NCBI RefSeq assembly: GCF_000307105.1
Contig: NC_018645.1
Coordinates: 2,937,501-3,001,500, forward strand
Direction: 5' to 3'
DNA from: Desulfobacula toluolica Tol2
Lineage (GTDB): Bacteria > Desulfobacterota > Desulfobacteria > Desulfobacterales > Desulfobacteraceae
Length of the DNA stretch: 64,000 nt
Shown: positions 1-64,000 of the stretch, piece by piece
Layout of the letters: every line of letters starts with the position of its first letter
Position numbering within the stretch: position 1 is the stretch's first letter
The notes under the pieces: model-generated
Told to the model about the DNA's origin: nothing
The model's database searches: none
Seen by the model: the letters and a program-made list of their open reading frames with translations, nothing else
Position numbers and translations under genes: made by a program

Positions 1-605
1 TGTATCAGAATGGGGAATATGACCTTTCCGGGTTTTCCGTGGGAATCGTAGACAATGATAAGATCATAGACGGTTCATATATCAGAAACAACCACAAACT
101 CATCGGGCTTGCATCAAACGGTGTTCACAGCAATGGTTTCTCCCTTGTCAGAAAAGTTTTTTTTGACAAATGCAAATACAGTGTCGACACAAAATCAGAA
201 GAACTGGGCACCACCCTTGGAGAAGAGCTGTTAAAGCCCACATTCATTTATGTCCCGACAATTATCAGCCTGATAAGAGATCTGCCCATTCACGGACTGG
301 TTCACATTACCGGCGGAGGCATTGATGAAAATATCATCCGGGTGATCCCGGAATCCTGTAAAGCCATTATTCACAAAGATGCCTGGGAAGTTCCGCCGGT
401 CTTCAAGCTCCTTCAAAAAGAAGGCGGGGTTCCTGATGCTGAAATGCAACGGACATTTAACAACGGCATCGGCATGGTTATGGTAGTACCTGAAGCATCT
501 GCCCAGGAAGTCATGGACAGACTCTCGGCAATGGACAAAAACGCCTATCTTATCGGTGAAATAGAAACCAGGGAAAATAATGAACCTCAAACCCAATGGG
601 TCTGA
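1..605 (+). CDS. purM: Phosphoribosylformylglycinamidine cyclo-ligase (AIR synthetase), C-terminal part
   Basis: This is the C-terminal half of PurM, which closes the imidazole ring in purine biosynthesis (FGAM + ATP to AIR). The reading frame is open from the left edge, so the 5' end lies outside the window. Visible family features are a DLSGF-V-GIV stretch, LIGLASNGVHSNGFSLVRKV (the conserved substrate-binding segment), HITGGGIDENI, and a C-terminal NNGIGMV segment. The stop is followed 15 bp later by tsaD on the same strand, so the two may be co-transcribed. A GTG at 39 is internal, because conserved PurM sequence continues upstream of it. Confidence 0.93.
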   Translation, partial: YQNGEYDLSGFSVGIVDNDKIIDGSYIRNNHKLIGLASNGVHSNGFSLVRKVFFDKCKYSVDTKSEELGTTLGEELLKPTFIYVPTIISLIRDLPIHGLVHITGGGIDENIIRVIPESCKAIIHKDAWEVPPVFKLLQKEGGVPDAEMQRTFNNGIGMVMVVPEASAQEVMDRLSAMDKNAYLIGEIETRENNEPQTQWV

Positions 606-620
606 TCGTTTCAGCTTATC

Positions 621-1622
621 ATGATAGTTCTCGGGATTGAATCCTCCTGTGATGAAACCGCAGCGGCAATTGTTCAGGATGGCACAAAAATTTTATCGTC
701 TATTGTTGCCTCCCAGATTGAAGTTCACCACAAGTATGGCGGCGTTGTACCGGAACTTGCATCCCGCATGCACATCGAAGCCATTACCCCGGTTGTGGAC
801 GAGGCTGTACAAAAAGCAGCCATTAACATCGAAGATATTGACGGGGTTGCCGCAACAAGAGGGCCGGGACTCATCGGGGCTCTTCTGGTGGGATTTTGTT
901 TTGCCAAATCATTTGCCTGGGCAAGACAACTTCCCTTTGCCGGTGTCAACCACCTGGAAGCTCACATCTATTCTTTGTTTCTGATGGACAACAAGCCAAA
1001 ATTCCCCTTTATAGCCCTGGTGGTATCCGGGGGACACACCAATATCTATCATGTCACTTCATATGACAATTTTGAGCTTTTGGGGCAAACAAGGGATGAC
1101 GCAGCAGGTGAAGCCTTTGACAAAGTGGCAAAAATGCTGGGAATAGGCTATCCCGGCGGCCCGATAATTGAAACTCTTGCAAAGACAAAAAATCCTGACG
1201 CCATCATGTTTCCCAGAACATTGCTTGAAAAAGGCAGTTTTGATTTCAGTTTCAGCGGCATCAAATCGTCTGTGGCCAGATATATCCATGACAAAAACAT
1301 CACAACAAAAGATGAAAAAGCACAGGTTGCAGCATCGTTTCAGGAAGCCGTCATTGATGTTCTGTCTCAAAAACTGATCAATGCAGCCCAGCATAAAAAA
1401 TGCCTGCGCATTGGTATTGCAGGAGGCGTGTCAGCCAACCAGACCTTTGTTAACAAATTATCCAAAAGAGCAAAAAGTAAAAACATCAAAGTTTTTTCCC
1501 CGCCGGTTGAACTGTGCGGAGACAATGCAGCCATGATTGCAGCAAGAGGGTATACCATGATTCAGCAAGGATCTTTATGTACCCTTGACCACGACGTATT
1601 CTCAAGAACAAAAACAGATTAG
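621..1622 (+). CDS. tsaD: tRNA N6-adenosine threonylcarbamoyltransferase TsaD
   Basis: TsaD transfers the threonylcarbamoyl group to A37 of ANN-decoding tRNAs, together with TsaB/TsaE. The 333-aa length is normal for the family. It begins with the ASKHA signature IESSCDETAAA, carries the metal-binding HxxxH motif (NHLEAH), the phosphate-binding SGGHT, the GEAFDKVAKMLGIGYPGGP block, and GGVSANQ near the C terminus. The start is the first ATG, which fits the family N terminus. No strong Shine-Dalgarno sequence is visible, so expression may depend on coupling with purM 15 bp upstream. It converges with nagZ, with only 8 bp between the two stops. Confidence 0.97.
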   Translation: MIVLGIESSCDETAAAIVQDGTKILSSIVASQIEVHHKYGGVVPELASRMHIEAITPVVDEAVQKAAINIEDIDGVAATRGPGLIGALLVGFCFAKSFAWARQLPFAGVNHLEAHIYSLFLMDNKPKFPFIALVVSGGHTNIYHVTSYDNFELLGQTRDDAAGEAFDKVAKMLGIGYPGGPIIETLAKTKNPDAIMFPRTLLEKGSFDFSFSGIKSSVARYIHDKNITTKDEKAQVAASFQEAVIDVLSQKLINAAQHKKCLRIGIAGGVSANQTFVNKLSKRAKSKNIKVFSPPVELCGDNAAMIAARGYTMIQQGSLCTLDHDVFSRTKTD

Positions 1623-1630
1623 CGTTTGGA

Positions 1631-2605
1631 TTATTCCCTTTCGGACAAATATTTTTTCTTTGTCCTTAATATTCTTTCTATTGATATTTTACCCATCAAA
1701 CAAAGCTTCTCATTTTCATTGAGAAGCCTTACTATTTCATGATAAGCAACATCAATATCAGGGCCTTTATGACAGATCAGGGCCATATCAATTCCTGCTT
1801 TCAAAATTTGCCGGACACAGGTTTTCATATCATAGGCAATCGCTTTCATGTCCAGATCATCGGTCATCACCAGCCCCTCATATCCCATTTGACCGCGTAA
1901 AAGGTCATGGACAATCCAAGGGGACAGGCTTGCCTGCCACCTTGGATCAAGCTGCGGGTATTGAATATGGGACAGCATGATCCCGCAGACGCCTTCATTC
2001 GTTGCATCTGCAAACGGAACCAGGTCGGATTGTTTAAGGGTTTCAAGATCAATATCCAATACAGGAAGATGAAAATGGGAATCCTTAACCGTTCTGCCAA
2101 TACCAGGAAAATGCTTGGCCACAGCCATGATGCCATTTTCCTGAAGAATATGGATCACGGCCATGCCAAGTTGTGATACGTTTTTTGCATCCCCTTTAAA
2201 CACCCGGTTTTTCATGATACTGTCAATGCCTTCGGGTGCAATATCCAGAACCGGAGCAAAATTCATGTTGATCCCGGCATGCTTTAACTCATCGGCTGTG
2301 ACAGCGGCAAAGTCCTCGGCATCACGGATGGATTCAATAAAGGGATTCCCTTTAAATTCCGTGAAAGGCGCTTTCAGCCTTGCAACCACCCCGCCTTCCT
2401 GGTCAACCGCCATAAACAGCGGCGGAACCCCGCAGGCTTTTGCATATTCCCGGCATTCACCGCAAAGAGCTGCGACCTGATCAGGGGACTCTATATTTCT
2501 TTTAAACAAGATGATACCACCGGCTTTGATATCCCGGATAATACACTTTAAATCCTCGTTGAATTCAATACCGTCAAACCCCAGCATCAAGCGCTGTCCG
2601 GCCAT
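1631..2605 (-). CDS. nagZ: Beta-N-acetylhexosaminidase NagZ (GH3)
   Basis: This is a GH3 glycosidase of 324 aa that removes N-acetylglucosamine from anhydro-muropeptides during cytoplasmic peptidoglycan recycling. Diagnostic features are the N-terminal MAGQRLMLGFDG, VDQEGGVVARL, the KHFPGIGRTVKDSH motif with the His/Asp catalytic dyad characteristic of NagZ, and VMTDDLDMKAI, which supplies the nucleophilic Asp. There is no signal peptide, in line with a cytosolic role. It lies downstream of the His-rich and DAC-like genes on the same strand (30-bp gap), so it may be the last gene of that transcript. Confidence 0.94.
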   Translation of the reverse strand: MAGQRLMLGFDGIEFNEDLKCIIRDIKAGGIILFKRNIESPDQVAALCGECREYAKACGVPPLFMAVDQEGGVVARLKAPFTEFKGNPFIESIRDAEDFAAVTADELKHAGINMNFAPVLDIAPEGIDSIMKNRVFKGDAKNVSQLGMAVIHILQENGIMAVAKHFPGIGRTVKDSHFHLPVLDIDLETLKQSDLVPFADATNEGVCGIMLSHIQYPQLDPRWQASLSPWIVHDLLRGQMGYEGLVMTDDLDMKAIAYDMKTCVRQILKAGIDMALICHKGPDIDVAYHEIVRLLNENEKLCLMGKISIERILRTKKKYLSERE

Positions 2606-2635
2606 TTTATTTTGATCTTTAATCTTTGTATCCTT

Positions 2636-3037
2636 TTAACCGATATCCTGAATTTTTTTCAATGCATCCTGAATCAAAACAGTCACCTCTTCGGACAATT
2701 TGCCTGCCTTTTCAATTTTTTCTGCAACCTCGTCAAGTCCCGCCTCTTTTGCTCTCCCTGCCCAGGTAAAGAATGTGTCTTTGTGACTGTTATTGTGATC
2801 AATCCAGTGACCAAACAATTTTTCAAGCTTTTGTTCAAACGTCAATTCATGGGAATGGCCTGTGTCATGGCCATGGGAGTGTCCGTGATCATGACTGTGT
2901 GGATGTCCGTGATCATGGCTATGCGTATGCTCATGCTTATGATCATGATTGTGATCATGTGAATGATCGTGGCTGTGATTGTGATCGTGTGAATGATCAT
3001 GTGAATGGCTGTGTGAATTATCTTTATCGTGTGTCAT
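2636..3037 (-). CDS. Histidine-rich metal-binding protein
   Basis: A 133-aa protein. Roughly residues 1-65 are almost entirely His alternating with Asp, Ser, Gly or Asn (HDHSHD-type units), followed by a compact helical domain of about 65 residues (FEQKLEKLFGHWIDH ... LSEEVTVLIQDALKKI). The His-rich part should bind transition metals such as Ni or Zn; the C-terminal domain recurs in other His-rich bacterial proteins but I cannot assign it a function. No signal peptide is visible, so it is predicted to be cytosolic. Its start overlaps the stop of the DAC-like gene by 4 bp (ATGA), which implies translational coupling. The opposite strand is open only because of the CAT/GAT repeats. Confidence 0.8.
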   Translation of the reverse strand: MTHDKDNSHSHSHDHSHDHNHSHDHSHDHNHDHKHEHTHSHDHGHPHSHDHGHSHGHDTGHSHELTFEQKLEKLFGHWIDHNNSHKDTFFTWAGRAKEAGLDEVAEKIEKAGKLSEEVTVLIQDALKKIQDIG

Positions 3038-4476
3038 AATATTACTCCAGTTAAATATTTTTCCAGACTCACAGGTTCAGGTGTATATTGATACACCGGC
3101 CGCCAATGGCTGAAAGCATTTATTTCAATCCCATTATAAATAATGGATACCGGCCTGTCCGCCGAAACAACCACAACAATGATACGGCTGTGAGCAGCAG
3201 AGAATCTCAAGGCCGAGTTATATCGCGCACCTCTTGCCATGTTTTCCCAGTTGATGGTTTTTCCATCCAGCAAACACCCGAACCCATGGATACACAGATC
3301 TGATGTAATATGAACTGCACCATCAATCTTTAAAAAAGAACAGGCAAGTTTCATATTTTTAGGTTCCAGGAGACTTATGGACGGTTCCAGCACATGGCCG
3401 GACAAATGCACGGGCGTTTCATTCAGATCAATCACCAGTGTGCAGCCATGCCGACCTTTCCCGGCGCTATGGACAAGATGTGAGATCAATTGGAACAAAA
3501 GCGTGCTATTTTCCGTAATAAAATTTGAATCCAGCAAAAGTTCCTCCAACTCAACCATCTTTGCCTCCCTGGTGGTTGAATGAAAACTGCCGTCAAAAAA
3601 AGATGCTATTTTTTCATTGCCCAGTTTTAAAAATCCGTAATCCCCCATAAAATCAGCGGTTATGGCATAATCTGGAATATCACTGTCAGTAATGCCGATA
3701 ATGGTGCAGCCGTCTGAGACCAGCTTTCTGTCTGAATTTTCAACAGCAACCAGAAGTTTCCTGATATGTTTCACATTGCTGATCACAGGGCGTTCATGCT
3801 TTTGTATCTTGGTAATATAAGATACCTCATTAATACTTTGCGGATCAGTAAAAAAAAGTGTTCCCCTTGCCCATGAGCCTTCTTCCCTGGTTTTGGAAAT
3901 ATTTAAAATATCATTTAAAATAGGGGGAATCAAAATTTTACTGTCAAATCCAAGATGTTTATCTCTTTCATCAACAATATAATCTGCAACAGCCTGCAAC
4001 GAATAATTTTTCAGCACATAATCAGATGAATTTATGGCAGTCGTTCTTGAATTATAATCATGGGCCAACAGGCAAACCGCCTGTTCCAGCCATCGTTCCG
4101 TGGGATGAATGGAACACATGTCAGGATGATGATCAGTCAGCCACATCTGATAAAAAAAATCATTGGAGCTTCCGCCATAAGAAATCAACCCGGACAATTC
4201 CAGATCATTTTCAGGTATTATATATCCCTGTGGCTGATTTGAAATTTTTTTCTTGATTTGCCGCCGCCATTCATCACCATTGTCGAAATAGATCTCTTTG
4301 AGCTTTGGTTCATGGCCCCTTAAAACATTCTGAGGGTCAAAAATCCAAACCGGATCATTTTCATGAGCGGCAAAAATCAAAGCCACCTTGCTTGGATTTG
4401 AATATTTGGAAAGACCTTCTTCAACCCCTTTGAGAATATTTGTAATACACAATTTATGATAAAATGCCTGATTCAT
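3034..4476 (-). CDS. DAC-fold (DisA_N-like, DACNV-type) putative sensor protein
   Basis: A 480-aa protein whose C-terminal third resembles the diadenylate cyclase fold. KIDGAVHIT (DGA motif, near residue 385) is followed about 30 residues later by RGARYNSALRFS, at the position where true c-di-AMP synthases have GTRHRAA. The replacement of RHR by RYN is typical of the DACNV class, proposed to bind a nucleotide as sensors rather than make c-di-AMP. The long N-terminal part has no motif I recognise. The gene overlaps the His-rich gene by 4 bp, with nagZ beyond. No ribosome-binding site is obvious before the ATG. Family assignment rests on the C-terminal motifs only. Confidence 0.68.
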   Translation of the reverse strand: MNQAFYHKLCITNILKGVEEGLSKYSNPSKVALIFAAHENDPVWIFDPQNVLRGHEPKLKEIYFDNGDEWRRQIKKKISNQPQGYIIPENDLELSGLISYGGSSNDFFYQMWLTDHHPDMCSIHPTERWLEQAVCLLAHDYNSRTTAINSSDYVLKNYSLQAVADYIVDERDKHLGFDSKILIPPILNDILNISKTREEGSWARGTLFFTDPQSINEVSYITKIQKHERPVISNVKHIRKLLVAVENSDRKLVSDGCTIIGITDSDIPDYAITADFMGDYGFLKLGNEKIASFFDGSFHSTTREAKMVELEELLLDSNFITENSTLLFQLISHLVHSAGKGRHGCTLVIDLNETPVHLSGHVLEPSISLLEPKNMKLACSFLKIDGAVHITSDLCIHGFGCLLDGKTINWENMARGARYNSALRFSAAHSRIIVVVVSADRPVSIIYNGIEINAFSHWRPVYQYTPEPVSLEKYLTGVIL

Positions 4477-4621
4477 TTATAATTGACCCGGGGTTATTAA
4501 TTAAAATACCATGGACATGATTGATACTCCGGTTATGCATCTATTTGCAAGAGTTTTTTATTGTAAAATACTGCCGGGCTTGCTATTGAAACAAAGAAAC
4601 CTAATGGAGGCACAAAAAAAT

Positions 4622-5314
4622 ATGAAAAATTTTCTTTTTTCTTTGATTACATTGGTCCTGGCGGTATCGGCATTCGCGCAAACCTCTCTTGCTCAAACCG
4701 GATATGTCTCTGATATGCTGCTGTTAACTTTCAGGCAAGGCCCCGGCAATTCATACGCCGTGATAAAAACAATACAAAGCAATACCCCCGTATCTATTAT
4801 AGAAGAGAAAAACGGTTTCTACAAAGTAACACTTCAATCCAATGAAACAGGGTGGGTGGATAAAAGATTCATTGTTTTCAAACAACCCAAAAGCATTGTT
4901 CTTGAACAGTTAAAACAGGAAAACAGCAGCCTTCAAAATAAAATCTCACAATTAAAGTCCTCTCCCCAGGCACTTGAAGAAACCATCAAACAACTTGAGG
5001 CATCATTAAAAACTGCCTTGGATGAAAAAACAAAGATAAGCCATTCATTTGCCGAAAACCAGAAAAAATACAATACCCTGATCAAACAATCTGGAAATAT
5101 TCAGAAACTGATTAACGAAAACAAAAGCCTTCAAAAAAAGAATGTCACCCTCACAAGGGATCTTGAGACACTGAAGAAAAACCATAAAGACCGTTTTAAA
5201 ACCAGCATGATCAAATGGTTTCTTGCAGGTGTAGGAGTTCTGCTGCTGGGATGGATTATCGGGAAAAACATTTCTTCACAAAAACGACGATCCGGTTCTT
5301 CCCTGCTGGGTTAA
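4622..5314 (+). CDS. SH3-and-anchor domain protein (TIGR04211-like)
   Basis: A 230-aa envelope protein. It has a signal peptide (MKNFLFSLITLVLAVSAFAQ), a bacterial SH3 domain at about residues 25-85 (YVSDMLLLTFRQGPGNSYAVI ... GWVDKRF), a coiled coil at about 95-195, and a single C-terminal transmembrane helix (WFLAGVGVLLLGWIIG) followed by basic residues. The order SP-SH3-coil-TM matches the SH3/anchor family, which is proposed to tether something at the cell wall side of the inner membrane. An upstream ATG at 4511 would add 37 residues, but the ATG at 4622 has a good GGAGG at -12 and starts directly at the signal peptide, so I use it. Confidence 0.85.
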   Translation: MKNFLFSLITLVLAVSAFAQTSLAQTGYVSDMLLLTFRQGPGNSYAVIKTIQSNTPVSIIEEKNGFYKVTLQSNETGWVDKRFIVFKQPKSIVLEQLKQENSSLQNKISQLKSSPQALEETIKQLEASLKTALDEKTKISHSFAENQKKYNTLIKQSGNIQKLINENKSLQKKNVTLTRDLETLKKNHKDRFKTSMIKWFLAGVGVLLLGWIIGKNISSQKRRSGSSLLG

Positions 5315-5507
5315 TCAAAACATATACTGATTCATTACTGAGCTTTCAACCATAAGATTCTGAGCTTTTCAGCCATCACAGAGATCTTCTTGCATGGCTG
5401 ATGTTATTTTTAAATCCATGGCGATTGTTGCTTGATCTATTCCTTGTTTAAGAATATTCTGGAATATGAAAATTTTTCACAAATAAAAAATCTTTAGGAG
5501 CAAACAA

Positions 5508-8159
5508 ATGACCGATCCGAGTTTAAAACAAACCCTTATTCTGGACCAGGAGACGTTTATCGTCCATAATCTCAATTTACTTGAACAAATGGGATTGGCA
5601 ACGATCAAGACCCTTCCGTTTGCTGCAAGAGTCCTGATAGAAAACCTGGCCCGAAATATGGACGCCAACATCATTCAATGGTCAGACGTGGTCAATGCTG
5701 CAAAATTCTATGAATCTCCTGCGCAAACGTCTGAACTGATTGCATTTTATCCGGCAAGGGTATTGATGCAGGATTTTACCGGAGTTCCGGCAGTGGTGGA
5801 TTTTGCCGCCATGAGGGACGCTGTGGATGCAGCCGGAGCCGATCCAAAAAAAATCAATCCCCTGGTTCCTGTGGACCTGGTCATTGACCACTCCATCCAG
5901 GTGGATCATTTTAAAGAAAAAAATTCATTCTTCTTGAACGCTCAAAAAGAATATGAACGAAATAAAGAACGATACCAGCTTTTAAAATGGGCACAGAAAA
6001 GCTTTGACAATTTCAGGGTTGTGCCGCCTGAATCCGGGATCTGCCACCAGGTAAACCTTGAATACCTTGCCCCGGTCGTTTCAACCAAGCAGACCAAAGA
6101 CGGTGTCCTGGCTTTTCCTGACACTCTTGTGGGAACAGATTCGCACACCACCATGATCAATGCATTAGGAGTTCTTGGCTGGGGTGTGGGAGGCATTGAA
6201 GCCGAAGCCGTGATGCTTGGCCAGCCCTATTATATGAACCTTCCCCAGATTATCGGCGTCAATTTCATCGGCAAACCCCAAACCCGGATCACATCAACAG
6301 ATATTGCCCTGTATGTCACTAACCGGCTTCGGGAAGAAAATGTAGTGGAAAAAATTGTTGAATATACAGGAGAAGGATTAAAATACCTGACCCTTACCGA
6401 CCGTGCAACCATTTCCAACATGGCACCGGAATATGGCGCTACAGCAGGTTTTTTCCCGGTTGACGAACACACATTGAATTATCTGAAAAAAACAAACCGC
6501 AGGAAAACCGCCTCCCTTGTGGAAGGTTATTGCAAGGCCTGCGGATTTTTCAACAATCATGACAATGAGATTACATTTTCCAAAAAAATTGACGTTGATC
6601 TTTCCTTGATTGAAACATCCATTGCAGGCCCGTCAAGGCCCCAGGATAGGATCTCCCTTGCCGGAGTCAAAGAAAAAACCACCAAAATATTTGACCTTGG
6701 AAACAGGCAACACATTCAGATCAACCCGGAAAACAAGCCTCATGCCCTGACCAACGGCAGCATCGTGATCGCGGCCATCACCTCCTGCACCAACACATCC
6801 AACCCCTATACCATGATAGGCGCAGGGCTTGCCGCCAAAAAGGCCGTGGAAAAAGGCCTGTCAATTCCCTGGCATGTTAAAACCTCCCTGTCCCCCGGTT
6901 CCAGGGTGGTGCTGGATTATCTGAAAAGCTCCGGGCTGATGGAGTATTTCCAGGATCTTGGCTTTAACAACACCGGTTTCGGGTGTATGACCTGTATTGG
7001 AAACAGCGGCCCTCTTGATCCTTTTATCGAAGAATCCATTAAAACAAACAACCTGGATGTCATGTCCGTTCTTTCCGGCAACCGGAATTTTGAAGCCAGG
7101 ATTCACCAGGAGGTAAAGGGCAATTTTTTAATGTCCCCCATACTTGTGGTCATATATGCCATTGCCGGAAAAATAGATATTGATTTTGAATCAGAACCCC
7201 TTGGGGTTTCACAGGACGGGAATCCTGTATTCATGAAAGATATCTGGCCCAAAGCCGATGAAATAAACCATTTTGTCGAAACCTATGTTCATGAAAAATT
7301 CTTCAAAGACCAGTATTCTCAAATCTTTAAAGGAGACAAACTCTGGCAGGAACTCAAGGTGGATGAAAGCACCACTTTCAAATTTGATGAAACGTCCAGT
7401 TATATCCGCAACCCGCCCTTTTTTAAAAATTTTTCCCTGAACCTGCCGGATCTTGAGGATATCAAAAATGCCAGAGCCCTTCTTGTGTTAGGCGATTCTG
7501 TGACCACGGATCATATTTCGCCTGCAGGTGCCATTCCCGTGGATTACCCGGCAGGGAAATATCTGATTGACAACAATATAAAACCCTGGGATTTTAATTC
7601 CTACGGTTCCCGCCGGGGCAATCATGAAGTCATGATGCGGGGAACTTTTGCCAATATCAGGATAAAAAACAAACTGGTCTCGGATGCGGGCGGTCTTACC
7701 CTTAAATTCCCTGAAAATGAACAATGCTATGTATTTGACGCCTCCCGAAAATACCGGGATGAACAAACAGATCTGCTTGTTTTCGGCGGAAAAGAGTACG
7801 GAACAGGATCTTCACGGGACTGGGCAGCCAAAGGCACCACTCTTTTAGGCGTAAAAGCGGTCATTGCCGAATCCTTTGAACGAATCCACAGGTCCAACCT
7901 TGTGGGCATGGGCGTTCTACCCCTGATTTTCAAAGAGGGACAGTCCTTTGAAACACTGGGACTTAGCGGGGATGAAGTCTTTGAAATACGCAATGCAAAC
8001 CAGATCAAACCCAATGATCTTTTAACTGTGAATGCCACAAAAAACGGCAAAAACAAAACATTCCAGGTTGTTGTCAAACTCAACACGGATATTGAGATCG
8101 ACTATATTAAAAACGGAGGCATCCTTCACTATGTATTGCGCCAAATGATCAAAGCATAG
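5508..8159 (+). CDS. acnA: Aconitate hydratase (AcnA/IRP1 type)
   Basis: An 883-aa monomeric aconitase that interconverts citrate and isocitrate in the TCA cycle. The three cysteines for the 4Fe-4S cluster are visible in ITSCTNTSNPYTM and GFGCMTCIGNSGPL. Other signatures are GTDSHTTMINALGVLGWGVG, the swivel-domain LVLGDSVTTDHISPAG, YGSRRGNHEVMMRGTFANIR, and GKEYGTGSSRDWAAKG near the C terminus. The ATG has TTAGGAG 8 bp upstream. It is followed by a perfect hairpin and then the malic enzyme gene on the same strand. Central carbon metabolism genes grouped like this fit an organism oxidising organic acids through the TCA cycle. Confidence 0.97.
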   Translation: MTDPSLKQTLILDQETFIVHNLNLLEQMGLATIKTLPFAARVLIENLARNMDANIIQWSDVVNAAKFYESPAQTSELIAFYPARVLMQDFTGVPAVVDFAAMRDAVDAAGADPKKINPLVPVDLVIDHSIQVDHFKEKNSFFLNAQKEYERNKERYQLLKWAQKSFDNFRVVPPESGICHQVNLEYLAPVVSTKQTKDGVLAFPDTLVGTDSHTTMINALGVLGWGVGGIEAEAVMLGQPYYMNLPQIIGVNFIGKPQTRITSTDIALYVTNRLREENVVEKIVEYTGEGLKYLTLTDRATISNMAPEYGATAGFFPVDEHTLNYLKKTNRRKTASLVEGYCKACGFFNNHDNEITFSKKIDVDLSLIETSIAGPSRPQDRISLAGVKEKTTKIFDLGNRQHIQINPENKPHALTNGSIVIAAITSCTNTSNPYTMIGAGLAAKKAVEKGLSIPWHVKTSLSPGSRVVLDYLKSSGLMEYFQDLGFNNTGFGCMTCIGNSGPLDPFIEESIKTNNLDVMSVLSGNRNFEARIHQEVKGNFLMSPILVVIYAIAGKIDIDFESEPLGVSQDGNPVFMKDIWPKADEINHFVETYVHEKFFKDQYSQIFKGDKLWQELKVDESTTFKFDETSSYIRNPPFFKNFSLNLPDLEDIKNARALLVLGDSVTTDHISPAGAIPVDYPAGKYLIDNNIKPWDFNSYGSRRGNHEVMMRGTFANIRIKNKLVSDAGGLTLKFPENEQCYVFDASRKYRDEQTDLLVFGGKEYGTGSSRDWAAKGTTLLGVKAVIAESFERIHRSNLVGMGVLPLIFKEGQSFETLGLSGDEVFEIRNANQIKPNDLLTVNATKNGKNKTFQVVVKLNTDIEIDYIKNGGILHYVLRQMIKA

Positions 8160-8178
8160 CCTTTTATTATGCCTAAAT

Positions 8179-8205
8179 GCCTGTTACATTTTTTTTGTAA
8201 CAGGC
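8179..8205 (+). terminator. Hairpin after aconitase gene
   Basis: A perfect 10-bp inverted repeat (GCCTGTTACA / TGTAACAGGC) encloses a 7-T loop 19 bp after the acnA stop. The thymines are in the loop and not after the stem, so it is not a textbook intrinsic terminator; it may also act as a 3'-end stabiliser. Confidence 0.5.
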
Positions 8206-8384
8206 CCGGGCGCTGCATTATCATCTTTTTTATCACCATAGCCACGCACGAATAAATATTTTTCAATAAATAAAATTCATTCATTTACCTTTCACCTTTA
8301 TGCCTTAATTTATGATATAATATGAAGTTATATTTTTTTTGAAGATATTTTATTAAATTGTAATTTAAGGATTTTTAAAAAGCC

Positions 8385-10118
8385 ATGGAAATTAATCATT
8401 ACGAGTTTAAATATGGCGAATTTGGAGACACCACGGGAGTTCAAATCAACTTACGCGGTTTTGATGTTCTTCGCTTCAATAATATTAGCAAAGGCACAGC
8501 CTTTACCATAGAGGAAAGGTCCAGGCTTAAACTCAGCGGTTTTCTGCCTCCAAGGGTAAAAACACTTGAAGATCAGATCAGATCAAGCCTTAAAATTGTT
8601 GATGAAAAGAAAAGTGACATTGAAAAATTCATTTATATCAGAAGTCTTTATGACAGAAATGTTGTACTGGCCCATGCCGTAATTGCAGACAATGTTACCA
8701 AATTTTTACCCATTATCTACACCCCCACAGTGGGGCTTGCCTGTCAGCAGTACTCTTCAATATACCGGGGAGCAAATGGTGTGCATTTTTATCCGGGAAA
8801 TATTGATTATGCGGAATATGTTTTGCGCAACTATACGGACCAGGATATCAGGATTGCAGTGGTAACGGACAACCAGGGAATTTTAGGTATTGGAGACCAG
8901 GGGGCCGGGGGTATCCCCATCTGCCTTGGGAAACTGATGCTCTACACTCAGGGTGCCGGCATCGCTCCCTGGCACGGCCTTCCCGTATCCCTTGACGTTG
9001 GAACCGACAATGAAGACCTGTTAAATGATCCCAACTACCTGGGCTGGCGTCACAAACGCCTCAAGGGAGAAGAATATGATGCGTTTATCAAAAAATTTGT
9101 AACTGCGTTTAAAAAGAACTTTCCCCATGCACTGTGCCAGTGGGAGGACTTTTCAAAACAGACGGCGTTTACGGTCCGGGATACATATCTGAACCACCTG
9201 ATCTCCTTTAATGATGACATTCAGGGAACCGGTTCCATTGCTCTTGCCGGAATTATTGCAGCCATGAAAGTAAAAAAAGAAAAAATGACGGATCAGGTGT
9301 ATCTGGTAAATGGTGCCGGTGCAGGCGGCATTGGTATTGCCGAACAGATCCAGGTGGAGCTTATTGCCCAGGGCATGGATGAAGCAGATGCCATTGCCCG
9401 GATTTTCACAATGGATTCAAGAGGGGTGGTCACCGCTGACAGGGATCTTGAGCCTTACAAGAAAAAATTTGCAAAAGATTCAAAAACACTTGCCTGGCTG
9501 ACATCATCTGAAGACAATACACTTTTGAATGCAGTCAAGCATGAAAAAGTAACCGTATTGATCGGAACATCAGGACAACCCGGCCTGTTTACACAACAAA
9601 TTGTTCAAGCAGTCGGTAAGAATACGGACAGACCCGTTATTCTGCCATTGAGCAATCCCACGAGCAAGGCCGAGGCCCTGCCCAAAGATGTCTACGAATG
9701 GACCAACGGTAAAGCGCTTATGGCAACGGGTTCTCCTTTTGATCCTGTTGATCACGACGGCAAAGAGTATAGAATCGGACAAATGAACAATTCATTTGTT
9801 TTCCCGGGTGTAGGGCTGGGGGTTGTGGCATCCGGTGCCACCGAAGTATTGCCGGTCTTTTTTTCAGCGGCAGCCCATGCGATTGCCGAGTTTGTCAGCG
9901 AACAAGACATTAACGACGGTATTTTGTGTCCTCCACTGGATCAGTTAAAAGAGGTCTCTTTGGAAGTTGCAAAACGAGTCGGCGCAGAAGCCATCAAGGC
10001 AGGCGTTACCAAAAAAGATTGTTTTTTCTCAAAATTCAAACACAAAAATGATCCGGAACGGCTGAACACCCTTGTGGATAAAATGCGCTGGAATCCCCAG
10101 TATTTTGACCAGATTTAA
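8385..10118 (+). CDS. maeA: NAD-dependent malic enzyme
   Basis: A 577-aa malic enzyme that oxidatively decarboxylates malate to pyruvate. It has the large-type (about 560-aa) architecture. Diagnostic features are IYTPTVGLACQQYSSIYR, VVTDNQGILGIGDQGAGG (substrate and metal region), FNDDIQGTGSIALAGI, the nucleotide-binding GAGAGGIGIAEQI, and PLSNPTSKAEALPKDVYEW. NAD preference is inferred from family membership, not from a decisive residue. It follows acnA with a 225-bp gap that contains a hairpin and A/T-rich sequence, so it probably has its own promoter. AAGGA lies about 14 bp before the ATG. Confidence 0.94.
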   Translation: MEINHYEFKYGEFGDTTGVQINLRGFDVLRFNNISKGTAFTIEERSRLKLSGFLPPRVKTLEDQIRSSLKIVDEKKSDIEKFIYIRSLYDRNVVLAHAVIADNVTKFLPIIYTPTVGLACQQYSSIYRGANGVHFYPGNIDYAEYVLRNYTDQDIRIAVVTDNQGILGIGDQGAGGIPICLGKLMLYTQGAGIAPWHGLPVSLDVGTDNEDLLNDPNYLGWRHKRLKGEEYDAFIKKFVTAFKKNFPHALCQWEDFSKQTAFTVRDTYLNHLISFNDDIQGTGSIALAGIIAAMKVKKEKMTDQVYLVNGAGAGGIGIAEQIQVELIAQGMDEADAIARIFTMDSRGVVTADRDLEPYKKKFAKDSKTLAWLTSSEDNTLLNAVKHEKVTVLIGTSGQPGLFTQQIVQAVGKNTDRPVILPLSNPTSKAEALPKDVYEWTNGKALMATGSPFDPVDHDGKEYRIGQMNNSFVFPGVGLGVVASGATEVLPVFFSAAAHAIAEFVSEQDINDGILCPPLDQLKEVSLEVAKRVGAEAIKAGVTKKDCFFSKFKHKNDPERLNTLVDKMRWNPQYFDQI

Positions 10119-10140
10119 TTTAAATTGACACCCTGCCCCT

Positions 10141-10188
10141 GCCCTGATCGGATCGGATCGGATCAAATAATAACCAGCCGGTCAGGGC
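10141..10188. terminator. Convergent-gene hairpin with GATCG repeats
   Basis: The arms GCCCTGATCGG and CCGGTCAGGGC form an 11-bp stem with one G-T wobble. The 26-nt loop contains tandem GATCG units. It lies between the convergent maeA and flagellin genes and is placed to act as a bidirectional terminator. Confidence 0.5.
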
Positions 10189-10213
10189 AAATTCATGAAT
10201 AAAAAAGAGAGTG

Positions 10214-10963
10214 CTAACCCAGAAGGGTTGCAACCCGTTGGGCATTTACATTTGCTGCCTGATTTTGTGCAAAGGATGAGGTCTTTTTGAGCAGATCCAA
10301 CTGCTTCATGTTCATCACCTCTTCTGCAATATCCACATCCCTGATCTGGGACTCCGAACTTCTTGCAGAAATTTCCTGGGTTTTCAGATTGGAAATTTCA
10401 CTCTCAACCTGATTCTGACTTGAACCCAAAGCCGACCGATAAGAGCTGACAGAATCAAGGGCCGAGTCAACAGCCTCCTGAGCCGATTCCGCTCCCTCAA
10501 GAGAAGAGAGATCAAGATCTGAAAGTTCGGCCAATCCCGGAGCATCTGAAAAAAGCGATTTACCGTTAAAAGTGGTACCCTGATAAAGATCATTTAATGA
10601 CTCAAGCGATTTTGTCACATCCTCCTGGATGGCCATTCTGCTTTCAGGAGTCTGGGCATCGGACGCTGCCTGTACCACTTTTTCACCGATTCCCTGAATA
10701 ATTTGTGTAGCCTGACCAAGAGCAGCCTCTTTGATCTGAATCATGGATATATTATCCGAAGCATTGCGGCTCAGTTGCCCTATACTATTTGCGGCACTGT
10801 TGAGGTTATTAGCCATTACCAGACCGGAAGCGTCATCTGAAGCCCGGTTAATACTTTTGCCGGATGAAATCTTTTCCAGGGATTGGTCAAAAGCATTGGA
10901 AGCCGATCGAAAGGTATTTCCGGCAGACTGACTTAAGGTATTATTATTGATGGTCAGAGACAT
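10214..10963 (-). CDS. Short flagellin
   Basis: A 249-aa flagellin consisting of little more than the conserved D0/D1 helices. The N-terminal half has SLEKISSGKSINRASDDASG and AIQEDVTKSLESLNDLYQGT, and the C-terminal half has SSESQIRDVDIAEEVMNMK and ends VNAQRVATLLG. The surface-exposed variable region is almost absent, which is shorter than a typical 270-500-aa flagellin. A consensus AGGAGGTG precedes the ATG. No other flagellar gene is in the window, so it stands alone between maeA and pbpC. It should be exported through the flagellar type III apparatus and form filament, possibly as a minor flagellin. Confidence 0.9.
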   Translation of the reverse strand: MSLTINNNTLSQSAGNTFRSASNAFDQSLEKISSGKSINRASDDASGLVMANNLNSAANSIGQLSRNASDNISMIQIKEAALGQATQIIQGIGEKVVQAASDAQTPESRMAIQEDVTKSLESLNDLYQGTTFNGKSLFSDAPGLAELSDLDLSSLEGAESAQEAVDSALDSVSSYRSALGSSQNQVESEISNLKTQEISARSSESQIRDVDIAEEVMNMKQLDLLKKTSSFAQNQAANVNAQRVATLLG

Positions 10964-11069
10964 TGCACCTCCGTTTATATTATGTTTTATCCCACGCTGT
11001 TAATGCTGAAAACTTGTCATAACATAACCCGGCTCCACCACCCATGTCAATATTGATAATTACTATTGG

Positions 11070-13400
11070 CTAATCCATAGATATCACCTCAAAATCAATC
11101 ACATCAAAGCTGCCTGCTTCATCTGCTACTGACAATTGATAGGTGCCGGGCAGCGGCATGGGCAAAACACCGGCGCTGCCGGGGTTGATAACAGCCACCA
11201 ACTTTTTGTTTAAAAACCAGTAATATTTTCCCTGGCCACCCAACGCTGTTATGGGGATGGACGGAGGGGTAGCCTGACCCGGCGGGCGGGTTAAAATGCT
11301 GTTATTGAACACTGAGGTGATCTGTACGGGGTTGCCGGGGAAGCTTGCAAGATCAGGGCATTTTTGTGATGGCGGCGCAATCAGTTTGTTCCTTCGCCAT
11401 GAAGGAGGCAACCAGGGTTCAGCACCTTGCGGCCACACCCCGATGCGAATTTTTTTGATTCCCCCGCATGACGGCTGTGCCCTGTTGCCGTTTTCATCAA
11501 TCCAGAATGTTTTTAAAAGAGGGTCAAACCCCCTGGTTGCAGAATTTAAGGTTAAGGGTATCTGGTTGTCCAATATCCATGCATCATGCTGAACAAAGCA
11601 ATTTGTTATTGTCCGGGTTTTCGCCGACCCCAACGGCCAGCAGATTTTTATCGGTTGAACACTTGACGGCGGTTTTTTGATAAAATCAGTGAGCGGCAGG
11701 CTTTCAAAAATCCTGCGAAGCAGAGGAATGGCTGTCACGGCACCATATTGTCCCGGACAAGGAGAGCCGTCCGGTCTTCCCACCCAGACACCGGCCACAT
11801 AATCTCCCATGATGCCAAGGGCCCAGGCATCCCTGAACCCGTAACTTGTGCCGGTTTTCCAGGCCATGGGAATATGTCCTGACAACCGGTTGATGCCTTC
11901 AAATCCGGGCATGGGTTGCGCCAGGATTTTACTGATAATCCAGGCCGCACCCGGTGACATCAGGTATCGTTCCTGATCCGCATCTTGATCCGCATCTTGT
12001 TTTAACAGTTTTGGTTTTCCCGTAATGCCGTCCCTGGCAAGGCCGGTATACAGCGTCACCAATGATTCCAAGTTGGTGCCCGCCCCTCCCAGTATGATAC
12101 TCAGGTTGGGTTTGCCGGACAGTTTTATCCGGGCACCGGCATTGATCAGGCGGTCGTAAAATTTTTGGGGGCCATACGCCTCCAGCACCTGGACAGCCGG
12201 AACATTTAATGACAATCTCAATGCCCTGGCCACGGTGACAGGCCCTGAAAACCCTTTGGAAAAATTGCCGGGTTCGTATTCTTTTTGAAACCGAGGGGTA
12301 TCCAGCAGCAGGGAGTGGGAATGGATCAGGCCTTCATCCATGGCAAGGCCGTACAAAAACGGTTTCAAAGTTGAGCCCGGCGACCGTATGGCACGGACCA
12401 TATCCACATGGCCCTTTCGCTTTGTGCTAAAAAAATCAGCCGACCCCACATAAGCCTGCACTTCAAGAGTTTTATAATTTACGACCAGGGCGGCTGCCGA
12501 TTGTTCGTCTGAAAGTCCTGCAACATAGTCCCTGACAATATCTTCGGTTTGGATTTGAAGATCATAGTCCAGTGTGGTCGTTTTTTTTGATGACGGGTTG
12601 TCGGTGCCAAAATACAATCGTCGTGATGCCAGGGGGGCGGTCATGGGAGGGACAAAGCGCAGCGCAGCCACGGGTTCTTTTTTGGCCGCCCTTACCTGTT
12701 CGTTGGTCCACACCTTAAAAAACGCCATTCGATCCAGCACTTTATCCCTGGCTTTTCGCGCCCGTTCCGGATGCCGGTCAGGCCTGTAAAAACTGGGTGC
12801 CTGGGGTAATACAGCCAGAAGAGCGGCTTCTGCACAAGACAATTCCATGGCCTGTTTTCCAAGCCAGGAAAAGCATGCGGTCTGCACCCCTTCAATGTTG
12901 GAGCCAAACGGTGCCAAATTCAAATAAAGCGTCATTATCTGGTCTTTGGTCAGGTGAATTTCCAGCTGAAATGCCCGAAGCATTTGTAAAATTTTCCCGG
13001 CCAGGGTTCTTTGATTGGGATGCAGCAGTCTTGCCACCTGCATGGTCAAAGTAGAACCACCGGACACAATTTTACCGGCAGCTATATTTTGAAAACAGGC
13101 CCGGATAAAAGCGAATGGGTTTACACCTGGATGGCTGTAAAACCACCGGTCTTCATAGGTCAACAACGCCTGAAGGTACAAAGGGGATACGTCTGTCAGG
13201 TCTGTCGGATACCGCCATACCCCGTTTTTATCTGCAAATGCGCGAAGGGGTGTGCCGTCTTTTGCCGTAATCAAGGTTGAACAGGTCTTTGTTTTTAAAT
13301 TCAGCGGATAGATCCTGTCCAGTCCAGACAGACAAACAATAACGACCGCACTTGCTAAGCAAACGGAGACAACGCAGTATTTAACGTGTCGGCTTTTCAC
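11070..13400 (-). CDS. pbpC: Penicillin-binding protein 1C
   Basis: A 776-aa bifunctional peptidoglycan synthase of the PbpC class. It has an N-terminal membrane anchor (about residues 8-27), a GT51 glycosyltransferase domain with the catalytic Glu in TYEDRWFYSHPGVN (E83) and SGGSTLTMQVARLL, a transpeptidase domain with the active-site serine in RSPGSTLKPF, SLN, and KTGTS, and a C-terminal PBP1C domain of about 90 residues. In many proteobacteria pbpC is directly downstream of the alpha-2-macroglobulin gene, which protects the periplasm. Here that gene ends at 16483 on the same strand and about 3 kb of accessory genes lie between. Confidence 0.95.
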   Translation of the reverse strand: MKSRHVKYCVVSVCLASAVVIVCLSGLDRIYPLNLKTKTCSTLITAKDGTPLRAFADKNGVWRYPTDLTDVSPLYLQALLTYEDRWFYSHPGVNPFAFIRACFQNIAAGKIVSGGSTLTMQVARLLHPNQRTLAGKILQMLRAFQLEIHLTKDQIMTLYLNLAPFGSNIEGVQTACFSWLGKQAMELSCAEAALLAVLPQAPSFYRPDRHPERARKARDKVLDRMAFFKVWTNEQVRAAKKEPVAALRFVPPMTAPLASRRLYFGTDNPSSKKTTTLDYDLQIQTEDIVRDYVAGLSDEQSAAALVVNYKTLEVQAYVGSADFFSTKRKGHVDMVRAIRSPGSTLKPFLYGLAMDEGLIHSHSLLLDTPRFQKEYEPGNFSKGFSGPVTVARALRLSLNVPAVQVLEAYGPQKFYDRLINAGARIKLSGKPNLSIILGGAGTNLESLVTLYTGLARDGITGKPKLLKQDADQDADQERYLMSPGAAWIISKILAQPMPGFEGINRLSGHIPMAWKTGTSYGFRDAWALGIMGDYVAGVWVGRPDGSPCPGQYGAVTAIPLLRRIFESLPLTDFIKKPPSSVQPIKICWPLGSAKTRTITNCFVQHDAWILDNQIPLTLNSATRGFDPLLKTFWIDENGNRAQPSCGGIKKIRIGVWPQGAEPWLPPSWRRNKLIAPPSQKCPDLASFPGNPVQITSVFNNSILTRPPGQATPPSIPITALGGQGKYYWFLNKKLVAVINPGSAGVLPMPLPGTYQLSVADEAGSFDVIDFEVISMD

Positions 13401-13454
13401 TATCAGGTTTTTTCATATCTTTTTTAAACTGTTTTGTGACCTGTAATGTTGACA

Positions 13455-13715
13455 TTAAATTCCCAGGTCATCGTATAAGTTGGAAGGACTTCTATATTCA
13501 TCCAGATCCTTATCTTTCATAGCAGCAACAGAAACATCATTGAGTTTTTTCTCTGGTATCTTAACAGGAAAAGGAAGACCGTTTTGAAAGGTTATCTGTT
13601 TATAAAAAACACTAATTGCTTGAGATGGGGTTAAGCCCAAAGACGCCAATATGTTTTCAGCATTACTTTTCAATTCAGCATCCATTCGAACTGATATGGT
13701 CGTAGTTTTAGCCAT
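13455..13715 (-). CDS. RelB/DinJ-family antitoxin without visible toxin partner
   Basis: An 86-aa protein starting TTTISVRMDAELKSNAENIL, followed by GLTPSQAISVFYKQI and NGLPFPVKIP. This is the ribbon-helix-helix plus toxin-binding tail pattern of RelB/DinJ antitoxins. Partner toxins (RelE/YafQ) usually lie immediately downstream, but there are only 54 bp before pbpC, so the toxin has been lost or never came along. It lies between pbpC and the DGR-target FGE segment. Confidence 0.82.
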   Translation of the reverse strand: MAKTTTISVRMDAELKSNAENILASLGLTPSQAISVFYKQITFQNGLPFPVKIPEKKLNDVSVAAMKDKDLDEYRSPSNLYDDLGI

Positions 13716-13736
13716 TATATCCTCGCTATTATTTAT

Positions 13737-13777
13737 TGTCTATTTGTTATACTTTGAGAACACAATGAATAGACAAA
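13737..13777. promoter_or_regulatory. Inverted repeat upstream of the RelB-like gene
   Basis: Perfect 9-bp arms (TTGTCTATT / AATAGACAA) separated by 23 bp lie just upstream of the antitoxin start at 13715. Antitoxins of this family autorepress through such sites, so this is a candidate operator. Confidence 0.45.
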
Positions 13778-13793
13778 TTAATAAAAAAATTTT

Positions 13794-13880
13794 AAGCGCC
13801 CAGCACGCATCCGGATCATGATGCCCCGACCCTTCCGCTGCTGCGCCTGCTCCAGGGTACGGGCCATCCTGACCGGATGC
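13794..13880 (-). repeat. Hairpin-forming 3' flank of DGR target (copy 1)
   Basis: Downstream of the FGE segment lies a region with outer arms GCATCCGG (13807-13814) and CCGGATGC (13873-13880), extended by imperfect pairing. It begins with AAGCGCCC at 13794. About 100 bp here match the sequence downstream of the paralogue at 46156-46243 almost base for base. DGR targets are known to have hairpin or cruciform elements after the variable repeat that aid retrohoming; this element is at the right place but larger than the described ones. Confidence 0.55.
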
Positions 13881-13901
13881 TTTGACCGCCCTGTCCTGTT
13901 T

Positions 13902-14036
13902 CTACTGCCGGACTTGGGGAAGACAGAGCCGAAAACCCAGGTCACCGTTGCGGTAATCAGCAGAATCCCCGAAACGGTTCGCCGCACGAACGCTCCCGCG
14001 GTCGTTGCACCAGCCACCGCCACGGCACACGCGGGA
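13902..14036 (-). repeat. Putative DGR variable repeat VR1
   Basis: A 135-bp segment ending at the stop codon of the FGE ORF. It aligns without gaps to 46263-46397. The first 27 bp and last 39 bp (coding strand) are identical between the copies. The central 69 bp (13941-14009) differ at 18 positions. Codon pairs that differ (copy 1/copy 2) are tgc/ctc, aac/ggc, gac/agc, cgc/ccc, agc/ggc, gtt/gtg, aac/tac, ttc/gac, tac/agc, aac/ctc, ggt/agt, gac/ggc. Ten of these twelve codons end in C in both copies. This is what adenine-directed mutagenesis of AAC-rich template codons produces. Confidence 0.82.
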
Positions 14037-14363
14037 AACTCCACCGGAAGTCACCGCAGGATTATTGCGTCCGTGTTTTGAATAAGCCTTTTTATCATAC
14101 ACATCTTCGCACCATTCCCATACATTGCCGCTCATGTCAAAAATGCCAAGGCCATTGGAAGCTTTCGTACCCACTTTATGAGTTTTGTATCCGCTGTTGG
14201 CATCATACCATGCCACAGCATCTGCATCATTTCCACCGGCATAGGTCTGATCCTTTCCTCCGCTTCTGGCAGCATATTCCCACTGGGCTTCCGTGGGCAG
14301 CTTGAATGTATTGCCGGACTGTTGATTAAGCTTTGTAATAAACTTTTTGCTATCATCATACAT
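13902..14363 (-). pseudogene. FGE-sulfatase (C-type-lectin fold) domain, detached C-terminal half of caspase/FGE protein, DGR target
   Basis: A 153-aa ORF from ATG 14363 to stop 13902 encodes the C-terminal part of a formylglycine-generating-enzyme-type domain: FKLPTEAQWEYAARSGG, GLGIFDMSGNVWEWCEDVYD, VCRGGGW, then the variable segment and GFRLCLPQVRQ. The intact paralogue (46263-48449) carries this domain fused behind caspase and PEGA domains. Here a deletion of roughly 245 codons plus a frameshift separates it from the caspase ORF. The ATG overlaps the caspase stop by 8 bp, so coupled translation as a split protein is possible. The catalytic cysteines of true FGE are not evident; this family generally serves as a display scaffold. 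Confidence 0.72.
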
Positions 14364-15411
14364 AATCTTTAAGCCTTGCCATAAAATTGTATGTGCCCGG
14401 ATCAAGATCCAATGGAGAAATACCTTTAAACCTGTTATCTACAAAGATATCCGCTCCTTCAGGATCGGATATAATGCTCAATTTCCCTTTGCTGCCGCCA
14501 ATAACATCAGGTGTGGTAATTGTGGTGGTGCCCTGAGCAACAAAAATAAATTCCCCGCCCATGTCTCCGGTTCCTTTGATCGGATTACACAGAGGCGATT
14601 GATCGGAATTGTTGGTAATAATCGGGGCAATGTCCGTGTAGATCTCCCGGGTGGAAATATAGGGTTTTGTATTCTTTTCAAGTTTTTTGATCAATTGATA
14701 CGCAAATACTGAATGCCCGGCGCTCCCGGAATCCGAAACCGGGGTTTTATTGCCCGAGGTCATGCCCCACCGGCTCTTTTCATTATATAAATTAAGATAA
14801 TATTTATCATCTATCACAGTGGGCATGGCCCTGGCCCGGCCAAACAGGGTGCCGGAATAACATGAATCCGAAATCAACAGCACATGCTTTGATTTCATGC
14901 TTTTCATTACTTTTTGCACCAGGGTATTATCCAGGTATGTGACAGGATTTCCGCCTTTGGCATCCACCGGTATCCACCAGCCGTCATTCAACGTCCTGTC
15001 AATATCACCATGACCCGCATAATAAATAAGGACACTGTCTTCGGGTTCTGCCGTATGGGTGATTTTCCTTAAAGCAGTATAAATGGCTTCTTTGGTGGCT
15101 TTTTTATCCAGCAGCAGATCTGTTTTCCTGTTTATTTTAAACCCATACCGATTTTCCAGAACGTCTGCCATTGCCTTTGCATCGTTTAAAGGGGTTTTCA
15201 GATCATTAATTTCAGGATCCTCATAATTTTGGATACCGATGATCAGGGCCCGATAAACACCTATTTTTCCGCTCTTATGATTCAGGCTTGATGTGTTTCT
15301 GATAACAGACCGGTTGTCCTGACCGAAGCAGATGCCCTGGAAAGGGAATATGAATACGATAATTATTATGGAGAGTATGGAATAAAAACATTTCATCTTG
15401 TTTATCTTCAT
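14356..15411 (-). pseudogene. Caspase-family (C14) protease with truncated PEGA domain, N-terminal half of split caspase/FGE gene
   Basis: A secreted caspase-fold protease of 351 aa. It has a signal peptide (residues 1 to about 31), YRALIIGIQNY, IYYAGHGDIDR with the catalytic His, and LLISDSCYSGT with the catalytic Cys. A PEGA domain begins at GKLSIISDPEGADIFVDN but stops after about 45 residues. The sequence is very close to residues 1-345 of the intact paralogue at 46263-48449. An ATG at 15450 is possible, but 15411 matches the paralogue start and has AAGGA upstream. A promoter motif shared with the sigma-factor locus lies at 15476-15486. The catalytic dyad is intact, so the product may still be active. 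Confidence 0.8.
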
Positions 15412-15475
15412 CCTTTTTTTAAAAGACATGCCCTGTTTTGCCGCCTTCATGCCGTTGCCCCTGACTATGATTTGT

Positions 15476-15486
15476 TTAGACGGACA
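15476..15486 (-). promoter_or_regulatory. TGTCCGTCTAA promoter-like motif
   Basis: On the minus strand this reads TGTCCGTCTAA, with an A-rich purine block (AAAAAGAG) 15 bp upstream. It lies 65 bp before the ATG at 15411. The same motif is found before the intact paralogue and several other genes of the accessory locus. Confidence 0.55.
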
Positions 15487-15604
15487 TGGGGCAATTATAG
15501 TCTCTTTTTATATCTAACAGGATGGGGTGTTTCAAGTAATATTTGACTTTTATAAAATCACGGCACAAATCTCGTTTAAGATGGTTCAGACATTGATGCT
15601 ACTC

Positions 15605-15634
15605 TTGACCTCATATATCAAAACAACGTATAAA
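15605..15634 (+). promoter_or_regulatory. Promoter of higBA-like pair
   Basis: TTGACC and TATAAA are separated by 18 bp. The -10 box ends only 6 bp before the ATG of the toxin gene, so transcription should start at or next to the start codon and give a leaderless mRNA. No Shine-Dalgarno sequence is present. Confidence 0.55.
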
Positions 15635-15640
15635 TAAACT

Positions 15641-15913
15641 ATGAATCAGGTAGTCATCGGCAAAAAGGCCCGAAAACAACTTAAAAAGCTCCCTTTACAC
15701 ATTGTGGCTAAACTTCAAAGATGGGCGGAAGACATTGAAGAATTTGGAATTAAAGAAATCAGGAAAATATCTGGTTATCATGATGAACCTTTGCATGGTG
15801 ACAGGAAAAACCAGCGGTCAATCCGGTTGTCCAAAGCATACAGGGCTTTGTACATTGAATATAAAAACAGTATTATCATTGAAATAATAGAGGTAAACAA
15901 ACATGAATACTGA
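15641..15913 (+). CDS. HigB-like (RelE/ParE superfamily) toxin
   Basis: A 90-aa basic protein with KKARKQLKKLP, the central GYHDEPLHGDRKNQRSIRLS and YRALYIEYKN. These match HigB/RelE-type mRNA interferases that cut translated mRNA on the ribosome. The toxin gene precedes the antitoxin gene, the order typical for higBA, and overlaps it by 11 bp. It lies divergently from the split caspase gene, within the insert between pbpC and the alpha-2-macroglobulin gene. Substrate and activity are inferred from family. Confidence 0.85.
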   Translation: MNQVVIGKKARKQLKKLPLHIVAKLQRWAEDIEEFGIKEIRKISGYHDEPLHGDRKNQRSIRLSKAYRALYIEYKNSIIIEIIEVNKHEY

Positions 15914-16202
15914 AAAATACGGCACCAAAGAAATGGAAAGAGATTTCGGTCCGATTACTTTCGGACGCGCTCTTTGGTCCTATAGGAAATGTGAAGAGAT
16001 TTCACAAAAAGATTTTGCATTGATAATAGGGATATCCACACAAGCTCTTTGTGATATCGAAAAAGGACGCCGCATTCCCTCTCCAAAAAGAGCCGCCAAA
16101 ATTGCGAATCAGATAGGAGAACCGGAAAAATTGTGGATCAGGCTTGCGTTTCAGGACATGTTAAGAAAAGAACAGCTTGATTATACAGTTTCGGTTGCAT
16201 AA
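15903..16202 (+). CDS. HigA-like antitoxin (XRE-type HTH)
   Basis: A 99-aa protein with a helix-turn-helix at about residues 30-70 (EISQKDFALIIGISTQALCDIEKGRRIPSP, abbreviated QKDFALIIGIS to CDIEKGRR). It overlaps the toxin gene by 11 bp, so the two are co-translated. It should neutralise the toxin and repress the shared promoter. The 280 bp after its stop hold no gene that I can support. Confidence 0.88.
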   Translation: MNTEKYGTKEMERDFGPITFGRALWSYRKCEEISQKDFALIIGISTQALCDIEKGRRIPSPKRAAKIANQIGEPEKLWIRLAFQDMLRKEQLDYTVSVA

Positions 16203-16482
16203 TTAATGCGGATTGCTCGTATTGTATTTTTTTATATAAAAATCTTAAAAAATTCATACAGAAACTTTCAATCTTTGCTGTGAGCAAACCAGGGTGAATT
16301 CTCCAAGCCTTCACCAGATTATAACCTTCAATTCCATACACGCAGTCGGTAATCAGGTCAGTTTACAAGTTTTCTCACATTCCGGCATTTTGGAAAATAT
16401 TGCAGGGTACTGACAGCGTCGTAAATTTTGTTTTGAATCTCCCGGATAAGGAGAGTGCCTGGTTCTCGCATCATGGGACATA

Positions 16483-19400
16483 TCACGGCCTGCTCACCTG
16501 CATCAGGGCCGGGCCACTGCCAATCCCCCGGATATACGGTTTATACATATCCTCTGCCAGGGGCGGCGGCACAAGATAATCACCAGGACTGACAATGCGT
16601 ACCGGATAGAAAATCCTCAAATCATCCTGGGCAGGAATATTCAATGCCGCCACAAACCGGTCATCCCGGTACTCCGTATGACGGGTATCAAATGCATTAT
16701 GCCACTGAACAACGGTTTTTGTATCGACCTGTATCTCATCAATGACCATGCTGCCGGCAAGGTTGGGATCTTCAAGTTCAAGACAGGCCGGAAGCAGATC
16801 AACAATCAAACCGTTTGGCATTCTTTTATCCGCCGTAAAGGCAAGCTCAACAAGCAACCTGTCTCCGGATTTAAATTGCCCGGATTTTACGGGCATTTCA
16901 ATGGGTATGCCGGCGGGTGTCAGATATCTTCGAGAAATTTTTACACCATATGCCTCGGGTCTGGGTTTCTGGGCAGGATATCCGGCCAGGGTAACAGACA
17001 GATAAAGATCCGTCCCTGCCGTGTTAAGTACCTTGAATCCATCAGCGGATTGCCCGTCAACACTGACAAATTGTTTTTGACGATCATGCACAAGATCAAC
17101 AATTTTATCACCAGCACTTATTCTTGCCTGCCAGAGTTCTGTGCTGTTTTTCACGGCAATGCTGCCGGCCAGTACAAGGGCATTTCGTTCCTGTGTACTG
17201 AGCCATTGACGGTCATAAAGTTCATCCTGGAGTCCGAAAAGAAAATGAGAAGCTTTTTCAAAAGAAGGATAAAAACTGGACACAAGATAACAGGCTGCGG
17301 CAAGATCCCTTATATCACTGCCGTAATCACCATAATATATATGATTTTCGCGCGGGTGTTCGCGGCTGTTGTTCAATGCTTTTTCCAAAGCACTTGCCCC
17401 AAGGGCATCATCCCCGCTCAGATAAAGGGCAAGTCCGGCATGAACAAACCCAAGTGTTCCTGTTAAATCATTTTTTGCCGCATTATATAAAGCCCTTGCA
17501 TCCCCAAGAGAGATGCCCTGAACACGGGCCAGGACAAAGGCTGCATACACACGGGTTGCCGCCCTGTAATGCCGTTTGTCCGTATAGTTCATCGGCCTTA
17601 TGGTTGAGGGTCGTTTCACATACTTCTTGAGCCGGTCCAATGCTTTGGCAAGGGCTGTGGGCGGCACTTTATATCCGGCCTGTTGTGCATGAAGTAAAAA
17701 ATCAGTCACATATGCGGTCAGCCAATAGCTTTCAGGACTTTTTGCAGACCAGAGGCCAAATCCGCCAGTGGTTTTTTGTTTCTCCATTAACCGTTGAATC
17801 CCCAGGACAACCTTTTTGTTTGTTTGCTCAGAAGTCTGTCCGGTCAATCCCAACTCGGCAATATCAAACGCATTTAAAATAACATGAGGATAAATCCCGC
17901 TGGTGATCTGTTCAAGGCAGCCGTATGGATAGGCATTGAGCTGCTGAATGTGATCGGAAAGATTGATGGGTGGAAAAGCGCTGATTACAGCCTGAACGCC
18001 AATTGTTTCTTTGATCAGGCTGTTCATTTGGGAAGGCTTGATGTCAAATGTTTCACCCGGCTTTAAATGGGATCTGAACACTTTGGTGGTCGCGGGATAT
18101 GCCGGTCGTGTATCAATAAACCAGGTTCGATTAAGAGTTTGTTTTTTTCCATCCACAACCAAACCGTTGATAAAAAGATTTATCTTTGAACGGCCCAGCT
18201 GCTGTTCTGAAAAAACCGGGAAAACAAAGGCGTTTTTTTGATTTGGATCAAGACTCACTTTGTGTGATGTTTGTCCAAGGGCTTTGACAGGGCCTTGCAC
18301 ATCAAGATTCATATCAAGTTGCTGGCGTGTCAGGGTAAGATTGTGAACATCGATCACCACCTGGCTTTTATCCCCCATGGATAAAAATCTGGGCATGGTA
18401 ATCTGGGTGACCAGGGCCGACGCAACCGTCACCTCCTGTTCCAGTGATCCGTAATCCTGACCTGTATACGCTGTGGCCATCACCCGGATACTGCCGTTGA
18501 ACTCGGGTATGAAAAGACTAAAGTGCGCCCTGCCCTTTTCATCCACCTTAACGGCATTCCTGGAAATGGATACGATCTGCACATCTGTGGCGGGTTTGTC
18601 ACCGCCCCGGGTGAGCGCTGCCACATCACCGCCAAACCGTTGTGTTGCCCATGCACCCTTGTTGGCTTCTATCAATTTCTGGTAAACATCATGAATCTGC
18701 GCGCCATATTTGCGCTTCTGAAAAAAATAATCATGAGGAGAAGGGGTTTTAAACCCGGTAAGGTTTAAAATGCCAATGTCCACTGCGGCAAGTGTAACAT
18801 ACGCATTTTCGGGTATAGACCCGTTGGCACGACTTACATCAACAAAGACATCCATGGTTTGACTGGGTTCTATTTTTTTGGGGACATCCATTTTAAGGGA
18901 CAGCTTTCGGCCGGTTCGATCCAATGGCAGATGAATCAGGCCGACAGACCGTTTGGGAAGCGTGCCGGTCCTGCTTTGCCCTTTTCGCACAATCAGGGCG
19001 GAGATGTACAGATCATGACGGTTCCAGGACGGATCAATTTTGATGTCAAACGCTTTGCCTTCAGCCGGTACTTTTATGGGCAGGGTCAGCAGATTGGTAT
19101 CTGATTCAACAAACAGATACCCGGAACCTGCCTCAGGTGCTTTGACCATTACCTTTGCCGTGTCACCCGGACCATAATGGGGTTTATCAAGGGTCAAATC
19201 CACCCTGTCGGGCCGATTGCCCCCACCGGATGACGGCATGCCATCAGGTTGCCACCCTGCCCAAAAACTCAAACTGGAAACAAGACCTGTAGACGGGTCT
19301 TTAATTTCAAGCCGGTATCCGCCCCACTTAACAGGTACGCTTACTTTGGCAGCACCGTTTTCAGGAACATCCACATTAAACTTGTCCACAGTATAAAACT

Positions 19401-21324
19401 GACGGGTATAATGCCACTGCCAGTTGTCATGACTGTATTCCCAATAATATTCCCTGTTTTCTTTGATCACAACAGCCTTCAAACCCTTAGACTTGATTCT
19501 TTCTCCCTGCTTATTGACCACGATGATTTCAAACTGTGCCGTACTGTCGCTTTTTATTTGACCGTCTCTGGACAAGACCCTGATACCCACAAGCTCATCA
19601 GAAGGCCATATCTGCCAGGATTTGTTCCTGACCACAGGCCTTCCGCCGGAGTCATACACGCTTGCATTGGCTGTCAGCCATAATGGAGAGGCTGTATCTT
19701 CCCATTCATTTTCAATTGTAAGTTTGCCCATTCCATTTTTATCCAGAACAATGCTGTCTGTTTGATAGGAGTGTTTGAAATTATGCGTTGCATCGCCAAA
19801 CTCATACCCGGGCCATTTTTCTTTAAACAATTTTCGGGCAGGCCTGATATGGATCATGGCATCGGCTCTGACACCGGCTGCGGGCGCACCATATAAAAAA
19901 TCGCCTTTCAACTCAATCACGGGGGTGTCTGATATGCCAAGGATATCTGTCTGGTTTTTGGGATTTATAACCTGCAGTTTCATTCGTTCAGGAAGAAAAT
20001 CAGCCACAATAAAGCTGTATTCTTTGAGGCTGACAGCCGCCATTTTAAAGGTGATTCGCCATTTGCCAGTAACGGCATCAGCAGGCAGATGATATTCATA
20101 ATGGTAATGATTGAGATGACTTGCGTTCCATTGGAATTCGTAAACCACCCGCCCGTCCGGTTGAATCACGTTTGCCGTGACGGCCTTCGCTGGTGTCATT
20201 TTCCCATCCTGATTTCTTAACAGGGCGTCAATGACAAGGGTTTCACCAGGCCGGTAAAGATCTCTGGGGCCATAAACAAACAAATCAATGGGCCTGAAAG
20301 GCTCGATGGCGGTTCTGAATTCGCTCAGATCAAGGGCGGGCATATCCATTGGAAGAAAACTGACACTTTTCCCTGACCGGGCAAGAATATAATTCAGATG
20401 TTCGGTTGCCCCATTGATGCTGGCAATCCCATTTTTATCGGTATCAACAGTAAACCGCTTTTTGCCTTTTTTATCATACCCCTCTACGGTTACATTCTTT
20501 AATGGTTTTGCAGTCTCAAGGCTCTGGACATGAAACTGCAAACGATTTTTGTATTTTTTAACATAAAGACCAAGATCACTGATGGTAAACCAGGTGCTGC
20601 TGAAGCTGTAATTATAATGGCCTGCTCCTTTTAAAACGGCAAAGTAAATACCGGGAACACCAAGTTCTTTGATATGAGTAATGGGCAGGTTGACCTGGGT
20701 TCTCAAATCCTTGTTGACCTTTAAATCCCATCGGCCCGAATAGACAAGATCTGCATAGGTATGCAATCTTTTATTGTTGTAATAGGCCATTGTATCATTA
20801 TTTGCAAACCGCTGGCTGAATTCATCCAGAAAACCCGGCTTTACCCTGAAAAAATCAATGTCCGCCTTATCAATATTTAATGCATTCACCGGCAGGCCGC
20901 GGTTCAGTTTTGATGCCAGGATAAATCCTTTGCTCCCGAAACTGATCATAGGTTGAACCTCTCGGGTTTTTATCGAGTATTTTTGTGCTGTTTCCAGTGT
21001 TTGCCCGGCAACTGATTTCAACCCTTTGTGGATTTTTATGACGTAATCTGTATCTGGTTCGATATTACTGAAATAAACCACATGGAGATCTTTGGATAAA
21101 ACCCATGATCCTTCCACTGCATGGTCGTCTTTTGCAAACAAGGAAAAATAAGACTCCAAATTCTGTCTGGGGTCAAGGAGATCGGAAAAGGTGACAGCCA
21201 GGGCATTGACCCCGTCAACCGTCTGCTGCCCTGCAAATCTGGCAACAAATTTATTATCCGCATGGACAATAACGGTAAAAAAAAGAGCAATCAAACAAAC
21301 CAAGAGCCATTTTAAATTTTTCAT
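16483..21324 (-). CDS. Bacterial alpha-2-macroglobulin (YfhM-like)
   Basis: A 1613-aa periplasmic protease-trapping protein. It has a signal peptide (about residues 1-22, ending VIVHAD) with no lipobox Cys, unlike the lipoprotein YfhM of E. coli. Repeated macroglobulin domains fill the N-terminal 1,100 residues, including DLFVYGPRDLYRPGET. The thioester motif CLEQ is intact at Cys1136 (YGCLEQITSG), followed by an alpha-helical thioester domain with repeated helices. The protein traps attacking proteases covalently and usually works with PbpC, which repairs the wall. It is on the same strand as pbpC but about 3 kb away because of inserted accessory genes. Confidence 0.93.
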   Translation of the reverse strand: MKNLKWLLVCLIALFFTVIVHADNKFVARFAGQQTVDGVNALAVTFSDLLDPRQNLESYFSLFAKDDHAVEGSWVLSKDLHVVYFSNIEPDTDYVIKIHKGLKSVAGQTLETAQKYSIKTREVQPMISFGSKGFILASKLNRGLPVNALNIDKADIDFFRVKPGFLDEFSQRFANNDTMAYYNNKRLHTYADLVYSGRWDLKVNKDLRTQVNLPITHIKELGVPGIYFAVLKGAGHYNYSFSSTWFTISDLGLYVKKYKNRLQFHVQSLETAKPLKNVTVEGYDKKGKKRFTVDTDKNGIASINGATEHLNYILARSGKSVSFLPMDMPALDLSEFRTAIEPFRPIDLFVYGPRDLYRPGETLVIDALLRNQDGKMTPAKAVTANVIQPDGRVVYEFQWNASHLNHYHYEYHLPADAVTGKWRITFKMAAVSLKEYSFIVADFLPERMKLQVINPKNQTDILGISDTPVIELKGDFLYGAPAAGVRADAMIHIRPARKLFKEKWPGYEFGDATHNFKHSYQTDSIVLDKNGMGKLTIENEWEDTASPLWLTANASVYDSGGRPVVRNKSWQIWPSDELVGIRVLSRDGQIKSDSTAQFEIIVVNKQGERIKSKGLKAVVIKENREYYWEYSHDNWQWHYTRQFYTVDKFNVDVPENGAAKVSVPVKWGGYRLEIKDPSTGLVSSLSFWAGWQPDGMPSSGGGNRPDRVDLTLDKPHYGPGDTAKVMVKAPEAGSGYLFVESDTNLLTLPIKVPAEGKAFDIKIDPSWNRHDLYISALIVRKGQSRTGTLPKRSVGLIHLPLDRTGRKLSLKMDVPKKIEPSQTMDVFVDVSRANGSIPENAYVTLAAVDIGILNLTGFKTPSPHDYFFQKRKYGAQIHDVYQKLIEANKGAWATQRFGGDVAALTRGGDKPATDVQIVSISRNAVKVDEKGRAHFSLFIPEFNGSIRVMATAYTGQDYGSLEQEVTVASALVTQITMPRFLSMGDKSQVVIDVHNLTLTRQQLDMNLDVQGPVKALGQTSHKVSLDPNQKNAFVFPVFSEQQLGRSKINLFINGLVVDGKKQTLNRTWFIDTRPAYPATTKVFRSHLKPGETFDIKPSQMNSLIKETIGVQAVISAFPPINLSDHIQQLNAYPYGCLEQITSGIYPHVILNAFDIAELGLTGQTSEQTNKKVVLGIQRLMEKQKTTGGFGLWSAKSPESYWLTAYVTDFLLHAQQAGYKVPPTALAKALDRLKKYVKRPSTIRPMNYTDKRHYRAATRVYAAFVLARVQGISLGDARALYNAAKNDLTGTLGFVHAGLALYLSGDDALGASALEKALNNSREHPRENHIYYGDYGSDIRDLAAACYLVSSFYPSFEKASHFLFGLQDELYDRQWLSTQERNALVLAGSIAVKNSTELWQARISAGDKIVDLVHDRQKQFVSVDGQSADGFKVLNTAGTDLYLSVTLAGYPAQKPRPEAYGVKISRRYLTPAGIPIEMPVKSGQFKSGDRLLVELAFTADKRMPNGLIVDLLPACLELEDPNLAGSMVIDEIQVDTKTVVQWHNAFDTRHTEYRDDRFVAALNIPAQDDLRIFYPVRIVSPGDYLVPPPLAEDMYKPYIRGIGSGPALMQVSRP

Positions 21325-21403
21325 TAAGCCACCTGTTCCGTTAAATTTTTATTATAAAAGTTTGATATTATAAGTCAAAAATAAAATTTCCAATATTATC
21401 AAA

Positions 21404-21994
21404 TTAAGCGGTTACCCCTTGGTCCATCATTCTATTAATGGCAATTTTATGAGCTTTTCCAAATTCCATGATCTCTTCAGGCTTAAACTCCCCTTTTTCA
21501 TAAGTGTCCAGAAAAGCCGGGGTGGAGAGCATGTAAAGAATATAGGACAAATGGCCCGAATATCCGTTAAAGTCAAGTTGTTGTAATTGCTTTATGGATT
21601 GATCCGCCGCTTCCATGACCCGGCGGTTCACCATGGGTGGATTTCGCAAGGTGCAGACATGAGTGGAATAGATCCTGCGGCAGGAAAACGGCCTGACATC
21701 ATAAATCATGCAGGCATTGTTCTTCATTAAAAACGGACATGGAGCCACGACATTGTTTTCCCTTTTTTTGATCTCCTGCTGAAAAAGCTTTGTCAAAGTT
21801 TTCTGCCGGGACCTTGCAAACCCCTGCATGGCCTTTCTGATGACCAGACCTTCAAGGGTGGTAATCTCTATTTTTCCGGCTTCTTTGCAACAAAATCCGC
21901 ACCCCTTTTCGCAGGCCGTATCATCTTTATACTCACGGGTTTTTGCCTCAAATGTCTGGTATATATCGTTTAACGCTTGTGTTTTTTCTTTCAT
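21404..21994 (-). CDS. YkgJ-family cysteine-cluster protein
   Basis: A 196-aa cytosolic protein with eight or more cysteines arranged as in the YkgJ zinc- or iron-chelating family: CEKGCGFCCKEAG near residue 28, then CPFLMKNNACMIYDVRPFSCRRIYS. Function is unknown beyond metal binding. It lies 80 bp upstream of the alpha-2-macroglobulin gene on the same strand and could be co-transcribed with it. Confidence 0.85.
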   Translation of the reverse strand: MKEKTQALNDIYQTFEAKTREYKDDTACEKGCGFCCKEAGKIEITTLEGLVIRKAMQGFARSRQKTLTKLFQQEIKKRENNVVAPCPFLMKNNACMIYDVRPFSCRRIYSTHVCTLRNPPMVNRRVMEAADQSIKQLQQLDFNGYSGHLSYILYMLSTPAFLDTYEKGEFKPEEIMEFGKAHKIAINRMMDQGVTA

Positions 21995-22144
21995 CTTATG
22001 TGTATGTTCACCTTTATGATTTTATTATTTAATGGATGTTCAATCTTTGAATTTAGCAAAAAAACGCCCTATAATCCACTGTTTCTTCATTGATTTACAA
22101 AGCCCGTATTTATTTTCCTTACTTGATTTCCAAATGTTTTTTTT

Positions 22145-22170
22145 AAGCGCCCGGCACATATCCGGACCAT
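22145..22170 (-). repeat. Isolated copy of the DGR-target 3' flank
   Basis: Positions 22145-22170 match 13794-13819 at 22 of 26 bases (AAGCGCCC then ATCCGGA), and also resemble 46156-46181. Only the distal arm of the hairpin remains; no FGE coding sequence is directly upstream. Its position relative to the FGE remnant at 22989-23066 is what a third, eroded locus would show. Confidence 0.5.
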
Positions 22171-22190
22171 CAAGAAAGTATCCACTTGTT

Positions 22191-22210
22191 CTATACCAGA
22201 TCAGGTATAG
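22191..22210. repeat. Short hairpin upstream of mazEF
   Basis: Perfect 7-bp arms CTATACC (22191-22197) and GGTATAG (22204-22210) with a 6-nt loop. It overlaps the edge of the mazEF control region and could be a terminator remnant or part of the operator. Confidence 0.35.
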
Positions 22211-22266
22211 TATAAACATTGTTGACACATAAAGGTTTGGTTGCTAAATTAAGTATAAACAATGTT
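22209..22266 (+). promoter_or_regulatory. mazEF promoter flanked by repeated operator half-sites
   Basis: TTGACA (22222-22227) is followed after 17 bp by an extended -10, TGCTAAATT (TAAATT at 22245-22250). Two copies of AGTATAAACAWTGTT, at 22209-22223 and 22252-22266, bracket the promoter. The core AAACAATGTTT is nearly palindromic. This suits autorepression by a MazE-MazF complex. Confidence 0.6.
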
Positions 22267-22284
22267 TCAACAAAGGATAATCTT

Positions 22285-22542
22285 ATGGAAATGATAATAA
22301 AAAAATGGGGCAACAGTCTCGCTGCCAGAATACCCAAGGCTATTGCTGATATGATTGGTTTACATCTAAATCAAAAAATCAATATAAAAGCTGAAAACGG
22401 CAAAATCATTATCACTCCGATTACAGAAAAAAAAGAATATACAATGGACGAACTCCTCAGCCAATGCACCGCGAAAAATCTCGAGCTTACTGATGAAGAC
22501 AAGGCCTGGCTGAATGACGAACCAGTTGGAAGAGAATGGTAA
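22285..22542 (+). CDS. mazE: MazE-like antitoxin (AbrB/SpoVT fold)
   Basis: An 85-aa antitoxin. The N terminus MIIKKWGNSLAARIPKAI is the classic MazE DNA-binding sequence, and the acidic C terminus should wrap around MazF. AAGGATA lies 6 bp before the ATG at 22285; an ATG at 22219 would lie inside the promoter and is rejected. The stop overlaps the MazF start. Confidence 0.93.
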   Translation: MEMIIKKWGNSLAARIPKAIADMIGLHLNQKINIKAENGKIIITPITEKKEYTMDELLSQCTAKNLELTDEDKAWLNDEPVGREW

Positions 22543-22880
22543 TGACAAAAAGATTCATCCCGAAACGTGGTGATATTGTATGGACAGATTTTAATCCTGC
22601 TGCTGGTCATGAACAGATGAGGAAAAGACCGGCTATTGTTCTTTCACCTTCAGGATTTAACAAAAAAATTTTATTAGCCTTAGTCGCCCCCATAACAAGC
22701 CGAGTTAGAGGGCATGGATTTGAGGTTTCTTTAGCGGGTAAGAAAATAAGTGGTGTTGTACTTTGCCATCAAGTTAAAACCATTGATTTTGTTGAAAGAG
22801 GACTTCAATTCGCGGAAAAAGCACCAGCAAATGTGATAAGTGAGGTTTTAGCTAAAGTGAAAGCCATTGTAAGCGAATAA
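22542..22880 (+). CDS. mazF: MazF-like mRNA interferase toxin
   Basis: A 112-aa PemK/MazF toxin, an endoribonuclease that cuts single-stranded mRNA. Signature segments are KRGDIVWTDFNPAAGHEQMRKRPAIVLS (shown here as RGDIVWTDFNP and RPAIVLS), APITSR, and VLCHQVKTIDF. The ATG at 22542 overlaps the mazE stop as TAATG; an in-frame ATG two codons upstream is an alternative start. The pair lies between the two pieces of a decayed FGE-type gene. Confidence 0.93.
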   Translation: MTKRFIPKRGDIVWTDFNPAAGHEQMRKRPAIVLSPSGFNKKILLALVAPITSRVRGHGFEVSLAGKKISGVVLCHQVKTIDFVERGLQFAEKAPANVISEVLAKVKAIVSE

Positions 22881-22988
22881 CATCTTTATTTTCTTTTAAA
22901 ATCAAACTGATTTAACAAGCCGGATTTTATTAGGAACCAGAAACATTCATATTATTTATCCTAATACTTTGCAGTTACTGTATGGGAT

Positions 22989-23066
22989 TCATATCCTTTC
23001 ATCCGGACACAGATCCTTTGAATTGCTGCCCATTTTATAACACCCCTTGGGCACCCAGACAAATAT
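22989..23066 (-). pseudogene. Remnant of an FGE-sulfatase domain gene
   Basis: Between two in-frame stops, the minus strand encodes IFVWVPKGCYKMGSNSKD followed by LCPDERI. This matches the start of FGE domains; the intact gene in this window has FVWVPGGCFNMG. After a stop, another frame continues YESHTVTAKY, resembling the next FGE strand, so a frameshift is also present. No catalytic or variable region remains. The rest of the 449-bp stretch 22881-23329 contains no gene, only this fragment and the promoter motif at 23114. Confidence 0.6.
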
Positions 23067-23113
23067 CCGTTATAATCAAAAAAAAGGTTGAAAAAAACAA
23101 TATTTTCAAAATG

Positions 23114-23124
23114 TGTCCGTCTAA
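23114..23124 (+). promoter_or_regulatory. TGTCCGTCTAA promoter-like motif before the caspase/DUF4384 operon
   Basis: AATGTGTCCGTCTAA is followed by an A/T-rich stretch, closely matching the motif at 43530. It points toward the DUF4384 gene starting at 23336 and would give a leader of about 200 nt, which contains a 7-bp hairpin (23285-23306) and a possible 7-codon ORF at 23225. Confidence 0.5.
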
Positions 23125-23335
23125 TATTTTTTAATGGTGACAAACAAAAAAAGTTGTAAAATCCAGACTAAATTGCAACTCTTGATTCTGTTTCATTTTA
23201 TACTAAAAAAAAAGGAAGAAATCAGATGACAAAAAACATTTTCAGATAATACAAATTACAGGTCAACAAAAACACATTTAAACTGTTTCTGAAATAATGC
23301 AGAAACAATAAAACAATATACAAGGAGTAATGATT

Positions 23336-24292
23336 ATGCGTTGTTATGTTCAAAATAAAATTAGATTAGGGCTTGCTGTTCTTATGGCGGCAGCAATTAC
23401 ATGGGCAAATGTTTCCATATCGGAAGCCATCAGTATTCGCAGCAATAACAGCTCTAACGACGATCTTTCGGTTGGGTTCGAACCGATCAAATCAGCATTC
23501 AAAGTTGGTGAACCCATTAAATTCAAAATCACCGTGAATAAAAAAGCATACCTCTATCTATTCAGTATTAACAAAGAAAACAACAAGGGAGTAATCATCC
23601 TGCCCAACAAGCTTCAAGAGTACAACATTTACAGACCCGGGAAAGAATATATTGTGCCGGAAAAAGAAATATCTTTTGTCGGTGACAGGCCGGGTACTGA
23701 AGAAATCATCATGCTGGCCAGCACCAAAAAACTGAATTTAAAAAAGGACTCTTATAAATCGGTTGGAAGTTTTTTTACCACCACGGCGGATACCATGAGT
23801 AAAGATATCAAAGCGCTGCATATCCGCAAACCCGCTAAAAAAAAGGAACAAGTGGTCCGGGAACTGACGTTGGTAATCAAAGACAACGGATGGTCGTCCG
23901 CCGGGAGGCAGATCCCACCGCCAATGATTGATGATAATCCGGTCTGTGTTTTTATTTCCAGTGACAGAACCCATTATACAATCGGCGATACAATGAAAAT
24001 CACCTACGGCGCAGACAACAAAGGATTTGTATATCTGTACAGCATTGAGCCGGACAAAAAAACTGTCTTTCTGAAAAGAACAAAAGTGACCGGAAAGAAC
24101 TTTTATCAGGAAAAAGGCAAGGTTACACACCCTCAAGGCCGTCATCAGCTTGTGGCTGTTTTCAGCGCCAATGGCGACTTGAATAAAGATCAAATCCCGG
24201 GTAACCATACGGTCAATAAAACCAAAGGATTCGCATTGATGGACAAAACCCGGCCGCCAATGGCTGTTTACCATGTAAACGTCCGGGAATAG
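23336..24292 (+). CDS. Secreted protein with two DUF4384 domains
   Basis: A 318-aa protein with a signal peptide (about residues 1-32) and two DUF4384-type beta domains. The first is around residues 45-150 (FKVGEPIKFKITVNKKAYLYLFSI, in short FKVGEPIKF and AYLYLF, then VIILPN). The second is around 205-310 (YTIGDTMKITYGADNKGF). DUF4384 is often attached to or next to caspase-like or kinase signalling proteins and its ligand is unknown. AGGAG lies 8 bp before the ATG at 23336, whereas the ATG at 23330 is only 2 bp away from it, so I use 23336. It is the first gene of a plus-strand run leading into caspases. Confidence 0.78.
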   Translation: MRCYVQNKIRLGLAVLMAAAITWANVSISEAISIRSNNSSNDDLSVGFEPIKSAFKVGEPIKFKITVNKKAYLYLFSINKENNKGVIILPNKLQEYNIYRPGKEYIVPEKEISFVGDRPGTEEIIMLASTKKLNLKKDSYKSVGSFFTTTADTMSKDIKALHIRKPAKKKEQVVRELTLVIKDNGWSSAGRQIPPPMIDDNPVCVFISSDRTHYTIGDTMKITYGADNKGFVYLYSIEPDKKTVFLKRTKVTGKNFYQEKGKVTHPQGRHQLVAVFSANGDLNKDQIPGNHTVNKTKGFALMDKTRPPMAVYHVNVRE

Positions 24293-24300
24293 GAGGAAAT

Positions 24301-25641
24301 ATGAAACAAATCCTGTATACTCTTATCGGAACCCTGTTAATTCTGCCGGTCTGGTTTTCACCAGCTTTGGCTGAAAATCGGGCACTTCTCATCGGTGTGG
24401 GCCAATATGCTGTTTCAGATGCCAATTTACCCGGCATTGAAAAAGATCTGAAAAATATGTACGAGGTTGCACAGGCAATGGGGTTTTCAAAAAATCAGAT
24501 CCGTATTCTTGCAGATGAAGATGCCACATTACAGGGTATTAAAGGGGCAATTGAAGACTGGTTGATTAAAGGTCTGAAATCCAATGACAAAGGCCTTTTT
24601 TATATGAGCAGCCATGGTTCTTCAATCAAGGATGAGAATGGCGATGAAAAAGATAACCAGGATGAAGTGCTGCTGCCACATGATACCCAGGTTCAAAACA
24701 ATACATTAGTCAATACGCTCGTTGACGATCAGTTAGGCAGATTGCTGGATAAAATACAATCCAATAATCTATATGTAATGATTGACGCCTGCCATAGCGG
24801 TACTGCAACCAAAGCCATATCACTTTTCAATGGGCAGAAAGAAAAATTTTTTTACTACCCCGGCATGCCCGTCCATTCCAAGGGCAGTTATAGTATTGAG
24901 GCCGCAGATCAGGGGAACTATGCTGCATTGAATGCTGCCCAGGACAACGAATCCGCCCTGGCGACTTCCAAGGGCAGTCTTTTTACCCTGGGCGTTCTTT
25001 CTGCTGTAAATTCCGCCCGGAATAATAATCGCTCCTTGAACCTGAGACAACTAAAGGAGGATGTGTCCGAATTCATTCAAAACAATACAAGTCCGGACAA
25101 GGTTCACCAACCCAACCTGGTTGGAAATGAATCGCTTATGGGGAAAAATATTTTAGTCAATCATGAATCTCAAAGGGTCTCCAGTCTGTGGCGAAAGTTG
25201 GAATACCTGATAAATAATGCGGATTACCCAGTACAACTTTCCGTCAACTCAACCCAAAACAAAATTGGAGACTGTCTCGTCTTTAAGTGTGATGTAAAAC
25301 ATGGCGGATACCTCAACATCATTGAAGTTGGCGAAAAAGATACCCAGCCCACTGTGCTTTTCCCCAACAAGTATCATCCGGATAATAAAATTTTCAGTGA
25401 TACAACCGTCACTATTCCATCCAGAGAATTCGGTGGTTTCAAGCTTACAGCCCAACAGACAGGCAAAAGTCTTTTGGTGGCAATTCTCACAGAAGAAGAA
25501 ATCAATGCACATAAGGAAGGAGATGGTGGAAAAGAATTTTTTAAAAAAATGTCGAAACGCACTCTGGAGAAAGCATCCTATGCTGTTGAAAAAAGCAGCG
25601 GCCTGGGTGCAGGATCTGTTGTTACACAGGTTTTTAATTAA
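24301..25641 (+). CDS. Caspase-family protease with C-terminal DUF4384 domain
   Basis: A 446-aa secreted caspase-like (C14) cysteine peptidase. It has a signal peptide (residues 1-24, ending ALA), NRALLIGVGQY, the catalytic His105 in YMSSHGS and Cys164 in IDACHSGT. A DUF4384 domain occupies about residues 300-405, with TVLFPNKYHPDN. Such proteases generally cut after basic residues, as metacaspases do, but the substrate is unknown. It starts 8 bp after the preceding DUF4384 gene, so the two form an operon. An AATTGAGAATT-type repeat follows its stop. Confidence 0.88.
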   Translation: MKQILYTLIGTLLILPVWFSPALAENRALLIGVGQYAVSDANLPGIEKDLKNMYEVAQAMGFSKNQIRILADEDATLQGIKGAIEDWLIKGLKSNDKGLFYMSSHGSSIKDENGDEKDNQDEVLLPHDTQVQNNTLVNTLVDDQLGRLLDKIQSNNLYVMIDACHSGTATKAISLFNGQKEKFFYYPGMPVHSKGSYSIEAADQGNYAALNAAQDNESALATSKGSLFTLGVLSAVNSARNNNRSLNLRQLKEDVSEFIQNNTSPDKVHQPNLVGNESLMGKNILVNHESQRVSSLWRKLEYLINNADYPVQLSVNSTQNKIGDCLVFKCDVKHGGYLNIIEVGEKDTQPTVLFPNKYHPDNKIFSDTTVTIPSREFGGFKLTAQQTGKSLLVAILTEEEINAHKEGDGGKEFFKKMSKRTLEKASYAVEKSSGLGAGSVVTQVFN

Positions 25642-25667
25642 TTGAGAATTAATAATTGAGAATTATG
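25637..25667 (+). repeat. AATTGAGAATT-type intergenic repeat
   Basis: Two units of AATTGAGAATT separated by AATA, directly after the caspase stop. The same short repeat occurs between most genes up to 37.7 kb. Confidence 0.7.
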
Positions 25668-25690
25668 GATAAAGATATGGAGAATATATA

Positions 25691-26203
25691 ATGAAAACTA
25701 AATGTTTATTTTTGTTGTCAGTGCTTGCGGTGTTGATTGCATTCAGTGGCTGCAAAGAGTATGTTCATGTCGGCCGGAACTGGGATGCCCTGCACAAAAT
25801 AAAAGCACCTGAAGACTCCTTTCAAGTAAAGGTGACAGGCACTGAAAAAGCCGGTCTGGGTGACAGTCTGAACTTCAATATAACATCTGCCCAATCCGGG
25901 CGGCTGTGGGTGGTGCAAGTTGATCCTGCCGACACTCTAAACGTATTGTTCCCCAATGATGCACAAAAAGAAAACGCCATCACAGCCGATACACCATTAA
26001 CCATACCTCCCAAAGGTGCTGATTGGGAGATTGCTGCGGGTGAACCTGTCGGTGAGAGTCTTGTGGCCTTTATTGTTACAACGGGTGATACGGATTTAAG
26101 TGATGTATTGAACCGGGATAAAAGTATGTCCAAGGCCATCCGTATTGTTGCCGCCTCACCCTCCTGGGGAATGACCAGACGAATAATTGATATTCAAAAA
26201 TAA
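25691..26203 (+). CDS. DUF4384 lipoprotein
   Basis: A 170-aa lipoprotein with a signal sequence ending in the lipobox FSGC at about residue 21. The rest is a single DUF4384-like beta domain (GLGDSLNFNI, GRLWVVQVDPADTLNVLFPN), with the NVLFPN strand also seen in the neighbouring caspases (TVLFPN, TVLYPY). It should be anchored in the membrane as a partner or sensor for the secreted caspases. It lies in the same transcriptional run. Confidence 0.75.
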   Translation: MKTKCLFLLSVLAVLIAFSGCKEYVHVGRNWDALHKIKAPEDSFQVKVTGTEKAGLGDSLNFNITSAQSGRLWVVQVDPADTLNVLFPNDAQKENAITADTPLTIPPKGADWEIAAGEPVGESLVAFIVTTGDTDLSDVLNRDKSMSKAIRIVAASPSWGMTRRIIDIQK

Positions 26204-26227
26204 TTTTCACATCAAAGGAGTCAAATT

Positions 26228-28102
26228 ATGATCAAAATACCCAGCAGGGAATACAAAATTGTCTTTTTATTATTGTTCCTGGCATGGCTGATGATACCAT
26301 TTGCTGCCATTGCCAAGGACACCCCCCCCCATGGTATGTTTGCATTATACGAACAAAACAGACAGCAAGGTATTCCAAATTACATTACTGAAGATTTTAT
26401 GCTCTTAAGCCATGGAATGGTTATCAATGAAACCGTTACCATGCTGGAAGAGACCTTATTACTGCCGGAATTTAAAAATTTAATTGATGAACTGACCACA
26501 AAAATTATCGGCAATAAAGAAAAAATTTCCTCTGTGGACAAGGCAAATCTTGACTATCTCGCCGTTTTAACCTGCCTTATCACCGGAGCGGAACAACCGG
26601 ATAAAAAGGCTGTAGTGAATCAGAAAGCAGTTATTGCAGAATTAAAAAAAGTCCGTGCTGCCAAAGGAATTGACACCTCAACCTTGATGCAGCAGCAGAT
26701 CGACTACAGCCAGTTTATCGTGCGCGGCAAGTACACCCGCAACAAAAAACTCGGGCAGTATTTTCAGGCCATGCGCTATGCCGGTACGGTATTGTTTCCA
26801 ATTCTTGAAAGCAAAGCCACCGGCATTTCCACCAAACAGGCAGACACACTCTCCCAGCAGGCAATGGCGCTTGCCGCCCACGTTCATGGCAGCAAAAAAC
26901 TTGCCGACCGTTATGAGTACATCCAGAAACTATTGGCTTCAATTTTTGGTCCGGCTGATGACCTGATCCTTACCGATTATGTCAAGATATTAAAAAAGCT
27001 TCCCCATGCCCAGATATCCCAACTACGCCAGGCTCTTTTCAACCTGGCGGAAAAAAATAACCGGAAACCCGCCATTATATCCGGTGCAGTGGATATTAAA
27101 AAGCTGGAAAAAGGACAAACCCCAAGTGATGTCATGACCGGATTTCGATTTATGCCCCTGCGCTTTACACCGGACAGTGCTGCCATGCAGCAGCTGGTTT
27201 TTAACAATGTAACGCGTTACCAGGGCAAAAAAACTCCCTTTTCCCGTTCCCTGATTGACGGCAACTGGGTCAAGGGGTTTCCCATGGGAATTGAGTTGAT
27301 GGCTATTTTAGGCTCCAAAGATGCACAAACACGCCTGAATAAAAACGACGAATGCAATTACATGGGGTATGCTGCTGCAAAAAAGAAAGCCGGTATCCTC
27401 CTGCGGACATCATCCGGCCTGAATTCAAATCATATGCAACTCATGCGTTACTGGCTAAACACAACAGATATTCCAGAAGAAGCCATTAACCTTTCCAGGC
27501 GGCTGAACACTTGTCTTGGATTCTGGACCTATACCCGATATATCAGCACACTCTATGCCAAACAATCCTACACTACCGTGGCCAAGTCATTCAGCGCTTC
27601 GCCCCCCCGGAACCAGGCCTGGCTCTCTGGGGCACCGGAACTCTATGCGCATCTGCAACTTCAAGCCGTAATGCTGAATCAAATGCTTCCTGCCGAGGTG
27701 AATCATCCCATGAAAGAACGGCTGAAAGATTATATAGATGTGTTGGAAACCTGCCGTTCCATTGCCTTTAAAGAGTTGGGAAAGAGTGAATTAAATGCCG
27801 ATGAGATCCGTTTTCTCAACCAGCTGGATACCCGTTTGGCTTACGTTGTGGTCAACCAGGATGCCCCCATTGTTACCGATGTTCACACCGAGCCCAACAG
27901 CGGCATGGTATTACAAGAGGGCCTGGGATATCCCAAAATCATTATGTATCCGCTGGAAAAGGTTCAAGCACGGGGCGCCCTGTTCAATTATTATGAATTT
28001 AAACACCCCATCAATGACAGGTTGACCGATGACAAATGGCAAAAAATGCTGGCAGATCCCAAGGCCATGGAAAAACTGGCGCTGTCACCCGGCAGCAGCT
28101 GA
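26228..28102 (+). CDS. DUF3160-family secreted protein with a poly-C tract
   Basis: A 624-aa secreted protein (signal peptide about 1-31). It matches DUF3160 by its order of motifs: YEQNRQQGIPNYITEDFML near the N terminus, DYSQFIVRGKYTRNKKLGQYFQAM in the middle (RGKYTR being most typical), and VHTEPNSGMVLQEGLGYP with FNYYEF near the C terminus. The function of the family is unknown. AAAGGAG precedes the ATG. Just behind the signal peptide, positions 26322-26330 are nine consecutive C, where slippage would shift the frame, so the gene may be phase-variable. A second run of seven C lies at 27602-27608. Confidence 0.75.
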   Translation: MIKIPSREYKIVFLLLFLAWLMIPFAAIAKDTPPHGMFALYEQNRQQGIPNYITEDFMLLSHGMVINETVTMLEETLLLPEFKNLIDELTTKIIGNKEKISSVDKANLDYLAVLTCLITGAEQPDKKAVVNQKAVIAELKKVRAAKGIDTSTLMQQQIDYSQFIVRGKYTRNKKLGQYFQAMRYAGTVLFPILESKATGISTKQADTLSQQAMALAAHVHGSKKLADRYEYIQKLLASIFGPADDLILTDYVKILKKLPHAQISQLRQALFNLAEKNNRKPAIISGAVDIKKLEKGQTPSDVMTGFRFMPLRFTPDSAAMQQLVFNNVTRYQGKKTPFSRSLIDGNWVKGFPMGIELMAILGSKDAQTRLNKNDECNYMGYAAAKKKAGILLRTSSGLNSNHMQLMRYWLNTTDIPEEAINLSRRLNTCLGFWTYTRYISTLYAKQSYTTVAKSFSASPPRNQAWLSGAPELYAHLQLQAVMLNQMLPAEVNHPMKERLKDYIDVLETCRSIAFKELGKSELNADEIRFLNQLDTRLAYVVVNQDAPIVTDVHTEPNSGMVLQEGLGYPKIIMYPLEKVQARGALFNYYEFKHPINDRLTDDKWQKMLADPKAMEKLALSPGSS

Positions 28103-28135
28103 AAAACCGGCAGCAGCTAAAAAAAAGGAGGAACC

Positions 28136-28993
28136 ATGCATAAATATTTTTTCTATTGTATAGCAGCAGCCATTATTTTTTCTATTGATATTTTTGGAGG
28201 GACGGTCTTTGCCCATGATTGTGAAAAAGCAAATATCCTTTACCATCAGGCAATGTCAACGGCCCAGGGCAAGGAACGCCTTGATCTGCTCAACAATTCC
28301 CTGGCAGCCTTCCCCACCTTTGCCGGATTTTATGAGTCCGGCCGTACCCTGGTTGCTATGGGTCGCCTTACCCGGGCGGAAAAAGCATATAATGAGGCAA
28401 AGACCCTGGCCGGGGATGATATATCCCAGGCCAAAGTCTATGTCAGTTTGGGAACGGTTTATGAAAAACTGGACCGCCTGGAAGATGCCTATACCTGCTA
28501 TAAACTGTCCAAGGGCTATCATCAATTCCCAAAAGTGGTAAAAAAAATAATGGCCATGGATGAGGTTCGAAGCAAAGAGGGGGTTCTTTCCAAATCAATT
28601 GTTAACCGGCTCACAACGGTTTCCAAAGCCTATGGAGTTGAGCCTGCCATTGATCTTTATGTTCACTTTGAATTAAACAGTGACCAACTCAAGGAAAAAG
28701 GCCTTGTCCAGGTAAAAGAACTGGGCAAAGCCATGCGGAATCCGGTTTTTTTAAAACATCATTTTGTCATTATCGGACACACGGACAGCCAGGGAGATCA
28801 AGAGGATAATTTAAGATTGTCAAAAAGAAGAGCAAAAACAGTCAAATCCTGGCTGAAAAAAAATTACGGTTTGCCTGACCATCGCATCACAACCAAAGGC
28901 CGGGGAGAAGAAGAGCTTTTGTATGTGCAAAATAGTGAACAGGCACATGCTTTGAACCGGCGGGTGGAAGTGCGGTTGAGAATTGAGAATTGA
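28136..28993 (+). CDS. TPR and OmpA domain envelope protein
   Basis: A 285-aa protein with a signal peptide (about 1-26), tetratricopeptide-like repeats at about 30-150 (ARNA-free helices such as LTRAEKAYNEAKTLAG and LGTVYEKLDRLEDAYTCY) and a C-terminal OmpA peptidoglycan-binding domain at about 175-285 (VHFELNSDQLKE, GHTDSQGDQEDNLRLSKRRA, NRRVEVRL). It should hold a protein complex on the cell wall. AAAGGAGG lies before the ATG. The stop lies inside a run of TTGAGAA repeats. Confidence 0.87.
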   Translation: MHKYFFYCIAAAIIFSIDIFGGTVFAHDCEKANILYHQAMSTAQGKERLDLLNNSLAAFPTFAGFYESGRTLVAMGRLTRAEKAYNEAKTLAGDDISQAKVYVSLGTVYEKLDRLEDAYTCYKLSKGYHQFPKVVKKIMAMDEVRSKEGVLSKSIVNRLTTVSKAYGVEPAIDLYVHFELNSDQLKEKGLVQVKELGKAMRNPVFLKHHFVIIGHTDSQGDQEDNLRLSKRRAKTVKSWLKKNYGLPDHRITTKGRGEEELLYVQNSEQAHALNRRVEVRLRIEN

Positions 28994-29015
28994 GAATTGA
29001 GAATTGAGAATTGTG
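28978..29015 (+). repeat. TTGAGAA tandem repeat
   Basis: Five consecutive TTGAGAA(T/-)-type units run across the 3' end of the OmpA-domain gene. The last codons of that protein (RIEN) come from the repeat. Confidence 0.75.
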
Positions 29016-29043
29016 GAGGGAGGAGGGTTAGAGAGGTGTTGAT

Positions 29044-30753
29044 ATGTTTAAAATAATAATTTTTGTTTTGGTTTTTTGGAGTTCTGTTTTACTATACCTT
29101 ACCCCGCCGCCGGTCATTGCGGCCAGCCATGCCCTTCTGATTGGCATCCGGGACTATGCCGAGGCAAAAGATCTGGAAGGGCCGGTAAACGATGTTGCCG
29201 CCTTAGAAGAGTTGTTGACCCGGACGTATGGTTTTTCAAATGAAAACATCGTAACCCTGACCGACCGGCAAGCTACCCGGGCCAACATTCTTTTTGAACT
29301 GAGTGATTTTTCAAACAAGACCGACAGGGGTGATTTTATTTTTATTTACTTCAGCGGTCATGGTACAAGCCCCTGGAATTCATCAGAAAAAAAATGGGGA
29401 GATGATCCTTTTACAGGCGGGCTTCTGCCATATGACTATAGCAATACCGGCACATTGAAACAGTGTCTGGACCGGCTGATTATCGGCAATCGGGATATCA
29501 GGCCCATATTAACGCAACTGGATAAAGACCGTCAGATATTTGCGGTGTTTGATGCCTGTTATTCCCAGTACAGTGTTCGGGCCATTGCAAGTCTTGACAA
29601 TCAGCCGCCCATGAAAATCTCCAAACATGAAGCTATGCGACCCACAAAAGATTTTGCCGATGACCTGATGGGTAATGCAGAAGATGAACCAACAAAATTT
29701 GAGCTGTCTGCCGCATCTGCCTATCCCTACAGAAATACCCTGTACATCTCTGCATCCGGCAAAAATGAAAAAGCCATAGATATCCCATTGGGTGCGATTA
29801 ATGCCAAAGTATCTGAAACGGTTGATGGAAAACCCCATGGCGCACTGACCAACAGACTGCTGCAAGGGCTGCAAAGCGGGTGTGCGGATACTGATAATAA
29901 TAATGCCGTATCCTATGGAGAATTATACGCATATTTAAAACATCATGTATTTGAAGAGTTTTCACACACTCCCCAGATCTCTTCCCCGGAACAAGACAAC
30001 CTTATGTTGAATGCTGCTGTTTTTGCCGATAAAAGAAGGACACCCATTGACAAATCCTGCCGGCAATATCAACCCAGCTCAAGTTTAAAAATAAAACTGC
30101 CCTCCCGCTCCGGCAGCATTTGTAAAAAACTGTCTTCCTTTGAAAATATTGAAGTCGTATCCCGGAATTTTGATATCCGGGTCGGCCGGGCAGAAAACGG
30201 GTATGTCCTGTTTCTGCCCAACGGGCAGCCGATCCTGCGCCAGCCTGTCACCGATAATGAGCAATTGGTAAAACTCATCGCAAGGCGTGGGCTTTTAAAG
30301 GATCTGGTAAACCATCAATATTCCACAAGTGATTTTAATATTTTTGCCGACCTTATCACCCCGTCCGGCGTACTGCCAGAGGGCACGGATATAGGGTTCC
30401 GTTTTCGAACCGAGGCTGACTGCTATCTTTTCATGGTGAATATTGATTCCGCAGGTGAAATAACAGTGCTGTACCCATATAAAACCCAGGAACTGGGCCG
30501 GATCAACGCCGGTAAAGAGCTTTTACTCAATGACTTCGGAGAAATCAGCGGGCCTGATTTCGGTTTGGAAATTATCAAAACTTTTGCCTTTAAAAAGTTG
30601 CCTGCCACCCTTTCTAAAATAATGGGCCAATCTTTTTACCCGAATGACCCTGTTTTTGATGAAATGATGCAGATGATCCGGCAGGCCAGGCAAGGGGCAA
30701 CGGCTGTTATCCATGCCCAGACTTGTGGTTTGGATGATTTGGTTTCTAATTAA
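29044..30753 (+). CDS. Caspase-family protease with C-terminal DUF4384 domain
   Basis: A 569-aa secreted C14 protease. A signal sequence or anchor (1-27) precedes HALLIGIRDYAEA, catalytic His106 in FSGHGTS and Cys172 in VFDACYSQ. The C-terminal 190 residues contain a DUF4384 domain (GTDIGFRFRTEADCYLFMVN, then TVLYPYKTQE). It differs strongly from the caspase at 24301 and is likely to have a different specificity. Its upstream spacer contains AATTGAGAATT repeats and GAGAGG acts as ribosome-binding site. Confidence 0.87.
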   Translation: MFKIIIFVLVFWSSVLLYLTPPPVIAASHALLIGIRDYAEAKDLEGPVNDVAALEELLTRTYGFSNENIVTLTDRQATRANILFELSDFSNKTDRGDFIFIYFSGHGTSPWNSSEKKWGDDPFTGGLLPYDYSNTGTLKQCLDRLIIGNRDIRPILTQLDKDRQIFAVFDACYSQYSVRAIASLDNQPPMKISKHEAMRPTKDFADDLMGNAEDEPTKFELSAASAYPYRNTLYISASGKNEKAIDIPLGAINAKVSETVDGKPHGALTNRLLQGLQSGCADTDNNNAVSYGELYAYLKHHVFEEFSHTPQISSPEQDNLMLNAAVFADKRRTPIDKSCRQYQPSSSLKIKLPSRSGSICKKLSSFENIEVVSRNFDIRVGRAENGYVLFLPNGQPILRQPVTDNEQLVKLIARRGLLKDLVNHQYSTSDFNIFADLITPSGVLPEGTDIGFRFRTEADCYLFMVNIDSAGEITVLYPYKTQELGRINAGKELLLNDFGEISGPDFGLEIIKTFAFKKLPATLSKIMGQSFYPNDPVFDEMMQMIRQARQGATAVIHAQTCGLDDLVSN

Positions 30754-30780
30754 TTGAGAATTGTGAATGGATAATTGAGA

Positions 30781-31149
30781 ATGGGTGGAATGCGGGAGAA
30801 TGCTGTTTTAGAAAAGAGTTTCGATTTTGCGGTAAGAATTGTAAATTTAAATAAGCATCTTGTTTCAAGAAAAAAAGAGTTTGTATTGTCAAAGCAGGTT
30901 TTACGAAGTGGTACGGCTATTGGTGCTATGGTTCGGGAAGCACAACATGCGGAAAGCAATGCGGATTTTATCCACAAATTATCCATTGCACTCAAAGAAG
31001 CCAATGAAACCGATTATTGGCTTTTATTGCTGAATAGAACTCAATATATCCAAGCAGATCAATTCATATCACTTAAAAACGACATGGAAGAATTATTAAA
31101 ACTATTGATATCCATTATCAAATCAGCAAAAAAAAGGGGCAATGGTTAA
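30781..31149 (+). CDS. Four-helix-bundle protein (23S rRNA intervening-sequence protein family)
   Basis: A protein of about 122 aa with LEKSFDFAVRIVNL, KKEFVLSKQVLRSGTAIGAM, REAQHAESNADFIHKLSIAL and ETDYWLLLL. These are the conserved blocks of the S23/IVP four-helix-bundle family (TIGR02436). The fold is shared with the DGR accessory protein Avd, but the motifs are those of the IVP branch, not of Avd. The start (30781 or 30790) lies in an AATTGAGAATGG repeat, as often seen for this mobile-like family. Three partial copies of its 3' end occur downstream. Confidence 0.82.
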   Translation: MGGMRENAVLEKSFDFAVRIVNLNKHLVSRKKEFVLSKQVLRSGTAIGAMVREAQHAESNADFIHKLSIALKEANETDYWLLLLNRTQYIQADQFISLKNDMEELLKLLISIIKSAKKRGNG

Positions 31150-31290
31150 TTGAGAATGGATAATTGAGAATGGATAATTGAGAATTAAGGACGAAAATCC
31201 ATCTTTAGTTTTTTGATGGAGAATGGAAGAATTATTAAAACTTTTGATATCCGATACTGTATCAGCAAAAAAAGACAGGAAATAAAATAA
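31147..31290 (+). repeat. Repeat block with a remnant of the four-helix-bundle gene 3' end (unit 1)
   Basis: TTGAGAATGGATAA repeats are followed by 31223-31285, which would encode MEELLKLLISDTVSAKKDRK. This copies the last codons of the four-helix-bundle gene (MEELLKLLISIIKSAKKRGN). The remnant also supplies the AGGA ribosome-binding site of the next gene. Units 2 and 3 are at 34305 and 37464. Confidence 0.75.
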
Positions 31291-34200
31291 ATGAAAATAA
31301 ACACACCCGAATCACCCATACACAACCCCCAATTTTCCATTATAAAATGGATATCTTCCACAATTATCCATTATCAATTCTCCATTCTAAATTATAAATT
31401 GGTAAACTTCCTTAATTCTCAATTATCCATTATCAATTCTCAATTATTAATTGTATTGCTGATTTCGCTGCTAATATCAGCACCCAAAGCCTTTGCCAAC
31501 GCCCCCACATCCAAGCCCATGCTCAGGCTGAACACAAACATGCACGCAGCAATGGTGAAAAGAATCAGCAGCGACGCTGCCGGTCGGGTTTTCCTGACCT
31601 GCAGTGACGATAAAACCGCCAGGCTCTGGAACGCCGATGACGGCAGACTGATAAAAACCTTTCGAGTACCCGTGGGAAAAGGACATGAAGGAAAACTGTT
31701 TGCCTGCGCCCTTTCTTCCGACGGCAGGACCGCTGCTGTCGGGGGGTGGACACGAGGCAGCGATCAGAATTCAGGGAATCATAACATCTACCTTTTCAAC
31801 ACTGCAACCGGAGAGATGATCCAGCGGATTGCCGGTATGGAAAATGTGATTTTAGACCTTGAATTTTACTCCAACACAATTTTTGCCGCCGCCCTTGGCA
31901 GGGATCAGGGCATACGGATCTTTAAACGATCAGGTCCTGAATTCACCCTGTACAAACAAGACACCGACTATGGATCAAATTCTTACAACCTGGCGTTTGA
32001 CAACAAGGGCAGGCTTGCATCCGTATGTTTTGACGGATATATCCGCCTATATGACACCGCCTTTAACCGGATTGAAAAAGTAAAAACAACTGGCGGGAAG
32101 CAGCCGTATTCCATTGCCTTTTCCTTGGACAATGAAAAACTTGCCGTGGGATACAATGACTCTGGAACTGTGGAAGTGTTCAGCGCAAAAAACCTTGAAC
32201 TTCTTTACCGCCCGGACAACAAGGATGCCGATACCAGGGATCAAAGGCTTGAGTCAGTCACCTTTGGCCAAGGCGGGTATCTTTACGGGGGCGGGGCTTA
32301 TCAAAAATTCATTGACGGTGCCTGGTGGCAGTGCATCCGCAGATGGTCCAAGGACGGCAAAGGGGCTTTTATTGATTTTAAGGCGGCAGGTAACACGGTC
32401 ATAGACATCAAACCCCTTGCCGACGGGTCCATTCTGGTGGCAGGCACTCAGCCGGATATGGGCAGGTATAAACCTGCGGGAGAAAAGATTTTTTATAACC
32501 GGGGAGAAGTGTCGGATTTTAGAAATAGAGACAGGGTTGAATATTTCACCATCAGCCATGATGCCGGTGAAATATCCTTCAAACCCTTGGGTGGAAAAGC
32601 CCTTACCTTCAGCATCAAAACCAGGGAACTCAAACCGTCTGATCAACGCTTTGAACACTACCGGGATCAATACAAAACCATAACTATAACAGACTGGGAA
32701 AATTCATATTCCCCCAGAATCAACGGCAAAAAAACAGATTTTCTTGATCAATACGAAATTTGCCGCAGTGTGGATATCGGGGATGACAACACCATCCTGG
32801 TGGGTGCGCAATGGTCGGTTTCTGCCCTGGATGCCGCCGGGAATCAAAAATGGCGGGCACAGGTTCCGGGTGAGGCATGGAGCGTCAACATTGCAGGAAA
32901 CGGCAAAACAGCCGTGGCAGCCCATGACGGCGGACAAATCCGCTGGTATCGCATGAGCGACGGGGCAGTGCTGCTGTCTTTGTTTGTTCATGCCGACGGC
33001 AAACGCTGGATTCTTTCCACCCCGGACGGGTATTATGATGCGTCGCCCGGGGCTGATACTCTCATGGGCTGGCATATCAATAACGGCAAGGACAATGCCC
33101 CGGGCTTTTATCCGGTTTCAAAGTTTGCATCAAAGCTTTACCGGCCCGATGTGGTTGAAAATGTCATCACCTACAACGATTTTGACAAGGCACTGGCCCA
33201 TGCCGATAAAAACAGGAAAAACAAACCCGTAAATCTGGATATCCGTCAGATGCTTCCCCCTGTGGTTTCAATCATGTCGCCGCAAAACAACCATGAGATC
33301 TCATCCAACACCGTGCAGGTCCGGTACAGGGTGCAAACCCCGTCCGGAGAAGCAGTCACCCATGTCAAGGTGTTGATCGACGGCAGGCCCACAGGTCAAA
33401 GAGGCATCCAGCGGAAAAAAACAAAAGGCACTGCGGAAATAACCATCACAATTCCTTCAAAGGACTGCACCCTGTCCATTATTGCGGAAAACAGGTTCTG
33501 CGCCAGTGACCCTGCAACAGTGAAGCTGCACTGGAAAGGCCAAGACGCGTTTGTCATCAAACCCAAACTCTATGTACTGGCCATGGGGGTCAGCCGATAT
33601 CAGGAAAAAAACCTTGTCTTGAGATACGCAGCAAAGGATGCAAGGGATTTTACCCGGGCACTGGAGGCATTGCAAAAGCAAAAAGAGTCTTTGTACCGTG
33701 ATGTCGTGGTCAAGCTGCTTGCAGATGCGGATGCCACCAAAGACAATATCCTGGACGGCCTGGACTGGATTTTAAAAGAAACAACCGATAAAGACATTGC
33801 CATGGTTTTCCTGGCCGGTCACGGGGTCAATGATGACTACGGCACCTATTATTATCTGCCCCAGAATGCAAATACGCAAAAACTCAAACGTACAGGGGTT
33901 GCCGGCAGCGAAATCCAAAGCACGGTTTCCAACATTGCCGGCAAGGCCCTGTTTTTCATGGATACCTGTTTCAGCGGCAATGTGCTGGGACGCAGAGGAG
34001 GTGCCATGGATACCACCGCCATTGTCAACGAGCTGTCCCATACGGAAAACGGGGTCATCGTGTTTGCTTCCTCCTCGGGCAGACAATACAGCCTTGAAGA
34101 CAGCGGATGGGGCAATGGGGCTTTTACCAAGGCCCTGGTGGAAGGATTATCCGGCAAAGCAGCTTACAGAGGCAAAAAAATCACGGTAAACATGCTGGAT

Positions 34201-34308
34201 CTGTATATCTCGGAACGGGTCAAAGAACTGACCAACGGCAGGCAAACCCCTACTACTGCTAAGCCTGATACTGTTCCTGATTTTCCGATTGCATTTAAGG
34301 GCAATTGA
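31291..34308 (+). CDS. WD40-repeat caspase-family protease, copy A
   Basis: A 1005-aa protein. It has a 60-residue N-terminal stretch, a hydrophobic export signal (LLIVLLISLLISAPKAFA), a WD40/beta-propeller region at about 75-630 (e.g. RISSDAAGRVFLTCSDDKTA, in short LTCSDDKTARLWNADDGRL), a beta-sandwich linker, and a C-terminal C14 caspase domain with His844 in FLAGHGVN and Cys893 in FMDTCFSGN. The first ATG has AGGA 10 bp upstream. The N-terminal residues NSQLSIINSQLLI are encoded by AATTCTCAATTA-type repeats, so part of the export signal is repeat-derived. The sensor part is nearly identical to copy B. Confidence 0.88.
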   Translation: MKINTPESPIHNPQFSIIKWISSTIIHYQFSILNYKLVNFLNSQLSIINSQLLIVLLISLLISAPKAFANAPTSKPMLRLNTNMHAAMVKRISSDAAGRVFLTCSDDKTARLWNADDGRLIKTFRVPVGKGHEGKLFACALSSDGRTAAVGGWTRGSDQNSGNHNIYLFNTATGEMIQRIAGMENVILDLEFYSNTIFAAALGRDQGIRIFKRSGPEFTLYKQDTDYGSNSYNLAFDNKGRLASVCFDGYIRLYDTAFNRIEKVKTTGGKQPYSIAFSLDNEKLAVGYNDSGTVEVFSAKNLELLYRPDNKDADTRDQRLESVTFGQGGYLYGGGAYQKFIDGAWWQCIRRWSKDGKGAFIDFKAAGNTVIDIKPLADGSILVAGTQPDMGRYKPAGEKIFYNRGEVSDFRNRDRVEYFTISHDAGEISFKPLGGKALTFSIKTRELKPSDQRFEHYRDQYKTITITDWENSYSPRINGKKTDFLDQYEICRSVDIGDDNTILVGAQWSVSALDAAGNQKWRAQVPGEAWSVNIAGNGKTAVAAHDGGQIRWYRMSDGAVLLSLFVHADGKRWILSTPDGYYDASPGADTLMGWHINNGKDNAPGFYPVSKFASKLYRPDVVENVITYNDFDKALAHADKNRKNKPVNLDIRQMLPPVVSIMSPQNNHEISSNTVQVRYRVQTPSGEAVTHVKVLIDGRPTGQRGIQRKKTKGTAEITITIPSKDCTLSIIAENRFCASDPATVKLHWKGQDAFVIKPKLYVLAMGVSRYQEKNLVLRYAAKDARDFTRALEALQKQKESLYRDVVVKLLADADATKDNILDGLDWILKETTDKDIAMVFLAGHGVNDDYGTYYYLPQNANTQKLKRTGVAGSEIQSTVSNIAGKALFFMDTCFSGNVLGRRGGAMDTTAIVNELSHTENGVIVFASSSGRQYSLEDSGWGNGAFTKALVEGLSGKAAYRGKKITVNMLDLYISERVKELTNGRQTPTTAKPDTVPDFPIAFKGN

Positions 34309-34442
34309 GAATTGTGAATGGATAATTGAGAATTGAGGAGGACGAAGCTCCATTTTGGTTTTTTTTAATGGAGAATGGAAGAATTATTAAAATTATTGAT
34401 ATCCGGTATTGAATCAGCAAAAAAAGACAGGAGATAAAATAA
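34305..34442 (+). repeat. Repeat block with four-helix-bundle remnant (unit 2)
   Basis: The same arrangement as unit 1: TTGAGAATTGTGAATGG repeats, then 34375-34437 (would encode MEELLKLLISGIESAKKDRR) immediately before the start of WD40-caspase copy B. Confidence 0.75.
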
Positions 34443-37400
34443 ATGAGAATGAACACACCTGAATCACCCATACACAACCCCCAATTCTCCATTATAAAAT
34501 GGATATCTTCCACAATTTTCCATTATCAATTCTCAATTATAAATTATAAAATGTCCAACTTCCTTAATTCTCAATTATCCATTATCAATTCTCAATTATT
34601 AATTGTATTGCTGATTTCGCTGCTAATAGCAGCACCCAAAGCCTTTGCCAACGCCCCCACATCCAAGCCCATGCTCAGGCTGAACACGAACATGCACTCA
34701 GCAATAGTGAGAAGAATCAGCAGCGACGCTGCCGGTCGGGTTATCCTGACCTGCAGTGACGATAAAACCGCCAGGCTCTGGAACGCCGATGACGGCAGAC
34801 TGATAAAAACCTTTAGGGTACCCGTGGGAAAAGGACATGAAGGAAAACTGTTTGCCTGCGCCCTTTCTTCAGACGGCAGGACCGCTGCTGTCGGAGGGTG
34901 GACACGAGGCAGCGATCAGAATTCAGGGAATCATAACATCTACCTTTTCAACACTGCAACCGGAGAGATGATCCAGCGGATTGCCGGTATGGAAAATGTG
35001 ATTAACGACCTTGAGTTTTACTCCAACACAATTTTTGCCGCCGCCCTTGGCAGGGATCAGGGCATACGGATCTTTAAACGATCAGGCCCTGAATTCACCC
35101 TGTACAAACAAGACACCGACTATGGATCAGATTCTTACAACCTGGCGTTTGACAACAAGGGCAGGCTTGCATCCGTATGTTTTGACGGATATATCCGCCT
35201 ATATGACACCGCCTTTAACCGGATTAAAAAAGTAAAAACAAGTGGCGGGAAGCAGCCATATTCCATTGCCTTTTCCTTGGACAATGAAAAACTTGCCGTG
35301 GGATACAATGACTCTGGAACTGTGGAAGTGTTCAGCGCAAAAAACCTTGAACTTCTTTACCGCCCGGATAACAAGGATGCCGATACCTGGGATAAAAGGC
35401 TTTTTTCTCTCACTTTTGGCCAGGGCAGGTATCTTTACGGAGGCGGGTCTTATAAGAAAATTATTGACGGTGTCTGGTGGAATTGCATCCGCAGATGGTC
35501 CAAAGACGGCAAAGGGGCTTTTATCGATTTTAAGGCGGCAGGTAACTTGGTCATTGACATCAAACCCCTTGCCGACAAGTCCATCCTGGTAGCAGGTACT
35601 CAACCGGATATGGGCAGGTATAAACCTGCGGGAGAAAAGATTTTTTATAACCGGGGAGAAGTGTCGAATTTTAGAAATAGAGACCGGTTTGAATATTTCA
35701 CCATCAGCCATGATGCCGGTGAAATCTCATTCAAACCCTTGGTTGGAAAAGCCCTTACCTTCAGCATCAAAACCAGGGAACTCAAACCGTCTGATCAACG
35801 CTTTGAACACTACCGGGATCAATACAAAACCATAACTATAACAGACTGGAAAGATTCATATTCCCCAAAAATCAACGGCAAAAAAACAAATTTTCTTGAT
35901 CAATATGAAATGAGCCGCAGTGTGGATATCGGGGATGACAACACCATCCTGGTGGGTGCGAGCTTTTTTGTTTATGCCCTGGATGCCGCCGGGAATCAAA
36001 AATGGCGGGCACAGGTTCCGGGTGAGGCATGGAACGTCAACATTGCAGGAAACGGCAAAACAGCCGTGGCAGCCCATGACGGCGGACAAATCCGCTGGTA
36101 TCGCATGAGCGACGGGGCAGTGCTGCTGTCTTTGTTTGTTCATACCGACGGCAAGCGCTGGATTCTTTCCACCCCGGACGGGTATTATGATGCGTCGCCC
36201 GGGGCCGATACTCTCATGGGCTGGCATATCAATAACGGCAAGGACAATGCCCCGGGCTTTTACCCGGTTTCAAAGTTTGCATCAAAGTTTTACCGGCCCG
36301 ACGTGGTTGAAAACATCATCACCTACAACGACCTTGACAAGGCACTGGCCCATGCCGATAAAAACAGGAAAAACAAACCCGTAAATCTGGATATCCGTCA
36401 GATGCTTCCCCCTGTGGTTTCAATCATGTCGCCGCAAAACAACCATGAGATCTCATCCAACACCGTGCAGGTCCGGTACAGGGTGCAAACCCCGTCCGGA
36501 GAAGCAGTCACCCATGTCAAGGTGTTGATCGACGGCAGGCCCACGGGTCAAAGAGACATCCAGCGGAAAAAAACAAAAGGCACTGCGGAAATAACCATCA
36601 CAATTCCTTCAAAGGACTGCACCCTGTCCATTATTGCGGAAAACAGGTTCTGCGCCAGTGACCCTGCAACAGTGAAGCTACGCTGGAAAGGCCAAGACGA
36701 ATTTGTCATCAAACCCAAACTCTATGTGCTGGCCATGGGAACCTCTCAATATGACGATAAAGATCTGTGCCTGGGCTATCCATCCAAGGACGCCCGGGAT
36801 ATTGCCGCTGTCTTTAAAAACCAGAAAGGCGGTATCTACCGGGATGTGGTGAGTAAAGTTTTTTCCAATCCCACCCGGGACGATGTCATGGACGGCCTGG
36901 ACTGGATAGAAAAAGAGACTACTGATCTGGATGTGGCGGCTGTGTTCCTGGCAGGCCACGGGTTAAACGACAGGAACGGCAATTATTATTATCTGCCGGC
37001 CAATGCCAACCTGGATCGCCTCAAACGTACCGGGGTTTCTTACTCTGCCATAAAAGATACAATCAAGGGGCTTCCGGGCAAAGTGCTTTTCTTTATCGAC
37101 ACCTGTCATTCCGGTAATGTAATGGGAACTAAAGCAAGCGGGGCTAAACAGCGGGGAACACCCGCCGATATTAACCAGATAGCCAATGACCTTTCCACTG
37201 CCGAAAACGGTATTGTGGTATTTACTTCATCTTCTGGAAAACAGTATTCCCTGGAAAATGACGCCTGGCAAAACGGTGCTTTTACCAAAGCCCTGGTGGA
37301 AGGTCTTTCCGGAAAAGCCGACTATCACAAGGATAAAAAAATCAGTATAAGCGAACTTACACTCTATGTGGCCGAACGGGTAAAAGAACTGACCGGGGGA

Positions 37401-37469
37401 CGACAAACCCCCACTACTTCCAAACCTGATACTATTTCTGATTTTCCTATAGCAGTTAGGGATAATTGA
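34443..37469 (+). CDS. WD40-repeat caspase-family protease, copy B
   Basis: A 1008-aa tandem paralogue of copy A. Residues 1 to about 750 are almost identical (a handful of clustered substitutions), including the repeat-encoded N terminus. After KPKLYVLAMG the caspase domain changes abruptly: TSQYDDKDLCLGYPSKDARD in place of VSRYQEKNLVLRYAAKDARD. The active-site residues are intact: His839 in FLAGHGLN and Cys888 in FIDTCHSGN. AGGAG lies 9 bp before the ATG. An internal ATG at 34551, in front of the hydrophobic segment, is an alternative start but lacks a ribosome-binding site. Confidence 0.88.
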   Translation: MRMNTPESPIHNPQFSIIKWISSTIFHYQFSIINYKMSNFLNSQLSIINSQLLIVLLISLLIAAPKAFANAPTSKPMLRLNTNMHSAIVRRISSDAAGRVILTCSDDKTARLWNADDGRLIKTFRVPVGKGHEGKLFACALSSDGRTAAVGGWTRGSDQNSGNHNIYLFNTATGEMIQRIAGMENVINDLEFYSNTIFAAALGRDQGIRIFKRSGPEFTLYKQDTDYGSDSYNLAFDNKGRLASVCFDGYIRLYDTAFNRIKKVKTSGGKQPYSIAFSLDNEKLAVGYNDSGTVEVFSAKNLELLYRPDNKDADTWDKRLFSLTFGQGRYLYGGGSYKKIIDGVWWNCIRRWSKDGKGAFIDFKAAGNLVIDIKPLADKSILVAGTQPDMGRYKPAGEKIFYNRGEVSNFRNRDRFEYFTISHDAGEISFKPLVGKALTFSIKTRELKPSDQRFEHYRDQYKTITITDWKDSYSPKINGKKTNFLDQYEMSRSVDIGDDNTILVGASFFVYALDAAGNQKWRAQVPGEAWNVNIAGNGKTAVAAHDGGQIRWYRMSDGAVLLSLFVHTDGKRWILSTPDGYYDASPGADTLMGWHINNGKDNAPGFYPVSKFASKFYRPDVVENIITYNDLDKALAHADKNRKNKPVNLDIRQMLPPVVSIMSPQNNHEISSNTVQVRYRVQTPSGEAVTHVKVLIDGRPTGQRDIQRKKTKGTAEITITIPSKDCTLSIIAENRFCASDPATVKLRWKGQDEFVIKPKLYVLAMGTSQYDDKDLCLGYPSKDARDIAAVFKNQKGGIYRDVVSKVFSNPTRDDVMDGLDWIEKETTDLDVAAVFLAGHGLNDRNGNYYYLPANANLDRLKRTGVSYSAIKDTIKGLPGKVLFFIDTCHSGNVMGTKASGAKQRGTPADINQIANDLSTAENGIVVFTSSSGKQYSLENDAWQNGAFTKALVEGLSGKADYHKDKKISISELTLYVAERVKELTGGRQTPTTSKPDTISDFPIAVRDN

Positions 37470-37735
37470 GAATTGAGAATTGAGAATTGAGAATTTAGAA
37501 TTTAGAATTTAGAATTTAGAATTTAGGACGAAGATCTATTTTGATTTTTTAATGGAGAATGGAAAAGTTATTACCACTATTGATATTCGATACTATATCA
37601 GCAAAAAAAGACAGGAAATAAAATAAATGGAAACAAACTCGCCCGAATCACCCATCCCAACCCCCAAATTTTCCATTATAAAATGTCCAACTTCCTTAAT
37701 TATCAATTCTCCATTATCAATTATCAATTATTTTT
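37464..37735 (+). repeat. Repeat block and vestigial 5' end of a third WD40-caspase copy (unit 3)
   Basis: TTGAGAATTTAGAATT repeats are followed by a four-helix-bundle remnant (37559-37621) and then the first codons of a third WD40-caspase copy from 37627. The 5' end lacks the middle of the N-terminal stretch, apparently by recombination between two TTATAAAATG sites, and stops at 37735 where the opposite-strand transglycosylase gene ends. There is no protease body. Confidence 0.7.
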
Positions 37736-38530
37736 AAATCCAAGGTCATTCAAAACCTGAAGGCCGCTATTCAGCTCAGCATCGCTGTTGTAAAGCATGA
37801 CCACCTGAAACCGTCCCGGGCCAGATCGGAACCAGTCCAGATTAATGGACGATGCCCTGGCCTGGATGGTATCATAAAATCCTTTAGCCCGGTAAGGCTG
37901 GTTAAAGGCGATGATTTCCAATTTCTGTTCCGGATAACCAGGTGTAATTTTTATGGGTTTTCCCGCTGGAACGTTTTTTTTCAATATTTTTTCAAGGTGA
38001 TGGTGGATATAGCCGCTGTACCATTGGGCCCCTTCTGGGATATCATCCACGGAAGGATTTTTTCCAATGGCTCCGGGACCATGGTTGTAACCTGCCAGTG
38101 CCAGGTGGATATTATCATCATACCGGTTCATTAGCAGGCGCAGATACTTTGCACCTGCAGCAATATTTTTGCATGGGTCCATAAGGTCTGTCAGTGATGT
38201 AATGCCCATATCCTTTGCCGTACCGGGCCATTGAATCTGCATAATTCCATAACAGCTTTTTTTTGACATGGCTTTGGGATTAAAAAAAGACTCGCCTCTT
38301 GCCACTGCAAGAACAAGGGAGAAAGGCAGATCATTCTCTTGAGCCGCTTTTTTAAAACAATCTTCATACTGGTAGATTCTATCCGGTTTTTTACTGCTGT
38401 CCCCGGCCAGATAATTTTTCCAGGCTTGATTATAATCCCTTTGATCAATTTCCAGACGGGCAAATGCTTTGGGCGCATGGAAAAATAAAAAAAACATGAC
38501 AAAAAGAACCAGTACGCTACTTGCCTTCAT
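37724..38530 (-). CDS. Lytic transglycosylase (SLT family)
   Basis: A 268-aa periplasmic muramidase. A signal peptide (about 1-24) precedes an SLT domain with catalytic Glu in VARGESFFNP, then GIMQIQWPGTA, GAKYLRLLMNRY and ALAGYNHGPGAI. The C-terminal 60 residues (FQVVMLYNSDAELNSG) look like a divergent SPOR-type domain. It cleaves peptidoglycan glycan strands. It is the last gene of a tightly spaced minus-strand operon with a MotA/MotB-like pair and lipoproteins. Its last 12 bp overlap the repeat block of the WD40-caspase region. Confidence 0.88.
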   Translation of the reverse strand: MKASSVLVLFVMFFLFFHAPKAFARLEIDQRDYNQAWKNYLAGDSSKKPDRIYQYEDCFKKAAQENDLPFSLVLAVARGESFFNPKAMSKKSCYGIMQIQWPGTAKDMGITSLTDLMDPCKNIAAGAKYLRLLMNRYDDNIHLALAGYNHGPGAIGKNPSVDDIPEGAQWYSGYIHHHLEKILKKNVPAGKPIKITPGYPEQKLEIIAFNQPYRAKGFYDTIQARASSINLDWFRSGPGRFQVVMLYNSDAELNSGLQVLNDLGFKNN

Positions 38531-38543
38531 AGTTCAACACTCC

Positions 38544-39470
38544 TTATTTTTGAATTCTTTCCAGCAGCACACCTCCGGCATCATCAATAACCATATCACC
38601 ATTTTTATGATTTTCCATGATCCCTGCGATCTGCTTTCCAACAGATTCCGGAAGTGTTACACCCCATTTTACGGTATGATCGCCAAAGGCAGCGACATTT
38701 CTGGAAAACGCCATACTAAATAAGGACGGCACAGTGGAAGGCATCATTTCATAATATTTTGTGGGTATGGGAGTGAGTTTAAACACGGGGGTTCCCTTGA
38801 CATACAATACTTTCCAGGCTTTTTTACCGGCAATACCGTAAAAAGTGACTTTTTTTTGCCGAACCAGACGAGTCAGTGTCTCATCGTTTTTAAAGTGGAG
38901 AGAAAATCCAACTTCTTTTGTGTCGCTTTCCACGTCAGAAACTTCATTGTCGGACGGTTTTTCATCAGACTGACTTAAACTTTGCTTTATCTTATCCAGT
39001 TCCGCCTTTATTTTATCAAGGTTTTGTTTCTCTTTGTCTGCATCCTGTTGAATCATGGATAACGCTCTTTGATTTTCCCGGATTTCCAGTTTTAGACTGT
39101 TTAAACGTGCTTCACTCTTCTTCAACTCCTGTTTTGAATCATCTATGCGCTGGATGATTTGTTTTTGTTTTGTAAGGTCTTTATGTATTGTAACAGCAAT
39201 AGATGCAATGGCTTGAGTTTTTTGTTTCAAGTCCATAATCTCATTCTTCAGTGCTTTTATCTGATTGGTGAGGGTTTCAGTGCTGACAAGATCGGGCCTG
39301 GGATCAGATTTTTGAACCGGGAGAGTTTGAACCAGGGAAAAAATCACCAGAAGGCAGAAACCAAGAATCGCCATGAAACGCATGACGTCAGCCTGCAAAG
39401 CATCTGCCTCGTCTGTAGCAGGAGTGTTTAATGAAAGCAGGTATCCTTTTTTACCCTGAAGGAAAGTCAT
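38544..39470 (-). CDS. MotB/ExbD-like single-TM coiled-coil protein
   Basis: A 308-aa protein with one N-terminal transmembrane helix preceded by an Asp (LQADVMRFMAILGFCLLVIF, about residues 28-47), which resembles the proton-carrying helix of MotB/ExbD. A long coiled coil follows (about 75-175) and a small C-terminal domain of about 120 residues that I do not recognise (no OmpA signature). It overlaps the MotA/ExbB-like gene by 20 bp. Assignment is by architecture and context, not by strong sequence identity. Confidence 0.55.
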   Translation of the reverse strand: MTFLQGKKGYLLSLNTPATDEADALQADVMRFMAILGFCLLVIFSLVQTLPVQKSDPRPDLVSTETLTNQIKALKNEIMDLKQKTQAIASIAVTIHKDLTKQKQIIQRIDDSKQELKKSEARLNSLKLEIRENQRALSMIQQDADKEKQNLDKIKAELDKIKQSLSQSDEKPSDNEVSDVESDTKEVGFSLHFKNDETLTRLVRQKKVTFYGIAGKKAWKVLYVKGTPVFKLTPIPTKYYEMMPSTVPSLFSMAFSRNVAAFGDHTVKWGVTLPESVGKQIAGIMENHKNGDMVIDDAGGVLLERIQK

Positions 39471-40200
39471 AATCCTCCGCTTTTTTCATACTGTTTTTCG
39501 TTTTTTTTGAACCGGACACTCCACCAGACTCGCCGCCTGACACGGCACCGGAAACGGCATCGGAAACGCCATGGGAAAGTATGGAGAGATGATGTTCAAT
39601 TCTCTCCAGTGTTCCAAGAACGGTTTCAGATTCCACATCTGCTGCTGCATTATAAAAGCTCCGAAGCTCATAGCCCAAAACAAAAGCTTTGCCAACCCGC
39701 ATGAGATATCCGCCCACCCCACCAAAAATTGTGGTGGAAAGGGCTAAAAGTATACCTCCGTTAACCAGGCGTTCCAATATGGTGAACGCTCCCTGGCTTG
39801 CTGCTGTTGCTGCATTCAGGTTTCCCAGCCCGTTCATCAGGGCACCGCGCATACCAATTGCGGTCCATATGACGCCCACCCCGAAAAAAATATTGATCCA
39901 GATATCCACGAGATGCTCTTTTTGACTGACTTGAACCAGGGGAGTGGTATTGTTTTTAAGAATCTTTTTCAACTCAAGTAAATCCTTCAGATAAAGAAGA
40001 AAAAAAAGGAGAAAAGGAATCATAGAAAGACGCAGGTTATTAAAAGCCCAGTTCAAAAATTTTTGAATATCCGGGAAAAAAGCCACTGAAATAACCACCA
40101 TACCCTGCATATTCAGCAAATAAATTATGCACAAAGATAGCAGCACCGTTGCCGTAATCCCCAATATCATCCCCTGTATGAATTTTTGATTTTTTCTCAT
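39451..40200 (-). CDS. MotA/TolQ/ExbB-like membrane protein
   Basis: A 249-aa protein with four predicted membrane helices: about 12-32, 53-69, then the pair GVGVIWTAIGMRGALMNGLG and GGILLALSTTIFGGVGGYLM. This last pair, with a cytoplasmic segment before it, resembles the conserved core of MotA/ExbB proton channels. The C terminus carries a Ser/Gly/Val-rich repeat (SGAVSGGESGGVSG) and a basic tail. With the downstream MotB/ExbD-like protein it would form a proton-driven complex acting on the envelope, near the transglycosylase. Confidence 0.6.
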   Translation of the reverse strand: MRKNQKFIQGMILGITATVLLSLCIIYLLNMQGMVVISVAFFPDIQKFLNWAFNNLRLSMIPFLLFFLLYLKDLLELKKILKNNTTPLVQVSQKEHLVDIWINIFFGVGVIWTAIGMRGALMNGLGNLNAATAASQGAFTILERLVNGGILLALSTTIFGGVGGYLMRVGKAFVLGYELRSFYNAAADVESETVLGTLERIEHHLSILSHGVSDAVSGAVSGGESGGVSGSKKTKNSMKKAEDYDFPSG

Positions 40201-40206
40201 TTCAGA

Positions 40207-40812
40207 TCACATACCTTCAGGATCACATGCCTTACATGTTGAATCAAGGAGAAAAACCATGGTTTCAAACTGTTCATGGGCTTTGTAATAAGTGTCTTTA
40301 TCTCCTGCAACTTTCAACAGCCCTTTCTCTTTCATGGAAAGTTCCTTTTCCATGTCTTGAATTAATGACTCTTTGTCAGGACAGATGGAGCAGACATTAT
40401 AATCTGCAGGTAATGCGGCAAACAGAGTGTTAAAATATTGATTATAATATTTTTTTGCCTGTATCTTGGTCAGCAATCCCTCATTGTTGCACCACATAAG
40501 AAAATCGCTGAATTTCTCTTTATTGGAGATGTCAGGATCACCCGCACCAATGGTTAACAGATTTTCAAAATAATTTTCAAACTTGTATGTGCAATTTTCA
40601 AACCCCAGATCTATTTTCGTCATGGCAATGGCCTGTTCAAGATTGTTCGTTTTCGGCAGGATGCACGAATGGCTGGTAACAGGTTTGGGGTCAGCGGTTT
40701 GGCATCCTGTCACCATCATGGCCGACAAAGATAGAGCCAAAAAAATAAACAGGGCTGTACAAATTGTTCCGGTATTGGTTCTTGTATTCCAGGTATTGAT
40801 TTTTGTACTCAT
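40207..40812 (-). CDS. Putative lipoprotein of the envelope operon
   Basis: A 201-aa protein with a signal sequence and lipobox (MMVTGCQTA, Cys at about 37). The rest is helical, with several cysteines (CNVCSICPDKE, CKACDPEG). No family was recognised. It lies 6 bp upstream of the MotA-like gene on the same strand and is clearly part of the operon. Confidence 0.6.
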   Translation of the reverse strand: MSTKINTWNTRTNTGTICTALFIFLALSLSAMMVTGCQTADPKPVTSHSCILPKTNNLEQAIAMTKIDLGFENCTYKFENYFENLLTIGAGDPDISNKEKFSDFLMWCNNEGLLTKIQAKKYYNQYFNTLFAALPADYNVCSICPDKESLIQDMEKELSMKEKGLLKVAGDKDTYYKAHEQFETMVFLLDSTCKACDPEGM

Positions 40813-40870
40813 GATATTGTTATCTCCTTGCTGTATTGCATTTATATCAGGTTGCTTTTACTGTTTAGGA

Positions 40871-41767
40871 TTAATACTCCAATGGACTTTTAAAATTTTC
40901 AGGAGAGGCAGGGTTTGATGAATCCGGCAGATGGCCTTTTGTATCAATTTCCTCACCAAAGAGTATGGCCTTTACACCGGATACCATGCCTACCATTTCC
41001 GGGGTCAATGCACCAAAGGTCTGATTGAGTTCCGTCATCAAGCGGGCTCGCCCGATCTCATCTTGTATTAAAGCAATCAGATTCACTACTTCTTCGGTAT
41101 CCATATAGATCTCTGAGGCGACTACAGCCAGAGAACCGCCACCTCCAGGCCTTGAAGCCATGGAAACCAGTTCCAGATACTGTTTGAATTTTTCACTGAA
41201 CCTAAGTCTTCCGGACGTTCTTCTTTTTTCCGTAAGATTTCTTTTCTTTGCATCATCACCATGGATCATCTCCTGAAGCTGTCTTGGAGACATTTTCCGG
41301 CCAAGTTCTATCTGTATTCTTTTTTTAAGACTGTTCCGAGTGCCGGCAACAGATTGTTCCATGGCCGGCAGCTGCTCTGAAATTTTATCAAGCATTTCCA
41401 GATAAGTTTCTCCCAACTGCCGGGTAAGCTCGGAACATCCCTCATCTGCTTCGGAACCCTCGCATTTGCTGCTATTGAACAATTCCATCTGGGTTTCAAG
41501 ATCTCTGATAACATCCTGAAGGTTCAATTCCATTGATTTTGCCGCTGCACCAGTCTGTTTAAGGTTTTCAACCACATTGGTGGGAAAAAGCCTTAAAGCC
41601 GGTTCATTGGTAGCATATGCTGCTGACTGAAAAATCAGTACCAGTAACAGCAGTAAAAGGCTGTAGCACAAAACATTTGAAATTCTTTTTTCCTGATCAT
41701 TGTTTTTCCTGGTATAATCGTGATATGGACAATTGATTGAATTAAAATCCTTGATTTTTTCTTTCAT
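40871..41767 (-). CDS. Secreted or anchored helical protein, first gene of the envelope operon
   Basis: A 298-aa protein with a hydrophobic segment at about residues 32-50 (VLCYSLLLLLLVLIFQSAAYA-type, ending AAYA) that may be an internal signal peptide, then an all-helical region. No family recognised. A TGTCCGTATGA motif lies 73 bp upstream at 41840-41850, suggesting control by the neighbouring sigma factor. Downstream genes (lipoprotein, MotA-like, MotB-like, transglycosylase) follow with small gaps. Confidence 0.6.
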   Translation of the reverse strand: MKEKIKDFNSINCPYHDYTRKNNDQEKRISNVLCYSLLLLLLVLIFQSAAYATNEPALRLFPTNVVENLKQTGAAAKSMELNLQDVIRDLETQMELFNSSKCEGSEADEGCSELTRQLGETYLEMLDKISEQLPAMEQSVAGTRNSLKKRIQIELGRKMSPRQLQEMIHGDDAKKRNLTEKRRTSGRLRFSEKFKQYLELVSMASRPGGGGSLAVVASEIYMDTEEVVNLIALIQDEIGRARLMTELNQTFGALTPEMVGMVSGVKAILFGEEIDTKGHLPDSSNPASPENFKSPLEY

Positions 41768-41839
41768 TTCATTTTCCTTTAAAATTTTTGAGTTGTGTTA
41801 AAAGATGTCACACATGTTTCTATCCGGTATTCAAAAAAT

Positions 41840-41850
41840 TCATACGGACA
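41840..41850 (-). promoter_or_regulatory. TGTCCGTATGA promoter-like motif of the envelope operon
   Basis: The minus strand reads TTTGTCCGTATGAATT, with AAAGAG 16 bp upstream. It lies 73 bp before the first gene of the operon (start 41767), just behind the anti-sigma stop. Confidence 0.5.
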
Positions 41851-41852
41851 AA

Positions 41853-42461
41853 TCAGAAAGAGGGATCTCTTTTTTTTACTTTGATATATGCAATCCCCTT
41901 TTCAATACGGATTACAACTTCTTCTTCAACCTTAAAAAAAGATTTGGTCTTAAAGTACGCAGACTCCATGACCACTCCATTGAGTTCTCCCACCTCCATT
42001 CCTTTTGATTGAAGAATGGATTGAAGATTTTGAATCCTAGCAGGCGTATGCCATTTCACCTCACTGTTTTCCAGCAGCAAAGCCTTAATTTCACTGTCCA
42101 GAAGAATAGTAAAATTAAGAATATCAGGATTTCCAATTTTCCTTGAATGGTTATAGAACAAGCCCCCTCCCACGATGATCATCAAAAGAATTGATGCTGC
42201 AAGGGAATACAGCGGTTTCATACGCCCCATGTGTGTTTTTTTTATTTTGCTATTCTCAAGTTCAAGGTCTGTAAGAGTATTGTCCAGCAGGTCACTGCAC
42301 TTTTGACACCGGTTAAGGTGATAAATAATCTTATCTCGATCTGCGTCATATATACGGCCGTCAATAAAAGCCGCCATCTCTTCGTCCGTAATATCACAGT
42401 CAGCAGGTGGTGATAAATTTTCCTTGTATGAAGCAAATATTTTTTTTATCCATTTATTCAT
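41853..42461 (-). CDS. Zinc-finger anti-sigma factor, membrane-bound
   Basis: A 202-aa protein. The N-terminal anti-sigma domain has ITDEEMAAFIDGRI and the zinc-binding H-x3-C-x2-C (YHLNRCQKCSDLL). One transmembrane helix follows at about residues 86-104 (LYSLAASILLMIIVGGGLF), then a periplasmic domain of about 95 residues. It should hold the upstream sigma factor at the membrane until an envelope signal arrives. It lies 167 bp downstream of the sigma gene, and the gap carries its own promoter-like motif and a hairpin repeat. Confidence 0.82.
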   Translation of the reverse strand: MNKWIKKIFASYKENLSPPADCDITDEEMAAFIDGRIYDADRDKIIYHLNRCQKCSDLLDNTLTDLELENSKIKKTHMGRMKPLYSLAASILLMIIVGGGLFYNHSRKIGNPDILNFTILLDSEIKALLLENSEVKWHTPARIQNLQSILQSKGMEVGELNGVVMESAYFKTKSFFKVEEEVVIRIEKGIAYIKVKKRDPSF

Positions 42462-42550
42462 TTTGACCTCTTTCTTCTTTGATCATAATATGTTTGATCA
42501 TCATATATCTGATCTTATAATAACTGCCACGCACTGATCGGATATTTAAC

Positions 42551-42607
42551 CCTGGTTTGCCCACAACAAAGCATGAAACTTAAAAATATAGTTTAAAAAA
42601 GTTTCAT
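42551..42607 (-). repeat. ATGAAA...TTTCAT hairpin repeat
   Basis: Arms ATGAAACTT (42573-42581) and AAGTTTCAT (42599-42607) pair perfectly over 9 bp. The left side GGTTTGCCCACAACAAAGC is shared with the copy at 45354-45373. It lies between the sigma and anti-sigma genes. Confidence 0.65.
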
Positions 42608-42615
42608 ATAAAAAC

Positions 42616-42626
42616 ATATACGGACA
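42616..42626 (-). promoter_or_regulatory. TGTCCGTATAT promoter-like motif before the anti-sigma gene
   Basis: The minus strand reads TGTCCGTATATG, 18 bp after AAAAGG. It lies just past the sigma-factor stop and 155 bp before the anti-sigma start, with the hairpin repeat between. Confidence 0.45.
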
Positions 42627-42628
42627 GA

Positions 42629-43399
42629 TCAAAATTTTCTAATGCCTTTTGAATGTAACGCTTGTTTATATTTTAATAAAAGTTCTTTACGCTTTGTTCT
42701 CATTTTAGCCTCTGTGATACCAAGTGTCCGTGCGATACTTTTTAAGGTCATATTGCTGCCATACACTTTATCAATGATGAAACGTTCATTTTCCGTCAGG
42801 GTTGACGTAATTTTCGATATAACGGCAAGGGCTGTCGTTCTTTGTTCCAATTCCAGTTGTTCAATTATCTGATCCAATGGATTCAAATTCATAAGATTGT
42901 TATTTTTTACAGGGTTATTATTCTTTTTGAAATTTTCATAATATTTTTCAAGCATAACAAATTGAGGATTCTCCCTGCACCTAACTTTGCCAAAGGGTTC
43001 AATTTTATGCAAATATTCTTCATAAGTACCTGAAAACAGATTATCCGCCTTGAGAAAATCAAAAGCATCATCATATGTAAATTTTTGCCAACACACATAT
43101 CTGTACACGGCTTCAGCCCATTTTCCCATTTTTGACACAGCTGCAGGAAAACGTCTTTTGCCATATTTTTTTCGTTTAAAATCAATAACCAGGTTGTTGC
43201 AAATCACATTAATGTATGTTGCTGGACTGCTTTTGTTGCAAAACGACCTCAATCGTTTATAATCATTGTCTTTTAACGCATCCATAATATAGTTAAAACA
43301 TTCATGGCTTTCATTTTCATCTGAAAAATTATACCGGCATTTTTTCTCAATATTTTCAATATTTTTTTTTGATAGTAACTCAGTTGCTGGCTCACTCAT
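42629..43399 (-). CDS. ECF-type RNA polymerase sigma factor
   Basis: A protein of about 256 aa. A sigma-2-like region contains PATYINVICNNLVIDFKRKKYG (core ATYINVICNNLVIDFKRK), a spacer of about 100 residues is unusual for ECF factors, and a sigma-4 helix-turn-helix lies near the C terminus (LTENERFIIDKVYG, then LKSIARTLGITEAKMRTKRK). The longer reading frame to 43474 begins at a TTG; the ATG at 43399 is more plausible. The gene is followed by a zinc-finger anti-sigma gene, the usual pairing. Promoter-like motifs around the locus suggest it controls the surrounding caspase/envelope genes. Confidence 0.82.
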   Translation of the reverse strand: MSEPATELLSKKNIENIEKKCRYNFSDENESHECFNYIMDALKDNDYKRLRSFCNKSSPATYINVICNNLVIDFKRKKYGKRRFPAAVSKMGKWAEAVYRYVCWQKFTYDDAFDFLKADNLFSGTYEEYLHKIEPFGKVRCRENPQFVMLEKYYENFKKNNNPVKNNNLMNLNPLDQIIEQLELEQRTTALAVISKITSTLTENERFIIDKVYGSNMTLKSIARTLGITEAKMRTKRKELLLKYKQALHSKGIRKF

Positions 43400-43529
43400 A
43401 ATGGATTTATCCAAATTGTAGGTTCTGAAATTTTGATTACTATATTTTATTGCTGTAAAATTGATCCAATACAATTACAGTAAGTAGATTTAATTATCAA
43501 ATAAAAAAAGGATATGATTTTTTCTAATG

Positions 43530-43540
43530 TGTCCGTATAA
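43530..43540 (+). promoter_or_regulatory. TGTCCGTATAA promoter-like motif
   Basis: CTAATGTGTCCGTATAAATT, with AAAAAAAGG 18 bp upstream, lies 109 bp before the DUF4384 lipoprotein gene. Nearly identical to the motif at 23114. Confidence 0.55.
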
Positions 43541-43648
43541 ATTATTATAATATGTCCTTAACTATACTATGGCTGCATTTAAAATGTATCTGTATCACCT
43601 GACATTGCAACAGAGGATCATTATTATTATTAACAGGAGAAACAAGAC

Positions 43649-45295
43649 ATGAGAACACACCATCAAGCTGAATATCGGGTCATAGCATTAATGACATTCA
43701 TCATGCTGTCCGGTATCGGATGTACATCCCTTACTACAGGAAACAACAGTATGGACAGAATGCAATCTTCCATACCGCTTTTCACCTGGGTGGACCGGGA
43801 ACTTGCCCCATATATTGCTCAAAAAATGGGAAAACATCCCAAATTTAAAGGTGAACCTTTTTTTATTGTGGCCATGAAAGGGGATAATATAAAATCTGAA
43901 ATTGATGATCTTACCCTTCAGATCCGCACCAGGGTTCTGGAGGTACTCAAATCATCTCCGGGTGTGGAAATTGTCTGGCGGCCTTCCGCCAAACCATGGG
44001 AACACCACAGAACCCTCCGTGATGTCAACTGCAGTGATATGAGAAAGATTTCTTATTACATTGGCCTTGATATCGGAATGACACCAGTAAATCAGCAGCT
44101 CACAGTAAAAGTGGGTGCCCTGAACCCAGGAGAGGAAAAATGGGAGGAAAACTTCTTTGTCTCCTGGAAAGGTAAACCATCTGAAAAAGAACTTGATGCC
44201 ATGAAACGCAAAAAAACGGATCAATACCTGACAGGACTGCGGCCACAGCCATTCAGGGAGGATCAGCCAGATCTATTTGCCTCCTATCTTGCCCGCAATC
44301 TTTCCTGCCTCTTAAAAGAACGCACAATTGATCAGGTTGTCATTTATCCGGAATCAGGAACAAACCATGACATTGCTTTTTTTTCCACTGCCATACCCCT
44401 GGTATATAACTATCTTGACAAGTTTAATGAAATCAGAATCACTCAAGACCCGGAATATGCCAATATCATAATAAAAACCCAAGTGCATCAGATCAGCGAT
44501 ACTCTTTATCAATTCTGGGTCTCTGCAAAAGATAAAGAGGGTATTGATACCATGAGGGGGACAAGCACGGAAGCCTATGTATCAATACCTCAAGACTATC
44601 GGACAAGACAATCTTCCGGGCAATCTTCCAGTATTGATGAAAGAGAGATTGAAGCGGATATTTCAGAGCCTGCCCAGGATATTTTGCCCGGAAATGAGAG
44701 AGACCTGAATGAAAGAGATCTGATGCAAAAACCTCTTATTGAATCCTTTAAAATATTGACCCCTTTGGCTTCAGCCCTGTGCAGCACAAATACGCCCTGG
44801 CTTTCCGGGGAAAAAGAATTGACACAAGGGGATGCAATCTCCTCAAACGCTTGTGTGGCTCTGGAACTGATAACGGCCAAAGGGGGGAATATTTATTTTA
44901 TCAATCAGGATTCCCAAGAAGATTTGACCCTGCTTTTTCCCAATCAATGTGAAGATTTTAAAGAATTTGACAACTACATTTCCCCTGGCAACTCTTTTCG
45001 CTTTCCACCCTTTTCCGATCAAGGGGTACAGGCACTTGATCTGTTGGGGATACCGGGTGAGGAGCGGGTATATGTAGTCATTATAAATGAGTCCGGTAAA
45101 AACAATCCTCAAATAATCAAATCATTTGAAAGCAGGATCAGGCTTTTAAAGGGGATCTGTGACGAGGATGACTCCAGGTTTTCCAGCAAAGGAGACTACA
45201 CAAAAGTATCATTGGAAAAATACTTTAAGACAATGCAACAAAAGTATCAGGGACAATTTGACTGGCAGGTAAAAACAATCCGGCATGTTCCATAA
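43649..45295 (+). CDS. Lipoprotein with C-terminal DUF4384 domain
   Basis: A 548-aa lipoprotein (lipobox SGIGC, Cys at about 26). The N-terminal 300 residues contain a domain I cannot name (two halves with PFFIVAMKGDN and DQVVIYPES). A Ser/Glu-rich linker follows, then a DUF4384 domain at about 400-490 (AKGGNIYFINQDSQEDLTLLFPN). ACAGGAG lies 9 bp before the ATG. It is divergent from the sigma factor gene and under the shared TGTCCGT motif, so it is a probable member of the same regulon. Confidence 0.75.
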   Translation: MRTHHQAEYRVIALMTFIMLSGIGCTSLTTGNNSMDRMQSSIPLFTWVDRELAPYIAQKMGKHPKFKGEPFFIVAMKGDNIKSEIDDLTLQIRTRVLEVLKSSPGVEIVWRPSAKPWEHHRTLRDVNCSDMRKISYYIGLDIGMTPVNQQLTVKVGALNPGEEKWEENFFVSWKGKPSEKELDAMKRKKTDQYLTGLRPQPFREDQPDLFASYLARNLSCLLKERTIDQVVIYPESGTNHDIAFFSTAIPLVYNYLDKFNEIRITQDPEYANIIIKTQVHQISDTLYQFWVSAKDKEGIDTMRGTSTEAYVSIPQDYRTRQSSGQSSSIDEREIEADISEPAQDILPGNERDLNERDLMQKPLIESFKILTPLASALCSTNTPWLSGEKELTQGDAISSNACVALELITAKGGNIYFINQDSQEDLTLLFPNQCEDFKEFDNYISPGNSFRFPPFSDQGVQALDLLGIPGEERVYVVIINESGKNNPQIIKSFESRIRLLKGICDEDDSRFSSKGDYTKVSLEKYFKTMQQKYQGQFDWQVKTIRHVP

Positions 45296-45353
45296 TAAAA
45301 TTTATTTGATTTGATGAAAAAAAACAGTCACGGGCATACCTGGTTTTTCATTC

Positions 45354-45485
45354 AGGTTTGCCCACGACAAAGCATGAAAGTCACACGTTGGTTTTCAAAG
45401 ACTTTCATATAACGGCCATGGCAGATCACTCTACCACAACAAATAATGAAAGACATTTAATTTAGCAATTTAAAAGTTCTTTCAT
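45354..45485 (+). repeat. Two ATGAAA...TTTCAT hairpin repeats
   Basis: The first has arms ATGAAAGTC (45374-45382) and GACTTTCAT (45400-45408), the second ATGAAAGA (45446-45453) and TCTTTCAT (45478-45485). Both arm pairs are followed by ATATAA, as at 42607. The first repeats GGTTTGCCCACGACAAAGC from 42554. They fill most of the 210-bp gap before the SPOR gene and flank, with 42551, the sigma-factor module. Confidence 0.65.
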
Positions 45486-45505
45486 ATAAAAAAAGGAAAA
45501 ATAAT

Positions 45506-46111
45506 ATGAATAGAATATCAGGTATGATCATAGGCAGTATGTTGGCGATCGTATGTATTGTGATTTTTGTTTTCTTTTTTCCAGGCATTGATACCCCCCC
45601 AAAAAAAGATATGGTTTCTCCAGGGATAGAAGACTCAGACAAGCTTGTGCAGCAATCAGGCCGACAGGAAATCAGGGCGACTGAAGCGATGGACAGCGAT
45701 ATTGATGGAGCTATCGGCAGTCATGACGTTGATGATTCAGTTGAAAATGATGCAGTTGCAAATATTGAAATACCCATTGACACAAAAGCCAGCATCCCGT
45801 TACTTGAATCATCTGTGCAAGATTCCGGGACATCAATTCTTTCCGGTGAAAAAGAAGAACCATTGCAAGTCATGGATGAAGTTTTACAAACCCATGAACA
45901 ACACATATTTTGGGGACCTTTTCAAACCCGGACATCTGCAACAGGATTTGCCGAACAGATGGAGGAATTGACAGGCATTTCAATGGCGGTGATTGATAAA
46001 GGAGGTTATGATTTCCAGATTGCATTTCTTTACAAAAATGAGGAAGAAAAACAGAAAAATATTAAATTAATAGAAGAAAAAAGTCATTTGAGAATCAGGA
46101 AATCAGAATAG
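45506..46111 (+). CDS. SPOR-domain membrane protein
   Basis: A 201-aa protein with one N-terminal membrane helix (about 5-26), an acidic low-complexity linker, and a C-terminal SPOR-like domain at about 130-200 (WGPFQTRTSATGFAEQMEELTG), which would bind denuded glycan strands in septal peptidoglycan. AAAGGAAAAA precedes the ATG. The linker DNA has C7 followed by A7 at 45594-45607, a slippage-prone site. Confidence 0.72.
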   Translation: MNRISGMIIGSMLAIVCIVIFVFFFPGIDTPPKKDMVSPGIEDSDKLVQQSGRQEIRATEAMDSDIDGAIGSHDVDDSVENDAVANIEIPIDTKASIPLLESSVQDSGTSILSGEKEEPLQVMDEVLQTHEQHIFWGPFQTRTSATGFAEQMEELTGISMAVIDKGGYDFQIAFLYKNEEEKQKNIKLIEEKSHLRIRKSE

Positions 46112-46155
46112 TCGGGAAACGGGAATTTTTGGTGTCTTCAACTGCTCCTTTTTTT

Positions 46156-46243
46156 CAGCGCCCGACCGGCATCCGGACCATGATGCCCCGACCCTTCCGC
46201 TGCTGCGCCTGCTCCAGGGTACGGGCCATCCTGGCCGGATGCC
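46156..46243 (-). repeat. Hairpin-forming 3' flank of DGR target (copy 2)
   Basis: Perfect outer arms GGCATCCGG (46168-46176) and CCGGATGCC (46235-46243), extended by imperfect pairing toward the inner ACCCT/AGGGT (46192-46196 and 46216-46220). It is almost identical to the region after copy 1 and lies 20 bp behind the stop of the caspase/FGE gene. Confidence 0.6.
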
Positions 46244-46262
46244 TTGACCGCTCTGACTGTTT

Positions 46263-46397
46263 CTACTGCCGGACTTGGGGAAGACAGAGCCGAAAACCCA
46301 GGCCACTGAGGCGGCTATCAGCAGAATCCCCGTCACGGTACGCCGCACGCACGCCCCCGGGGCTGCCGAGCCAGCCACCGCCACGGCACACGCGGGA
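46263..46397 (-). repeat. Putative DGR variable repeat VR2
   Basis: The 135-bp partner of VR1, ending at the stop codon. The variable part is 46302-46370. Non-variable codons are identical to VR1 (27 bp before and 39 bp after), whereas the coding sequence immediately upstream (aagcatggccgt here, aaacacggacgc in copy 1) has diverged at silent sites. That contrast suggests recent homogenisation from a common template. Confidence 0.82.
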
Positions 46398-48449
46398 AGA
46401 CCCACCGGAAATCACCACAGGATTATTACGGCCATGCTTTGAATAGGCATTTTCATCATACACATCTTCGCACCACTCCCAGACATTGCCCAGCATGTCA
46501 TAAAGGCCGAAATCATTTGGTAAAAAACTACCCACAGGAGCTGCTGCTGCAAACCCGTCATTGCAATTGTGATTCAGCCAGGTAAAATTTGAAAATTGCT
46601 TTTTTGAGGTCACATCATGGACATTAGCGTACCTGCATGCCTGGTCAGGACCATCCCCCCAGAACCGTATGGTGGTGGTCCCGCCCCTGGCTGCATACTC
46701 CCATTGGGCTTCGGTGGGCAAAACAAAGCTTTGTCCTGCTTCCCGGCCCAACCACTTTGCAAAAGCTTTAGCATAATCCCAGGATATCATCACTAAAGGC
46801 TGGTCGCTGCTGTTCAGATTAACACCTTCATACTCTTTGCTGTCATGACCTGATTTAAACCGCCGGTATTGCCCATTGGTCACCTCATATTTTCCCATCC
46901 AGAAACCGTCCACACAGACCTCATGGCGGGGAACCTCATCATTATACCATTTTCCATAATTTTCCTTGCCCACTTCTTTTATCAAATACTGCTTTTCCTC
47001 TTGGGTCTGCCCCATATTGAAACACCCGCCCGGCACCCAGACAAACTCCATACCGGTGACAGGATCTGTCCAAGTGTCACCGGGACCGGGTTCCGAAGAT
47101 ACCACCCGTTCTTTTTCAAGCTCAACATACAAATCCACCCCTTCTCCTTCGGCAATCCGCACGGTTTGGGTCTTAGGAGCATACCCTGTTTTTGACACCC
47201 GTACAGTATATTGCCCTGCCGCAAGTTCCATGCCCTGGACATACCCGGATTTGATGTTAAGGATTTTGATGATGCTGCCGTCGGGCCGGGTGGTGACATA
47301 GAGTCTTCCTTTGGTTTCTTTCTTTTCAAAATAAAAGGTCACCATTGCTTTCCGACTGCTGTTCACCCTCACTGTTTTGTCAATGGCATCATATCCTGCA
47401 AGCCTTGCTTTGACCCTGTAATCGCCCGGCTCAATACTGTCCATATCCAGCGGGGATCTGCCTTTGAATTTGCCACCAACAAAAATGTCCGCTCCTTCAG
47501 GATCGGATATAATGCTCAGTTTGCCTTTGCTGCCAACAATAACATCAGGTGTGGTAATCGTGGTGGTTCCCTGAGCAACAAAAATAAATTCCCCGCCCAT
47601 GTCTCCGGTTCCCTTGATCGGATTACACAAAGGCGATTGATCTGAATTATTGGCTATGATCGGTGCAATGTCCGTGTAGATCTCCCGGGTGGAAATATAG
47701 GGTCTTGTATTTTTTTCCAGTTTTTTGATCAATTGATATGCAAATACGGAATGCCCCCGGCTGCCGGAATCCGAAACCGGGGTTTTATTGCCCGAAGTCA
47801 TGCCCCACCGGCTTTGTTCATTGTACAGGTTAAGGTAATATTTATCATCTATCACGGTGGGCATGGCCCTGGCCCGGCCAAAAAGAGTGCCGGAATAACA
47901 TGAATCCGAGATTAACAGAACATGCTTTGATTTTATGTTCTTCATTACTTTTTGAACCATGGTATTATCCAGGTATGTGAAGGGATCTCCGCCTTTGGCA
48001 TCCACAGGTATCCACCAGCCGTCATTCAACGTCCTGTCAATATCCCCGTGACCGGCATAATAAATAAGGATACTGTCTTCCGGCTTTGCTGTATGGGTAA
48101 TTTTCCTTAAGGCATTATAAATGGCTTTTTTGGTGGCTTTTTTATCCAGCAGCAGATCTGTTTTCCTGTTTATTTTAAACCCATATCGGTTTTCCAGAAT
48201 CTCTGCCATTGCCTTTGCATCGTTTAACGGGGTTTTTAAATCATCAATTTTGGGATCATCATAATTTTGGATACCGATAATCAGCGCCCGATAAATACCT
48301 AATTTTCCACTTTTATGATTCAGGCTTGAGGTATGTCTGATAATAGACCGGTTGTCCTGACCAAAGCAGATGCTCTGGCAGGCAAGTATGAGTGCGATAA
48401 TAACCATGGAGAATATGGACTGAAAAAATTTCATCTTGTTTGTCTTCAT
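46263..48449 (-). CDS. Secreted caspase-PEGA-FGE protein, intact DGR target
   Basis: A 728-aa protein with a signal peptide (1-30), a C14 caspase domain at about 50-300 (His134 in YYAGHGD, Cys184 in ISDSCYSG), two PEGA domains at about 308-375 and 380-445 (KLSIISDPEGADIFVGG; RLYVTTRPDGS), and an FGE-sulfatase/C-type-lectin-fold domain at about 460-728 (FVWVPGGCFNMG, MGKYEVTNGQYRRF, LPTEAQWEYAARGG, GNVWEWCEDVYD). The C-terminal 45 residues are the variable repeat, ending GFRLCLPQVRQ. The inference is a protease whose ligand-binding face is diversified by a DGR. A TGTCCGTCTAA motif lies 67 bp upstream. Confidence 0.9.
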   Translation of the reverse strand: MKTNKMKFFQSIFSMVIIALILACQSICFGQDNRSIIRHTSSLNHKSGKLGIYRALIIGIQNYDDPKIDDLKTPLNDAKAMAEILENRYGFKINRKTDLLLDKKATKKAIYNALRKITHTAKPEDSILIYYAGHGDIDRTLNDGWWIPVDAKGGDPFTYLDNTMVQKVMKNIKSKHVLLISDSCYSGTLFGRARAMPTVIDDKYYLNLYNEQSRWGMTSGNKTPVSDSGSRGHSVFAYQLIKKLEKNTRPYISTREIYTDIAPIIANNSDQSPLCNPIKGTGDMGGEFIFVAQGTTTITTPDVIVGSKGKLSIISDPEGADIFVGGKFKGRSPLDMDSIEPGDYRVKARLAGYDAIDKTVRVNSSRKAMVTFYFEKKETKGRLYVTTRPDGSIIKILNIKSGYVQGMELAAGQYTVRVSKTGYAPKTQTVRIAEGEGVDLYVELEKERVVSSEPGPGDTWTDPVTGMEFVWVPGGCFNMGQTQEEKQYLIKEVGKENYGKWYNDEVPRHEVCVDGFWMGKYEVTNGQYRRFKSGHDSKEYEGVNLNSSDQPLVMISWDYAKAFAKWLGREAGQSFVLPTEAQWEYAARGGTTTIRFWGDGPDQACRYANVHDVTSKKQFSNFTWLNHNCNDGFAAAAPVGSFLPNDFGLYDMLGNVWEWCEDVYDENAYSKHGRNNPVVISGGSSRVCRGGGWLGSPGGVRAAYRDGDSADSRLSGLGFRLCLPQVRQ

Positions 48450-48516
48450 CCTTATTTTTTTAAAGATATGACCTGTTTTTTACGCCTTCAGGCCTTTGCC
48501 CCTGACTATATTCTTT

Positions 48517-48527
48517 TTAGACGGACA
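48517..48527 (-). promoter_or_regulatory. TGTCCGTCTAA promoter-like motif of the caspase/FGE gene
   Basis: The minus strand reads ATGTCCGTCTAAAAAG with AAAAAGGG 15 bp upstream, 67 bp before the ATG at 48449. Sequence conservation with copy 1 extends about 150 bp upstream of both genes. Confidence 0.55.
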
Positions 48528-48739
48528 TGGAGCAATTATTGTCCCTTTTTATATCTGAACGTATGGAAATTTTTCAAGGAATATTTAAGTTTTATAAAAT
48601 CAGGAGCGAGAAAAATACACAATCTTGATTGGCCGCACAATAAATTTATCCTTGTTTTTCACCTTTTTTATTTTGAGAAAATTGATGCTTCAAATATCTA
48701 AAAAAACCTTCACAGCCCATGAAAAGCAGATTGAGTTGA

Positions 48740-49696
48740 TCAAACGATGAAATGACCGCATTTGTCCGACAAAGTGATTTTGGCGGTCATACCGGAATTG
48801 AACTTAAGATAATCATTTTCAACACCATCACTGAAAATGACCCCGTTACCCGGCATTTTTGAAAGCAATATCATGGGTTCCTGCCGGGTAATTTCTCCAA
48901 ACACAAGATCTGTGGACGTAGTTTTGCTTGGAAAGGGTTCTCTGACTGAAAAATACAGGTGATCAGTGTCCCAGTCACATTTGAGATCTGAATCGAAAGA
49001 CAGGCTGCTTTGAGCAACTGCACTTTTGATTCCTGCGGCACTGGTGATTCCCGCAGCACCGGTGAGAATACTTTTAAGCCATCCGCTGGAACCAAGACCG
49101 GTGGAAACGATTATGCCGCTGGATGAGTGATCCTCTGTTCTGTTGTTGATCGAAATTGTGTACCTGGCGGATACATGGGTTTGTGCGCCGATAAAAAAAT
49201 CATTGACGGCACATAGTGATTGCCCGTCACTGAGTGAGGCTTTGGCCATGGTGATTGTGGATATCGGTCTTTTTCCTGCAAAAACTTCTAAAACAATCTG
49301 TTCCAGATCAGATACCTGAAACGGCAGGAGTACACCGTCCCATCTTTCAGGATCTGGATTCACACCAATTACATACTGATTATCAAGATACTTCATTGTA
49401 TTGGCCACCAATCCATCCTGTCCGAGAACAACGATCAAATCTTTGTTTCCGAAAATAAAATCTGGAACGAATCTGCGATGCAGAACCTGGACTCTCCCAA
49501 ATCTGGTTAATATTTGCCTGGCTCTGGACACAGACGATTTATAAATTTTATCCTCAACAAGATAATCGGAAAAATCTGCGCCGAGATGCTCAATATAAAA
49601 CTGTGCCTGGCCAAGGGTGTTATACCTAAGAATCAAATCGTCCAGCCTGGTTTCCCTGACGATCAAAACAATTTTGTTTTCATATTCTCTGTCCAT
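48740..49696 (-). CDS. NAD-kinase-like protein
   Basis: A 318-aa protein of the ATP-NAD/diacylglycerol kinase fold. The canonical GGDG motif appears as GQDG (VVLGQDGLVANTMKYL). Other family blocks are IGVNPDPERWDGVLLPF, AVNDFFIGAQTHVSARY and STGLGSSGWLKSI (canonical TGTGSTGW). The substitutions in both nucleotide-binding motifs make catalytic activity uncertain; it may phosphorylate NAD or another substrate. It is the last gene of an operon with an SPFH protein and an NrtR-like regulator, which supports a link to NAD homeostasis. Confidence 0.75.
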   Translation of the reverse strand: MDREYENKIVLIVRETRLDDLILRYNTLGQAQFYIEHLGADFSDYLVEDKIYKSSVSRARQILTRFGRVQVLHRRFVPDFIFGNKDLIVVLGQDGLVANTMKYLDNQYVIGVNPDPERWDGVLLPFQVSDLEQIVLEVFAGKRPISTITMAKASLSDGQSLCAVNDFFIGAQTHVSARYTISINNRTEDHSSSGIIVSTGLGSSGWLKSILTGAAGITSAAGIKSAVAQSSLSFDSDLKCDWDTDHLYFSVREPFPSKTTSTDLVFGEITRQEPMILLSKMPGNGVIFSDGVENDYLKFNSGMTAKITLSDKCGHFIV

Positions 49697-49789
49697 GGTT
49701 TCTGCTCCAGTTCAAGGTTTATCCGATACTAGTTTGATCCGGTACAAGGCCTGTTTGCAATCTGGGCCCTGACCGGATGATTCGCTTAC

Positions 49790-50818
49790 TTAACCGTTTT
49801 GTGCCGTTCTGGGGGTGATCAGCTCTGACAGAAGTTCCGGAGCAATATTCAAATTGCCAATCTTTTCTGCATTCTTTGCCAGATTTTGAAACGCAGATGC
49901 GATCAATTGAGCCGGGTCCATTCTGATATTCGCAAGAGCCTGAATCATTTCAGGATCCATTTGTCGACATACTTTCATGACAGCGTCCAGTCCGTAAGCC
50001 TGTGCATCAGCTTCCTTTTTTCTGTTTTTTACGCAAAGACATACCAGTTCTTGATTTTTTTCTTCAAGGGTAATTTTACTCTTGATATCATCTTGTTTCA
50101 TCAACAGCCTTTTTTCTTGAACTGCCCGGTCAGCATCGATCTTTGCTTCTCTGATCCGGCATTTTTTATTTTCAACGGCAATTTCGGTATTCAACTCATT
50201 CTCCCTGATTGCTCTTTCCTGCTCTACTGAAGCATTTCTGCGATGATATATGGCCTCATCTGCTGCAAGAAGCAGTTTTTCTCTGGCATCTGCTTCCAAT
50301 GCTTTTGACGTTTCCGGATTGGGCCGGATAGATAAAATGGATACAGAAAGGATTTCAACCCCAAGCTGCCTGATAATATCAGATTGAACAAGTCCCTTAT
50401 TAACAGAATCCACAAGCTCTTCAGATGCCTGAAGTGCCTTTTTCAGAGGCAAAAGCTGTATGAGAGAACGTGTTAATACCTGAATTTGATTGATGATTTT
50501 TTTTGATAATTTTTCCGGGTCTTCACTCATATAGCTTTTGGTGTCAGGGGTCAGGCTGAAGTTGAGCAATTGAGCCAGTTTCCTGGGTTCACTGATCCTG
50601 TAGGTGACATCACCCTGAATACAAAGATCCTGAAAGTCTGAGGTGACTTCGTTGAAAATAAAAGACAGATCCATACTTGCCATAGGGATAGAAACCAGGG
50701 AAGATACCGGTGCAAAATAAAAAAACGAAATACCTGTCCCTTCTCTGATGATTTTCCCTTTTTTGTATTGTAGAAAATACGTGTTGGGCTGGGCTTTGAT
50801 ATATTTGATGCCAAACAT
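49790..50818 (-). CDS. SPFH/band-7 domain protein
   Basis: A 342-aa protein with an SPFH domain at about 1-165 (KIIREGTGISFFYF, then DVTYRISEPRKLAQLLNF) and a charged helical segment at about 165-270. No clear N-terminal membrane helix is present, so it is likely to be cytosolic or peripheral and oligomeric. It lies 12 bp behind the NrtR-like gene. The role of SPFH proteins next to NAD genes is unknown to me. Confidence 0.85.
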   Translation of the reverse strand: MFGIKYIKAQPNTYFLQYKKGKIIREGTGISFFYFAPVSSLVSIPMASMDLSFIFNEVTSDFQDLCIQGDVTYRISEPRKLAQLLNFSLTPDTKSYMSEDPEKLSKKIINQIQVLTRSLIQLLPLKKALQASEELVDSVNKGLVQSDIIRQLGVEILSVSILSIRPNPETSKALEADAREKLLLAADEAIYHRRNASVEQERAIRENELNTEIAVENKKCRIREAKIDADRAVQEKRLLMKQDDIKSKITLEEKNQELVCLCVKNRKKEADAQAYGLDAVMKVCRQMDPEMIQALANIRMDPAQLIASAFQNLAKNAEKIGNLNIAPELLSELITPRTAQNG

Positions 50819-50830
50819 AAGAACCTCCTT

Positions 50831-51520
50831 TTAAATTTCAAAGTTAAATCCCTGGTCTTTTAATGTGTCATATTTTTTTTTATTGAACCGGTATAATCTG
50901 GCCGCCCTGTGTGAAACATCCTTTTCAATCTCATCAAGCTCTTTGAGGATTCCCATTTTCAGGATTTTTTTTCTAAAATTTCGCTTGTCAAGTTTTCGAT
51001 CCAGTATTTTTTCGTACAAGTGCTGCAATTGCCTTAAAGTAAATTTTTTGGGCAATAATTCAAAGCCGATTGGTTGATATCTGATTTTTCCCTGTAACCT
51101 TTCATAGGCGGTATTTAAAATTTTCTCATGATCAAATGCAAGCCTGGGGATATCGCTGATTTCAAACCAGGCGGCATTTCTTGCATCTGTATCAGCATGG
51201 ATCTGGTGTTCAACAAGGTTAACCAGTGCGAAATAGGCCACTGTTATCACATGTTCACGGGGATCACGATCAGGATCTGAAAATGTATACAATTGCTCAA
51301 GAAAAATATCGTGCAGTCCTGTTTCCTCGGCAAGTTCTCGGCGAGCAGTATTTTCAACAGACTCTCCAACCGTAACAAATCCTCCGGGAAGTGCCCATTC
51401 CCCGGCAAATGGATACAGATCCCTTTGAATCAGCAAAACTTTAAGATCTTCATTGTCCAGACCAAAAACCACACAATCTGCTGTAAGAGCCGGTCTTGCA
51501 TATTTATAGACAAATGTCAT
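50831..51520 (-). CDS. nrtR: NrtR-like regulator: Nudix domain plus winged helix
   Basis: A 229-aa protein. The N-terminal Nudix domain has an intact Nudix box (G-x5-E-x7-REL-x-EE-x-G: [20 protein letters not shown] then TGL). The C-terminal winged helix (about 150-229) has [14 protein letters not shown] and [14 protein letters not shown]. NrtR proteins sense ADP-ribose and repress NAD biosynthesis genes. An intact Nudix box means it could also hydrolyse its ligand. A 40-bp palindrome lies 19 bp upstream of the start and is the likely operator; the operon includes the NAD-kinase-like gene. Confidence 0.9.
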
Positions 51521-51539
51521 TCAACCCCCCCTCAATATA

Positions 51540-51579
51540 AGTGTTATTCATACACTATGAATAGTGTATGAATAACACT
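51540..51579. promoter_or_regulatory. 40-bp perfect palindrome, probable NrtR operator
   Basis: Arms of 19 bp (51540-51558 and 51561-51579, AGTGTTATTCATACACTAT and its exact complement) surround a 2-bp spacer. It lies directly upstream of the nrtR-like gene. The perfect symmetry and position indicate a dimer or tetramer binding site for autoregulation. Confidence 0.75.
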
Positions 51580-51642
51580 ATGTCAAGAGGGAAAATTTAT
51601 TTTTTCAATTTAGATTTGCTTATGGTAGCTGAATTTTGTTGC

Positions 51643-51668
51643 AGGATCATCATAATTTTGGATACCGA
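51643..51668 (-). pseudogene. Fragment of a caspase gene (IGIQNYDDP region)
   Basis: 25 consecutive bases here are identical to 48253-48277 in the caspase/FGE gene and encode LGIQNYDDP in one frame. No other caspase sequence surrounds it. It is probably a scrap left by recombination; the rest of 51580-51712 holds nothing I can identify. Confidence 0.4.
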
Positions 51669-51712
51669 GAATTTTTGCATAATCTTTCCCGGTATGCTGA
51701 AAAACAGGCCTT

Positions 51713-54367
51713 TTAAAATGTATACCCCATGGAAAAGTGAAGACAGCCGCTGCTCTCACCAGGCAGGGGATTGATTTTCCATCCGTATACAAGCCCTACC
51801 GGCCCAATGGGTGTCATGTACCGAAGCCCCACTCCGGCAGATAAACGAAAATCATCTGAATCAACGCTGTCAAAAGTTTTTTGCACCCGCCCCACATCAT
51901 AAAACAGTGTCACTTCAAACTTCAATCCCAGGTCATACCTTGCCTCAATACTTCCCAGGAAGGCTTCGCGCCCACCCACGGCAGTGCCGGTGTTGTCAAA
52001 GAGCAGCAAATTTTCATCAAACCCCCTTACCGTAGTGGTGCCGCCCAGGAAAAAAAGTTGGTCTTCAGGCACGGTCTTATTTTCCCCATAAGTCTGGATA
52101 TATCCGTACCAGCCCCTGACGGCAAGGGTCAGAGGCTCAAACACTGTATAATAATAACGGGCATCCAGGCGGTATTTAATATAATCATCCAGGTTGTTTT
52201 CAATCCCCTTTGAGATATCCATGTACACGGCTGAAAAAACTCCTTTCCGGGGGCGAACATAAGAGTCAGTGGTACGGTAGGTCATTGAGGGGCTTATCTC
52301 AAAGATATGCCTGGAATCATATTCCCGGTTGTCTGTTTCAGTTTCAGACACAGAAGGTGATTGTGTCGGGTATTGTTCACGAAAATCATACTGAAATCCA
52401 ACATTGGCCGTCAGTTTTTTCTCAAGAAACTGCCTGTAAAAAATCTGGGAAAGGCTATAGCTTTGTATGCCAAAATCAGTATTAAATTCTTCGCGCTTCT
52501 GAGCAGCAATCTTTGTGGTGGAAGATATCCTGGAAGAAAAAAGCCGTGGTTCTGTCAGTGAAACATTGACTTCATGGCCGATCTGGCTTAATTCAGCATC
52601 TGTTTCAACCGCAAGATTTCTGCCCAGAAAATTATGATCCCCTATAGTGGTATTGACATAAAAATGCCGTTGCGTGTCATAGCCTGTTGCAAATTCAACA
52701 AACTTGGGGACTTTCTCTTCCACCGCTATAGCAAGATTCACTTGATCCAGTTTTTCTTTCAGGCCAAGTGTATTGAACTTCACTGAGTTCAAGGCGTTCA
52801 TGTCCAGCATGTTCTGCCTGCTCTCAAAAAGTTTTTTCAAAGAAAGCGGGTCTCCTTGTGATAAGGTCATCTCTTTGTTGAGAATTTCTTTTTTTGTTCT
52901 GAAATTGCCTGTATAAAAAATCTGCCCAATGGTTACAAAAGGTCCTTCATCCACATCATAAGAAAGATCAGCCAAAGAAAGATCCTCATTAAAAACCACA
53001 GTTGCCTTGACCCGGATATGGGGATACCCCATCTCGGAAATTCTTTTTTTCAAAACATTTTCATCGTTTTCAATCATATAGTTGCGATACACCTTGCGCG
53101 GCTTGAGCGAGAGCAACTGCATTGCCGCTTCAGGCTTGAGAATTGAAAGCCCCTGAAAACGAACTGTTCCGACTCTTGTCCTCGGACCTTCGTCAATAAC
53201 AAGCTCTATTGCCAAAGATTTTATTTTTTTATCTTTCTGAGACAAATGATCATTGATTTTCAATGTTTTCTGGATCCGGGCACGGGTATATCCTTGTCTT
53301 AGATACAACACACGGATGGCATTAATATCCGCCTCTAAGACTTCAGGGGCATAGCCGCCATCCGTCAAAAACCCGGAAGGCTTGGTAAGAATCTGTTGTT
53401 TAATACTTTTTTCATCAACCCCATGGTTTCCTTTTATGCTGATGCTTGAAACAATGTATTGGTCGCCCTCATCCGTTTGAAAGGTCACATCCCGGAATAT
53501 TTTTTTGTCTTTTTTTCTTTCAGTGATTTTTGTTTTTATTCCAGCATCAGGAAAACCGCTTTGCGAATATTTTTTTTTAATATTGCGAATACTTTTTTTT
53601 ACGGCAAAATTATTCTTATTCCCGTCTTTGAAAAGGGTCATCTCTTGTTTAAGGGTATGATCCCAAAATTGACGGTTTCCATCAAACCTGATTTTATAAA
53701 CCGGGCCTTCGTTTATATCAAACTTAAGATCCACGGTCTTTGACTGATCATTTTTTTGAATCCTGCCTGACACCGTCACATCGGCAAACCCCTTTTCACG
53801 ATAGAACCGGATCAAATTTTTCACATCAGCATTAAACTCTTTTTCAATAAAACGGGTCGCACTGCCCAGCAAAACAGATGATTGCCATGTTTTTGTCCTC
53901 AACTTCAACCGGATACCGGAAAAACTGTGATTGCCATGAACCATGACCCTTTCAACCCTGTAAAAATCCCCCTTTTCAATATATACGGATACAATATAAT
54001 GACCATCTTGAAGATCTTTTTTAGCGATCACCTTCACCTTTGGATCAATAAACCCATGGTTTTTAAACAATACGACAACTCTGGAGCTTTGTTGATCCAG
54101 AACCTCTTGTGAAAATTCATCACCAGGAGAAATTGTCATGACCTGAAGCACTTCTTTTTTAAAAACCGGAAAGGCACCTTTAACAAGAATATCTTTGACC
54201 CGAACATCTATTTTGGAGACAGTCCCGGGCAAATCCAAGCTTTCTTTTGTCTGAGCCAAGCTGTTTTGCGTCATACACACCATAAGCATCAATACAAAAC
54301 TTATTTTTAAAGCAAGGCTATCTAAATTCAATGCGATATTTGAGTTCAGCCCCAAAATCACCTCCAT
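51713..54367 (-). CDS. TamA/BamA-family outer-membrane protein
   Basis: An 884-aa protein of the Omp85 superfamily. A signal sequence (ending about QNSLAQT) precedes a POTRA-rich region spanning about 50-555 (repeats such as GDFYRVERVMVHGNHSFSG and VTIGQIFYTGNFRTKKE), then a C-terminal 16-strand barrel with FFLGGTTTVRGFDEN (VRGF/Y motif of loop 6), ending in FSMGYTF. The barrel acts in inserting or exporting outer-membrane proteins. The ATG at 54367 may be replaced by a TTG at 54355, which has GGAGG just upstream. It overlaps the TamB-like gene by 50 bp. Confidence 0.9.
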   Translation of the reverse strand: MEVILGLNSNIALNLDSLALKISFVLMLMVCMTQNSLAQTKESLDLPGTVSKIDVRVKDILVKGAFPVFKKEVLQVMTISPGDEFSQEVLDQQSSRVVVLFKNHGFIDPKVKVIAKKDLQDGHYIVSVYIEKGDFYRVERVMVHGNHSFSGIRLKLRTKTWQSSVLLGSATRFIEKEFNADVKNLIRFYREKGFADVTVSGRIQKNDQSKTVDLKFDINEGPVYKIRFDGNRQFWDHTLKQEMTLFKDGNKNNFAVKKSIRNIKKKYSQSGFPDAGIKTKITERKKDKKIFRDVTFQTDEGDQYIVSSISIKGNHGVDEKSIKQQILTKPSGFLTDGGYAPEVLEADINAIRVLYLRQGYTRARIQKTLKINDHLSQKDKKIKSLAIELVIDEGPRTRVGTVRFQGLSILKPEAAMQLLSLKPRKVYRNYMIENDENVLKKRISEMGYPHIRVKATVVFNEDLSLADLSYDVDEGPFVTIGQIFYTGNFRTKKEILNKEMTLSQGDPLSLKKLFESRQNMLDMNALNSVKFNTLGLKEKLDQVNLAIAVEEKVPKFVEFATGYDTQRHFYVNTTIGDHNFLGRNLAVETDAELSQIGHEVNVSLTEPRLFSSRISSTTKIAAQKREEFNTDFGIQSYSLSQIFYRQFLEKKLTANVGFQYDFREQYPTQSPSVSETETDNREYDSRHIFEISPSMTYRTTDSYVRPRKGVFSAVYMDISKGIENNLDDYIKYRLDARYYYTVFEPLTLAVRGWYGYIQTYGENKTVPEDQLFFLGGTTTVRGFDENLLLFDNTGTAVGGREAFLGSIEARYDLGLKFEVTLFYDVGRVQKTFDSVDSDDFRLSAGVGLRYMTPIGPVGLVYGWKINPLPGESSGCLHFSMGYTF

Positions 54368-57300
54368 TATCCTGAAATCCGCTCATCAAAAGATTTTCCA
54401 GAAATTTATAGTCCATGATTACCCGCTGAACGGTTTCACCGTCTCGGACATCCATTCCGTATTTAAGCATCATGCGGCGGGAAAGTTCCTTGCCCACAAC
54501 AATATTGATGCCACGGCTTCCTTCAACATCATCCGGCTTGATTTCCAGATAATCCATTCCCGAAGCTTCCTTGATATTTTGCTGAAGTGTCTGTGCAACA
54601 AATCCTGCCAGAATATCTTCGGGTGAAAAGCTGGAGTCGCTTTCGCCCTGCCGCAATTCACGGGTTGTTTTGCCGAAAGCCAGCAGGGAAATGATGTCTG
54701 CATGCTGTTCTTCAGGAATTGAGCTGAACTTAAAATCAAGATTGTCCGGCGTGCCTGAAACCGTCAAAAAGACAGTCCAGTGACGTATCTCCATCTCCCC
54801 CTGGATATCAATGACAGGCTCTGTTTTGTAAGGATTGATAAAATCAACAACCCCTTTTTTAACTTCAAATTCTTTTTCTTTAAATTTAAGAATACCAGAC
54901 TCAACCCGTACCTGACCGCCGACAAGAGGATGGGCTGCTGTGCCTGAAACTGTCAAATCGGAATACATGCTCAACAGTGCCAGATTATTATCAACCAAAA
55001 ACGGTTCGCGCTGGGATATATCAATGTCCAGGCCAATGTTGTCCAAAAAAGCGACAGCTTGTTTTTCCGGGACAGGTTTCACCGTTCTTGTCTTTTTAAC
55101 AGCGTCCACAAGATCAAGCTCAATATTTTTATAATACCGGCCCTCAAGCAGCACAATTTCTCCTTTAAGATCTGACTTGTCCGTATTTCCGGCCAAAGAA
55201 AGGCTGGTGTTCATGGTAATGTCCATCAGATCCGGAAAATCCAGGGACAAATTGTGGCTGTTAAATTTCAGATTGTATGTGTCAGGCTTTAAATTGCTCA
55301 AACCAACATTTCCTGCAATATCAAATGTCCCTTCATCCAGTTTTCCGCTGATCCTGTTTGTTTCAATCAAATCCGGCGTGATGCTGATAACACCGTCAAT
55401 GTTCTGTAATTTTTGTTCCATACCGGATAATGACAAGCCCAGCCTCTCCAGTTTCACATCGGCATTAAAGACGGGTTCGGCAACTGTTCCCTTGAGTGAA
55501 GCAGACAATATAATATTTCCCGACACATTGCTTATTTCTTCAAAAAAAGGACGGATCACTTGAAAAGGCAACATCCCCTTGAGTTCAAGATCAATATCCG
55601 ATTTAAGGGAACCTGCTCCCTCTATTTTGACTTCCCCTTGTTCCAAAAAGGTGATCCTTGTTTCAGGAAGAGTGAACCTGCCGTTTTCAAGTACCAGGTT
55701 CACACCGGGGATATGAGCAATTTGATTTTCTTTGAAACCCACGGTTAAATTTGTAAGATCTGCTGTGACCTGAACTCCCTGAAGATCATCAAGACTGCCA
55801 CTTGACCGAATGAAACACTCCCTTACCGAGCCTGAAAATTCCGGTTGCCCTGCTGCATGCAAATAAGGAGACAGGTCAAAAAGTTCCGCCATATCAATAG
55901 ATGCTGAAAACGTATGATCATCAAAATCATATTCACCTTTAAGCCGTGTCAAAGGAAAGTCTTGTGCAAACAACCCAAGCTCAAGCCGGTTGTCTGCGAA
56001 AACCGCCCTGCCCTGACTCTTGAATACGGCTGTTGGCGTCACCCGGATATCCAGATCTTTGATATTGATTTCTTGTCCTTCCAGAACTGTTTTCAGAACA
56101 AAACCGTCAATTTTCCGACCGTTCAAGTCAAGTTTTTCGCCCTCCATGTTTATGTTTCCAGACAGCGCGTCAAGAGTGCCGTTGACACTCCCGTTCACCG
56201 ACAGCCGCCCTTCTGTTCCGTCCATAAAATCACCCAGAAACATGGATTCTCCTGCAAGAGAAACCAAAAATCGGGGCTTGTCCACCAGGGAAAAATCTTT
56301 TAAATCACTCTTCAACAGGTCAATCCAGCCGTTTGCACCTATTTTGGAGCCCTGATTTTCCAAAGACAATTGATCAATAAAAACCCGTCCATGACTATCC
56401 ATGGAAGCAGTCACGTCTAAATTTCCCAAAAAAATATCGCCAAACCCCAGATTGTCTGATGTCAGTTCCAGTTTAACTTCAGGGGAAGTGTAAGCTCCTG
56501 TCACTTGACCTGAAAGATTGACACTCCCGGTCCCTTTCATCTGAATCAATCCCGGTGTTAAACCAAGATCAGACAGCATAAGATCCAATTTTCCAGCGAT
56601 ATTTCCCGACCCTGGTTCAAACTCACCTTCCCCGGAAAGATATATTCCTTTTGTAACCGCATTAAAAGAACGGACAAGCAGCTTTTGATTTTCAATTCCC
56701 ACCCCGGCCTTAAATTCAGCGTCAATTGGTGAATCAAGTCCGTTTATGCTGAATTGTTTCAGGTTCAAGTCAAGAACAATATTTGCAGTTAGTTTTTCAG
56801 GATCAACTCCCCTGCCCGTCAAGTTTATATGGGAAACTATCTCGCCGGAGCATCCGGGTTCATACTGGAAAAGTTTTGATACGTCTTCAAGCTCAGCTTG
56901 CACATCAAAAAAAAAGTCCGACACAGGGGTGTGAAACAAATCCTTGATTGATCCTTGCCCCCCCATCTTGATGCCACCGGCAACCAGGTCAAAGGATAAA
57001 ATATCCAGAGAGCCGTCATTAAAAACCGCATGGGTGTTAAACTCTTTCAGATCAACAGAGTCTGCCACACCCGGAAATGATCCGCCGTCTGCTCCGGCGT
57101 TTAAAACAGCTTTTTTCGCTTTTAAATCAAAGTTTTTTATCAAAAGTTTGAAACCTGAAACTGAACCGGACATTTTTTCATCATTAATGCAGAACAGACC
57201 TTGGCCATCAGTTAAAACAAAGGTATCAACTTTAATATTAAAAGGAAACAAACCAGGTGATTTTTCAGGTTTTTCCGGTTTTGCATGCAAAGGTTGAACA

Positions 57301-57680
57301 GCAGTAACAATTGTGAGTGAACCGTTATGATCTGTCTGAATATTCACACCTGGAGATTCAAGCAGAATCGAAGACAAGCAAATCTCTTCTTTAAAAAGTC
57401 TTAACCATTCAATATTAATGGCCAGCCGTTCACACCGAACCAATTGTTTTTTATCCGGCCCTTTCAGCTCAAAGCCCACAATCTCGACAATCCCGGAAAA
57501 AGGAGACAAATGTACTCGTTTCCAGGACATTTCTCCCCTGATCTCTGCATTGATCATATGCATAATCTTTGCCTGTCCTGAATCTGTTTCCAGGTAAAAG
57601 AGCCCGCCAAAAATCAAAATAAAACCGAACATAAAAATTATGCCGGACAAAACAACAAAATTTTTCTTTAATTGTAACAA
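54318..57680 (-). CDS. TamB-like translocation and assembly module protein
   Basis: A 1120-aa protein with an N-terminal membrane anchor (about 8-30, VLSGIIFMFGFILIFGGLFY) and a long repetitive beta-strand region typical of AsmA-like/TamB lipid-channel proteins. The C-terminal DUF490/TamB domain has SLLAFGKTTRELRQGE, GSRGINIVVGKELSRRMMLK, and ends with YRIEFR. It should span the periplasm and pair with the TamA-like barrel, whose gene follows with an overlap. Such proteins also move phospholipids to the outer membrane. Confidence 0.9.
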   Translation of the reverse strand: MLQLKKNFVVLSGIIFMFGFILIFGGLFYLETDSGQAKIMHMINAEIRGEMSWKRVHLSPFSGIVEIVGFELKGPDKKQLVRCERLAINIEWLRLFKEEICLSSILLESPGVNIQTDHNGSLTIVTAVQPLHAKPEKPEKSPGLFPFNIKVDTFVLTDGQGLFCINDEKMSGSVSGFKLLIKNFDLKAKKAVLNAGADGGSFPGVADSVDLKEFNTHAVFNDGSLDILSFDLVAGGIKMGGQGSIKDLFHTPVSDFFFDVQAELEDVSKLFQYEPGCSGEIVSHINLTGRGVDPEKLTANIVLDLNLKQFSINGLDSPIDAEFKAGVGIENQKLLVRSFNAVTKGIYLSGEGEFEPGSGNIAGKLDLMLSDLGLTPGLIQMKGTGSVNLSGQVTGAYTSPEVKLELTSDNLGFGDIFLGNLDVTASMDSHGRVFIDQLSLENQGSKIGANGWIDLLKSDLKDFSLVDKPRFLVSLAGESMFLGDFMDGTEGRLSVNGSVNGTLDALSGNINMEGEKLDLNGRKIDGFVLKTVLEGQEINIKDLDIRVTPTAVFKSQGRAVFADNRLELGLFAQDFPLTRLKGEYDFDDHTFSASIDMAELFDLSPYLHAAGQPEFSGSVRECFIRSSGSLDDLQGVQVTADLTNLTVGFKENQIAHIPGVNLVLENGRFTLPETRITFLEQGEVKIEGAGSLKSDIDLELKGMLPFQVIRPFFEEISNVSGNIILSASLKGTVAEPVFNADVKLERLGLSLSGMEQKLQNIDGVISITPDLIETNRISGKLDEGTFDIAGNVGLSNLKPDTYNLKFNSHNLSLDFPDLMDITMNTSLSLAGNTDKSDLKGEIVLLEGRYYKNIELDLVDAVKKTRTVKPVPEKQAVAFLDNIGLDIDISQREPFLVDNNLALLSMYSDLTVSGTAAHPLVGGQVRVESGILKFKEKEFEVKKGVVDFINPYKTEPVIDIQGEMEIRHWTVFLTVSGTPDNLDFKFSSIPEEQHADIISLLAFGKTTRELRQGESDSSFSPEDILAGFVAQTLQQNIKEASGMDYLEIKPDDVEGSRGINIVVGKELSRRMMLKYGMDVRDGETVQRVIMDYKFLENLLMSGFQDNGGDFGAELKYRIEFR

Positions 57681-57742
57681 ATAATGACCTCACAGAAACT
57701 TAGGAAGATTTTTTTTTAAAGACTCACTCTTTTATTTTGGCA

Positions 57743-60247
57743 TCAGTTATCTTCAATGATCTCTTTGTTGCCGGACGGCAGGCCGCTTAAAATATGAAGA
57801 TCTCTCTGGGGAAAAGGTATCACCACATGATGCTCTTTGAAAAGCCCGTCGATTTCAAATCTCAGGTTGCTTTCAGCATCAATAAATTTATCTATATCCG
57901 ACCAGAATCGTAATCGAAAATCAAGGGAACTGTCTCCGAAATTGATGAATTGAACCTTGGGTGGATGCGGATAATTATAGACCTCTGAAACCGATCCGGC
58001 AGCCTGCAGCAATAATTTTTTCACCAGGTTGGTATCCGATCCGTATGCCACTCCTACCATCAGATCCCGTCTTATATAAGGGTCTTTATGGCTCCAATTG
58101 GTAACAAGGGCACTTATGAATTCGGAATTAGGAATAATAAGTGAAGAATTTGTATATGTCTGAACCAGGGTTGATCTGACATTAATTTTTTGTACCTCCC
58201 CCCATATACCGCCCACCTCAACCACATCGCCAACCTGTATGGGGCGTTCAAACAGCAGTATCAGGCCGCTGATAAAATTATTGAAAATATTCTGCAGGCC
58301 GAATCCAAGCCCGATACTCAAAGCACCGAACACAACAGCCAGGGATGTGGTGTTCAGCCCGAAAACACTTAAACTGACAAGAATGCCTATGGACCAGATC
58401 ACATACACTGAAATGGTAATCACAGACTCTGTTGCCCCTGTTGACAAACCGCTGTCTTTTAACACATAAGCGGTCATTATTTTTTTCCAGGAAAGAGTCA
58501 AAAGGTAGGTCAAAAGAATGACCACAAAGGCAAAGGCAAAACCGGCCATGCTCAATTCTATCTTCCCAATGGTATACTTTTGGTAAAACAAAGCCCAAAG
58601 CCGCACAAAAAAAACATTGCTGACACTCCAGGAGAACATCAGCCCGGCCAGGGCAACCACAATGATAAGAAAATAGAGCCCGTTGGAAAAAATCCAATAA
58701 AAAGGATATGAGATACCGTAAGAACTTCTGGATACCGGTTCAAATTTATCCTTGAATTTGCGATCAATATCTTTCATGGAATATACAAGCAGGGTACAGA
58801 TGCAGATAATCATAATAGAAATACCCCAGGATTTATACCACCAGGATGCAAAATACCCGTATCCTGAAATATCGGCAAAAAGACCTGCAAGTGCAATTAT
58901 CCTTGACCATCCTACCAACAGCTTGAGCCCCATGCCATTGGTCCGGCCCTCCATTTTTTTATATGCATTCCAGAATAAAAATACTCCGGCAACCATCATT
59001 GCTTCGGAAAAAATCCGGATGGATGACAAAATAACGGGATCAGGAGATAAAAATCTATAAACAAACAGATAAATAAAACAATATAATCTGATGCCCCAGA
59101 CAAAAGCATTTCGCCATCCATACAGGGCGTTAAAAAGCAAGTGTGCCTTTTCTTTAACAATCAGGCGGATGGAATCAGATGCAAGACGGGTTATCAGGAT
59201 AACAGTTAAAAATGTTTTGATAAATTTAATACAATCGGGAAAAACCAAATACACCTGGGTTTTTGACAATATAACCGCCAACAGTATCCATAAAACAAGA
59301 AACAGGGAATTTTCAAGAACAAGCAGGGGATACCCCGTCCGTTTGCTGATAATATTCTTATATCCGTCTTTTTGCCTCAAGAAGATAAGTCCCTTAAAGA
59401 CAAAGAAACAAAACACCAGAAAACCGCAAATCATCATCACTCCACCAATGGTGATATGTTCCTTTAATTGGGATAATTTCAGTGACACCCGTTCCCTGGA
59501 AAACAATTGACCGGCTTTTGCAACTGAATTGACAATTTCTTTTATAAAATTTTTGGACAAAAAAGTTTTTACTTCGATTTCATTTCTTTGAAACAAAAGC
59601 ATTCCTTTTTTATCTTTGATCTCCTTTTTCAATATTATCCGGATCTCTTCAAAAGATTTGAGCAATTCGCTGCTGTTCTTCATTTCAAGAATCCGCAGGT
59701 CAGCAATATCTACAATCAGTTTTTCTTGTTTTTGCAGAATAGTCCTGTAGGATTTGAGCGCTTTTATTCCAGGTTCCCGGATAATGTCTTTGTCCGTAAA
59801 AGAACCGAACTCTGCAATTCTCTGGTCCATTAGATTTGTTTTTTCTTTTACTGCGGAAAGATCCTGTTTGGCTTTTGCCTCTTTTTCCACCAGCCGTTGA
59901 ATTTTGAGTTTAATCAAGGAGATGGATATATCCAGCTGTTCAACTCCTTTTTCAATGACGGCAATACCGATCTCGGGAACCAGCAAAAAATTTCTCATAG
60001 AATTGATCTGAGTCCTGTAAATTTGATGCTGGCTTGATTCTTCCTTTATAAGACGTTGTTCTTCAGCCAGCTCCTTTTCCAGGTCACCCAGATTTTTTTT
60101 TGCGGCTTCAACCGCCTGTTCAAACTGGATCAGAGAATCTTTATCTTCGGAAGGTGCCTGAATGACTGGTTCGGCCCACGATAATGCCGAAAGGCATACA
60201 GCCAGGATCATAAATAACAGAACACGATTTGTTTTTTTGATTGACAC
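57743..60247 (-). CDS. Large MscS-family mechanosensitive channel
   Basis: A protein of about 834 aa. A signal peptide (about 1-26) and a periplasmic coiled-coil region (30-220) are followed by many membrane helices and a C-terminal MscS core: the pore-lining helix in VVFGALSIGLGFGLQNIFNNFISGL (in short LGFGLQNIFNN), then FERPIQVGDVVEVGG and the cytoplasmic beta domain. It opens under hypo-osmotic stress. I use the GTG at 60247 because AAGGAG lies 10 bp upstream; the ATG at 60289 would add 14 residues before the signal peptide. It lies upstream of tamB on the same strand. Confidence 0.92.
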   Translation of the reverse strand: MSIKKTNRVLLFMILAVCLSALSWAEPVIQAPSEDKDSLIQFEQAVEAAKKNLGDLEKELAEEQRLIKEESSQHQIYRTQINSMRNFLLVPEIGIAVIEKGVEQLDISISLIKLKIQRLVEKEAKAKQDLSAVKEKTNLMDQRIAEFGSFTDKDIIREPGIKALKSYRTILQKQEKLIVDIADLRILEMKNSSELLKSFEEIRIILKKEIKDKKGMLLFQRNEIEVKTFLSKNFIKEIVNSVAKAGQLFSRERVSLKLSQLKEHITIGGVMMICGFLVFCFFVFKGLIFLRQKDGYKNIISKRTGYPLLVLENSLFLVLWILLAVILSKTQVYLVFPDCIKFIKTFLTVILITRLASDSIRLIVKEKAHLLFNALYGWRNAFVWGIRLYCFIYLFVYRFLSPDPVILSSIRIFSEAMMVAGVFLFWNAYKKMEGRTNGMGLKLLVGWSRIIALAGLFADISGYGYFASWWYKSWGISIMIICICTLLVYSMKDIDRKFKDKFEPVSRSSYGISYPFYWIFSNGLYFLIIVVALAGLMFSWSVSNVFFVRLWALFYQKYTIGKIELSMAGFAFAFVVILLTYLLTLSWKKIMTAYVLKDSGLSTGATESVITISVYVIWSIGILVSLSVFGLNTTSLAVVFGALSIGLGFGLQNIFNNFISGLILLFERPIQVGDVVEVGGIWGEVQKINVRSTLVQTYTNSSLIIPNSEFISALVTNWSHKDPYIRRDLMVGVAYGSDTNLVKKLLLQAAGSVSEVYNYPHPPKVQFINFGDSSLDFRLRFWSDIDKFIDAESNLRFEIDGLFKEHHVVIPFPQRDLHILSGLPSGNKEIIEDN

Positions 60248-60385
60248 AGAATTTGTCTCCTTGTGAAATGACTTGTATATAAGCAGCATAAAAAGATCCA
60301 GCGTAATTGTTCCTTTTTATAAGGATATTATTAACACTAGTCAAGACACAACTTCTTACAAATAAATGTATGCACAAAGGTCATG

Positions 60386-61327
60386 CTATTGTCCAAAATG
60401 ATCAACAGCAAAATGAATTTTATCTTCAACCGAGTTTAATTCGCGATAGTGTTGTTCGACCGCCTTTAACCGAGGCAGCAATCCGGATTGATTAGCGATT
60501 TGGATATTAAGACCGGGGCGTGCGTTGAGTTCCAGAATCATGGGACCTTTTTCTTTGTCCAATACAATATCCACACCCTGATAAGCCAGTCCGGTAAGGT
60601 CATAACACTGAGACGCAATGGTTAATAATTTTTTCCAATAAGGAATTTCAATTCCGGTTACGGAGTTCCCCGTGTCAGGATGTTCGATGATTATTTCATT
60701 TTTACATACGGCCGAAAGCGTAATGCCGGTTGCGATGTCGATTCCGGCACCAATTGCCCCCTGGTGAAGATTGGCTTTTCCATCCGACATCCGGGTTGGC
60801 AAGCGTATCATCGACATCACAGGAACACCGAAAAGCACGATGATACGGATGTCGGGAACCCCGAAAAAACTGATGGGTTCAAACACCGGATCCGATTCTA
60901 CACGATACTCGATAATGGCATTATCGGATTGCCCTCCAAGACTGTATAACCCGCTTAATATATAGGAAATATGATATTTGAGTTCATCCTCCCGCATTAA
61001 AACGCCGCTTGCCTTTTTGTACATATTCCTGGTATGTCCGGCTATGACCAAAACGCCATCTCCGCCGCTTCCACAAGCAGGTTTGATTACAAAGTCCGGG
61101 TAACAACTTACAATATCATGGATATCTTGAATCTGCCGCTCGATTTCTATTACGGAATAAAGATCAGGAACCGGAATGCCTGCTTCAATGGCAAGCTGTT
61201 TGGTTTTCAGTTTATTATCTACAATCGGGTATTTACTCCTGATATTGTATTTTAACGTATAGTTTGCATTCCGGTTGTTGATACCCAAAATTCCCTGCTG
61301 TAAAAGTCGTTTAAAATATTTAAGCAT
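60386..61327 (-). CDS. Alpha-L-glutamate ligase-like ATP-grasp protein
   Basis: A 313-aa ATP-grasp enzyme of the RimK-related family (TIGR02291 type). Visible features are LLQQGILGINNRNANY near the N terminus, FVIKPACGSGGDGVLVI (ATP-binding loop), and MILELNARPGLNIQIANQ (metal-binding). It should ligate an amino acid, perhaps glutamate, to a peptide or protein. The start overlaps the stop of the 7TM gene by 1 bp. The trio with a transglutaminase-like membrane protein and a retropepsin-like protease recurs in bacteria. Confidence 0.9.
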   Translation of the reverse strand: MLKYFKRLLQQGILGINNRNANYTLKYNIRSKYPIVDNKLKTKQLAIEAGIPVPDLYSVIEIERQIQDIHDIVSCYPDFVIKPACGSGGDGVLVIAGHTRNMYKKASGVLMREDELKYHISYILSGLYSLGGQSDNAIIEYRVESDPVFEPISFFGVPDIRIIVLFGVPVMSMIRLPTRMSDGKANLHQGAIGAGIDIATGITLSAVCKNEIIIEHPDTGNSVTGIEIPYWKKLLTIASQCYDLTGLAYQGVDIVLDKEKGPMILELNARPGLNIQIANQSGLLPRLKAVEQHYRELNSVEDKIHFAVDHFGQ

Positions 61328-62865
61328 TATTGCTCCTTTTTGATAAACGCCTTGAAACGGTATAGTTCAGTCAATCTGAAACCTGAATACCGGCCCAGCA
61401 ACAGGGTCGCAGCAAATAAAATGAAGAGCAGTTCCGGAAAAAAAAACATGATATGTTCTATGGTGTTATTTTTAACAACAAAATAAATCATGGTAGAAAC
61501 AAAAAGGGTTCCAAAACCTTGTTTTAAGGCTTCACCGTGACCTCTTTCATCCCAAATGATGGACATCCTTTCTATTGTCATTGACAAAATAACGATGGGA
61601 AAAAGGGAAATAGACAGCCCCAGTGACAGTCCCATGTTATACGTCAGGATATTTAATCCTGCAATGATAACGATGACGGAAATAAGGACGGCAGACAATC
61701 GTGGAACAACCAGCAGTTTTAAATTTTCAAGGTAAAAACGAATGCTCAGGCCGATAGCGACAACAACAGAAAACAAGAATGCGCCCCACAGCAACTGCGT
61801 TTCTCTAAATGACAGTGCAATAAGAACCGGCATGAAAGTACCGAATGTTTTGATGCCGACAACATTTCTGAAAATCACCACTAATAACGCTCCTAAAGGA
61901 ATAAGGAGTATCACGCGATAAATCCCCTGGTTTTGAACCGGCAGATTCAATAAGGAAAATTTAAAAAACCGGGGAGAAATATGCTTGCTTTGCATTGTGG
62001 CACTTTGGACGGCTTCGATCTCATTTTTCTGAGCATCTATTTGAATCTGAGAATCTGTCCCGCCTCTGATTTTATACAATGGCTCAGATCCTCTCCACCA
62101 GGAGATATAACCGACCGGAAGATTGCTTTCGGAACTGTCGGGGACATAGCTTCGCCATTTTTTCTGGTAATAAACCTCCAACCAGGTCACCATGTCAATT
62201 TGCATGGTTTCTTCCTTTAAATCAAAACCATGAACCAATTGGGCCGGAAACCCTGCAAGTGACAGCAATTGCACAATGAGTTCGATTTTGCCGGTTGTTG
62301 AAGCCGCATTCTCCCCTAGCAGCAAAGCGACATCTTCATCGGCATCTGGTTGGTTCAACCGTTTAAACAAATTCCCGATGATGGTATCCAAATCCGCAGA
62401 ATGTTTATAAATTTCATTCCAGAGCCGCTTTGCGGCACTTAAATACGGATCTTGAAGAGAAGGGACCGAGATCTTTGCCGGTATTAATTGTCTGTGACTG
62501 CTTTGTCCTTTCCCTCCTGTTTTCTGGATAAAAACGCGGTAATAGAGGTGCTGCCTTCCCTTTGCATTCCGAATCGACCAGATTGCTTTTCGGTTTCCGT
62601 TCTTTTTTTCCGTCACTAAACCGTATTTACCGGAAACGAAATACTCTGAATTGATAATAAAATTATCGGACTCAACAGGTAGAAATAAAGAGGCTTTTAA
62701 CGGTCTGTCATCAGCATCAAAAGACAGCCTGATTTCAATATTCCATAAATTTGATGTCTTGTCAGGTTTAAGGGGAAAATTCAAGAAATGATATTTATAC
62801 ATAAATATTCCCGTTCCAATAAATACCATTAAAGTCGAAATTACGATTAATTGAATTTTTTTCAT
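61327..62865 (-). CDS. Inactive transglutaminase fused to seven transmembrane helices (UUP1-type)
   Basis: A 512-aa protein with an N-terminal membrane anchor (5-24), a periplasmic UUP1 domain, a transglutaminase-like fold at about 150-265 (LLSLAGFPAQLVHGFDL; MVTWLEVYYQKKWRSYVPD), and seven helices at about 315-490 (e.g. GIKTFGTFMPVLIALSFRET). The catalytic Cys of true transglutaminases is not visible, in line with the inactive class. It sits between the protease and ligase genes. Confidence 0.88.
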   Translation of the reverse strand: MKKIQLIVISTLMVFIGTGIFMYKYHFLNFPLKPDKTSNLWNIEIRLSFDADDRPLKASLFLPVESDNFIINSEYFVSGKYGLVTEKKNGNRKAIWSIRNAKGRQHLYYRVFIQKTGGKGQSSHRQLIPAKISVPSLQDPYLSAAKRLWNEIYKHSADLDTIIGNLFKRLNQPDADEDVALLLGENAASTTGKIELIVQLLSLAGFPAQLVHGFDLKEETMQIDMVTWLEVYYQKKWRSYVPDSSESNLPVGYISWWRGSEPLYKIRGGTDSQIQIDAQKNEIEAVQSATMQSKHISPRFFKFSLLNLPVQNQGIYRVILLIPLGALLVVIFRNVVGIKTFGTFMPVLIALSFRETQLLWGAFLFSVVVAIGLSIRFYLENLKLLVVPRLSAVLISVIVIIAGLNILTYNMGLSLGLSISLFPIVILSMTIERMSIIWDERGHGEALKQGFGTLFVSTMIYFVVKNNTIEHIMFFFPELLFILFAATLLLGRYSGFRLTELYRFKAFIKKEQ

Positions 62866-62900
62866 CTGGATTGTTTTTCCATCTTTTTAAGATTATTAAT

Positions 62901-63413
62901 TCAGTTGTGCCGGTTTTTACAAAGCGGTTTACTGGAAAACGTGACGGAAGGATCAATTACAAAATCATTTTCCAGGTCGGTCCTGCCGATCAGAACCTGA
63001 TAATTGAAATTACTCCTATCGTTCAGGCTCACTTCAATCTCCTTATGAACGTTCCCTAAGCAGATTTCAATACTCACGACCAGTCGTTCTTCCAGACCTC
63101 CGCCCCTGCGTTTGATTTTAACTGAACGGAGTACTTTTTTCTCAAGAATTATTTTTTTGGTTTCCCCCTTTTTTGTATTCGTCTTCAGTTCAAAATTAAC
63201 CCATGTTTCATGACCGCGTTCAAACTTTCTCAGATTGAAAGCATTTATTGAAGAGCTTTTCGCACCGGTGTCCATTTTTGCACGAATTTTTAAAGCTCCA
63301 GGATATATTAAGATCATCTCAAGCCAGCCGATAATCTGTTTGCTTTCAACGCATACAGGGTTCATCGATAAAAAAATTGAAAAACAAACAAGTATCAGAA
63401 AGCATTTTTTCAT
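62901..63413 (-). CDS. Retropepsin-like aspartic protease (RimB/DUF785-type)
   Basis: A 170-aa secreted protein with a signal peptide (MKKCFLILVCFSIFL...) and the catalytic motif AKMDTGAKSSSINA, followed by VLIGRTDLENDFVIDPSVTF. The family forms dimers with one Asp per subunit. I use the ATG at 63413, which has GAGGA at -12 and starts at the signal peptide, not the ATG at 63431. It heads the three-gene set with the 7TM protein and ATP-grasp ligase and may trim or process the ligated product. Confidence 0.85.
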   Translation of the reverse strand: MKKCFLILVCFSIFLSMNPVCVESKQIIGWLEMILIYPGALKIRAKMDTGAKSSSINAFNLRKFERGHETWVNFELKTNTKKGETKKIILEKKVLRSVKIKRRGGGLEERLVVSIEICLGNVHKEIEVSLNDRSNFNYQVLIGRTDLENDFVIDPSVTFSSKPLCKNRHN

Positions 63414-63431
63414 TAGCATTTTCCTCAACAT

Positions 63432-63867
63432 ATAATCAGTTAAAACTTGCTCCTACAGCTACAAGCAAAATTATATCCTTATACATTTTTCCACCCGATT
63501 TTGCAAAAAAATAGATTTTAGCGGATGGACGTTTCGCTGTCAGCCTCTCAACTTAAAATCACCATGGCATCATCAGGCCTTGTTCTTTAGCCTTTTTTGA
63601 AATTTCGATCAGCTTGGATCTTTCTTTCAGTGCTTTTTTATTTGCCGCTCCGGATAAAGATCGGAACATTCTAATATTTGCATGCGTTGACCCTGCCTGC
63701 GTTTTTAATTGACATTGATCCGTCAAAATAATATTAATTTTAAATAGAATTTTTATCATAAACTTATACACTTTTTGTCTAAATCAAAAACTCATACAAC
63801 AGCCTCTTCCGAATCCGCCAAATAAACTCTGAGTCCTGTACGGGGCATATAAAAAAAGGAGGAATTT
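63432..63867. other. Intergenic region without a supported gene
   Basis: 436 bp. A minus-strand ORF at 63559-63771 (70 aa, with a charged C terminus KERSKLIEISKKAKEQGL) has no recognisable family and no clear ribosome-binding site; it may be a gene remnant. The promoter for the plus-strand gene at 63868 should be in its right half. Confidence 0.4.
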
Positions 63868-64000
63868 ATGAAAGCAGCGATCAAAACAATACTGCCTGCT
63901 ATGTTTTTTACGATTTTTTTCGTCTTGGGGACGCAGAGCTTTGCCGGTGACATAAAAGACAGCGAATCCGCGTCCCATTCCGATGCCGCAGCCGACTATG
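63868..64000 (+). CDS. Secreted protein, N-terminal part only
   Basis: The first 44 codons of a gene that runs off the right edge. A strong AAAGGAGG lies 7 bp before the ATG. The residues form a signal peptide (AMFFTIFFVLGTQSFAG), with cleavage expected after SFA, followed by a hydrophilic DIKDSESASHSDAAADY. Product unknown. Confidence 0.75.
   Translation, partial: MKAAIKTILPAMFFTIFFVLGTQSFAGDIKDSESASHSDAAADY

Follow-up and report, generated by a model that had tools for sequence, protein, structure and literature searches.

In BPP-1, the diversity-generating retroelement (DGR) acts on a variable repeat (VR) at the end of the target gene, and homing requires a hairpin or cruciform just past the VR; the sequence of the stem can vary, as reported in PMC3240598, and HRDC is named there as an accessory locus. 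Other accounts describe a distal group of targets together with a mutated reverse transcriptase (RT) in Pseudogulbenkiania (PMC3521204) and targets with caspase domains in cyanobacteria (PMC7517822). Closer to the case considered here are certain isolates of Treponema denticola, whose target genes with VRs are accompanied by neither RT nor template repeat (TR), and which the authors, in the relevant part of PMC4891356, read as leftovers. In Thiohalocapsa PB-PSB1, as far as the cited part of PMC10907252 describes it, loci lack the RT or the TR and their targets remain. Our literature search found no paper on a DGR in Desulfobacula.

The window—the 64,000 nucleotides of Desulfobacula toluolica Tol2 analyzed here, all coordinates being counted from its first letter unless a contig is named—contains two segments that we take up in this light: VR1 (13902..14036, minus strand) and VR2 (46263..46397, minus strand). 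They align over 135 bp without gaps, with 18 differences, and each makes up the final 45 codons, stop included, of a gene, broken in the case of VR1 and intact in the case of VR2. The differences fall in 12 of the 45 codons, all between codons 9 and 31 (counting from 0 on the coding minus strand), and number 9, 8 and 1 at codon positions 1, 2 and 3; ten of the 12 variable codons end in C in both copies. Third positions are equal in 44 of the 45 codons; for the 117 bp immediately upstream the figure is 27 of 39, and the 135 bp upstream differ between the copies at 33 sites, 8, 9 and 16 by codon position. Each of these features—the gap-free match, the 18 differences in 12 codons with 17 at positions 1 or 2, the ten codons ending in C, and silent identity inside the repeat beside synonymous divergence upstream—had been claimed in a sequence-only reading of this DNA, and each was confirmed.

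The gene that ends in VR2 (46263..48449, minus strand) is an open frame of 728 aa in which a domain search identifies caspase (Peptidase_C14), PEGA and FGE-sulfatase domains. The VR1 gene is broken. Its first ORF (14356..15450, minus strand) encodes the caspase domain and the start of PEGA; its second, in a different frame (13902..14405, minus strand), covers the FGE domain in its second half (96-253 of 255 profile positions) and carries VR1. That VRs lie at the ends of two caspase/FGE genes is thus correct as to the ends, and needs amending as to the gene at 13902, which is split in two. The FGE-sulfatase domain is detected at both VR-bearing ends (E 2.7e-50 and 8.3e-31). The N-terminal blocks of the two genes are 88% identical over 1158 columns, the VR1 gene is some 0.6 kb shorter between matched blocks (108 versus 725 bases), and the flanks have diverged. 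A fold search returned FGE structures plus, at rank 31, T. denticola variable protein 1 (2y3c), which a sequence search also lists among many FGE-fold proteins; the predicted protein model has a mean pLDDT of 72.5 overall and is of low confidence within the VR. Small ORFs flank the broken gene (13400-13797 and 15450-16483), and by eye these ORFs resemble a DinJ/RelB-type antitoxin on the minus strand and, on the plus strand, a RelE-like protein with an XRE-like partner. A further FGE-domain gene elsewhere in the genome (C1:106480-107304, L097) has an end that, by eye, is VR-like (RGGSWDYLPKFLRAAYRRRD...).

G039, a draft from the window's own genus (81% complete, 6% contamination), has a complete DGR cassette, VR-HRDC-RT-TR, at loci L039 and L103/L104. 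It comprises a TR, a DGR-type RT, an HRDC accessory gene and three FGE-domain genes that end in homologous VRs. One strand of contig C496 (L039) has an FGE target, an OmpA-like gene, a caspase/PEGA/FGE target, HRDC (158 aa), the RT (332 aa), the TR (8853-8987) and a caspase/FGE target. The RT is 100% identical to that of Desulfobacula sp. SI073_bin145, and a second RT, 84% identical, is present on contig C168; VR sequence in this draft is 75-82% like the inferred template.

The sister TR predicts where the window VRs differ. Sorted by TR base, the differences fall at 16 of 34 adenines, 1 of 41 C, 1 of 38 G and 0 of 22 T—that is, at 16/34 adenines versus 2/101 other sites (Fisher p 1.1e-9). Six slid registers of the TR all gave weaker associations, the best of them (-6) with p 7.5e-6, a value that the repetitive AAC codons lead one to expect. 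The TR of another genus (G024) behaves in the same way over its first 114 columns, with differences at 16/29 adenines versus 2/85 other bases. Within the sister DGR, the three L039 VRs, taken in every pairing, differ from one another at 18 of the 34 TR adenines and at none of the 101 other bases; each has, besides, 3 non-adenine differences from its own TR. The earlier proposal that template adenines underlie every difference therefore stands, against the sister TR, for 16 of the 18. It fails at codon 12 (CGC/CCC in the window copies) and codon 15 (GTT/GTG), where the sister TR reads CCC and GTG; the CAC and GTA of the proposed template were thus guesses.

The sister TR is a relative's template, not the template of the window VRs themselves, for VR1 and VR2 have 13 and 11 non-adenine mismatches to it. 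Codon 41 is GTC in both window VRs and in the three sister VRs and GCC in the sister TR, by which token the window segments look like VRs, rather than templates. At 13 of the 34 sister-TR adenines, both window VRs carry the same non-A base (the figures for pairs of sister VRs are 3, 6 and 7). Either the lost TR of the window's own lineage had no adenines at these positions, or the two VRs go back to one diversified ancestor copy and have been re-homed only in part.

Each VR is followed, after a gap of about 20 bases between stop codon and stem, by a predicted stem-loop. That after VR1 (13807..13880, minus strand; DNA fold z -5.09) is a candidate DGR target hairpin; that after VR2 (46168..46243, minus strand; z -6.96) has a predicted main stem of 25 pairs; and for both, none of 200 shuffles was equally stable in DNA folding. 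The 95-bp element after VR1 is 94% like its counterpart after VR2, and homologous elements follow the three L039 VRs and one VR of locus L040. These relatives' copies fold less clearly (z -3.64, -2.56 for L039b, -1.52 for L039c, and -3.50, among the L039 and L040 copies). At locus L041 a hairpin of different sequence occupies the same position (z -10.63). Across the six homologous sequences, 92.7% of 150 pair cells are formed, versus 28-47% in slid alignments, and 27 of 500 shuffles attain the stem pairing of the set. Covariation was considered and rejected, there being no pair altered on both sides among the six. By analogy, the predicted stem-loops fit the hairpin requirement of BPP-1 set out in PMC3240598. 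A homologous TR from the same genus whose adenines predict the variable sites, and a stem-loop after each VR, lend strong support to the central claim of the sequence-only reading, namely that caspase/FGE genes end here in DGR VRs.

The core of the element is another matter. The genome (G000) is a single contig of 5,197,905 bp, rated 100% complete, and a TR and DGR-type RT had been expected somewhere in it; both were searched for over its whole length, and neither was found. When VR1 and the inferred template were run as DNA queries against all of it, no TR came up: apart from the VRs themselves, the matches were stray ones of 27 bases or fewer. One 27-bp match (C1:1670485, L003; 89%, E 0.007), which lacks a gene-end context, was dismissed as chance. 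RT-query searches of the whole genome found no DGR-type RT. Each of three such searches has 30 places among the matches listed. Frames of 412-446 aa account for 23 of them and frames of 206-223 aa for five; the remaining two are in frames of 347 and 980 aa. Any DGR RT ought to have headed these lists. Family models were run on four of the 30, one of each size kind. With 420.6 bits against a cut-off of 300, the 446-aa ORF passes as a group II intron RT; the 347-aa ORF falls slightly below that cut-off (296.4 bits), the 206-aa fragment scores 201.8 bits on the family model, and the 980-aa frame at C1:765384-765899 (L077), which has an RT domain, is UG5-nitrilase-like. To judge from size and score, the other 26 places are probably like those tested. 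The sister RT itself has no match in the genome at 1e-20; its best (E 4.7e-13) is to the group II-like 347-aa frame. That group II intron RTs might have served as the mutagenic enzyme is unsupported: at a motif that distinguishes RTs of the two kinds, the sister DGR RT has LGNLTSQ, and both tested ORFs, of 446 and 347 aa, have QGGPLSP.

Two of these RTs are of some interest in their own right. In L077, the PADLOC model RT_UG5-nitrilase is matched (E 7.4e-179) by an 823-aa part of the 980-aa frame, a candidate defence RT. The 23 places in frames of 412-446 aa have near-equal scores and lie at about 2.36-2.43, 3.05-3.09 and 3.59-3.64 Mb of C1; one of them being a frame that passes the group II intron maturase model, they suggest an expansion of introns.

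An HRDC query gave two partial matches in the genome, both within long ORFs (best E 0.0076), and tblastn of four proteins, BPP-1 Avd included, revealed no relics of RT, HRDC or Avd in the window (E 0.57 or worse). By eye, the DNA after the VR2 stem-loop shows short similarities both to the leader of HRDC in L039/L040 and to what follows the sister TR. As a deletion scar beside VR2 this was rejected; when ten post-TR stretches were compared with the window by BLAST, only the VR ends matched there among the best 30 rows. Absence of RT and TR had been named beforehand as refuting the DGR reading. Neither was found, nothing in this genome points to a DGR still at work, and of the two targets one is broken; past mutagenic homing is not refuted thereby. 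The sequence-only reading is thus supported in part.

The explanation we consider very probable is that a single HRDC-type DGR, to which both segments belong as VRs, once diversified two caspase/FGE genes at their ends, and that the genome has lost it since. The DGR RT would have copied the RNA of the TR, placing random bases opposite adenines, and the cDNA would have replaced the VR, beginning at its 3' end near the stem-loop. About a dozen codons would thus have been rewritten in the FGE-fold domain at the C-terminus of a protein with a caspase domain. Homing, we infer, took place in this lineage after the gene copies had diverged. The core—RT and TR—would have been lost later; since neither is found in the assembled genome, what remains is probably the leftover targets of a diversification system that is gone, and the VRs now appear frozen. 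Against this explanation count the variation of codons 12 and 15 at non-adenines of the sister TR, the 13 and 11 non-adenine mismatches to that TR, the 13 adenine sites with a shared non-A base, the failure to find a scar or relic of the cassette in the window, and, for the stem, the lack of two-sided covariation together with the 27 of 500 shuffles that reach its pairing. By analogy, the targets may have been sensors in conflict or cell death, as proposed for other DGR targets in parts of PMC10907252 and PMC7517822.

Could the DGR be split, rather than lost? The chromosomal targets, with their homing sites intact, would then be served in trans, and re-diversified at times, by a DGR outside the assembly—on a plasmid, a phage or other mobile element, or in other cells of the species. 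Silent identity at 44 of 45 codons suggests fairly recent homing, trans activity on incomplete loci is proposed for Thiohalocapsa in the cited part of PMC10907252, and related DGR RTs do occur on plasmids (18 records) and phages (75 records). Every one of these RTs, however, is less than 60% identical to the sister RT, two exact TR/VR patterns had no match in viral contigs, and one of the supposed targets is broken. We think a split element unlikely.

Loss of the core from this lineage also presupposes that the lineage once had it. A sister-RT match at 1e-20 is present in 15 of 86 family genomes, and VR- or TR-like DNA turned up in 8 of the 86, the window's genome included, when the inferred template served as query; six of these eight have an RT match, the exceptions being the window's genome and G077 (70% complete). 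Across the order, a match at 1e-12 was found in 5 of 389 genomes, the window's own included; none was closer than those of the family, and G039 was not among the matches listed. Of 582 pattern matches, 575 are relatives of the VR2 protein; 80 loci were kept, and a DGR-like RT (E 1e-10 or better) is present in seven, so for most of the FGE relatives that were kept, the DNA fetched contains no RT. DGRs are patchy, then, which lends something to the idea that this lineage never had a DGR and received its target genes, already diversified, by transfer from a relative that did. A similar alternative is raised for one T. denticola gene in the part of PMC4891356 consulted. Against this, neither the family nor the order searches revealed a donor with the same VR constant sequence, and the state of the two loci—88% N-terminal identity, diverged flanks, silently identical VRs—is more easily explained by homing after duplication; acquisition strikes us as very unlikely. 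The surface residues of FGE-type folds can vary, and two paralogous FGE domains are present, but that ordinary gene conversion and diversifying selection on a binding surface produced this pattern with no DGR at all is scarcely credible and was already disfavoured by the sister-TR test, as selection would not restrict itself to sites where the template of another genome has an adenine, leaving third positions alone in 44 of 45 codons, and conversion would have leveled the variable sites too.

A draft genome that is 78% complete (G076) has two similar VR-like gene ends, on contigs C23 and C42 (L042, L043). They differ at 14 of 100 columns, and always at sister-TR adenines (14/31 A, 0/69 others). 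The sole RT match in this genome lies on a third contig, beside a different TR-VR pair, and no TR that matches the gene ends was found in the draft assembly. These may be a second orphan pair, in a genome that is a draft.

Surveys for DGRs that start from the RT, or from TR-VR pairs, easily miss genomes that have lost both. Here, the element was revealed by two VRs of one genome and tested on the template of a relative. This lineage seems to have ceased to diversify its caspase-fused FGE proteins, and a relative in the genus keeps the machinery; whether hypermutation of such proteins is dispensable thereby becomes an accessible question.

Among the closest known systems is the DGR of the draft sister, whose VRs are homologous to those of the window and likewise sit on caspase/FGE or FGE genes, with homologous stem-loops behind them and TR adenines at the variable sites; it differs in having a TR and an RT, neither of which was found in the window's genome, and an HRDC gene, for which that genome gave two partial matches. 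BPP-1 has the same layout, with the VR at the gene end and the hairpin directly after it, but its accessory protein is Avd and its stem is 8 bp, in the cited part of PMC3240598, whereas the window's sister has HRDC and the predicted VR2 stem in the window has 25 pairs. Thiohalocapsa PB-PSB1 shares the reduced loci with surviving targets, whose domains are also conflict-system-like; there, according to PMC10907252, every class still has one locus that is complete, whereas none was found here. The leftovers of T. denticola share the VR genes without RT or TR, and these too differ from relatives' TRs mostly at adenines. As set out in the part of PMC4891356 consulted, the TRs compared there were of the same species; for the window, only the TR of a genus relative could be used, and two VRs were set against each other. 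The caspase fusion of the window's targets is also unlike the T. denticola genes described there. Orphan targets without RT or TR were therefore known before, from T. denticola (PMC4891356); the pair in the window is well supported, and ordinary in its mechanism.
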